In this document: positions 1 through 36,838 of the stretch, piece by piece
How the letters are laid out: each line of letters starts with the position of its first letter
Numbering within the stretch: the first letter of the stretch is position 1
Notes under the pieces: model-generated
Told to the model about the DNA's origin: nothing
Database searches by the model: none
The model's input: only the letters and a program-made list of their open reading frames with translations
Program-made: the position numbers and the translations under genes
Source of the DNA: Phycisphaerae bacterium
Lineage (GTDB): Bacteria; Planctomycetota; Phycisphaerae; Sedimentisphaerales; Anaerobacaceae
Direction: 5' to 3'
Length of the DNA stretch: 36,838 nucleotides
Assembly: GCA_029858035.1 (NCBI GenBank)
Contig: JAOUFU010000003.1
Coordinates: 1-36,838, forward strand

Positions 1-651
1 CAAGAACCATCGGAAAAAGATATCGTCGAACAATCGGCCACCTAATTCAAAGTCTCCCCAGGAATGACGTACCTCCAGGCTGCACAGAAACGCGAAGTCG
101 CACGTTCCTCCTCCAAAGTCCACGACCAAAACGCCTCTTTGAGCCTCGACTGGTGAGAGATCCTTGTGCCAAAGATGGTAAAGCAAAGCCCCGATGGGCT
201 CATCTACAATTTTTATATTCCCGTATCCTGCCGCCTGCGCGATTTGCGAGAGCTTCGCATTGAAGACACGTTCTGATTCGCTGGGTGCTCCAAATATAAC
301 TTCACGTTTGCCTGGATCTATATCTATGTGTTGCCTCTCACATTGGACGATTATGGTCCTTAGAAAATCTTCTGCATTCCTACACGCTTCATCGCTTGTC
401 GAAATGTCAGGTTTAAATTGTGTTCGCAAGCACCACGACGCCCTCTCCTTTACCGGCGTCTCTCCAAACTCGTTCAATGCTGCATCCCCTACCAGAGGTT
501 CTTTATGTCCACGGTAGAGAATCGCGGTAGCAATGCCGTCCCTCCCGACACCGAAATCGACACCCACCGGCGAAGTCTGATCTGCAGGACATTTGCAGTA
601 GTAGGAGTTGGTGGTCCCAAAATCCACCGCGAGGATATGCGTCTTATCCAT
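1..651 (-). CDS. Hsp70/DnaK-like actin-fold ATPase (N-terminal part; truncated by window start)
   Basis: Not in the ORF track because it is open at the edge. Reverse-strand translation from ATG at 651 begins MDKTHILAVDFGTTNSYYCKC (Hsp70 phosphate-1 motif) and later reads GVLVVDFGGGTCDFAFL (phosphate-2 motif). Confidence 0.85.
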   Translation of the reverse strand, partial: MDKTHILAVDFGTTNSYYCKCPADQTSPVGVDFGVGRDGIATAILYRGHKEPLVGDAALNEFGETPVKERASWCLRTQFKPDISTSDEACRNAEDFLRTIIVQCERQHIDIDPGKREVIFGAPSESERVFNAKLSQIAQAAGYGNIKIVDEPIGALLYHLWHKDLSPVEAQRGVLVVDFGGGTCDFAFLCSLEVRHSWGDFELGGRLFDDIFFRWFL

Positions 652-653
652 AA

Positions 654-1622
654 TCAGTCCCTGTCTCGAATTTTTCTTACCAAACCGCGTTTCAATACTT
701 TGCCTCCCAAAATCACGGGTTTTCGCTCAACTTTAACCGCGTCACCTTCATTAATATCACCGAAGGCTTCATATTTATCTTTAAGACTGGAAGCCCACAC
801 AAAGCTGTCTTCTCGTTTCTCAACATCAGGAAAAAACTGCGGTTGCCCCTCGAGACCTTCAAAGCCGAAGTTCCTGGCTTCCTGGATTAATTCGTCTGCG
901 GCAGTTGGCAGGTCCTTCTCAGTGGCACTGTGTAGAGCATATATGTACCCAGCCAGCGTACTAAAGGCCGCTTCCTTATCAGTAAAAACCTGGCCAGACT
1001 TTGAAAAACAGTATAACGCAACCAGCAATGGAATCGCCATGTTCAGCCATGAATTAAGACAAGACCTTACCACTTGCTCGTGAGACAATTGGTCAAATGC
1101 AGGCCTTCTTTGAGAGACCTGCAAGAATTTTATAAGAGAACTACTTCTCGATACTCGCCAAACAATTAACACCAAACAAAAGGCCCCCAGAGGACCGCCT
1201 AAGACTATTCCTACGTCTCGCATTCCCAAGGCCAATCGAGTCAAAGGCGTTAGTAGAGCTAATCCGAGAATAGCACCGAGTAAAGCTGCCAAAGCCACGC
1301 TGGCTGCTCTCAATTCCATTAATTGGGCCGGTTTTGGCACAGTCACTTGCGGTACGATTGTATCAAAAGCAAATTTCAACGATTCAACACTCTTATTATC
1401 AAATGAAGGCTGTCCTGTTATTTTCTTCAACATTGCCGGGGTGAGCAATTCCTTCCTCAAAAACAACCTAAGTCTTGTTTCCGCCGCATCCAAATCACCG
1501 GTAGATGGAAACTCACGTGTTGGCAGACTACTAAAGTACTCGGCAGTTGCCTTATCAAGCATTTGCTGTTGCTCAAGGTTTGTTTCACTTAGTGCCTTTG
1601 AAATTGCCTCTTCAAAAAACAT
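654..1622 (-). CDS. Hypothetical membrane protein (322 aa), coupled to the Hsp70-like gene
   Basis: Long ORF with several hydrophobic segments (AASVALAALLGAILGLALL, GIVLGGPLGAFCLVLIVW, AIPLLVALYCF). Its stop is 2 bp before the Hsp70-like ATG on the same strand. Confidence 0.75.
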   Translation of the reverse strand: MFFEEAISKALSETNLEQQQMLDKATAEYFSSLPTREFPSTGDLDAAETRLRLFLRKELLTPAMLKKITGQPSFDNKSVESLKFAFDTIVPQVTVPKPAQLMELRAASVALAALLGAILGLALLTPLTRLALGMRDVGIVLGGPLGAFCLVLIVWRVSRSSSLIKFLQVSQRRPAFDQLSHEQVVRSCLNSWLNMAIPLLVALYCFSKSGQVFTDKEAAFSTLAGYIYALHSATEKDLPTAADELIQEARNFGFEGLEGQPQFFPDVEKREDSFVWASSLKDKYEAFGDINEGDAVKVERKPVILGGKVLKRGLVRKIRDRD

Positions 1623-1724
1623 CGTGACGGAATCTCTCCAGATATTTCGTGCCGAATTATGAATGTCCTGCCCGGTTTCACAAATTAAGATTCTTGGGAA
1701 ATTGTATTCTTCTATCCGAAAAAA

Positions 1725-1940
1725 TCAATAAAACAATAGATTTTTTTCCTTGATTTCGGTGACTCCTTCGGTTCTATATTCAAGGACCGCCAATTCAGCT
1801 ATCGCCCGGATGGATTTGAGTAGAAATGTAGTTGTTTTTGATTTTATCTTAGGTTTTGCGGCCATCCTCCTGCCTATAAAAAAGGCGATAAGGCCTGCAA
1901 TTGCTATAAGGCCAATGGAATATAGAATGTCGTAGAACAT
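1725..1940 (-). CDS. Small hypothetical membrane protein (71 aa)
   Basis: ORF with an N-terminal TM helix (YSIGLIAIAGLIAFFIGRR) followed by a basic stretch. No family recognised. Confidence 0.45.
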   Translation of the reverse strand: MFYDILYSIGLIAIAGLIAFFIGRRMAAKPKIKSKTTTFLLKSIRAIAELAVLEYRTEGVTEIKEKNLLFY

Positions 1941-2201
1941 TTTATATGTCCTTTCCGTTTTTTGCGGGTCCGATTGGGACCTGTTGAACAGGCATTATCT
2001 GATTATGTTGTGAATACTATGCCCGATTTATACATTTTCGGACTCGGTTTTCGCCTTAGACGATAGTCGAAATAAGGTGTAGAGTCAAAGCAAAAGTCCG
2101 CAGACTGAAAATTGCGAAATTCGAATGCCGGGCGACAAATTATATTCTCCGGTAAAGTTCTTGCAATTTTGGGGCCGATTATATACATTGTTGTCAGTTT
2201 C

Positions 2202-2275
2202 GGCGGCGTAGCTCAGCTGGTTAGAGCATGGGATTCATAAGCCCAGGGTCGTTGGTTCGAATCCAACCGCCGCTA
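2202..2275 (+). tRNA. tRNA-Met (anticodon CAT)
   Basis: GGCGGCGTAGCTCAGCTGGTTAGAGCATGGGATTCATAAGCCCAGGGTCGTTGGTTCGAATCCAACCGCCGCTA folds as a cloverleaf: 7-bp acceptor, TTCATAA anticodon loop, GTTGG-TTCGAAT-CCAAC T arm. A tRNA-Ile2 (lysidine) identity is not excluded. Confidence 0.93.
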
Positions 2276-2316
2276 ATTTAGTTTTGAATTTTTAGTTTTT
2301 AATTTTGGGTTTTTTT

Positions 2317-2389
2317 GCCCCCATCGTCTAGTGGCCTAGGATATCAGGTTCTCATCCTGGAGACAGGGGTTCGACTCCCCTTGGGGGTA
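2317..2389 (+). tRNA. tRNA-Glu (anticodon CTC)
   Basis: GCCCCCATCGTCTAGTGGCCTAGGATATCAGGTTCTCATCCTGGAGACAGGGGTTCGACTCCCCTTGGGGGTA folds as a cloverleaf with anticodon loop TTCTCAT. Confidence 0.93.
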
Positions 2390-2548
2390 TTTTTTGCCAA
2401 AGGCAAAAAATAGAGCAGTTGAGCATTTGAACAGGTGGAGTATTTGTTTTCCTGCTTGATAAATTCTTTTTGTATCAAAAATCAAAATGCAAATTGCGGT
2501 ATTTTGCTACCTTTAAGAATCAGATCTAATTTCATTTGAGGTTGTGAT

Positions 2549-3919
2549 ATGATATCACTTGTCGCTAATGTTGTTATATTATGCCAGTTGATAGTGTTGG
2601 CGTCGGTTCCGGATCATGTTGTTTTGAAGGGGCGGTTGATGGCGGCGCGGTACGCGGGCAGCAGTGAAGAAGTAGCTATGACGGCGGTCTATTGCTTTGC
2701 GAGTTCGGCAGGCACCGGTAGCCAGGCAATCGGATTTCGTACATGGGAGACACATCCCGTGGGGTGGTATTATCTGCCGGGCGGTGCGGGAAACTATAGC
2801 ATCATCTTTTCTAATCCAGCGGGCTTTATGCGGCCTATTGTTCTGACTAACCAGTTCGTAAAGCCGGGTGACGTCGTGGACCGGAAGCTCTCTCCCGTAT
2901 TTGACTACGGCGATTTCTACGAAGGGGCGTGGGACACGAAGGCGGCCACGGATTACTATCAAACGTTCATAGCGAGGGGGACGAGCATCACACAGGTTGG
3001 CTTTAAGCTGGCGACCGATGGGGTGGACGGGGCCGGGCCGAGGGGGCAGAATATTCTTATATCAATCCACGAAAAAGGCAAGGGGACGCCGGATAAATGG
3101 AAGCAGGTCGGGCCTGCGGCGGTTGTTCTGGACGTGGATTGCGGTGGGCCGAAGAATTATTGGTGGTCGGGGGGCTGGGATTCCGGCCAGATCCCGACGG
3201 AGCCGGGCAAAACATACGCAGTGCATCTGAAGGCGGAGACTAAAGGCGGCAGCTTCCAGGTTTTCTGGAGGGCGGATGAGGATAAGATGTCGGATTGTTA
3301 CCGTATAGGTCAAGACGGAAAGGCCGGCTGGCAGGGACATAAGATGTGTATGGCGGTCGGCTCGGATTGCGATGGTTTGTTGATACCCTATAACAAGCGG
3401 GTACAGAAAAAGTTTGTTGAGTTCGCCGGTTTTGACAAATCGTGGTCACAGACGTATGTGGCGCAGGGCAGGGGGCTGGCGTCGGTTATTTTGTATGCGG
3501 CGACGTCGGGCGTGCAGCCTTCGATTATGAAGCAGCGAGTGAGAGTGAGCGTGCGGCAGGGCGGGCCGGGCGGTGAGATTGTAGGCACGGAAAAGATAGC
3601 GATAGGCAATGGCAATTATACAGGCGACGCATCGTGGGGTGTATTCGGTGTTTCTTTCGCGCCGGGCGAGGTGCCGCTTGAACCGGGCAAGACGTATGCC
3701 GTCGAGTTTGAATCGATTGAAAATTACGATACACTGCACGGATTCGTAAATATCAAGGGCATGGTCAGCGATGATAAGCCGGGCTTCAATCCGTATAGAA
3801 AGGTCCCGCCCGACGACTACAAGCGCGGAACCGCCTACCGAAAATGCACCGACAAACAGCCCTTCGACCTCGATATGCAGATTGTCGAATACCGATCCGA
3901 GCCCCGAAATTCTAGGTAA
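2549..3919 (+). CDS. Secreted hypothetical protein with a tandemly duplicated domain
   Basis: 456-aa ORF with an N-terminal hydrophobic segment. Two related units: TFIARGTSITQVGFKLA...GQIPTEPGKTYAVHLKAE and TYVAQGRGLASVILYAA...GEVPLEPGKTYAVEFES. Confidence 0.75.
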   Translation: MISLVANVVILCQLIVLASVPDHVVLKGRLMAARYAGSSEEVAMTAVYCFASSAGTGSQAIGFRTWETHPVGWYYLPGGAGNYSIIFSNPAGFMRPIVLTNQFVKPGDVVDRKLSPVFDYGDFYEGAWDTKAATDYYQTFIARGTSITQVGFKLATDGVDGAGPRGQNILISIHEKGKGTPDKWKQVGPAAVVLDVDCGGPKNYWWSGGWDSGQIPTEPGKTYAVHLKAETKGGSFQVFWRADEDKMSDCYRIGQDGKAGWQGHKMCMAVGSDCDGLLIPYNKRVQKKFVEFAGFDKSWSQTYVAQGRGLASVILYAATSGVQPSIMKQRVRVSVRQGGPGGEIVGTEKIAIGNGNYTGDASWGVFGVSFAPGEVPLEPGKTYAVEFESIENYDTLHGFVNIKGMVSDDKPGFNPYRKVPPDDYKRGTAYRKCTDKQPFDLDMQIVEYRSEPRNSR

Positions 3920-4037
3920 ATCGGCAGGGAAACTTGCGTTTTCGGAGGAAGCTGCTATGGTGGAATATCAGGGATGGCCGAAGGAGGCCAGTTCAGTAGC
4001 AGATGTGGAATTTGAAATGAGTGAAAGGAGTGCTTCA

Positions 4038-4385
4038 ATGAGAAATGTTCTTGGACTGTCAGCGGTTCTGTTGGTTTGCGTGGCGTTAAGCTCGTGCAGC
4101 GGTAATCGGCCGGAGAAGGCCTTTATGGGTATGTGGAAAGGTACGTATGAGGGAGAGACGATCGAGCTTTCGCTCATGGAGAAGGATATATCTATCGCGA
4201 AGACTGGCGATGAAACATTTGCGGGGACGTGGACCATTGACCCCGAAGGAAACGCAGTGATAACCTTTGAGGGTGAGGACGGGAGAATCATCGCAACGCT
4301 CTTGAACGACGGGAAGATCATAGCCCGAAAAGAGGGCGAGTCGTCGGCGGTAGTGTTCGAAAAGAGCGACTCGAACCGCTTATGA
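4038..4385 (+). CDS. Small lipoprotein
   Basis: MRNVLGLSAVLLVCVALSSCSGNRPEKAFMGMWKGTYEGE: signal peptide with LSSC lipobox; GAAAGGAG upstream of ATG 4038. The longer 3771 start in the ORF track is probably not the real one. Confidence 0.7.
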   Translation: MRNVLGLSAVLLVCVALSSCSGNRPEKAFMGMWKGTYEGETIELSLMEKDISIAKTGDETFAGTWTIDPEGNAVITFEGEDGRIIATLLNDGKIIARKEGESSAVVFEKSDSNRL

Positions 4386-4398
4386 GCCTATGGGCATG

Positions 4399-4484
4399 AT
4401 TGACAACAAACAGGATGAACGGTACATGCAAATGGCCATCGAGCAGGCGCGGATTGCCGAGAAAAACGGTGATGTCCCTGTCTA
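4399..4484 (+). pseudogene. tadA: Truncated 5' fragment of a tRNA adenosine deaminase (tadA-like) gene
   Basis: [29 protein letters not shown] matches the N-terminus of the complete TadA at 5291 ([30 protein letters not shown]). Homology stops at the 3' end of the HEPN gene; the catalytic region is missing. Confidence 0.8.
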
Positions 4485-4823
4485 TTTTTCTGCGAGCAGG
4501 TCTTGTACCTGTTTTTGCAGGTTTGGCAGGTCTTGTTGGATAACGTCCCAAACTACGGTGTTATCAACGATGTCATAGCCATGAATAAGAATGTTTCGAA
4601 ATGAGATAATCCGCTGAGAGCGACTTATTTTCGACACCGTATCCGGGTCGATTCTGGACAACCTGTTAAGAGCCTCGCCTATAATTTCAAATTGTCGCTC
4701 CACGGCAAAGCATAGCATCTTGTTATCTACATAATCATCAAAAGTTGCACCGGCGGTAAAATCAAGGATATGAGCGCCGGCCAGCCGGATGTCCTCCAAA
4801 ATCTTTTTTGATTCAAGCTGCAT
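4482..4823 (-). CDS. hepT: HEPN domain RNase toxin, HepT/DUF86 family
   Basis: [22 protein letters not shown]...[19 protein letters not shown]...[27 protein letters not shown]; contains RX4H motif RNILIH. Overlaps the upstream MNT gene. Confidence 0.87.
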
Positions 4824-5121
4824 AGAGAACTTTCCTGTTTTGATTTATTTTTTGCAGAAAATACGGATTTCTAATCGCCTTTGTCATTACCAAATCCACG
4901 TTTCTGCCGAGCAGATTCTTCAGGGACTCCAGCAGGCCAAAATAAGTATCTGCGTGTCGTCCCTGTTTTAACGGCTTAAACTCCACCAGAAGGTCTATAT
5001 CGCTTGATACTTGAGCAAAGTTTTCACTCAAAGCGGAACCGAAAATTTCGAGCCTGCTAACATTAAACTGTGAGCAGATTAGTTGTATTTCTGAAAGATG
5101 TTTTTCAATAAGTTCAAGCAT
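4813..5121 (-). CDS. mntA: Minimal nucleotidyltransferase (MNT) antitoxin, MntA-like
   Basis: [29 protein letters not shown]11DXD nucleotidyltransferase motif. Immediately upstream of and overlapping the HEPN gene. Confidence 0.85.
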
Positions 5122-5290
5122 AAGGCTGCTATCTTCTTACAAGGAATAATACATACGTTATTCGGCTATCCGCCATTGTCAAGTAAATGTATTATACCAG
5201 AGTATTAGAAAAAGCGGCAATTAATTTTACATCCCGGAGCCTTTAGGTTAATATCCCCTGCAGAAAGGGTTTTCAAGGCAAGGATAATAA

Positions 5291-5767
5291 ATGATAAATA
5301 TAACCAAAGAAGATGAAAACTTTATGCGACTCGCCATTGAGCAGGCGCGGATTGCCGAGGAAAACGGTGATGTTCCCATTGGCGCGGTCATAGTTGGCGA
5401 AAACCGGATAATCGGCAAGGCATATAATCAGAGAGAGCAGTTACAGGACCCGACGGCGCACGCAGAGATAATCGCGCTGACACAGGCGGCGGCAGCACTG
5501 GAGAACTGGCATTTAAACGGCTGTACGATATATGTCACGTTGGAGCCTTGTCCTATGTGTGCCGGCGCATTGGTGCTGGCCAGAATTGATAGATTAGTAT
5601 ACGGCTGTGATGACCCGAAAGCGGGGGCCTGTAAATCGCTTTACAATATTGTCCAGGATGAGCGACTTAACCATCGCCTGGAAGTTACTTCCGGGGTTTT
5701 GGTTGAGCAGTGCAGCAAACTGCTGAGAGATTTCTTCTCGCAGAGACGAGTAAAAAATGCTCAATGA
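5291..5767 (+). CDS. tadA: tRNA adenosine(34) deaminase TadA
   Basis: 158 aa with [10 protein letters not shown] (HAE) and [22 protein letters not shown] (PCxxC) zinc-deaminase motifs. Confidence 0.9.
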
Positions 5768-5770
5768 GAG

Positions 5771-6427
5771 TCACGTTTTCTTTCGTGCAGGGAGAGGCAC
5801 AAGACTCGAAACAGTCTTGCGATATTGCTCGTAAGCATCGCCAAAATCTTTCAGCAGGCGTTTTTCTTCAATACACCTGAGATAGAGATATGCTCCACCA
5901 GACAGTATGGCCACCAGTGCTACGCAAATCGCCGAATTGAAGAACAGGGCCAGGGCAAGATAGAACGAAAGTGCTCCGAAGGCCATGGGATTTCGCGTAT
6001 AGCGATAAGGTCCGCTTGTCACCAGATGCTTTGTGCGGGGGCTGACAGCTACGCCGAATCCATCGGCGGGACCTCCTTTGCCAATAAAGAACAGGTAAAT
6101 ATTGGACCATAACATGAATGTGATTCCCACGACCCCGATCAGCAATGAAAGTGCTATGCGCAGTTGTGAATGTGCAAGGCCCCAAATCGGCCTATTGAGT
6201 TTTGTGGAGATGATGTATAATACAAATGGTATTCCAAGACAGAATATACTGATGCCACCAAGATATCCAGTAATATGTCTTATAACATCACGCGGTTCCA
6301 TATAGTGGTTCTCCAATGCAACGTTCAAGCTCACCCAAATTTCTTTCTGTAACTCAAGGCCAATATCAATACACCGAAGGCTGTTTTGGGTGGTCCTTGT
6401 TAAGCGACGAATAGAGAACAAAAACAA
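5771..6427 (-). CDS. Isoprenylcysteine carboxyl methyltransferase / phospholipid methyltransferase-like membrane protein
   Basis: GPYRYTRNPMAFGALSFYLALAL...YLRCIEEKRLLKDFGDAYEQYRKTVSSLVP is typical of the ICMT/PEMT C-terminus. An internal ATG at 6301 (MEPRDVIRHI) is a plausible alternative start. Confidence 0.8.
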   Translation of the reverse strand: MFLFSIRRLTRTTQNSLRCIDIGLELQKEIWVSLNVALENHYMEPRDVIRHITGYLGGISIFCLGIPFVLYIISTKLNRPIWGLAHSQLRIALSLLIGVVGITFMLWSNIYLFFIGKGGPADGFGVAVSPRTKHLVTSGPYRYTRNPMAFGALSFYLALALFFNSAICVALVAILSGGAYLYLRCIEEKRLLKDFGDAYEQYRKTVSSLVPLPARKKT

Positions 6428-6453
6428 TCAATAAAATTTTAGTTGCTTTGCTG

Positions 6454-6690
6454 TTACTCTACCTTGACTTTTTGTGGTTTTCTCCTGCCTTTGGTTTTTT
6501 CTTTGGTCTCTATGTCCTTGATCTTCGCATCGAGTATAGCGCGCACGGCCAACAGCTTCTCTTTGCGTGCGGCCCTCAGATGCTTTCTGGCCTCTTCAGG
6601 AACGAAGTCAAGCAGAAGCTCCAGGAAATGTTTCTCGACCTCGAACAGAGAGCTGACCAGTTTAACGACCTCTTCTTGCTTCTTTGCCAT
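6454..6690 (-). CDS. Small charged hypothetical protein, coupled to the ArsA-like gene
   Basis: 78 aa (MAKKQEEVVKLVSSLFEVEKHFLELLLDFVPEEARKHLRAARKEKLLAVRAILDAKIKDIETKEKTKGRRKPQKVKVE); starts 3 bp after the ArsA-like stop. Confidence 0.65.
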   Translation of the reverse strand: MAKKQEEVVKLVSSLFEVEKHFLELLLDFVPEEARKHLRAARKEKLLAVRAILDAKIKDIETKEKTKGRRKPQKVKVE

Positions 6691-6693
6691 AAT

Positions 6694-7866
6694 TCATGCT
6701 CCTTTTAAAAAAGTTACTCTCAACTCGTCTGCCTTGAGCGTTGCCTTTTCGACATCCAGCAGGCTTAGTGCACTTGGAAGCAGGATGTCTCGTCGGTAGT
6801 TACCTATTTGGATGGTCAGTTGATGGGCGTTTTTGAGGATATTGACCTCGGCCTTTTTCACGAATGGCAGCTTCAAAACCAGGACATAGGCCTGTTTATC
6901 CCTGATGATTTTTTGAGGCCTTTGGTCACAGTAGACTTTTGTGGGATCCTGGCCGCTGTAGATGTCTCGTCCGAGCTGAACCAGCAGCTTTCGTCCTACT
7001 ATCTCCGATCGCATCAGCTTGCTTTGTAAGACGGGTAGCGGTGAGAAGATGCTTTCCATTTTGGCCATGTACCCGCGTTGCGATTTTCGCCAGGTGGAGA
7101 AATACGAATCAGTGACTTCATCCGGCAAAATCCTGTTTGCGATCACGCAGTCGACGGGGTACCCGTACAGATTCAGGTACGTATAGGCCCGCTGTGTCTC
7201 TTCCAGCACGATCTTCTCAGGATTCAGGACAATACGAACCGAGGTTGTTCCGGGTTCTGCCAGCGTTTCCTTCAATGCCCCGACGTTATCATAGAGCTGC
7301 TGGATAGAGGCGTATACAGAGTCTTCCGGGATAGGGATGGACATTATCTTCTTCTTCCTCATCGCCCGGAGGGTCTTTGCGATCTTCCTCTCGACGGGAA
7401 AGAACTTCTGCATCCACCAACGTGCGACCTCCGGCATACTCAACAATTGCAAAGTCTGCCCCGTTGGTGCACAGTCAACGATAAGGCAGTCATACGTCCC
7501 CGACTGATGTGCTTTATGAATATGGAACAACCCAAACAGCTCATCCAGGCCGGGCAGAATAGCCATTTCCTCAGCGAGGATGTCGTCAACGCCGGTGGAC
7601 CTGAAGAAAGAGGCCATGTAGTTCTGAATTGTCTGCCAGTTGGCGGTAATCTCTTCAAGGACGTTGACCTCTTGTGCCCAGAGGTTGTCGCTGATCCTGG
7701 TGGGAGAATTGCCTAACTGCACATCAAAGCTATCGCCCAGGCTATGCGCGGCATCCGTGCTGATAACCAGCGTTTTGTGGCCGAGCTGGGCTGTGCGGGT
7801 TGCAGTTGCCGCAGCGATGGTAGTCTTGCCCACGCCGCCCTTGCCTGTAAAGAGTATGATTCTCAT
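6694..7866 (-). CDS. ArsA/Get3 family ATPase with C-terminal Hsp20-like domain
   Basis: MRIILFTGKGGVGKTTIAAATATRTAQLGHKTLVISTDAAHSLGDSF (deviant Walker A, A-loop), CLIVDCAPTGQTLQLL; C-terminal YVLVLKLPFVKKAEVNILKNAHQLTIQIGNYRRDILLP resembles the ArsA-HSP20 domain. ATG at 7866 preferred over the 7938 extension. Confidence 0.88.
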   Translation of the reverse strand: MRIILFTGKGGVGKTTIAAATATRTAQLGHKTLVISTDAAHSLGDSFDVQLGNSPTRISDNLWAQEVNVLEEITANWQTIQNYMASFFRSTGVDDILAEEMAILPGLDELFGLFHIHKAHQSGTYDCLIVDCAPTGQTLQLLSMPEVARWWMQKFFPVERKIAKTLRAMRKKKIMSIPIPEDSVYASIQQLYDNVGALKETLAEPGTTSVRIVLNPEKIVLEETQRAYTYLNLYGYPVDCVIANRILPDEVTDSYFSTWRKSQRGYMAKMESIFSPLPVLQSKLMRSEIVGRKLLVQLGRDIYSGQDPTKVYCDQRPQKIIRDKQAYVLVLKLPFVKKAEVNILKNAHQLTIQIGNYRRDILLPSALSLLDVEKATLKADELRVTFLKGA

Positions 7867-8028
7867 TTGTTTTCTTTTCAAAGTATGTCTAACCTCAATT
7901 TTACAGAACTCATTTACGCCAAACCGGCGCCTCAGCAAACGATCTATTTTACAGCAATATCAGGTTTTATGTAACGGTCTTTCTTCAGCAGGTTTCTGCC
8001 CAACCGGCAAAAACAGGTTTTGAGCCTG

Positions 8029-8397
8029 TCAAGACTTCTCCGCAATAGAGTCGGCTAACTCTGCGATGCGAAGTTCGAGCCTTTTTATTTCCCGCTTTAT
8101 GCTGTTTCTGTGTACCGCCTGCCACGAGAAAACCTTTGCTGCAGCATATAGTTGGATGCAACAAACAAAAAAAGCAGCATACATAATCTGGAATTTGGTC
8201 AGGTCGGCCCTGAAGAATTGGATGGCACTGAAAACAGCCAGTGTGGCATAGGTGCCGCACCATATAAAGACAAGAATTGCAGTGGATCGCATTTTTCTAC
8301 TGTAGAAATCCCTTGCCATTGACCATAGTGTGTCTTCTTTCGTGTCATCGTATTCTTCGGGACTGTCTATTATTTTTTTTATCTGTTCGTTGTTCAT
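8029..8397 (-). CDS. Small two-TM membrane protein, paralog A (ECF-sigma-linked, DUF6768-like?)
   Basis: MNNEQIKKIIDSPEEYDDTKEDTLWSMARDFYSRKMRSTAILVFIW... shares a clear common framework with 8442..8765; downstream of the sigma factor on the same strand. Confidence 0.7.
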   Translation of the reverse strand: MNNEQIKKIIDSPEEYDDTKEDTLWSMARDFYSRKMRSTAILVFIWCGTYATLAVFSAIQFFRADLTKFQIMYAAFFVCCIQLYAAAKVFSWQAVHRNSIKREIKRLELRIAELADSIAEKS

Positions 8398-8441
8398 TTT
8401 TTTATTCCTTAATGCTTTTGCTTATGATTATATCCCTTCCA

Positions 8442-8765
8442 TTATTTTTTCAGTTTATTTATTTCCCGTTTGATGCCCTGTCTGTGGATCATCAGCAAGG
8501 CGAAAATCTTCATCAGACAAATGCCATTGAAGCAGCAGATGAAGATGGCGGCGTACATTATCTGGAATTTTGTCTGGTCGGTTTTAAAGAATTTGACGGC
8601 GCTATACGCGGCCGGGACAAAAAAGATGATGGCCCATACCCAGACGAGAATTGCGGTGGAGCGCATCTTTGGGCCGTAGAAGTCCCTTGCTATCGACCAT
8701 ATTGAGTCTTCTTTTGATTCGTTGCAGGTGTCATCGGCGTTTTTTTTGATTTGTTCATCGTTCAT
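8442..8765 (-). CDS. Small two-TM membrane protein, paralog B (ECF-sigma-linked, DUF6768-like?)
   Basis: MNDEQIKKNADDTCNESKEDSIWSIARDFYGPKMRSTAILVWVWA... paralogous to 8029..8397. Confidence 0.7.
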   Translation of the reverse strand: MNDEQIKKNADDTCNESKEDSIWSIARDFYGPKMRSTAILVWVWAIIFFVPAAYSAVKFFKTDQTKFQIMYAAIFICCFNGICLMKIFALLMIHRQGIKREINKLKK

Positions 8766-8781
8766 TTTTTTCTCCTTCAGT

Positions 8782-9324
8782 TTATTCGAAATGTTTTTGA
8801 TAAAGCTCTTTGAGCTCTTTTCTTGCCTTTGCCAGCCGGGATTTGACGGTCCCCTTTGGAATTTTCAGGGCGGTGCTTACCTCGGGGACGGTAAGCTGTT
8901 CAAAATAGTACAGGCTGATAACGGCTCTTTTTCTCACGTCTAATTTTTGCAGCAGCTCTTTCAAGCCTGCATCTTTTTTTTCTTTTTGATGATGATTTTT
9001 AATTTCTTCGATGCTTATCTTTTTTATATTTTTATCTTTTTTTATCCAGTCGATTGATTTGTTTGTTGTTATTTTATATGCCCAGGCCTTGAAATTTGCA
9101 GGGTCGTTCAATTTTCTCAATCCTTTTATGATGCCGAGCCAGGTTTCCTGAGTAACGTCCCAGGCTGCCTGTTCGTCGGCGGTCAATCGAAGAGCGTACT
9201 TCCAGAGGCGTTTCTGCCAGCGGCTTACAAGCATTTCCATGGCCCTGGCTCTGCCGTCCTGGGCATCCATCACGAGTATTTCATCAACAAGTTGGTCAAC
9301 CGACCTGTCCATTCTATCTATCAT
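8782..9324 (-). CDS. ECF-type RNA polymerase sigma-70 family factor
   Basis: Region 2 (WKYALRLTADEQAAWDVTQETWLGIIKGLRKLNDPANFKAWAYKITTNKSIDWIKK) and region 4 (LDVRKRAVISLYYFEQLTVPEVSTALKIPKGTVKSRLAKARKELKELY). Confidence 0.92.
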   Translation of the reverse strand: MIDRMDRSVDQLVDEILVMDAQDGRARAMEMLVSRWQKRLWKYALRLTADEQAAWDVTQETWLGIIKGLRKLNDPANFKAWAYKITTNKSIDWIKKDKNIKKISIEEIKNHHQKEKKDAGLKELLQKLDVRKRAVISLYYFEQLTVPEVSTALKIPKGTVKSRLAKARKELKELYQKHFE

Positions 9325-9485
9325 AGTCTATTATCAGGGGCGAGCGGTTCATTTTTTTTCTGAAAAATCTCGTTGTGCTGGAATCGCGCCCAACCGGTGG
9401 ATTTCGATTGCAAATCCCTTTTTTGCTGCTATAGTGGACGAAAACTCGGACCATATAGCAATACTAAATAATTGTAAATTGCTTT

Positions 9486-9573
9486 GGAGAGGTGTCGGAG
9501 TGGCTTATCGAGCAGCCTTGGAAAGGCTGTGTAGGGCTTGTCCCTACCGCGGGTTCGAATCCCGCCCTCTCCG
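9486..9573 (+). tRNA. tRNA-Ser (anticodon GGA)
   Basis: GGAGAGGTGTCGGAGTGGCTTATCGAGCAGCCTTGGAAAGGCTGTGTAGGGCTTGTCCCTACCGCGGGTTCGAATCCCGCCCTCTCCG; long variable arm (TAGGG-CTTGT-CCCTA), anticodon loop TTGGAAA. Confidence 0.94.
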
Positions 9574-9677
9574 TTACAACGGATAGGGACGCTGTAAGCT
9601 CTTCTTCGTCAGGTTTTTGCAGTGTATTCTCGATTTTTGCCTTGCCCATTACCGTTGAGCGCGGTCACCGGATTTAC

Positions 9678-10904
9678 TTATGCTTTCAGGCCGGTCAGGT
9701 CGACTTCGAATCCTATGTTTTCCCGGATCACTTCGTCCCAAGTGAGTTTAGTGTTTCTGCCGGCGGCTTCACGGCCCAGGATGGTCGCCAGAGTAGAATT
9801 CACACTCGGTTCGAGAGTCGGGTTATCGTAGATGCCGTTTATAATGGATTTGTGGAAGGTGTCGATATTGCGCTCGGCGCCTCGAGGATAGAGATTTTCC
9901 ACGTCGCCTCCCCGATATCCGGTTTTATTGCCGAGAATCCTGACACGACTTGTATAGCCTGTCTCGAGGTATCCATCCTGTCCCTGCGCGAAACAATCGC
10001 AGCGAAACTCGAACCGGTTTCTCAGATGCTCGCCCCTGTGGTTGAGGATAAGGCCATTGGCAAATTCATAAGTAACCGAGAAGACGTCGTGGGAATCTCC
10101 ATTTGGATTGTTCCGGGCGATGCGGGAACAACCCATAGCACTGACCGGCGGACTTCCTGCAATCCACAGGGCTACGTCGACGGCGTGAATACCTGCGTTG
10201 ACCAGATAGCTGCCGCCCAGGTCGTTATCATTAACCCAAATAAGATTTTGCAGCCGGCTTTCGATGGTTGCGGTCTTCGGCGGGTCGGAAAAACTTTCGT
10301 CGTTATATTCCGAGCTCAACATTGCGATTTTGCCAATCGCACCGGCCTGTACCCTTTTTATGCCTTCGATGTAGAAGGGGTCCGTGCGTGTTTGAAAGTC
10401 GGCCAGAAAGACCTTCTTGTCGGCCGTGGCCTTTTGGCCCATTTTGGAGATTCGCAGACATCCGGGAACGTCACAACCCAACGGCTTGGCAATATACACG
10501 TGACAGCCCGCTTTCACGGCGGCCTCTACATGGTCGGGGAAGCAATAAGGTGGAGTTTCCAGGAATACGGCATCCACTTTACCTGCGAGGAGTTTTTTAT
10601 AGGCGGACAGCCCGGAAAAACACCTTGATTCGGGCACTTTAAATTGTTGGCCCGCGGCTTTGGCCACTTGTTCAAAATAATCCGCCACGGCCGTGATTTG
10701 ATACCCACCGTGTTGTTGGATCATGCCGGCTATCATTCTTCCGCGGCCTCCCAGCCCGATGCAGCCGGCCTCGATGCGGGTATTAGCCTGCGTCCCCCTT
10801 ACAAGAGACGGTTTGATAATCGTAAATGACAGAACGGCCGCCCCCGCACCGGAGAAAAAACCACGACGTGTTATATTAGTTGTTGTATTCTTTGTATTAC
10901 CCAT
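9678..10904 (-). CDS. Gfo/Idh/MocA family oxidoreductase, Tat-exported
   Basis: Tat-like leader ITRRGFFSGAGAAVLSF; Rossmann motif AGCIGLGGRGRMIAGM; VDAVFLETPPYCFPDHVEAAVKAGCHVYIAKPLGCDV. Confidence 0.88.
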   Translation of the reverse strand: MGNTKNTTTNITRRGFFSGAGAAVLSFTIIKPSLVRGTQANTRIEAGCIGLGGRGRMIAGMIQQHGGYQITAVADYFEQVAKAAGQQFKVPESRCFSGLSAYKKLLAGKVDAVFLETPPYCFPDHVEAAVKAGCHVYIAKPLGCDVPGCLRISKMGQKATADKKVFLADFQTRTDPFYIEGIKRVQAGAIGKIAMLSSEYNDESFSDPPKTATIESRLQNLIWVNDNDLGGSYLVNAGIHAVDVALWIAGSPPVSAMGCSRIARNNPNGDSHDVFSVTYEFANGLILNHRGEHLRNRFEFRCDCFAQGQDGYLETGYTSRVRILGNKTGYRGGDVENLYPRGAERNIDTFHKSIINGIYDNPTLEPSVNSTLATILGREAAGRNTKLTWDEVIRENIGFEVDLTGLKA

Positions 10905-10964
10905 TTTATACCCTCTTTCTTTTATTAAGATTTCTCCTCTGTTTTGCTTAATTTCACGAGCAAG

Positions 10965-11981
10965 TTACCGAAAGCAAATTGTGGCGTATAGTATCGGTTC
11001 AAATTTTGTCAAATCTTTTATAGGAACAGCTCCCCAGGTTGTATTTAAGTGTCCGAGCATTCGGCTGTTTTCAAAGCGCCGGGAATATTCAACGAGCGCT
11101 TTAGTGGCTTCTAATTTTTTCCAGCCGGTCGGCCATACCCGAAAGCCTTTTTTCAAAAACATGGGTATCGATTCGTAGGTATCACGTTTTTCGTAGTGCC
11201 AATCGCAGATTATTATGTCTTTTGGTATCATGTTAATCGCACCGGCGGTGCCGTTGGCACTGGCCTCCCACTTGCCGTAATTAATTTTGCCGGCGTTGAT
11301 TAGACGGTCTCCCCACATAAGCATTTCAATCTTGTGTTTTTTGACCAGACGGTCGTGGTAGTCATTGACGGCTTTGGCGAAAAGCTTTGCCTTGTTTTGG
11401 CCTTTGCAGCGCGGGCAGCTGTCTTCACCTATAAGAAAGACTTCATCCATTCCCACGTGTAAGGCATCGGCTTCAAAAACAAAAATCAGCTCGTCCATCA
11501 GGTCGAATACTATCCGATTGACCTGTGGATGAAGCGGACACCAGCTTCGGCAGTAAATCTGTTCGTTTTTGTCATATTGGCCGAGGGTTTCATCGAATTG
11601 GGGATACTTGACCAATAAAGGAAAAACGTTTTCACGCCACGACTGATGACCCAGGCACTGGAACTGCGGGATTAGGCGGACATTGTGTTTCCTGCATTCA
11701 CCAAGGAGCCTTTTGATGTGCTCTCTTTTGCTCGGGTTTTTTCCCCGCAGCTCCGGATGGGATTCATATTCGTATCCGTAATTTATCTCCGCTATGATGA
11801 CATTAACGCCAAGTTTTGCCAGGTCGCCTACAACTTCGGTAAGCTCCTGGGTCTTGTCCTGAGTTGTCATGAGGACATGTAAACCCCGCCAGTTCGGCGA
11901 TTTTTGTACGGAAGCCGTGCATGATGCGCAAAAAAACGGAAGGATGCATGTTACCAGCAGACAGGATAAAAAATTCTTCAT
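10965..11981 (-). CDS. Glycoside hydrolase family 20-like lipoprotein
   Basis: Signal with Cys (MKNFLSCLLVTCILPFFCASCTAS); TIM-barrel GH20 features: RLIPQFQCLGHQSW, ADALHVGMDEVF (Asp-Glu pair), EMLMWGDRLI. ATG 11981 preferred over the long ORF start. Confidence 0.7.
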   Translation of the reverse strand: MKNFLSCLLVTCILPFFCASCTASVQKSPNWRGLHVLMTTQDKTQELTEVVGDLAKLGVNVIIAEINYGYEYESHPELRGKNPSKREHIKRLLGECRKHNVRLIPQFQCLGHQSWRENVFPLLVKYPQFDETLGQYDKNEQIYCRSWCPLHPQVNRIVFDLMDELIFVFEADALHVGMDEVFLIGEDSCPRCKGQNKAKLFAKAVNDYHDRLVKKHKIEMLMWGDRLINAGKINYGKWEASANGTAGAINMIPKDIIICDWHYEKRDTYESIPMFLKKGFRVWPTGWKKLEATKALVEYSRRFENSRMLGHLNTTWGAVPIKDLTKFEPILYATICFR

Positions 11982-12216
11982 GGCGAAATCTCCTAAATCT
12001 GTAATAAGAGTAAGGTTGTTTGCGTAATAGTTTAATTGGCCTGGGTTGTAAGTGCAAGCCCATTTTGCTTGTGAGGATTTGTAAGGATTGACGTGGGCGA
12101 GATTTAAGTATAAAATACTGCCTTTGAATGTTTTGGCTCCAATGATGTTGGTATTGCTTTTGGAGCGAACCTTAACAGGCAACAATTAGTTTTTACGATT
12201 CTTTTGGAGGTGAAAA

Positions 12217-13194
12217 ATGCCCGCTCTAAATCAAGGCGATAGAGACTATAAAGATAATTCATCAGGATGTGAACAATCCTCTCGTCGTGAATTTCTAAAA
12301 AAGCTGGGAGCTTTGCCTGTTGCTGCGATGGCTGCGGAGCAGGTCGGCAGGGTGTCCTCCGCATGGGCCGGCGAGGCCAAGCTGCCTCGTATAAAATTCG
12401 GGAAGGTGTCGCTTTCCCGACTGGTCTGTGGGGCCAATCCCTTCAATGCCGGTTCACACCTGTCTGTTTTTGTCAACCACCAGATGCGGCAATACTACAC
12501 GCCGGAACAAATCCTTAAGACCCTGCGCAGCTGCCAGGAGGTGGGGATTAATTGCTGGCAGTCCGGCAGTGATAAATATAAAATGTACCGTCGCTTTATC
12601 GACGATGGGGGGAAGATACACTATCTATCCATCAACTCGGATCTGGCAGAGATTGAACCGATAGCAAAAGCCGGCGGATTGGGTATCGCGCATCATGGGG
12701 AAACAACCGACAATTTGTTCAAAGCGGGCAAGCTTGATAAGATTCATGATTTCCTCAAGCGTGTTCGCGATGCGGGTCTTATGGTGGGGGTCTCCACTCA
12801 CATGCCGGCTGTGATAGAGGCCATCGAGGACAAAGGCTGGGACGTGGATTACTATATGGCCTGCGTTTACGAACGCCATCGAAGCGAAGCCGAATTGAAG
12901 AAGCTGTTGGGCCGGGTCCCAATCCCTGTGCCCGAAGTTTATTTACAGGAGGACCCGCCGCGGATGTTCAAGGTGATACGGCAGACAAAGAGGCCGTGTC
13001 TGGCTTTTAAGATTCTGGCGGCGGGGCGACTTTCCGAACGCAAGGCGTGGGTGGAAAAAGCCTTCCGCGAGACGTTCCAATCCATAAAGGAAAACGATGC
13101 GGTTATTGTGGGTATTTACGACCAATATAGCGACCAGCCGGCCGAAGACGCAGAATACACCCGGCGTTTCAGCTCCTTGAGCGGCAAGGCTTGA
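12217..13194 (+). CDS. Aldo/keto reductase-like TIM-barrel protein, Tat-exported
   Basis: SSRREFLKKLGALPVAAMAAEQ leader; KFGKVSLSRLVCGANPFNAGSH...MRQYYTPEQILKTLRSCQEVGINCWQSG...GLMVGVSTHMPAVIEAIEDKGWDVDYYMACVY. Confidence 0.65.
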   Translation: MPALNQGDRDYKDNSSGCEQSSRREFLKKLGALPVAAMAAEQVGRVSSAWAGEAKLPRIKFGKVSLSRLVCGANPFNAGSHLSVFVNHQMRQYYTPEQILKTLRSCQEVGINCWQSGSDKYKMYRRFIDDGGKIHYLSINSDLAEIEPIAKAGGLGIAHHGETTDNLFKAGKLDKIHDFLKRVRDAGLMVGVSTHMPAVIEAIEDKGWDVDYYMACVYERHRSEAELKKLLGRVPIPVPEVYLQEDPPRMFKVIRQTKRPCLAFKILAAGRLSERKAWVEKAFRETFQSIKENDAVIVGIYDQYSDQPAEDAEYTRRFSSLSGKA

Positions 13195-13433
13195 GTGGCA
13201 TATCCTTTTCACTAAGCCTGTCCCTTTGTTGTTTTCAGCCCTTCCGTGTTTGATTGCTCTTTTTGTTCAGATAAGTATTTGACACGGGTACACTTAAGAC
13301 ACTTGACTTTTTAACGCGAATTTGGCATCATAAGGATAGAAAAAGGAGGAATGTTGCCATATTTATGTCAAACAGGAAAACTCGACACAAGAGTTCGGAT
13401 ACTCCATTTTATAATTGTCATGGAAAATGAGGG

Positions 13434-15758
13434 ATGAATAAAGGTATCTCTGGTCTTGTTAGCATGGTCTTGCCGGTGCTGGTATTGGCGCCAAGTCTGC
13501 CCGGTTTAGCGGAGGCGGTTCGGTTCGATTTGATTAAGGATGGTCGTATCGATTGGTCCGACCTTGCCGGTTTTGCTGAGAAATGGCTGGACACCGGTTG
13601 TTTGGCGGACTATTTCTGCGGCGGTGCAGATTTCGACTACAGCGACAGGGTCGATTTTACTGATTTTAATTTATTAGCGGTAGAGTGGGGGAGTGTTGAG
13701 CCTTACGTTACTAATTTGCTTGCCGGCCACGAGCCGTATGAAACGCATGTCGGGATTTTGGGGCCACATCCCACCGATCCGAGTGTCACTATAGGGGCCC
13801 GGCTATTGGGTGGTACGAACCATCCGACATTCGGAATTGTGCCCACTGCAACCGAGGGCAGGTATGTACTCGGGCTGACCTGGGACAACGAAACGGACCG
13901 CAAGGTCGAGTATGGGTACAACTTTACCGGCGGATTTACCTTCGATTTGGCCGGCGTGGATGAAATTGTCTTCGATGTCTTTGTGCCGACCGGAGGCCTT
14001 CTGTTTCCTGCAGGGCTCGTCGGCGTGTGGGATGCGACGTTCGGCTGGAATAAATCCGCTAATGTCCCCACCTCTTTTGATAAGTGGCATACCGTAGTCG
14101 TTGATGTTGTCGACCGAAACAACGTGGGTCTTGGCGGCATCGGCGCTCTGGTGTTCGAGGACATGGGCGGGCCAGGGGACATAGCGGGGACCTTGTTCGT
14201 TGATAATCTGAGGCTGCGCCGGATCAATCCCGATTATTACAATCTCACAGCCACCGGGCACGACAGCAGAATTGATTTGCGATGGAGGCCTGTAAAGGCA
14301 CCGAGTCTGGAGGGTTATAATATATATCGCGCTGATTCCTCTGTGGGACCATTTACGAAGCTGAATAGTTCGGTACACACGGTATCTGTCTATAGTGACT
14401 TTCTCGGTGTGAACGGCAGGACGGTCTATTATTATATAACGTCGGTGCTCGATGGCGGAGAGACTGCACAATCAGGCATTGTCAGCGCTACTTCTTATGC
14501 GATGACCGATGAGCAGCTTTTGACCTCTGTGCAGGAAGCTGTCTTTCGGTACTTCTGGGATTTTGGTCATCCTGTGAGTGGATTGGCAAGGGAAAGGTTT
14601 TACGTGGGGGACCGCCGGACCGTCACCACCGGCGGCTCAGGTTTCGGATTGATGGCGATTGTCGTCGGGGTCGATCGCGGGTTCGTCAGCCGGATCGAAG
14701 CGGCCGAGCGAATCCTGAAGATTTTGACCTTTCTTGACGAAAAGGCCGCTCGTTATCATGGTGCCTGGTCGCATTGGTTTGACGGTACGACCGGTGAGCC
14801 TATAGCCTTCGATTACGATGAGTTTGGCAATCCGATTATGAGCGGCGACCTGGTTGAGACGGCGTTTATGATTCAGGGGATGCTCGCGGTACGGCAGTAC
14901 TTCGATTCTGATGATACTGTCGAGACCTCAGTCCGGAGCATGGTGACTAAGTTGTGGCAGGATGTGGAGTGGGACTGGTATCGCCGAGCCGGGGACACGG
15001 ACGGCAATTCGCTGTGGTGGTTGTGGTCGCCGACCCACAACTGGCAGAACAGCTTCAGGATTACCGGTTATAATGAATGTATGGTCGCATATCTGCTGGC
15101 GATTGCTTCGCCGGCGCACCCGATACCGCCATCCTGTTATTACGACGGCTGGGCGCGGGAATCCTGGTATGCCAACGGCGATACTTTCTATGGTTATTAT
15201 CAGTGGGTGGGGCCTGATTACGGCGGGCCTTTGTTCTGGACGCATTATTCGTTTTTGGGATTTGACCCGCGCAACAAAAGCGATAATTACTGCAACTACT
15301 TCAATAATAGTCGCAACATTTCCCTAATCAATCGTGCACACTGCATCAATAATCCCAATAACTTTGCCGGCTATAGCGCTTCGGTATGGGGCCTGACCGC
15401 CAGTTGTAATCCCTGGGGTTATCTTGCCCATTCGCCTACCAACGACAACGGCACCATTACCCCGACCGCGGCTCTTAGTGCCATGCCTTTCACGCCGGCA
15501 GAATCCATCGCCACCCTGAAGCATTTTTATCACGTTTACGGTGACAGGCTGTGGGGGCCGTTTGGTTTCTACGATGCGTTTAATTTACAGGAAAACTGGT
15601 TCTCGGATGCCTATTTGGCCATCGACCAGGGACCTATTGTGGTGATGATTGAAAACTACCGCACACAATTGTGCTGGGACCTTTTTATGGCAAATCCCGA
15701 AATTATGCCGATGCTGGCAGCTATCGGCTGGGGTATAGGCCCGCCACCTCCACCTTAA
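13434..15758 (+). CDS. Secreted multidomain glucoamylase-like (GH144-like) protein with N-terminal dockerin-like repeats and a fibronectin III-like module
   Basis: DLIKDGRIDWSDLAGFAEKWLDTG / ADFDYSDRVDFTDFNLLAVEWG (dockerin-type repeats); fn3-like (GHDSRIDLRWRPVKAPSLEGYNIYRADSSVGPFTKLN); catalytic-like RYFWDFGHPVSGLARER...GSGFGLMAIVVGVDRGF...ITGYNECMVAYLLAIASP. Confidence 0.8.
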   Translation: MNKGISGLVSMVLPVLVLAPSLPGLAEAVRFDLIKDGRIDWSDLAGFAEKWLDTGCLADYFCGGADFDYSDRVDFTDFNLLAVEWGSVEPYVTNLLAGHEPYETHVGILGPHPTDPSVTIGARLLGGTNHPTFGIVPTATEGRYVLGLTWDNETDRKVEYGYNFTGGFTFDLAGVDEIVFDVFVPTGGLLFPAGLVGVWDATFGWNKSANVPTSFDKWHTVVVDVVDRNNVGLGGIGALVFEDMGGPGDIAGTLFVDNLRLRRINPDYYNLTATGHDSRIDLRWRPVKAPSLEGYNIYRADSSVGPFTKLNSSVHTVSVYSDFLGVNGRTVYYYITSVLDGGETAQSGIVSATSYAMTDEQLLTSVQEAVFRYFWDFGHPVSGLARERFYVGDRRTVTTGGSGFGLMAIVVGVDRGFVSRIEAAERILKILTFLDEKAARYHGAWSHWFDGTTGEPIAFDYDEFGNPIMSGDLVETAFMIQGMLAVRQYFDSDDTVETSVRSMVTKLWQDVEWDWYRRAGDTDGNSLWWLWSPTHNWQNSFRITGYNECMVAYLLAIASPAHPIPPSCYYDGWARESWYANGDTFYGYYQWVGPDYGGPLFWTHYSFLGFDPRNKSDNYCNYFNNSRNISLINRAHCINNPNNFAGYSASVWGLTASCNPWGYLAHSPTNDNGTITPTAALSAMPFTPAESIATLKHFYHVYGDRLWGPFGFYDAFNLQENWFSDAYLAIDQGPIVVMIENYRTQLCWDLFMANPEIMPMLAAIGWGIGPPPPP

Positions 15759-15947
15759 GGGATTCAATAGATGCGGATTTTTTGGGCCACATTATAGAGT
15801 TTGCTCCAATTCTACTCTTGCAAATTGCCTTGATACCTATTATAGTTATTGCCTGATAAGTGAAGATTATCAGTGGTTATCAGAAAAGTATTGTAGGGTA
15901 AGTATCTTACTTTGGTCAATTCAGAAAAAGAGGAAGGAGTGCCGGAA

Positions 15948-17282
15948 ATGAAGAAAATGAGAAAAACCAAGCGATGTATGAAATGCCTCAATGTAGTTTG
16001 TTTTTTGGTGGTGGTTGCGTGCCTGGCGCAATCCGCATCCTGCGGGGAAAAGGGGCTGAATCAAGCTCCCGAAGGATTTGTGGCTCTGTTTAACGGCAAG
16101 GATTTGACCGGCTGGAAAGGGCTGCTATCAAGCCCATACGATAATCCCATTAAGCGGGCCAAATTAAGTCCCGAGGCACTGGCCAAAGAACAGGCCAAGG
16201 CGGACAAATCCATGCGCGAGCATTGGAAGGTCGCAGACGGTATCCTGGAATTTGACGGCAAGGGATTCAGCCTGGCCACGCTGCGGGATTACGAAGACTT
16301 CGAGTTACAGGTCGACTGGAAGATTGTCAATCCGCGAGGTGACAGCGGTATCTATCTGCGCGGTACGCCGCAGGTACAGATTTGGGACCCCGAACAGCAC
16401 AAGGTCGGTTCCGGCGGTCTCTATAACAATCAGAAAAATCCAAGCAAGCCCGCCATGATCGCGGACAATCCCATCGGCCAATGGAACACGTTTCGTATCA
16501 TAATGGTCGGGGAGGGGGTCACGGTGCATCTTAACGGCAAGCTCATTGTTGATAATATTGTTCTGGAGAATTACTGGGACCGCTCCCGGCCCATTTTTCC
16601 TTCCGAACAAATCGAATTGCAATGTCACGGTGACCCTATCCATTTCCGCAATATCTATATTCGCGAGATTCCGCGCGATGAAGGGACGCGGGGCCTGACC
16701 GAAGAGGAAAAGGCCACAGGTTTTGTTTCCCTGTTCAACGGCAAAGACCTTACGGGTTGGATAGGTGATACTAATGGTTATGTCGCCAAAGACGGCAGGA
16801 TTATATGCGAGAAGGGCGGTAATGTTTACGCCAAAGATGAGTATAGTGACTTTATCTTCCGGTTTGAATTTAAGCTGACCCCGGGAGCCAATAACGGTCT
16901 TGGCATTCGCACACCCCTGAATGTTGATGCGGCCTATGGGGGAATGGAACTGCAGATACTGGATGATACTGCAGACCAATATAAAAATTTGCAGCCCTAT
17001 CAATATCACGGCTCCATTTATGGCGTGGTTCCGGTAATACGAGGCTGTCAAAAACCGGTGGGCCAGTGGAATTATCAGGAGGTCATGGCCAAGGGAGGAC
17101 GCATCAGGGTCAAGCTAAATGGCGGCCTTGTTGTCGATGCAGACATCAGCCAAATCACGAAGACGATGGACAAAAGGGCTCATCCGGGACTCCACAGAGA
17201 AAAGGGGTATATCGGTTTTCTCGGCCATGGCTCCCAGCTTGAGTTTCGCAATATTCGCGTTAAGGATTTAAGTAAAAGATAA
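15948..17282 (+). CDS. Tandem DUF1080 (3-keto-disaccharide hydrolase-like) secreted protein
   Basis: Two DUF1080 units, each opening with FVALFNGKDLTGWKG / FVSLFNGKDLTGWIG; LQVDWKIVNPRGDSGIYLRG and FRFEFKLTPGANNGLGIRTP. ATG 15948 preceded by AGGAAGGAG; the 15912 TTG is less likely. Confidence 0.88.
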   Translation: MKKMRKTKRCMKCLNVVCFLVVVACLAQSASCGEKGLNQAPEGFVALFNGKDLTGWKGLLSSPYDNPIKRAKLSPEALAKEQAKADKSMREHWKVADGILEFDGKGFSLATLRDYEDFELQVDWKIVNPRGDSGIYLRGTPQVQIWDPEQHKVGSGGLYNNQKNPSKPAMIADNPIGQWNTFRIIMVGEGVTVHLNGKLIVDNIVLENYWDRSRPIFPSEQIELQCHGDPIHFRNIYIREIPRDEGTRGLTEEEKATGFVSLFNGKDLTGWIGDTNGYVAKDGRIICEKGGNVYAKDEYSDFIFRFEFKLTPGANNGLGIRTPLNVDAAYGGMELQILDDTADQYKNLQPYQYHGSIYGVVPVIRGCQKPVGQWNYQEVMAKGGRIRVKLNGGLVVDADISQITKTMDKRAHPGLHREKGYIGFLGHGSQLEFRNIRVKDLSKR

Positions 17283-17297
17283 ACAGGAGAAGGAATT

Positions 17298-18185
17298 ATG
17301 AAAGACAGAAAGATTGAACGTCGCAGCTTTTTGAAGCTGACCGCCGCGGCCGCTATTGCACCGGGCATATTAACTGCAACCACTCCCTCTTTAGGAGCGG
17401 AGAAGGAAAAGAAGTTATTAAAGGCCGTGATTATTGGTATGTTGCCCGGTAAACTTTCGGATGCCGAGAAATTTCGCTTAGCCAAGAAGTGCGGTTTTGA
17501 CGGAATTGAAGCCAGGCCCATGAAGGATCTTAAGGCGGCGGCTGAACAGGCCAAAATAGCAAGAGAGGAGGGGACACCGATTCACAGCCTGCTATACGGC
17601 TGGTGGCCGCCGTTTACCAATCGTGACCCGAAAGAGGTTGGCAAAAAAATTGAAGAGATGGAAAATGCCCTCCGCTGTGCCAAGGTCATGGGTGCCGATG
17701 CAGTATTACTGGTTCCGACGCGCGTCACGGAGGATTTTAGTTATCAGGATGCGTACAAATGGTCTCAGGAATACGTCAGCAGGTTGATACCCACCGCCGA
17801 GCAGACGGGTGTAATCGTTGCGGTTGAAAATGTGTGGAACATGTTCCTGTTGAGTCCAATCGAATTTGCACGTTATTTGGACGAGTTGAATAGTCGCTGG
17901 GTCAAGGCATATTTCGATGTAGGCAACGTCATTATTTACGGCCACGCCCACCATTGGATTCGGACACTGGGTAAAAGGATTGTCAAAATCCACCTGAAAG
18001 ACTTCAAACGAAGCGGATATCAGTGGAAGAACCTGCTGGATGGAGATGTCAATTGGCCCCAGGTACGCAAGGCACTGGACGAGGTCGGCTACAACGGCTA
18101 TATGACCGCGGAGCTTTCGGGCGGCGACGAGGCCCACCTGACCGATATAGCAAAACGCATCGACCGCATTATTGCCATGAAATGA
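17298..18185 (+). CDS. Sugar phosphate isomerase/epimerase (xylose isomerase-like TIM barrel), Tat-type leader
   Basis: MKDRKIERRSFLKLTAAAAIAPGIL leader; GVIVAVENVWNMFLLSPIEFARYLDEL..WVKAYFDVGNVIIYGHAHHWIRTLGKRIVKIHLKDF. Confidence 0.88.
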   Translation: MKDRKIERRSFLKLTAAAAIAPGILTATTPSLGAEKEKKLLKAVIIGMLPGKLSDAEKFRLAKKCGFDGIEARPMKDLKAAAEQAKIAREEGTPIHSLLYGWWPPFTNRDPKEVGKKIEEMENALRCAKVMGADAVLLVPTRVTEDFSYQDAYKWSQEYVSRLIPTAEQTGVIVAVENVWNMFLLSPIEFARYLDELNSRWVKAYFDVGNVIIYGHAHHWIRTLGKRIVKIHLKDFKRSGYQWKNLLDGDVNWPQVRKALDEVGYNGYMTAELSGGDEAHLTDIAKRIDRIIAMK

Positions 18186-18327
18186 GACTGCATTCCGGCA
18201 ATAGTCGGGACGTAATTCTTTCAGCAGGCACGCGGTGTTTGATGTTGCTTAGTATCGGGGCATAATTGCGAATAAAGCAACGAGGAAGGCCGTTTTGAGA
18301 GATATTAAGTTTTTCGAGGGGAACAAA

Positions 18328-20292
18328 ATGAAAAGTTGCCGTCTCGCATATAAATATTTGGTTTGTTTGTTGGCCGGTTTTTTGTTGTTTTCGGCTAATC
18401 CGGCCATAGCTTCGGGGAGGCAGCTTGTCTATGAGCATATTGATGTGAATATGACCCTTAACAGGGATACGTCCCTCGATGTGGTGGAAACACAACGGGT
18501 ACGGCTGAGCGGCGACTGGAACGGTCTCTATCGCTATTACTCGCTGTACGGATGTGACGGGATTGAAATTATAGGTTTTAGTGAGAACGATACAGTTTAT
18601 AAGAAAGGCAGTATCAGCCGTAAGGGCGGCTACGTCGTCGAAAAGGAAAAAGGCAGGATTAATGTCAAGTGGCGCAGCCGTAATGTAAAAGATCCACCCT
18701 ATAGTAATACGGCGACTACTTTTCAAATCCGCTATCGAGTCAGGGGAGCTATTGGTCAGTATTGGAGGCGTGATGTGCTTTATTGGAAACCACTGATTCG
18801 GGATTGCGAGTACCGTATTAAGGCGGCGTCTGTAACGCTGAACCTTCCGAAAGCGGTCGAGCCGGAGCGGGTCGAGGTCATCTTTTATACCAAGGCCCCT
18901 GAGGCAAAATGGCAAATCAATCAGCAAGACAGACGATCGGTTCATTTCAGCGCCGTGGAAATCGGCCGGAAAGACAAATTCGAGATAAAATTATCGCTGC
19001 CAAAGGGCATGCTGGAACATTACAGCAGTCCAACTCATACCTATACCTTTCATATCAAGCCCTGGGTCTTTCCGGTTGGCACAGTGGCGGCGGGGCTTAT
19101 GTTGTTAATAATATGGTACAACATCGGAAGGGATCCTGTGCCTGAACCACAGCAAGTTTATGACATAGACGTACTTGATATTATGCCCGGGCTGGCCGGG
19201 CTGCTGATCGATGAGAGCTTTGACGTTCAGGATATAACGGCGACAATAATGGATCTGGCCCGTCGGGGTTATATCCATATCGATGAAATCAAAGAGGAGC
19301 AGGAGCACAAATCCCGTTGGTTCCAAGAACCCAGTCGCTACGAATTTGAGCTTACTAAAGTACCCGGAAAGGGCGAATTGTCAGGTTACGAAGAACTGCT
19401 GATTAAGAGGCTGTTTAAGGGCCGTTTAGTCGAAGGGGAAAAAGTAAACACCGACAAGCTGAATAATCACTTTTATAAACACATTCCTAAAATCAAGAAA
19501 AAAGCTTGGCAGCAGGTTCAAACGCTTGGCTGGTTCGCGAAACTGCCGAAGAAGGCCAAAAAACCTTTTATTATTATTGGTTTGATTGTAATCGCGTCTT
19601 CTCTGGCATTGGCGGCCATTGAGAAAGTGGATGTGCTCTTTTTTGCCGTGTGGGGCTCAATGTTTGCCGGATTTCCCGGCATGGTGCTCTTATCCAACGT
19701 GAAGCGTAATGGTCTCAAAGGATTATTGAAAAGTCTTTTCCTTGTTCCCTTTGTTGTTATCGGTTTGGGAGTTTTGTTCACAGTATCGCTTAAGAACTAC
19801 CGGACCAGCGGCTGGATGGTTGATGCAGGTATCACCGGTGCTTTCATCGGCTCATTGATCTGCATATCCGGCGGGGCCATGGCCCGAAAAAGTAAGCAGG
19901 GTGCGGCTGTAAAGCAGCGCCTGAATGAAATGCGCAACTCACTCAAACGCAGTGAGGCCATGGGCCTGAAGTTTGAGGACTTGCTGCCCTGGGCCATTGC
20001 TTTTGGCGTCACTAAAGATTACCTCGGCAATATAGCCGATATATCGAATGTCGATATTCCCTATTACCGCCCTTATTCTCGACTCTCCTCTTCGGGACTG
20101 TCGGGTGCTGAGACCGTATCATCACTGTCGGGTGCTGAGTTCGTATCATCTGTGTTAAGCGGCTTGTCCGCCATGACTTCCACTATCGGTTCCAGCCTGT
20201 CCTCGTCACCCAGCGGTGGAGGTGGGTCCAGTGGAGGTGGGTCCGGTGGCGGCGGCGGCGGCGGAGGAGGAGGTGGAGGTGGCGGCTGGTAG
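18328..20292 (+). CDS. DUF2207 family membrane protein with Gly-rich C-terminal tail
   Basis: Signal peptide, YEHIDVNMTLNRDTSLDVVETQRVRLSGDWNGLYRYY, several TM segments, C-terminus SGGGGSSGGGSGGGGGGGGGGGGGGW. ATG 18328 preferred over TTG 18295. Confidence 0.8.
   Translation: MKSCRLAYKYLVCLLAGFLLFSANPAIASGRQLVYEHIDVNMTLNRDTSLDVVETQRVRLSGDWNGLYRYYSLYGCDGIEIIGFSENDTVYKKGSISRKGGYVVEKEKGRINVKWRSRNVKDPPYSNTATTFQIRYRVRGAIGQYWRRDVLYWKPLIRDCEYRIKAASVTLNLPKAVEPERVEVIFYTKAPEAKWQINQQDRRSVHFSAVEIGRKDKFEIKLSLPKGMLEHYSSPTHTYTFHIKPWVFPVGTVAAGLMLLIIWYNIGRDPVPEPQQVYDIDVLDIMPGLAGLLIDESFDVQDITATIMDLARRGYIHIDEIKEEQEHKSRWFQEPSRYEFELTKVPGKGELSGYEELLIKRLFKGRLVEGEKVNTDKLNNHFYKHIPKIKKKAWQQVQTLGWFAKLPKKAKKPFIIIGLIVIASSLALAAIEKVDVLFFAVWGSMFAGFPGMVLLSNVKRNGLKGLLKSLFLVPFVVIGLGVLFTVSLKNYRTSGWMVDAGITGAFIGSLICISGGAMARKSKQGAAVKQRLNEMRNSLKRSEAMGLKFEDLLPWAIAFGVTKDYLGNIADISNVDIPYYRPYSRLSSSGLSGAETVSSLSGAEFVSSVLSGLSAMTSTIGSSLSSSPSGGGGSSGGGSGGGGGGGGGGGGGGW
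20215..20289 (+). repeat. Gly-codon (GGN) low-complexity tract
   Basis: ggtggaggtgggtccagtggaggtgggtccggtggcggcggcggcggcggaggaggaggtggaggtggcggctgg at the 3' end of the DUF2207 gene. Confidence 0.9.
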
Positions 20293-20491
20293 CCATAGCT
20301 ATGTTAGTTTTGCATATTACGGCAATAGAATGTTCAATCCGTTGACAACTACCAACGAGCATAGGATATATAATCCGATGCGCACCCGAGATTGTACCGG
20401 AAGTATTTAATAACGAGAAGAGGACATTGAAACCGGCCGCTAAACTTTGCTCCTGATATTCTTAAGAGCAGGATAGAACTTCTCAAAAGTT

Positions 20492-21116
20492 TTGAACCAT
20501 TCGGCATACTTCGAATTTAGTTTGCCGTCCGGGGATATAGGGTTTCTGTCGACTCGCAAGCCGGCTTTTGCATACTGCTGGACGTCGCCGGTAGGGGTGT
20601 TTTATCGCATGGCTCCAAACGGAAAGAACGTCCGGCGAATCTCAGCCAACTATCTGAACGATTTCACGCCGAGCCTGATGAACGACGGCCGGCTTATTTA
20701 CGGGCGCTGGGAATACGTGGACAGGCCTGCGATTCCGATACAAAGCCTGTGGACAATCAATCCGGACGGCACGAACCTGGGGGTGTACTATGGTAACCGC
20801 GTATTAAGCCCGGCGACTTTCATAGAGCCGCGTGCTGTTCCCGGTGATACACGGGTGCTGTGTACAATGACGGCGCACAATGGACCGTGCCGGGGGGACC
20901 GAGGCTTGTAAGACGGTTGTCTTCACATCCAAAGAGGCCCCGGATTATCAGGCCATTTTGAAAACCTTCGAACCTCTCCGGGAGATGTTGGTGGATAGGC
21001 CGCGTATGGATATGATTGACCGGGAGCAGGCAAATAAGACTGGGCCCATACGAAAACCGGCAGCAGCAAGGCCTCCTGATTATAAAGTTACCTCAATGTT
21101 TCCCTCTTCTCCTTAG
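20492..21116 (+). pseudogene. Decayed HzsA-like / PD40 beta-propeller protein gene
   Basis: FEFSLPSGDIGFLSTRKPAFAYCWTSPVGVFYRMAPNGKNVRRISANYLNDFTPSLMNDGRLIYGRWEYVDRP...LCTMTAHNGPCRG, then loss of frame. A second fragment (GGTEACKTVVFTSKEAPDYQAILKTFEPLREMLVDRPRMDM) in another frame resembles the C-terminus of the same family. Confidence 0.6.
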
Positions 21117-21465
21117 GTCCTTGAATCGGCCTGTCACAAAAAATTCTATTTTGTATTAAATATACGTCACCAGGAGATTACAGAAACAATATTGCCTATT
21201 TCTTCCCGCCCGGCTGTGATAATGTTCAGAATAGGCTTGTGCTTTGGAGGTCTCAAAAGAAATCACAACAGTTTATCACTTCTTAGACGGTTGAAAAAGA
21301 AATACGATTTGGTATTATAGACATTACTTAAGGCACTTTATGCCATTTTTCCATTTAACAATGGCATGATGCGGTGGATGAGCCATTATTTCAAGGGCCC
21401 CGGCGGCGAGCCGCCCTCGTATGGACTTGATTTGTCCGAAGTCAGGCCCGATGAAAAAAAGGTAG

Positions 21466-22737
21466 ATGACGATGCACCAAAATAAGTTCAAAATCAGCTA
21501 TCGAAACATTATTGTCAGCCTGTGTTTAGCGATAGTGTTCATCACTTTTCTGTCGGGCCCTGTTTCGGCTGAGAACTGGCCCGGTTGGAGAGGGCCTCGC
21601 GGCGACGGCACCAGCCTGGAAAAGAATGTACCCGTCAGATGGAGCAGTACAGAGAACATCGCATGGAAAGCTCCAATACCGGGCAAAGGACATGCGTCGC
21701 CGATAGTCTGGGACTCTCGTATCTTTGTTGTCACGGCGCTCGAAGAGCAAAAGCAGCGCGTCTTGTTGTGTCTGGACCGCAGCAGCGGAAATATAATTTG
21801 GCAGCGCGTTGTGCTTGAGTCGCCGCTTGAAAGGAAACATTCGCTGAACAGCTATGCAACATCGACGCCCGTGACGGATGGCGAAAAGGTGTATGTCAGC
21901 TTTCTTGACCGCGATAAGATGTTCGTTGCAGCTTACGACTTCGAAGGTAACAAAGTCTGGGAAGTCCGGCCGGGGGTGTTTTCAAGTATGCACGGCTACT
22001 GTTCGAGTCCCGTCCTCTGGAAAGACAAGGTCATTGTCAATGGGGACCACGATGGCCCGGCCTACATTGTCGCGCTGGACCGTGCCACCGGCAAAACAAT
22101 CTGGAAAACTCCCCGCCCGAACATGACGCGCAGCTACTGCGCGCCGGTCATCTATCATATTGACGGGCGAAACCAGATGATACTTTCGGGAAGCAAGTGC
22201 GTTGCCAGTTACGATCCCGACACGGGAAAGCAGCACTGGATAATAGACGGTCCCACCGAGCAGTTCGTTGCGTCGTTGGTCTATAACGGCGAGCTTCTTT
22301 TTATGACGAGTGGCTTTCCGGATCTTTTTATGCAGGGCATCCGCCCGGATGGAAGTGGCAACGTGACCGACACGCACATCGTCTGGCAGAAAGACCGGGA
22401 CTGCTCGTATGTGCCCAGTCCAGTCGCGGCCGGGCCCTACTTTCTGGTGGTATCTGACAGCGGGGTGGCGACATGCCTGAAGGCAAAGACCGGCGAGAGT
22501 CTCTGGCGGCAGCGCCTCGAAGGAAAGCACAGCCCTTCACTTCTGATAGCCGATGGTCTGGTGTACTTCCTGTCGGACAAGGGCGTTATGACGGTCGTCA
22601 GGCCGGGCCCGGAATATGAGGTCGTCGCCCGCAATGAATTAGGTGAAGAGACCCGTGCCTCGCCGGCAATCAGTAGTGGGCAGATGTTTCTGCGGGGCGT
22701 CGAAAACCTGTATTGCATTGGCACAGATTCAAAGTAA
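21466..22737 (+). CDS. PQQ-like beta-propeller repeat protein (BamB-like)
   Basis: ENWPGWRGPRGDGTSLEKNVPVRWSSTENIAWKAPIPGKGHASPIVWDSRIFV; repeats such as LDRSSGNIIWQRV, LDRATGKTIWKTPRP, YDPDTGKQHWIIDG, LKAKTGESLWRQRLEG. Confidence 0.88.
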   Translation: MTMHQNKFKISYRNIIVSLCLAIVFITFLSGPVSAENWPGWRGPRGDGTSLEKNVPVRWSSTENIAWKAPIPGKGHASPIVWDSRIFVVTALEEQKQRVLLCLDRSSGNIIWQRVVLESPLERKHSLNSYATSTPVTDGEKVYVSFLDRDKMFVAAYDFEGNKVWEVRPGVFSSMHGYCSSPVLWKDKVIVNGDHDGPAYIVALDRATGKTIWKTPRPNMTRSYCAPVIYHIDGRNQMILSGSKCVASYDPDTGKQHWIIDGPTEQFVASLVYNGELLFMTSGFPDLFMQGIRPDGSGNVTDTHIVWQKDRDCSYVPSPVAAGPYFLVVSDSGVATCLKAKTGESLWRQRLEGKHSPSLLIADGLVYFLSDKGVMTVVRPGPEYEVVARNELGEETRASPAISSGQMFLRGVENLYCIGTDSK

Positions 22738-22785
22738 CTTGCCGGTGAAGTAGTGCATTTGAAGTATCAAATTGAGGAACATGAC

Positions 22786-24468
22786 ATGAGTAATCGTATT
22801 CAATTGTTCATCTCAATCATTCTGGTACTGTTTTGTCCGCTCGGATTACAAGCGGATGACTCGAATAGCAGCGAAGTTGTCACGATTGGTGTGGATGCCG
22901 GTGTAAAGGGCAAACCTCTTCGTCATGTCTGGCAATATTACGGCTATGATGAGTGTAATTATACCACGGCACCCAATGCAAAAACATTGATGTCAACGCT
23001 TACAGATATCAATCCCGAAAAAGTGTATCTTCGCCAGCATTTTCTGCTTGCCTCCGGCGATGGTAAGCCCTCGCTGAAGTGGAGTTCCTCGAACGTTTAT
23101 ACTGTGGATTCGGCCGGTAATCCCGTGTATGATTGGCGGATAATGGATGAGATGATGGACGCGATTGTTGCGTCGGGCTGCCGGCCGCTGATCGAAATCG
23201 GCTTCATGCCCAAAGACCTCTCCATCAGGCCGGAGCCTTACAAAAGCAGTGACCCGTTCAAGATGAAAGGATACGGAGTTTACTATCCTCCAAAAGATTA
23301 CGAGAAGTGGGCCGAACTGATACGCCAGTGGGTTCGCCATAGTGCCCAAAGGTATAGGGGGGTTGAAGATGAGTGGTTGTGGGAATTATGGAATGAGCCC
23401 AATATCAGGTATTGGCAGGGGACCTTTGAGCAGTATTGCAAGCTCTTTGACTATACGGAGCGTGCACTGCACGAAGTCCTGCCAAAAGCAGTTTTTGGTG
23501 GGCCACATACGGCCGGTGCGCCGCCGTTTCTTCGCCAATTCCTTGAGCATTGCCTGAGCGGTAAGAATTATGTCACGGGGCGCAAGGGTACACGGCTGGA
23601 CTATGTAGGATTTCATTCCAAGGGAAGCACCAGATTTGTCGATGGCCATCCTCAGATGGATTTGGGCCGGAACCTGCGAACAAACCGACAGGGCTTTGCT
23701 ATCATTGCCGACTTTCCCCAGTACCGCGGCACCCCCGTGATCATCGGCGAATGTGACCCGGAAGGAGCGGCTGCACTATCTTCCCGTGTCAATCCCGCCA
23801 ACGGCTACCGCAATAGCAGTGCCTACGCAGCTTATGAAGTTGCCCTGATGAAGCATACCCTCGACCTGGCGGCCCGCGAGGGCGTGAATCTACAGGGAGT
23901 ATTGACCTGGGCCTTCATGTTCGACGGAAAGGATTACTTCGAGGGCTTTCGCACACTATCGACAAACGGAATCCATAAACCGGTGCTGAACGCCTTCAAG
24001 ATGCTGGGAATGCTCCAGGGCAGGCGGGTTGTCGTGACGAGCAGCGGTGCTTTGGGGATTGACCGAATTCTTGATAAAGGTTTTCGGGAGAAACCCGATA
24101 TCGACGTCCTGGCAACCGCCACCGAGGAAACAGTACAGGCTCTTGTTTGGAACTATCATGATGATATAGTCAAGGCCGAACCTGCCCCGGTAAAGCTTAC
24201 CATCAAAGCTCCACAGAATGGTGCAAAGCGGGCGCGTCTCATCCACTACCGAATCGACGATACTCACAGCAATGCTTATACACGCTGGCTCGAATTAAAT
24301 AGTCCACAGAAACCGGGGCCTGATGTATTGGCCCGCCTGAAAGCCGCCGCAGAGCTTGAGCTTCTGGAGCCGGTACGGTTTTGTGATGTTCGCAATGGGA
24401 AAGTGGAGCTGAATTTTTCTCTTCCCAGGTACGCAGTTTCATTAGTCGAAATTCGCTGGTGCCTGTAA
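22786..24468 (+). CDS. Glycoside hydrolase family 39-like protein
   Basis: WLWELWNEPNIRYWQGTFEQYCKLFDYTERALHEVLPKAVFGGPHTAG (GH39-like NEP acid/base motif); PVIIGECDPEGA (likely nucleophile region); signal peptide at ATG 22786. Confidence 0.72.
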   Translation: MSNRIQLFISIILVLFCPLGLQADDSNSSEVVTIGVDAGVKGKPLRHVWQYYGYDECNYTTAPNAKTLMSTLTDINPEKVYLRQHFLLASGDGKPSLKWSSSNVYTVDSAGNPVYDWRIMDEMMDAIVASGCRPLIEIGFMPKDLSIRPEPYKSSDPFKMKGYGVYYPPKDYEKWAELIRQWVRHSAQRYRGVEDEWLWELWNEPNIRYWQGTFEQYCKLFDYTERALHEVLPKAVFGGPHTAGAPPFLRQFLEHCLSGKNYVTGRKGTRLDYVGFHSKGSTRFVDGHPQMDLGRNLRTNRQGFAIIADFPQYRGTPVIIGECDPEGAAALSSRVNPANGYRNSSAYAAYEVALMKHTLDLAAREGVNLQGVLTWAFMFDGKDYFEGFRTLSTNGIHKPVLNAFKMLGMLQGRRVVVTSSGALGIDRILDKGFREKPDIDVLATATEETVQALVWNYHDDIVKAEPAPVKLTIKAPQNGAKRARLIHYRIDDTHSNAYTRWLELNSPQKPGPDVLARLKAAAELELLEPVRFCDVRNGKVELNFSLPRYAVSLVEIRWCL

Positions 24469-24629
24469 AAGCTGTTACTTTGGTTGGATTTTGTAATAAC
24501 GAGGGTAAAGCAAACAGCAATAATTTCTTAGTGAATTCGTCGCTGTTGTGAGTTAAAATATGCATTATCAGTTTACGTTCGTTTTGTTTCTATATACGAA
24601 TTGTTATTACTGCAAAGGAGAAGGAAAAA

Positions 24630-25586
24630 ATGATGAACAATAGGAAATCGGTATCCAGACGTTATTTTATGAAACAATCTTTGGTTGGGGCCGCTCTGTT
24701 GGCTTCTGCGTCAGCGAGTGAATTACCGGCTGCGCAAAAAAAAGATCCCTTGTTGCGATTGGGAGGCCCCACTTTCGAAAAATATGACAATCCTGATTCA
24801 TGGGTCCAGGCGATGAAAAAGCTCGGCTACAGGGCGGCCTATTGCCCGGTAGGCGCCGATGCAACCGATGATGTCGTCAGCGCCTATGCCGCCGCAGCCA
24901 AAAAGGCCGACATAATTATCGCCGAAGTGGGTGCGTGGAGCAATCCGATCAGTCCCGATGAAAAAACGCGCCGTGAGGCGCTGGCGAAATGCCGCAGTCA
25001 GCTCGCCTTGGCCGACAGGATTGGAGCAAACTGCTGCGTCAACATCAGCGGCTCACGCAGTGAGCGCTGGGACGGCCCTTCATCCGGCAACTTCACCGAA
25101 GAAACATTTGATATGATTGTTGAAACAACGCGTGGTATTATTGACGATGTCAAACCGACCCGGACATATTTCACGTTGGAAACCATGCCGTGGGCGTATC
25201 CGGACTCCCCTGATTCGTACCTGCGCTTATTTAAGGCCATTGACCGCAAGCGATTTGCCGTACATCTGGATCCGGTCAATCTGGTTTGCAGTCCTCAGCG
25301 ATACTTTGGAAACGGTAAGCTTATCCGCGAATGCTTTAGAAAACTCGGCCTCTATATCAAAAGCTGCCACGCCAAGGATATTCTTTTGCAGAAAAAACTT
25401 ACCACTCATCTCGACGAGATTCGTCCGGGCTTGGGTGGTCTGGATTATGCCGCGTTTTTGAAGGAATTGAGCAAAATACCGGACACCCCTCTCATGCTGG
25501 AGCACCTGCCTAATGCAAACGAATACGAATTGGCGGCTGAGCATATTCGCGGCGTTGCGAAAAACATAGGATTGTCTTTCGGGTAA
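24630..25586 (+). CDS. Sugar phosphate isomerase/epimerase (xylose isomerase-like TIM barrel), Tat-type leader
   Basis: SVSRRYFMKQSLVGAALLASASASE leader; TYFTLETMPWAYPDSPDSYLRLFKAIDRKRFAVHLDPVNLV...CFRKLGLYIKSCHAKDILL. Confidence 0.85.
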   Translation: MMNNRKSVSRRYFMKQSLVGAALLASASASELPAAQKKDPLLRLGGPTFEKYDNPDSWVQAMKKLGYRAAYCPVGADATDDVVSAYAAAAKKADIIIAEVGAWSNPISPDEKTRREALAKCRSQLALADRIGANCCVNISGSRSERWDGPSSGNFTEETFDMIVETTRGIIDDVKPTRTYFTLETMPWAYPDSPDSYLRLFKAIDRKRFAVHLDPVNLVCSPQRYFGNGKLIRECFRKLGLYIKSCHAKDILLQKKLTTHLDEIRPGLGGLDYAAFLKELSKIPDTPLMLEHLPNANEYELAAEHIRGVAKNIGLSFG

Positions 25587-25675
25587 GAAAGATTCTGTTT
25601 ATAAGCAAAAGTAAAAGTGATCCAAAGGGATCAGTAACTAAAAACGTTAACGACGCTTTTTCAGGAGACAGGTAA

Positions 25676-26458
25676 ATGAAGTACACAGGTAAAATCACGA
25701 TTCATATAGTAATATTGGCAGCCTTTTTACTGGTAGCGGCGGGATTTCTTTGCTCGTGCTGCGAATGCGGCCGGCCGGCCAAAGACCTCAGCAAGCCGGG
25801 CGAGAACCTGAAGGTGCTGGTGGTTACGGGCGGGCACGCGTTCGAACATGAGCCTTTCTTTACACTGTTCGAGGGCTATGATGATATCGAGTATGTCGAG
25901 GCCCAGCTCAAAGACGACAGCGAGATTTTCGAGGACATTAGCGGCTGGGATTACGATGTTATCGTGTTTTTCAATATGACACAGAATATATCGACGAAAA
26001 GGCAGGAAAATTTCAAAAAGCTCGTAAAGGACGGTGTCGGCGTCGTGGCCCTTCACCACTGCATGGGCTCCTTCCAGGAGTGGCCCGAATATATCAAAAT
26101 CATCGGCGGCAGGTACAATTTGAAGGAATCCGAGCAGGGTGGTGTCAAAAACGAGGCGAGCACATATAGAGAAGGTGCGGACTTTACTGTTCACATTGAT
26201 GATTCCAAGCATCCGATTACGCGGGGACTGGCGGACTTCCAAGTACACGACGAGACATATAAAAAATGCAGCTTCGAGAAAGATAATCACCTGCTTATGA
26301 CAACTAACCATCCCGATAGCGATAGAGAGCTTGGCTGGGTCAGGAGCTACGGCAGGGGAAAGGTTTGTTTCATAATGACCGGCCACGGCCCCAGCGTCTA
26401 CGCAAATCCAACCTACCGCCAGCTTGTCGCACGCGCCATCCGATGGTCCGCGAACTGA
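25676..26458 (+). CDS. ThuA-like domain protein, lipoprotein/secreted
   Basis: LKVLVVTGGHAFEHEPFFTLFEGYDDIEYVEAQL...DYDVIVFFNMTQNIS...VGVVALHHCMGSFQEWPEYIKIIGGRY; C-terminal GRGKVCFIMTGHGPSVYANPTYRQLVARAIRWSA. Confidence 0.87.
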   Translation: MKYTGKITIHIVILAAFLLVAAGFLCSCCECGRPAKDLSKPGENLKVLVVTGGHAFEHEPFFTLFEGYDDIEYVEAQLKDDSEIFEDISGWDYDVIVFFNMTQNISTKRQENFKKLVKDGVGVVALHHCMGSFQEWPEYIKIIGGRYNLKESEQGGVKNEASTYREGADFTVHIDDSKHPITRGLADFQVHDETYKKCSFEKDNHLLMTTNHPDSDRELGWVRSYGRGKVCFIMTGHGPSVYANPTYRQLVARAIRWSAN

Positions 26459-26547
26459 ATAAAAGAAAGTAGAGGTAGTGGAACAAATTGGCCCAGGGTG
26501 TTTTAGAGAGAAATTTGAGATAATTAAACAGAAGGGAGTGTACGCCT

Positions 26548-27246
26548 ATGCTGAAATGGGACGATAAGAAACTGACAATATTGATAAGCAGCAAGCAGCT
26601 TATCGTAGGTGTCTTTGTAGCAATACTTTTAGCCCTTGGCTTGACAGGTTTATATGTGCGCCAAAAAGTAAAAGCTGCCAAAGAACAGATTCTGAAGCAA
26701 TATCATAAGTCGGGTTCGGATTTACGCTATGAGTTGAGCGAAAATCCTGCAATAAGTGAAAATAAGAGTAAAATTTCACGTTATTGGAGAGGCTTCAAGA
26801 TACTTAAGAACAACACCTTTGACGGTGATGTTATCGCATATGATTTTAAAGTAGATGATTGTAATGAAATAGGCCATGTAGTTGTAATCAAATATGTAGA
26901 TGAATTGTTAAATGTGGCCCAGATTAGTTATACGCAGAGCATTGATCCTAATGTGGTTGGTGGCCTATTTCTTGCTCCCGATAGTATGCCGCCGCCTAAT
27001 ATGCGGATGTTCGGTAAAACTGAGCTTTGCGTACTTTTAAGAGTTGATTCAAAGTTATCCGCGAATGATGGACCTTACGATGAGTGGGATGACGAGAGGT
27101 GGTATCTTGTGGTTCCACAAGCGACATTTGAAGGAATCGTGAATATGGAGGGGCAATTCATTCTCTTGGGGAAAGAGGGTAATGTGTTGGATAGATTCAG
27201 ACTTAAAGAATTGTGCAATGCTATTGAACAGACGGGCTCACCCTGA
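26548..27246 (+). CDS. Hypothetical protein with N-terminal TM anchor (232 aa)
   Basis: TM segment LIVGVFVAILLALGLTGLYV; GAAGGGAG upstream; no family recognised. Confidence 0.6.
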   Translation: MLKWDDKKLTILISSKQLIVGVFVAILLALGLTGLYVRQKVKAAKEQILKQYHKSGSDLRYELSENPAISENKSKISRYWRGFKILKNNTFDGDVIAYDFKVDDCNEIGHVVVIKYVDELLNVAQISYTQSIDPNVVGGLFLAPDSMPPPNMRMFGKTELCVLLRVDSKLSANDGPYDEWDDERWYLVVPQATFEGIVNMEGQFILLGKEGNVLDRFRLKELCNAIEQTGSP

Positions 27247-27319
27247 AAGTGCGGTTTTTGGGCTAAAGAATGAGGGTGTTAAAAAAATATTTTATTTTTT
27301 TATTTTTTACTTGCAATCT

Positions 27320-27344
27320 CTACAATTGTAGTGTAGTCTCTACA
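27320..27344. promoter_or_regulatory. Candidate BlaI-type operator(s)
   Basis: Perfect 12-bp palindrome CTACAATTGTAG (27320-27331) followed by TGTAG-TCT-CTACA (27332-27344), just upstream of the BlaI-family gene. BlaI/MecI operators are TACA/TGTA dyads. Confidence 0.6.
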
Positions 27345-27370
27345 AAGTTAATGATAAAAGGAGACTTGTA

Positions 27371-27772
27371 ATGGCAAAAAGAAATCCCGAACTGACCGAA
27401 GCCGAATGGGCAATTATCCAGGCCGTCTGGGACAATGAGCCGTGCGCGGCCCCGATGGTTCAGGAAGAGCTCCAGGCCCGAAAGGACTGGCACTACAGCA
27501 CCGTCAAGACCCTGATGGACCGGATGGTCACAAAAGGGCTGCTGACCACGGAAAGATTCCGCAATCTCATTCTGTACCGCTCGGCAATCACAAGGGTCCA
27601 GGCGCAAAAGGGCGAAATCATGCGCGCGGTAAAAAGGGCGTTCGATGGGGCCCTTACGCCGATGATGCAGTTTATGCTGGATGAGCATAAACTGTCGCAG
27701 AAGCAGCTGGCTGAACTGGAGTCGCTAATAAAGAAGAAACGCAAAAAGGGTACTGCTCGCAAAAAAAGATAA
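27371..27772 (+). CDS. BlaI/MecI/CopY family transcriptional repressor
   Basis: LTEAEWAIIQAVWDNEPCAAPMVQEELQARKDWHYSTVKTLMDRMVTKGLLTTERFRNLILYRSAI: winged-helix BlaI signature. Confidence 0.92.
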   Translation: MAKRNPELTEAEWAIIQAVWDNEPCAAPMVQEELQARKDWHYSTVKTLMDRMVTKGLLTTERFRNLILYRSAITRVQAQKGEIMRAVKRAFDGALTPMMQFMLDEHKLSQKQLAELESLIKKKRKKGTARKKR

Positions 27773-27826
27773 TTTTTCCTGAAACTAAAATTCCATAAGT
27801 GCGTCTTAATAAGCGGAGGACGTATT

Positions 27827-30800
27827 ATGAATACAATAGTAGAATATATAAATTCGGCAGGATTTTCGTTTATTGAATTCGCCGTACCGATGCTCGTGCA
27901 GTCCGGCATACTGATTGTAATTTTACTGCTGGCCGATCTGCTGCTGCGAAAAAAGGTCAAGGCGGTGTTTCGGTACTGGATATGGATGCTTGTACTTGTG
28001 AAACTGGTTTTGCCTACCTCGCTTTCGTCGCCTTTGAGCCTGGGGTATTTGTTTGGCGAAAAGCTGACATATCAAGACCTGGCTGAAACGACCTCAGCGC
28101 TGGAACTCGCCGAGCCCGCCCCGGCGGAAAACTTGCCCGGCATCAATCCACTCTATATACAGCCGAATCCGTACGTGCCACCGAAAGTGCCGGTGGCATC
28201 GGTTGTCGAGCCGGAGATAGCAGAGCCGGTCAGCCCGCCGGCGGAACCGGTGACGCCTCTGGCCTGGCAGGGGGTTGTGTTTCTTGTTTGGCTTGCTGTT
28301 GTGATAACAATGGGATTATTGTTGTTGCAGCGGGCGCTCTTTGTCCGCGGCCTCGTCGCACAGGCTAAAAAAGCGAGCCGTTTGATGAATGATGAGCTTG
28401 CGTATTGCTGCGCAACTATGAGGATAAAATACAGGGTTGGCTTAAAGGTTTCGCCAAACGCAACGACGCCGTCGGTGTGTGGATTAATCAGGCCGGTGAT
28501 TCTGGTGCCGTGGAACCTGGCATCAACGTTGGGCGCTTCTCGTCTGCGGACGGTTTTAATGCACGAGCTTGCCCATATCAAGCGTGCCGATTTGTGGGTG
28601 AATCTTGCCCAGACCGCTTTGCAGATTATCTATTTCTATAATCCGCTTTTGTGGCTTGCCAATTGCGTGATTCGAAGGATTCGGGAGCAGGCTGTCGATG
28701 AGGCCGTGCTTGTGGCGATGGGTGAGGGGGCTCAGCAATACCCGCAGACGCTTGTGGACGTGGCGAAGATGGCTTTTAAGCGGCCGGCCTTGAGTCTGCG
28801 GCTTATAGGTGTTGTGGAATCCGAAAGTGCGCTGGCCGGGCGAATCAAACATATCCTTGGCCGCCCGATTCCGAAAACCGCAAAACTTGGTATTGTGGGA
28901 GTGCTTGCCGTCGTAATTGCAGGCGCCATCCTGCTGCCGATGGCAAGGGCTAAGAACGAAGGCGGATTCTCCGACAAAGATTTACTCATAAAGTTCGCCG
29001 AAATCCCGGAAGGATCGGCTAAAAAAGTTTCTGTTGATGATACAACAATATGGTCTAAAAGTTACGAGGTGGAATTTGCACCAGGGCAAGATTTGCTCGT
29101 GGTCGTCGAAATGTATCAGGCGGGACAACCAATGCGGATCCCGGGGCGGTGTATTTTTGAAGGTTCCCAAAAGCCGGAAAAATTCACCATAACGTTTGAT
29201 AGAGCTTATCAGGACGCTGCAAAAAGGTCTGTCACTCATAACATACAATTTAAACTCGGTGATCAGGTATTTAAGATTCCGGTACATACACCTCGATATT
29301 TAAGCACACAATGGTGGGATTGGTATCGAGGTGAAGGTTTGCGGAAGCCCGAAATGCGGTATACAAAAACGAGGTACGCCGGGATTGAAACCCTTTTTTA
29401 CTATGGCGCCGCAAATTTATCAAGGGAATCTGAATACAAGGCGAAATTCTGGATTCCCGGCCGTGATGTTACGCCGGTAATGAACCAATATGGTATCGCG
29501 CTGAAAATGATACCTCTTGGCAGTTTAAAATACTTATATGTGGAACCTATAGGCGGCTATCAGGGTTTGGACGGCAAGATTATTTCAAGGAGTTTGACAC
29601 TCGAAAGAGCTGACCTGATAGCCGACGAATACAAACAAATGATAATTGACAGTGTTGAGAAGCAATGGACGGCTGAAAAGCAGACTGAGCCGGAAGTGAG
29701 TGTGGGGGACGCTTCTTTGGACCATTTTGTCGGCAGGTACGCTCTGGCCGGACATCCCGATACGGCTGTCTTTGAGATTAAAAAGGAGGGCGATGTTTTT
29801 ATCTTTAGCGGCCTTGACGTCCCGAAATTTGAGATGGACATTTTCTTAAGGGGCCTTGAAGGCCGTAGGTTCGAGATGGAAAAGGGAAGGGACAACTTGA
29901 AATTTGGCGACAATCCACGTGAGCGGTACCGTGTGAGATACAACGCCGCCGAAGATCGTTACATTCTGGATAGTCTTGGCATGAGGGGAGAGGTGCAGGA
30001 TTCCATGATTTCCCCGCTCACCGACCTGGTCAAGATTTCCGCGGAGAAACCGGATGGTACATTTGCTGCGACCTTACCTAACGGGGTAACGGTTGAGCTG
30101 ATGGGCGTTTGTGAGCTTCCAAGCGAGGGTAAACAGTGGTGGGCTGCTGATGGGAGTTTGCTTGAGGACATCTTCTGGGAAGGGAGTACTGCCAACAGAG
30201 AATCTTCAGTAGACGCCCGCCAGGTCGTGTTTCGTATCCGCAGTGATGAGAGCGACCCTGCCCTGGCCCCGACAATAAGCTTCCAGCCCAAACGCCGCCT
30301 GCAGCCTCCCGGATCATGGTCAGGAGCTTTTTTTGTGAAAAAGGACAACCAGACACTGGAGGAGTTTCGCGGCTGTTCATTCTCGCTGCATGATGATCAT
30401 CCAACAATTGATATTTCCGCCGATATCGGATACGGCCCGTGGAAAAGACAGGCTACAAAAAGAACAAACTCGTATGGAAATATAGTGTCCACTTTTACAG
30501 GCATTGGAACACTGATTCTGAATGACCCCACGGAAAAAAATGGCAAAACAACCATTTCGGCAACCTTGTTGAGTCGAGTCAAGGCATGGCGGTTTGTTGC
30601 GGTGGACAAGCAAGGCAATATTCACAACAGCGGGTCGGCGTCTTCAATCGGCTTGGACGAGGATACAGAAAACAAAACCCCCGAACACCAGATCTGTACA
30701 GGAAAATTTGCACTGCCGCTGAGTCAAATCGACAAATTTCAGTTCCAAACCAGACAGGTTGAAACGATCACCTTCAAAAACGTTTCTCTCGAGCCGAATT

Positions 30801-33800
30801 TCAAAACCGATGTGCAGGTTGAGAGTGATACAACAGAGGCAGTGCCTGTTTTGGTGGAGGCGATTGAAACTGCAAGAGCAGGAATTTCTTTGCCTATTAG
30901 AACAGTATTCTCCGGTAAAACCGATAAGGGAGGTTCTTTTGAATGGGAAACTTCTATTGACCCGAGAGTTCGTTTTCGCCATGGCTGGTACACGGTTGAG
31001 GACGGCGCGGTTAGAGAGCATGTTGGTGGCGGCAGTCAAATTCCTGAAGAAAGCAAGCTAAATCTTAAGCTGGATGTTGAAGTAAAAGATAATATGCTTA
31101 ATCTTAAAGTACAGCGCGTACATGATTCAGCGGACGGCAGCCGTACAGAGGCGGTGGCCGGTAAAACAGCAGTACCGGCCGGAGCTCATCTCAAACATGT
31201 CAGCACAGTTGATTCTGCCGTTCTTACGAATAAGCACCTAAATCTTTGGCAGGGAGACTTTATAAGTGACGGCAAAGTAGTGAAGTCTGTAATTTACGCT
31301 GCATATCTTACTACTCCGGATGACCAGGAGACCGGATTCAAGCCTCCGGAATTACAAAAAGGCGAAATTGTAACAACAAAGGTTGGGCCCGATACGTGGC
31401 CTGGGATTGAAAGCAGCGTATCGCCAAAGCTGGTGATATTACTCGATGCGATTAACAGTTGTGCTGCCGAAACAGATTTAAACATAGATTCAATCTCCAT
31501 TACAGACAGGAACATTAGCATAAAAGGAGATGCTTCAAGCAGGGCAAATTCGCGAAAATTCCTGGATGCAGTAAAAGATAATGGACTAAAAGTTTCATCT
31601 GTGCGTCTTAATGCAGCGGGTAGTCGCGATAAATTTATTATAATTGTTGAACCGAAGAAAGACTGGCAGCAGTGGTTCCAGCAGCGTAAGACCGATGTTC
31701 AGCTTGGCCTTGAAGAGACCATATCACCAAAACTGGTGATGTTGCTCGCAGCGATTAAAAGCGTTGCCGCCGAGGCAGAGTTGAACATTGATTCAATCTC
31801 CATTAAGGATAACAAAATTGAAATAAAGGGAGATACCGCCGGCAGGACAAATACGCTGAAATTCTTGGATGCAGTCAAAGACAATGGACTGGAGGTTTTA
31901 CGACTAAGTGACATTGCAAGGGACAATCGCAATAAATTCAGTTTGGTTGTTGAGCCGAAGAAAGACTGGCGGCAATGGTGGCAGCAGCACAAAACCGATA
32001 TAGAGGCTGATTTTCAGGGTGGCTGGGGTGAAGCGGTTGATGGGATAATCTGTGCGGTAAAGCCAGTTAAAGAAAGTTTTTTTGCAGGTGAGATTTTTGA
32101 ATTTGATATTACCTACAAAAACGTTTCAGACCACCCCATAACAGTTTGTAAATACCCTGATTATTTTTATGTCTGGACACGTCTGGAAATTTTAGCGTCC
32201 AAAGGAAACACAATCTTGAGCGGAAGGCATGCAAACGGAATTTATCTTTCGCTCAAAGCTTCTGACTTTGCAACCCTTCAGCCGGGGCAGACGGCTTCTG
32301 TACGACAGAAAATCGAAGGTTACAAACTTGACCTTCTGGGCTTGCCGATACCCGGTAAATATGCGGCAAAGGTATCGATCAATGAGATAAATAGAATGCA
32401 TGAGCATATCCCCAAATTTGACGAATTTTGCAGAAAAAATAACATCAAACCATGGACAGGCAGTATTAAAAGTGGCCCAGCAGCATTTATGGTCATACCA
32501 ATGCCGGAAATTCAATGGGGCGAGGAGGCTGAAGGGCTCCATGTAGGAACTGGGGAGCCAGAAGTGAAAGATGGGTCTATTAAAGTACCGGCATTTTTAA
32601 GTAATAAGCGGTCGGATGATAAAAAATATTTCGATGGTGCCGATTATCAAATTATATTAAATAACAAGTTGTATCTTAGTTATCAATGGCCTGCATTGAA
32701 CAGTAGACAAGTGACAGTTTACCCTGAGCAAGTGCGAGGTCCTTTTTGGATAGATTTGAGTGATTATGTAAATGAATCCGATCGTGACCAATCTTATCAA
32801 GCGGATCGACCTTTGAAACAATTGCCGAAAGGTAAGTATAATCTCCGAGTAATTTATGTAGGTAGAAACGGGAAACCTCGAATTTCTTCACCGGAAATAA
32901 ACGTTACAATACCAGATGATTCAAGTTGGGGCGAGGCGGTTGAGGGTGTGCAGGTTCGCTTGCGGCCGGTGAAAGATACGTGGGAGGCAGAGGAAAAACC
33001 CGTATTCAAAGCCGATATTCGCAACCGCGGTGGGCTTGAGTTGTCTGTCTCTACTGCCGATGAGAAATGTCAACTGGAGGTTGATGGACTGTGGTACGGT
33101 TGGTCCGGCCCATGGGGTATACCAAACATTGAGAGGTCGTTACTTGGGCCAGGTAGTCAAATCAACGACATCAGTATTTCTTTGGCTAAGAAATGGGTAG
33201 GCCCAAGAAAGGCGCTTACTCTTACTGCCGGCATGCATACTGTGCGCGTTGCCTTCATCTTACAACGCCCTGAGCGGAAAAACCAGGATCTTGTACGTGC
33301 GATAAGCAATCCGATTGAGATTAAAATCCTGCCGGCGAAAACCGATGTGGTGGTTGAGGGTGATGTAAAAGTAAAAAAGGAAGGTTTGGTTTGGGGTAAA
33401 CAGGTTAATGGTCTGCGGGCGGCGCTGGAGTTTGTACCGGAGAAGGAAGCTTATTCAATTGGTGAACAGATAGGCGTTCGTTTACATGTACATAATACAA
33501 CCGGCAAACCGATACAGTTTATCAGTGAGACCTGGCGTCAGGACGACAGGGCAACCGTAGAGGACGAGGAAGGCAACCTGCAACCAGTGGGCCACACCTG
33601 GTATTCCGGCAGGCCTCGTGTTGAGCGTTACTACTTGAAGCCTGGTGAGCAGGTCGTACTGGAAAGCTCGGCCTTCGGCCTCGCGGCCGATTATAAGCAG
33701 GCTGAAAGCCTCGGCCATCCTGTTGGCTGTAAGCTCGTCTGTAAGCAGGGCATCTATTCTGTTAGTTTTTCAGTGAGGCTCCCAGGTATACGGTCTTCGT

Positions 33801-36800
33801 CTCTTCCACCGCAGGAGGACGACTGGGAGGGAGTGCTGCAGACCGAAAAGCACAGGTTGGTCGTCACCGCTGCTTCCAGGCCGGACCAGATGAGCGCTGT
33901 GCCGGTTGGGAATGAACAGTCTGTAGTTGGAGAATGGGAGGATGTTGGCAATCCTATACCGGCTGATTTCAACGATACTATCGCATTAACAGAACAAATA
34001 AAATTGGGCTCAATAGGACGGGATGTAGAAGGAAAATCATTCATTACATTTGTTTGGGACAAGGAAAAAGATAGGAACCGTCAATATCGATTTGTACTTA
34101 TCAATAAAAACGACGCTATTCTTGAGCCTGACAGCCACCTGGTTTTGGACGAGAACGGAAGACTGGAGGAAAAATTTACCTTCGATGAAACGTATGTCCC
34201 TTGGCGATTAAAGGAATTTAAGTTTCAAAGCAGACCCTTACCTCTTGCAGGGCCTCAGAGTATTTCATCGCAATTGCAAAAGGATACTTCCACAGCTTTT
34301 GAAGGTAAAACAATTTCGCCGTCCGAGCTGGCTCCGCCCGGCCGGTATGCGATAGAGCTTGACGGCGTCGATGACTATCTGTTCGTACCTGACAGCCCCA
34401 CTTTGCGGTTAGAGCCGCCTTTTACCGTTGAGATGTGGATAAAGCCAAAGCTTCCTGAGCAGAAGCCTGATCGCTTACAGCAATGGGGCGTGATTGCCCA
34501 GGGCGGCTATATTGGCACTGGTAGAGTAAAGCCGAGAGGTTTCGGGATAGAACTTATACGCTTTGAAAAGGAGCCGGCAAAGTTTAACATTAGTTACAGT
34601 GAAGCGAATGACAGAGGTATAAACGGATCAGAATACGGCCGCTATAGTTTTGATGAGTGGATACATATTTCTCACGTTTTTGAAGGCGGAAATTACAAGC
34701 CCGGTCCCGGCCATCCTCTGGTAGTCGGCAAATTTCTGATTCCCGTACCAGAGCCGTTCATGGGCCAAATAGGAGAGGTTCGCATCTGGAATACTGCTCG
34801 AACGCGCGAAGAAATCCGCCGGTACAAAGATGTCGCTCTTACGGGAAAGGAACCCGGCCTGGCTGCATGCTGGACCTTCGAACAGGCCGAAGGCCAGTTC
34901 GCATACGACATTAGTGGTAATAATAATCACGGCCGTCTGGGCAAGGTCATAGAGGCCGATGATGCCGACCCCAAATGGGTCGACCTCGAGGCGGCCGCGC
35001 ATCAGCCCGGCCGGATAGCTGATGTGTCGGTTGTAGGTGAAGGAACTGAGGCTGTCTCAGGAGAAAGCCAGGTTAAGCCGGCGGCCAATGAGGAGGGTCC
35101 GAGAATTACATTTGAAAACCTGGTTTGTGATTTAGGCCGGATTGCTTCGGGGACTAAACATGTTTGTGAGTTCAAATATACAAACACTGGAAACGAAGTT
35201 TTGAAAATTACGAGAGTCGGTGCTGCTTGTGCCTGCACGGTACCGCAAAAGACAAGGGAGTGTGCACCCGGCGAGAGCGGGACGTTGAAAGTAACATATC
35301 AATCAGGTACAAATGCAGGGAAGGTTAAGAAATATGTATATGTACACAGCAATGATAAGGTGAATCCAAGGGTTAAGCTGACTATAAAGGCTGAGATTGT
35401 AATTAAAGTTGCCCATGAGCCGAAGAGATTAAACCTTGTGCTTGATAAGGAAAATGCAGGCTGTCCCGCCATTACGCTTACCAGTCTTGACGATCAGCCA
35501 TTTTCCATTACGGGCTTTAAATCGACCGGTGATTCACTAACGGCTGATTTTGACTCTTCGCTGAAAAGGACGAGCTTTGTTATCCGGCCGATGGTCGATA
35601 TGGAAAAACTTCGAAAAGGTATGAGGGGCCAGATCAATATCAACCTTACTCATCCGGATTGCAAAAAGCTCATGATTGTCTTTGAAACACTACCGGAGTT
35701 TAAAACCGACCCGCGGGTAATCTACGTCCGTGAAGCTGAACCACAAAAGCCGGTAACGAGGAGAGTCCGGATACTCAGCAACTATAATGAGGATTTTGAG
35801 ATTGAATCGACATCGTCGAGGAACGGCACTATAAAAGTTTTGGCTCAGGAGAAGGTTCGCGACGGTTATCAGTTCGAGCTTCGAATAACACCGCCGGAAC
35901 AGGAGTCCAAAAGAAGGGTCTTCACGGATGTGTTTACCGTGATGCTAAAAGGCGCCCAACAACTTCAAATTACCTGTTACGGAATCTATGCAAAGAAACC
36001 GGCAGAAACAACAGAAAAATCAACTTCCAAAACCAACATGCAGACCGAAGTTGAGCAAAGCAGCTCTGAGTCCGGAGGCGATGGGATTGTTGTCGTTAGC
36101 AAGGGTAAGAGCACGATGTACAGCTCGATTAAAGAGGCGGTTGACGCTGCGCCCGCCGGTTCGGTTATACGCGTCGATGCTGGTGTTTACGGGGAAAGGC
36201 CGGAGTTAGAAGTTGAGCAAAGCATTGAAGCTTCCGAGGCCACAAACGCCGCGTTGACTGTGCCGGAGGCGGCCAAAACACGGGGAGGAATTTCGGGTGT
36301 TGTAGTCAGTTCTGTTACGGGTGAGCCGATTGCCGGGGCCTATGTGGGCGTGGGTGACTTCGGCGATTCCGGCGGCTCGAACTATTCAAGACACCGCTCG
36401 GAGGGCTTTCACGACAAGACCAAAACGGACGAAAAAGGCCGGTTCGAGCTTAATGGATTGGTCTTTATAGATAAACACCGTGATCTCGAATATCATCCAC
36501 TTGTTGTAACCCATCCGGATTTTGTCCGTCACGATGAAAAAATCAAACTGCTAAGCGGTGAGCCTGCACCTGATGTCAAGGTTAGTTTAAGACCAGCGGC
36601 AAAAATAGGTGTCACAATTGTGGATGCCGAGGGTAATCCTCTCGAAGGACAATGGTTGCTGCGTCTGGAAGCTTTGGATGGACGCCGTTTCATCCCACCG
36701 GGCAGCGACCCGCACCTGTCCTCTTTCGCCTCAAACGTCTGGGCCCACTGGCCCGACATGCGAGCCAATTTGGGCGTCTCAAGTGGATTTACATTTACCG

Positions 36801-36838
36801 AACTGGATTCCGGCCGGTATTCAATCGAAGCTATAAGG
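27827..36838 (+). CDS. Giant BlaR1-like M56 metalloprotease receptor with large multidomain extension (open at window end, at least 3004 codons)
   Basis: ATG 27827 with GGAGGA upstream. N-terminal M56/BlaR1 region with TM helices and zinc motif MHELAHIKRADLWVNL, REQAVDEAVL. The same frame (start positions = 2 mod 3) was confirmed by hand at about 28559, 28952, 29261, 29999, 30959, 32009, 32999, 33962, 34982 and 35981. Absent from the ORF track, presumably because no stop occurs before the window end. Confidence 0.82.
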   Translation, partial: MNTIVEYINSAGFSFIEFAVPMLVQSGILIVILLLADLLLRKKVKAVFRYWIWMLVLVKLVLPTSLSSPLSLGYLFGEKLTYQDLAETTSALELAEPAPAENLPGINPLYIQPNPYVPPKVPVASVVEPEIAEPVSPPAEPVTPLAWQGVVFLVWLAVVITMGLLLLQRALFVRGLVAQAKKASRLMNDELAYCCATMRIKYRVGLKVSPNATTPSVCGLIRPVILVPWNLASTLGASRLRTVLMHELAHIKRADLWVNLAQTALQIIYFYNPLLWLANCVIRRIREQAVDEAVLVAMGEGAQQYPQTLVDVAKMAFKRPALSLRLIGVVESESALAGRIKHILGRPIPKTAKLGIVGVLAVVIAGAILLPMARAKNEGGFSDKDLLIKFAEIPEGSAKKVSVDDTTIWSKSYEVEFAPGQDLLVVVEMYQAGQPMRIPGRCIFEGSQKPEKFTITFDRAYQDAAKRSVTHNIQFKLGDQVFKIPVHTPRYLSTQWWDWYRGEGLRKPEMRYTKTRYAGIETLFYYGAANLSRESEYKAKFWIPGRDVTPVMNQYGIALKMIPLGSLKYLYVEPIGGYQGLDGKIISRSLTLERADLIADEYKQMIIDSVEKQWTAEKQTEPEVSVGDASLDHFVGRYALAGHPDTAVFEIKKEGDVFIFSGLDVPKFEMDIFLRGLEGRRFEMEKGRDNLKFGDNPRERYRVRYNAAEDRYILDSLGMRGEVQDSMISPLTDLVKISAEKPDGTFAATLPNGVTVELMGVCELPSEGKQWWAADGSLLEDIFWEGSTANRESSVDARQVVFRIRSDESDPALAPTISFQPKRRLQPPGSWSGAFFVKKDNQTLEEFRGCSFSLHDDHPTIDISADIGYGPWKRQATKRTNSYGNIVSTFTGIGTLILNDPTEKNGKTTISATLLSRVKAWRFVAVDKQGNIHNSGSASSIGLDEDTENKTPEHQICTGKFALPLSQIDKFQFQTRQVETITFKNVSLEPNFKTDVQVESDTTEAVPVLVEAIETARAGISLPIRTVFSGKTDKGGSFEWETSIDPRVRFRHGWYTVEDGAVREHVGGGSQIPEESKLNLKLDVEVKDNMLNLKVQRVHDSADGSRTEAVAGKTAVPAGAHLKHVSTVDSAVLTNKHLNLWQGDFISDGKVVKSVIYAAYLTTPDDQETGFKPPELQKGEIVTTKVGPDTWPGIESSVSPKLVILLDAINSCAAETDLNIDSISITDRNISIKGDASSRANSRKFLDAVKDNGLKVSSVRLNAAGSRDKFIIIVEPKKDWQQWFQQRKTDVQLGLEETISPKLVMLLAAIKSVAAEAELNIDSISIKDNKIEIKGDTAGRTNTLKFLDAVKDNGLEVLRLSDIARDNRNKFSLVVEPKKDWRQWWQQHKTDIEADFQGGWGEAVDGIICAVKPVKESFFAGEIFEFDITYKNVSDHPITVCKYPDYFYVWTRLEILASKGNTILSGRHANGIYLSLKASDFATLQPGQTASVRQKIEGYKLDLLGLPIPGKYAAKVSINEINRMHEHIPKFDEFCRKNNIKPWTGSIKSGPAAFMVIPMPEIQWGEEAEGLHVGTGEPEVKDGSIKVPAFLSNKRSDDKKYFDGADYQIILNNKLYLSYQWPALNSRQVTVYPEQVRGPFWIDLSDYVNESDRDQSYQADRPLKQLPKGKYNLRVIYVGRNGKPRISSPEINVTIPDDSSWGEAVEGVQVRLRPVKDTWEAEEKPVFKADIRNRGGLELSVSTADEKCQLEVDGLWYGWSGPWGIPNIERSLLGPGSQINDISISLAKKWVGPRKALTLTAGMHTVRVAFILQRPERKNQDLVRAISNPIEIKILPAKTDVVVEGDVKVKKEGLVWGKQVNGLRAALEFVPEKEAYSIGEQIGVRLHVHNTTGKPIQFISETWRQDDRATVEDEEGNLQPVGHTWYSGRPRVERYYLKPGEQVVLESSAFGLAADYKQAESLGHPVGCKLVCKQGIYSVSFSVRLPGIRSSSLPPQEDDWEGVLQTEKHRLVVTAASRPDQMSAVPVGNEQSVVGEWEDVGNPIPADFNDTIALTEQIKLGSIGRDVEGKSFITFVWDKEKDRNRQYRFVLINKNDAILEPDSHLVLDENGRLEEKFTFDETYVPWRLKEFKFQSRPLPLAGPQSISSQLQKDTSTAFEGKTISPSELAPPGRYAIELDGVDDYLFVPDSPTLRLEPPFTVEMWIKPKLPEQKPDRLQQWGVIAQGGYIGTGRVKPRGFGIELIRFEKEPAKFNISYSEANDRGINGSEYGRYSFDEWIHISHVFEGGNYKPGPGHPLVVGKFLIPVPEPFMGQIGEVRIWNTARTREEIRRYKDVALTGKEPGLAACWTFEQAEGQFAYDISGNNNHGRLGKVIEADDADPKWVDLEAAAHQPGRIADVSVVGEGTEAVSGESQVKPAANEEGPRITFENLVCDLGRIASGTKHVCEFKYTNTGNEVLKITRVGAACACTVPQKTRECAPGESGTLKVTYQSGTNAGKVKKYVYVHSNDKVNPRVKLTIKAEIVIKVAHEPKRLNLVLDKENAGCPAITLTSLDDQPFSITGFKSTGDSLTADFDSSLKRTSFVIRPMVDMEKLRKGMRGQININLTHPDCKKLMIVFETLPEFKTDPRVIYVREAEPQKPVTRRVRILSNYNEDFEIESTSSRNGTIKVLAQEKVRDGYQFELRITPPEQESKRRVFTDVFTVMLKGAQQLQITCYGIYAKKPAETTEKSTSKTNMQTEVEQSSSESGGDGIVVVSKGKSTMYSSIKEAVDAAPAGSVIRVDAGVYGERPELEVEQSIEASEATNAALTVPEAAKTRGGISGVVVSSVTGEPIAGAYVGVGDFGDSGGSNYSRHRSEGFHDKTKTDEKGRFELNGLVFIDKHRDLEYHPLVVTHPDFVRHDEKIKLLSGEPAPDVKVSLRPAAKIGVTIVDAEGNPLEGQWLLRLEALDGRRFIPPGSDPHLSSFASNVWAHWPDMRANLGVSSGFTFTELDSGRYSIEAIR
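31403..31999 (+). repeat. Two tandem ~99-aa PilN-like repeats within the giant receptor
   Basis: SPKLVILLDAINSCAAETDLNIDSISITDRNISIKGDASSRANSRKFLDAVKDNGLKV...VEPKKDWQQWFQQRKTD versus SPKLVMLLAAIKSVAAEAELNIDSISIKDNKIEIKGDTAGRTNTLKFLDAVKDNGLEV...VEPKKDWRQWWQQHKTD. Confidence 0.85.

Follow-up and report, generated by a model that had tools for sequence, protein, structure and literature searches.

In the window, the stretch of 36,838 nucleotides analysed here, a compact HEPN/MNT cassette, equipped with a tadA promoter and 5' coding sequence of its own, probably entered a native tadA gene at codon 30 by a single exchange, with the toxin-antitoxin (TA) pair as its cargo. As judged from the alignment of stumps and full-length genes, this insertion point has been used at least three times within this Phycisphaerae family, by unrelated cargo. 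The arrangement illustrates how an essential gene can accommodate a TA pair while the cell survives, namely through the supply of a new gene start, and that one tadA codon is used repeatedly by different cargo. Throughout, G000 denotes the genome of the window itself, and coordinates given without a genome label are positions in the window.

Organisation of the tadA locus

The window carries, in this order, a tadA 5' end (4390-4478), a gap of 3 nt, the 3' end of a hepT/mntA pair and a complete tadA gene at 5291-5767 (Table 1). A preliminary description had recognised the stump, the TA pair and the complete gene, and its start for the stump, 4399, lies close to the ATG identified here at 4390. 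The full gene was assigned to TadA by the NCBIfam equivalog profile (182 bits, cut-off 150). Alignment of the stump with the full gene, which the preliminary description had proposed, extended over 72 nt (4407-4478 against 5305-5376) with 82% identity; the local alignment score was 79, and the best score among 200 shuffles was 23. The near-identical core of about 44 nt reported earlier was recovered at codons 16-30 with 3 mismatches. The two 5' ends do differ ahead of it, as had been described, the foreign codons 1-14 of the full gene being 0.51 identical with the stump, and the hepT stop codon (4482-4484) was indeed located next to the end of the tadA similarity, 3 nt from position 4478.

Only two TadA N-termini were found in the G000 assembly, those of the stump and of the full gene; a further weak TadA match in this assembly is a distant deaminase with 35% identity. 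A Pfam scan of the small lipoprotein-like gene upstream of the stump gave no match. Judging by position, divergent promoters would be expected in the region that separates mntA from the new tadA start. Elsewhere in the window, a small membrane-protein-like gene is present as two diverged copies in tandem (8029-8397 and 8442-8765), which adjoin a sigma-factor-like gene (8782-9324).

Table 1 Features of the tadA locus in the window
Feature	Position	Strand	Basis or remark
Small lipoprotein-like gene	4038..4385	+	Reading frame; upstream of native tadA start
tadA stump, native 5' end, codons 1-30 (apparent relic)	4390..4478	+	TadA profile score 78
Left 44-nt core repeat	4435..4478	+	41/44 identical to 5333-5376
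Left junction	4479..4481	.	End of tadA similarity and start of cassette; codon-30 end also in G014, G018 and G202
hepT (HEPN RNase toxin), 113 aa	4482..4823	-	PF01934; RX4HXY motif RNILIHGY
mntA (nucleotidyltransferase antitoxin), 102 aa	4813..5121	-	GSX11DXD; 11 nt overlap with hepT
Cassette-borne intergenic region, mntA to new tadA start	5122..5290	+	Outside the native tadA locus of G004 and G343
Foreign tadA codons 1-14	5291..5332	+	Nucleotide identity profile
Right 44-nt core repeat	5333..5376	+	0.93 identical with G004
Native tadA remainder	5377..5767	+	Deaminase active-site motifs HAE and PCPMC; closest to G004

Empty sites in relatives and a chimeric tadA

The same-genus genome G004 has a single intact tadA gene, with the start MSMINNKQDERYMQMAIDQARIAEKNGDVPIG. 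The stump is 0.89 identical in nucleotides to this start before the core and 0.91-0.93 identical within it. In G343, from another genus of the family, tadA is also intact with a stump-like start (identity with the stump 0.78 ahead of the core and 0.82 within it) and there is no TA module. The preliminary description had called for a search of relatives for the lipoprotein gene followed by tadA without the TA module; G343 has this arrangement, with a copy of the lipoprotein gene, 87% identical, directly upstream of tadA. No copy of this lipoprotein gene was found upstream of tadA in G004. The tadA genes of G004 and G343 are read here as the pre-insertion state, that is, as empty sites. The earlier suggestion that a second tadA copy had been broken received no support, since both genomes have a single intact tadA with a stump-like start.

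Foreign codons 1-14 of the full gene are 0.56 identical with G004 and 0.76 identical with each of G007, G013 and G418. Downstream of the core, identity with G004 was 0.90 over the first 60 nt and 0.79 further on, the closest among the genomes compared; all other genomes gave values of 0.63-0.83. Because intact genes with a stump-like start are present in G004 and G343, the cassette appears to have entered the native tadA, importing a foreign promoter and the first codons. The earlier reading, that a cassette entered tadA and a replacement tadA came along with it, is thus retained for the entry and for the new start; the imported part, however, comprises only the promoter and the first codons, and the remainder looks native. 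The identities, which are taken over short stretches, indicate that the native 5' end remains as a relic stump and that the working TadA is a foreign/native chimera read from the foreign start.

Insertions at the same codon in related genomes

A profile of the 23-residue TadA N-terminus was run against 397 class genomes and 89 family genomes. A match was obtained in 71 family genomes, with a stump in 5 of the 71. Among the matches listed from the class sample, no stumps were seen outside the family, and 80 TadA loci from wider taxa had no upstream repeat of the tadA start. A stump end at codon 30 is common to four genomes in the alignment, G000, G014, G018 and G202. In G014, where the stump ends in GGCGATGTGCC, genes for a BrnT toxin and a CopG/BrnA-type antitoxin come next and then full tadA, and in G202 and G018, which belong to one genus, the codon-30 end is followed by a gene for a 451-residue ferric-reductase-like protein (the G018 insert is split over two contigs and so only partly seen). 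In the G424 genome a decayed tadA start extends past codon 30 and is followed by tdh-like and kbl-like genes and then by tadA. The two core copies are identical at 55/56 positions in G014 and at about 43/45 in G018 (by eye on the alignment); those of G202 are about 76% identical, also by eye, with no long identical run. In G000, G018 and G202, a distance of 3-18 nt separates the end of the cargo gene from the junction. As a separate observation, a decayed second tadA 3' end was found in G027 (L039, contig C150; 1022-1180 against 4785-4984), about 3.6 kb downstream of the full gene.

Divergence at 4-fold sites between G018 and G202 was 46% (682/1471) in ten reference genes, 36% (17/47) in the tadA remainder and 17% (8/46) in the cassette gene, for which the comparison covers 118 codons at a contig end, its weak point. 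The cassette value differed from that of the reference genes with p=7e-5 and from that of the tadA remainder alone with p=0.06. The cassettes of the two genomes are 92.6-94.7% identical, their promoter regions 95% and their new N-termini 24/24; the stumps are 77% and the tadA remainders 81% identical, and differences between the stumps continue up to the last bases before the junction. Since the cassette is far more similar than the host genes, it is taken to be younger than the split between G018 and G202 and to have moved. These values indicate that one cassette has spread between species and occupies the same codon in both.

The hepT/mntA pair

HepT matched the Pfam family PF01934 (HepT-like) with 73.4 bits (cut-off 23.5), and MntA matched PF18765 (Polbeta) with 40.2 bits (cut-off 26.9) and PF01909 (NTP_transf_2) with 36 bits (cut-off 21). 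A PF01934 toxin therefore adjoins a PF01909-type nucleotidyltransferase antitoxin, the combination expected of a type VII pair. The motifs RX4HXY in the toxin and GSX10DXD in the antitoxin are signatures of HEPN/MNT TA systems, in which the toxins are RNases that become adenylylated (PMC7641770). The first of these is present in the HepT translation; in MntA, 11 residues separate GS and DXD, compared with 10 in the signature. The window pair resembles the HEPN/MNT type VII systems as a gene pair, in the overlapping order of mntA then hepT, in its Pfam families and in the toxin motif, and differs from them in this spacing and in missing the narrow NCBIfam equivalog cut-off of 60 (36.7 bits for HepT and 40.1 bits for MntA). 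The two proteins are members of the broader families, not close HepT/MntA equivalogs, and are likely to form a working TA pair.

The nearest relative of the hepT/mntA pair, with 66% identity, was found in G327, directly upstream of tadA and without a stump. In G021, the sister of G327, an oxidoreductase gene takes the place of hepT/mntA upstream of tadA. Other hepT homologues adjoin murD/pyrF-like, kdsA-like and sppA/proS-like genes (named by eye), and the close homologues are mostly located at unrelated genes. The hepT loci at murD/pyrF had no flanking gene-end repeats. Another contig of G000 (L001, G000:C67) carries at 1018-2579 a tandem of two HEPN/nucleotidyltransferase pairs, each preceded by a copy of a 42-nt repeat (83% identity).

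Similar architecture at nrnA and other loci

BrnT homologues in G003, G008, G186 and G238 are located between a short copy of the nrnA start and full nrnA. The nrnA product is an NrnA-like DHH phosphoesterase with DHH and DHHA1 domains; the NCBIfam NrnA profile was its best match, below the cut-off. The nrnA stumps end at varying points among the genomes, from about codon 8 to 100, and a single ancient insertion may be the source of the BrnTA-nrnA neighbourhood. Full nrnA of G238 is preceded by two nrnA starts (L209, G238:C96:28000-34000, about 1892-3818 on the minus strand): a gene pair without Pfam hits and then a BrnT/BrnA cassette each follow an nrnA stump, and the upstream gene has its 3' end copied just before full nrnA. 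This locus is apparently a two-cassette array.

A scan for gene-end repeats in 1.24 Mb of family DNA yielded one further clear locus beside the window tadA. At this locus (L221, G202:C3:57001-77000, 12355-15203, minus strand), the 3' end of a short-chain dehydrogenase gene is repeated twice downstream, around PEP-CTERM-type genes, and one of the repeats joins the first and last codons of the dehydrogenase gene. From these loci the repeat architecture is rare, yet not confined to tadA.

A junction motif common to tadA and nrnA, GGYGATG, was considered and is not claimed, because in G004 the nrnA stump seems to extend beyond the motif, with point differences, and at the remaining nrnA loci the ends are scattered. 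Matches to the nrnA N-terminus in G000 (C141), G017 (C184:14708) and G430, all located at contig ends, were not counted as clean stumps, and nrnA of G270 was discarded as a cassette site, the next frame resembling an IS3-type transposase by eye. Contig G000:C141 stops at nrnA codon 32 (end 16036), and no other nrnA start was found in G000; this contig end is possibly an insertion or a strain-variable site. What appears to be one and the same IS200-like (Y1) transposase-like gene is located just upstream of the nrnA start or stump in G186 (L160, 1897-2460, minus strand), G003 (L159, 844-1344) and G000 (L203, G000:C141, about 2500-2850). It gave a weak Pfam match just below the cut-off in G186 and was recognised by eye in G003 and G000.

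The preliminary description had also raised a link between the TA pair and tRNA modification, which the present comparisons do not support. If the TA pair and tadA were functionally linked, for example by HepT acting on tRNA-Arg(ACG) or sensing the loss of TadA, with the linkage under selection, the position of the closest hepT homologue in the family, also beside tadA in G327, would be explained. Such a link is nevertheless hardly credible, as BrnTA or a reductase is the cargo at the same codon in other genomes, a variety that argues against it, and as other hepT homologues have the unrelated neighbours named above and similar insertions occur at nrnA. Neighbourhoods of TA and housekeeping genes should not, as a warning, be read as functional links.

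Mechanism of insertion

A circular cassette containing the cargo and a tadA 5' segment would exchange once with the conserved codons 16-30 of the host tadA, and this single exchange would leave the shared segment on both sides, giving stump, cargo and full gene. The most likely route would be RecA-type single-crossover insertion-duplication, the main alternative being a recombinase acting in trans. A precedent is known from E. coli, where most integrations of DNA with a single homologous end duplicated part of the anchor gene, an outcome explained by a single crossover of re-circularised molecules (PMC3240628). The anchor gene is likewise partly duplicated around foreign DNA at the window locus, and the near-identical cores of G000, G014 and G018 fit a single crossover. 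Left unexplained by it are the constant end point at tadA and the G202 locus, where core identity is poor for RecA. The scattered end points that accompany insertion-duplication are seen at nrnA but not at tadA, and three events ending at one codon would be unexpected from random ends. No circular form of the cassette was observed, and metagenome-type assemblies limit what can be excluded.

The constant end point and the G202 locus are what a site-specific recombinase supplied in trans would account for, if it used tadA codons 27-30 (GGYGATGT) as its attachment site and the inserts were integrase-less elements like cis-mobilizable ones. The left junction is identical in three independent events, the inserts are compact, with the cargo ending close to the junction, the host difference between G018 and G202 reaches the last bases before it, and G202 would require merely a few shared bases. 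This possibility is nonetheless considered doubtful: no recombinase was found in any insert, the cassette ends share no common sequence, and in three of the four genomes the core copies are 93-98% identical, beyond what a short crossover site would need. Moreover, the G424 stump passes codon 30, G327 has hepT/mntA at tadA without a stump, and the nrnA end points are variable. The single crossover is placed somewhat ahead because it has a precedent and no enzyme is in sight. An older tandem, in which a native tadA was followed by an acquired hepT-mntA-tadA and the first copy later lost its 3' part by deletion, would be in keeping with the longer decayed tadA start upstream of tdh-kbl-tadA in G424 and with hepT-mntA-tadA without a stump in G327. 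It is quite improbable, being weakened by the chimeric profile, in which the remainder of the G000 tadA looks native and not foreign, and three deletions would each have needed to stop at codon 30.

Once a cassette had been inserted by single exchange, TA addiction would work against a reversal of this exchange and so against restoration of the native tadA. The direct repeats allow such a reversal, so addiction could hold cassettes in place; this offers a testable reason for the common TA cargo at tadA and nrnA. A wider proposal can be put forward only tentatively, and is rather unlikely in this full form: a so far undescribed planctomycete gene-cassette system, in which mostly-TA cassettes would use the 5' end of a housekeeping gene as attachment segment, be inserted at a fixed codon by an enzyme in trans and re-supply the gene start, with arrays possible as at nrnA in G238. 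Viral contigs were screened for a phage carrier with a short TadA profile and a degenerate core pattern, which gave no confirmed locus, and TadA matches on plasmids were all below 60% identity.

Comparison with known systems

Integron cassettes, including the TA cassettes of chromosomal integrons, are compact single-operon units, often encode TA pairs and are added at a fixed point. The tadA cassettes are similarly compact, often TA and added at a fixed point; unlike integron cassettes, they leave no room for attC at the hepT end, where 3 nt separate the stop codon from the junction. An integron integrase is encoded in G000 (G000:C39:2325-3257; TIGR02249, 379 bits, above cut-off), and eight other family genomes also exceed the cut-off, but a search with the same profile detected none in G014, G018 and G202. 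An integron origin of the tadA cassettes is unlikely because there is no space for attC and no integrase in these three genomes.

Islands and prophages are known in the 5' end of dusA, a tRNA-modification gene (PMC4482086). Like the dusA islands, the tadA cassettes occupy a fixed site within the 5' portion of a conserved gene for tRNA modification, here the same codon in four genomes. The dusA islands carry their own integrase, whereas the window insert is about 0.8 kb in length with two genes only, and no integrase was found in any of the inserts, which consist only of hepT/mntA, BrnT/BrnA or one reductase gene (the G018 insert being incomplete). Foreign DNA beside one homologous segment and partial duplication of the anchor are shared with single-crossover insertion-duplication and homology-facilitated illegitimate recombination (PMC3240628); the ends are scattered in those events, whereas the tadA end is constant in three independent events and G202 has little identity.

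In Vibrio cholerae, T6SS effector modules enter successively through a conserved anchor and their remnants build arrays (PMC5361080). The two-stump nrnA locus of G238 is similar in that module remnants accumulate at an anchor. Unlike in the T6SS modules, the anchor is here the start of a housekeeping gene, the cargo is mostly TA, and the 5' end of an essential gene is displaced. A search of open-access literature for integration at tadA yielded only a prophage located between purA and tadA (PMC10383233), and in the papers searched integrase-less, mainly TA cassettes that repeatedly replace the tadA start at one codon were not found. Each component is already known by itself: TA pairs, tRNA-modification genes with islands in their 5' ends, and module arrays built at a conserved anchor.

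Follow-up and report, generated by a model that had tools for sequence, protein, structure and literature searches.

Switches of the BlaR1 type are mainly known for sensing antibiotics through a single small domain, and the extracytoplasmic sensor of BlaR1/MecR1 comprises about 250 amino acid residues. In the window (the whole stretch of DNA that was analysed, 36,838 nt), an intact BlaI-M56 gene pair spans positions 27371-36838, and its M56 member is an open reading frame (27827..36838, + strand) of 3004 codons that contained no stop codon on translation and was still open at its 3' end. Is this frame one genuine gene, what does its long C-terminal part consist of, and how could such a part be built?

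The window is the entire contig C461 of genome G000, which is divided into 732 contigs; thus, the cut 3' end of the M56 gene is the contig end. A giant frame of this kind would be overlooked if an ORF track omits frames running off a contig end. The frame starting at 27827 had the highest codon-usage score of all forward frames in each 300-bp segment, and the other two forward frames contained 2-15 stops per segment. In related genomes, the same locus was recognised by its neighbours: an adjacent blaI plus a ThuA-like gene on the upstream side, a purC-like gene on the downstream side, or both. The complete M56 genes at this locus contained 4347 (G002), 4128 (G003), 1992 (G004), 1762 (G038), and 1347 (G026) codons. 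As these genes are complete and end in stop codons, the frame in the window is real and not a merger of genes; merged genes or a frameshift were ruled out by the codon-usage scores together with these relatives. The giant BlaR1-like frame of at least 3004 codons, proposed in the first-pass annotation, therefore stands. A protein search of 100 related genomes found M56 frames of up to 4353 codons from stop to stop, and in a phylum sample of 119 genomes, those outside the window had at most 1761 codons among the matches listed. On present sampling, giant M56 size is a feature of the order.

The gene pair is organised as follows.

27317..27335, no strand: BlaI-type operator TCTCTACAATTGTAGTGTA with a TACA-NN-TGTA core, from 10 aligned upstream regions
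27371..27772, + strand: BlaI/MecI-family repressor, 133 aa (Pfam Penicillinase_R, PF03965, E 4.4e-28)
27827..28954, + strand: M56/BlaR1 protease core, aa 1-376 (Pfam M56, PF05569, aa 21-343, E 8e-43)
28955..36838, + strand: extracytoplasmic array of cassettes, aa 377-3004, truncated at the contig end; helix-free beyond aa 372

The M56/BlaR1 N-terminus thus adjoins a BlaI gene, as annotated at first. The core carries the HEXXH motif as HELAH (aa 246-250, 28562-28576), and hydropathy indicated four transmembrane-like helices (aa 22-40, 44-70, 149-167, and 354-372) and no further hydrophobic helix from aa 372 to aa 3004. Cryo-EM chains of BlaR1 (8exp/8exs) were the sole PDB match (aa 149-313, E 1.3e-6), with none by sequence for the remaining 2604 aa. 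According to the hydropathy and the 8exp alignment, the protease is placed before the last of the four helices, as the BlaR1 layout requires. Compared with its orthologues, the core has a dN/dS of 0.12-0.24. No transpeptidase (penicillin-binding) domain was detected in a Pfam scan of the frame and its pieces, the frame being cut by the contig end, and the NCBIfam model blaR1_generic scored 112 bits vs its cut-off of 400. The earlier proposal of a BlaI/M56 switch in which a giant extracytoplasmic array replaces the penicillin-binding sensor is supported by the four helices, the HELAH motif, the match to BlaR1 only, and the lack of a detected transpeptidase.

The palindrome core TACA-NN-TGTA, which we take to be of the BlaI/MecI operator type, was invariant upstream of blaI in all 10 orthologous regions, and matches to the operator pattern with 0-1 mismatch were found at blaI in G002, G003, G004, and G026 as well as in the window. 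Judged from the sequence, the protease fold with its catalytic motif, the four-helix layout, the BlaI neighbour, and the conserved operator are well established. A BlaI regulon could not be derived from the operator pattern: five relatives gave 23-59 matches per genome, and the 20 contexts read were mostly a dispersed intergenic repeat. This repeat (L182-L201; in G002, G003, G004, and G000) reads FMQNKPNFRKSQMNVS in frame, opens with the palindrome TCTCTACANNTGTAGAG, which is near-identical to the blaI operator, and is present tens of times in the genomes of some relatives. Upstream of blaI, at 24630-26458 of the window, lie xylose-isomerase-like TIM barrel and ThuA-like genes; a similar ThuA-like ORF of 258-260 aa recurs upstream of blaI in several relatives.

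Beyond the core, the protein is a mosaic of modules often joined by an in-frame 22-bp DNA element, AAANCCGATGTGCAGGTTGAGG, which is read as K-x-D-V-Q-V-E. The following modules and junctions were located in the window.

30053..30802, + strand: recurrent all-beta module beginning ATLPNGVTVEL, aa 743-992 (profile and model)
30803..30824, + strand: junction element 1, AAAACCGATGTGCAGGTTGAGA (KTDVQVES), 20/21 consensus bases
31409..31687, + strand: first of two tandem PilN-like modules, about 93 aa (Pfam PilN E 0.0024, below cut-off)
31688..31709, + strand: degenerate junction element 2 (KTDVQLGL), 15/21
31709..31990, + strand: second copy of the tandem module (sequence)
31991..32012, + strand: degenerate junction element 3 (KTDIEADF), followed by WGEAVDG
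32885..33337, + strand: WGEAVEG Ig-like module, aa 1687-1837 (homology and model)
33338..33359, + strand: junction element 4, AAAACCGATGTGGTGGTTGAGG (KTDVVVEG), 19/21
34280..35014, + strand: LamG-like (concanavalin fold) module, about aa 2152-2396 (PF13385, 28.6 bits)
35015..35036, + strand: tentative degenerate element (IADVSVVG), 15/21, at the LamG/DUF1573 boundary
35066..36013, + strand: DUF1573 module, aa 2414-2729 (Pfam DUF1573 at aa 2427-2524, E 7.5e-22)
36029..36049, + strand: degenerate junction KTNMQTE, aligned with KTDVQVE at aa 4068 of the G003 protein
36290..36463, + strand: carboxypeptidase-regulatory-like module (PF13620, below cut-off)

The window gene thus has two good junction copies (30803 and 33338) and two to four degenerate ones; the IADVSVVG site may be due to chance, codon shuffles giving 0.29 such sites on average. 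Some of the modules have recognisable domains, several of them at or below the respective cut-offs. Among the domains named by the first-pass annotation, DUF1573 was recovered clearly. The LamG jelly roll passed its cut-off, but barely (28.6 vs 27.6 bits); the carboxypeptidase-regulatory-like module is visible, but CarboxypepD_reg fell below its cut-off (22.2 vs 32.3); and the PilN-like repeats exist as a tandem pair, whose likeness to PilN is below cut-off. What had been read as WG repeats is instead the Ig-like module beginning WGEAVEG, the model of which (pLDDT 82) resembles CARDB and BsuPI-like folds.

The modules of the window array are common to other M56 genes, where they stand in different orders and positions. 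The profile of the ATLPNGV module matched 53 of the 89 family genomes, mostly within long open frames; its model is all-beta (pLDDT 74) and had no confident PDB match in fold. The WGEAVEG module shares 62.7% identity with one in a G001 gene (L116), the LamG-like module 35-42% with modules of the G034 and G041 giants, and aa 2762-3003 of the window protein 66% with aa 3719-3956 of the G002 protein. Two stand-alone genes of the same genome (L128) are 60-62% identical to the DUF1573 module, which corresponds to the mature part of their family and ends no more than a few residues from the natural C-terminus. The giant receptor has captured its DUF1573 module from this stand-alone family. The stand-alone proteins (about 370-400 aa) are encoded in tandem at L128:5197-7430 (G000:C441) beside a CXXCH-containing ORF, and relatives of the pair occur across nearly the whole order.

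Comparison with the same-genus orthologues showed 75-85% identity in the core (aa 1-376), and beyond aa 380 only scattered modules in common, at differing positions. Among the orthologues, G003 carries AhpC/TSA-redoxin and carboxypeptidase-regulatory domains, G002 has a SecD P1 head together with HEAT repeats, and G038 has a secretin domain. A second, distantly related type of M56 paralogue (MSIVEFLSQPLWQRLGLTLVHFLWQG; L109, L112, L116, and L118) bears the same element, and there are cassettes common to both types. Giant M56 genes that are free of the element also exist in the family (G034, G041, G027, and G021); thus, the junction element is one route to giant size and is not needed for it. 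The element-free receptors at L056, L057, L058, and L060 are 2900-3600 aa long, and a blind search found no recurrent 15-mers at the module borders of the element-free giants.

We next consider whether the junction is a feature of the DNA or of the protein. In 23 sites from M56 genes picked by protein homology and not by DNA (one unrelated DIQV site was omitted), the codons were nearly fixed: GAT for D in 23/23, GTG for V in 22/23, CAG for Q in 23/23, and GTT for V in 19/23, with background frequencies of 0.56, 0.28, 0.61, and 0.29, respectively. Between genera, the synonymous difference was 11% in the element codons vs 54% in the left flanks and 51% in the right flanks. We collected 62 sites, of which about five lay antisense or in another reading frame and were taken as chance; the remaining sites, about 57, link 30 unrelated left flanks with 41 unrelated right flanks. 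Conservation is confined to AAANCCGATGTGCAGGTTGAGG, with almost no information left a few bases to either side. The 62-site set was filtered at 12 or more of 15 matching bases, and the sets used for codons, 15-mers, and synonymous difference were unfiltered. A blind 15-mer search for recurrence in unrelated contexts returned only this element, plus runs of N, and nothing in the codon-shuffled control.

These data bear on the explanation that KTDVQVE is merely a linker peptide favoured in the protein, its similarity in DNA being a by-product. The constant reading frame and the position between modules would suit a linker, but the synonymous sites of the element are conserved far beyond the flanks of the same genes, which rejects a pure protein linker, and homology breakpoints pile up on the element; we regard this explanation as very improbable.

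The 17-bp core with one mismatch or fewer gave about 70 matches in 199 genomes vs 1 for the reversed control. Within the family, the in-frame matches were almost all inside M56 genes or pieces thereof, and most matches in other planctomycete orders were in the wrong frame or lay on the reverse strand. Matches in Rhodobacteraceae and other non-planctomycetes were taken as chance (about four exact ones are expected, more in GC-rich genomes); only planctomycete matches were traced to M56 genes. An element-like copy, KTDVPVEGE, lies outside M56 genes in a 342-aa open frame of the window's genome (L074, G000:C694:733).

In 31 element-bearing frames, 360 of the 1754 homology ends lay within 12 aa of an element, compared with 68 +/- 21 expected and 136 in the highest of 500 shuffles. 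As the test counts HSPs, which are non-independent, these values are a strong description and not an exact probability, and about 80% of the breakpoints were away from any element. In the alignments, homology at cassette ends stops inside the element. Homology between G002 and G003 resumes on the 3' side at the terminal element, 27 bases upstream of where the stop codon ends; in this pair, the array is thus enclosed by two fixed anchors, with the M56 core on one side and the terminal element on the other.

Discrete boundaries, conservation at the synonymous level, breakpoints within the element, and its near confinement to M56 genes would also be expected if a dedicated site-specific recombinase acted on the element, as on integron attC or shufflon sfx sites, with the M56 genes as its cassette platform. 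However, a dyad-symmetric recombinase site was not supported: no dyad is conserved in the element, and pairing would be limited to NCC...GGTN, whose N varies freely. Moreover, all true copies run in gene orientation, so inverted repeats of the shufflon kind are absent. A dedicated recombinase is possible, though we are inclined to doubt it.

Exchange between genomes is recorded in the modules themselves. Two M56 genes whose core proteins have just 29% identity share a cassette of about 850 aa that is 90.7% identical in DNA, and here too the homology ends inside the element. The dS values of core and module were 1.66 and 0.147 (G002-G016), 0.97 and 0.22 (G002-G038), and 0.65 and 0.23 (G002-G003). 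Since module dS between genera (0.147 and 0.22) is far below core dS (1.66 and 0.97), the modules moved after the lineages split; as judged from these values, horizontal transfer between genera is well demonstrated. Module dN/dS was mostly 0.11-0.5, with 0.66 in one short pair of only 106 codons. These values are similar to those of the cores (0.12-0.28), and thus the modules are maintained by purifying selection.

The same values speak to the suggestion that the C-terminal part is a neutral accretion of fused genes and no sensor, only the protease core being at work. The captured secretin and SecD head in relatives, which have no obvious sensing role, and the varying lengths of the same-locus proteins (1347 to 4347 aa) agree with accretion. 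Against it stand the dN/dS of the modules in their fused context and the intact frames of more than 4000 codons in separate genomes, and we consider it unlikely.

An assembly artefact, in which a short repeat joined different genes or organisms, is scarcely credible. A 22-bp repeat can mislead assemblers, the window is one of 732 contigs, and the element-bearing genes come from multi-contig draft assemblies. However, separately deposited assemblies share cassettes at 83-94% and not 100% identity, the joins are all in frame, the G002 and G003 genes have both ends in the same syntenic flanks, and a 2155-aa frame with the ATLPNGV module is present in a single-contig genome.

We therefore favour, as probable, a BlaR1-type receptor with an exchangeable array of cassettes as its sensor, in which recombination takes place at the 22-bp junction. 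The element, the clustering of breakpoints, the horizontal transfer, and the purifying selection on modules were directly observed in the comparisons; that recombination acts at the element itself is what we infer from them, and sensing by the array and cleavage of BlaI are suggested by analogy with BlaR1. In the proposed mechanism, the M56 membrane protease would face the cytoplasm beside its target repressor BlaI, and the long extracytoplasmic region would be the sensor. Ligand binding or damage at the array would trigger the protease, BlaI would be inactivated, and blaI-M56, possibly with other genes, would be derepressed. The array is a mosaic in which at least some modules come from free-standing proteins. 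Because the element is fixed in phase, the DNA between two copies can be swapped with the frame intact. Related species exchange cassettes horizontally between their M56 receptor genes, and would thereby keep the engine and gain new sensors. The simplest route would be RecA-type homologous recombination over an identical stretch of about 22 bp; under homologous recombination, the element would stay identical because drifted copies stop recombining. It is no more than a reasonable guess, from the captured envelope and secretion domains, that the array senses the state of the envelope; the polymer or envelope-stress sensor of the first-pass annotation is likewise tentative, as the sequence itself points to no ligand.

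The likeness to BlaR1/MecR1 with BlaI/MecI includes the M56 core with HEXXH, the four helices, the adjacent BlaI, the TACA-TGTA operator, and a C-terminal extracytoplasmic part. Unlike these receptors, that of the window shows no penicillin-binding sensor, its modules are exchanged, and the extracytoplasmic part exceeds 2600 aa (about 3970 aa in G002). Integron cassettes likewise move horizontally as modules with a short conserved DNA element at their borders; the M56 cassettes, in contrast, are fused in one frame of one gene, and the profile of the element, with no conserved dyad, contains no palindromic attC with a conserved core. In shufflons (R64 pilV, hsdS), which diversify surface or DNA-recognition proteins, short repeats at module borders also vary the C-terminus, whereas the M56 repeats are direct and not inverted, form long tandem arrays, and serve exchange between genomes and not inversion within one. 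Polymorphic toxins/Rhs and mosaic surface proteins similarly combine a conserved N-terminal engine with variable C-terminal modules gained by recombination; the M56 protein differs from the toxins in being a receptor, with many modules per gene and one short DNA junction at many borders. In the titles and abstracts of the open-access subset of the literature, very long frames are already known in planctomycetes, none of the papers listed announced an M56 receptor or a cassette junction, and we found no prior description of a cassette-array M56 receptor.

The exchange of the array as cassettes at a conserved DNA element is the larger finding, and it was absent from the first-pass annotation. 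The same BlaR1 engine here carries parts of thousands of residues, with modules exchanged between genera. The phase-fixed junction is a concrete route to new bacterial receptors by plugging in folded domains, and it is a natural example of in-frame domain exchange that may be reusable in protein engineering. The element, the breakpoints, and dS offer a measurable handle on the origin of giant planctomycete proteins. More speculatively, and with rather low probability, there may be a dedicated receptor-diversification system, in which specific machinery loads, swaps, and passes sensor cassettes at the 22-bp element into BlaI-linked M56 receptors. If so, the lineage would share a common pool of sensors or decoys, and some of the cassettes would derive from the cell's own envelope and secretion proteins.
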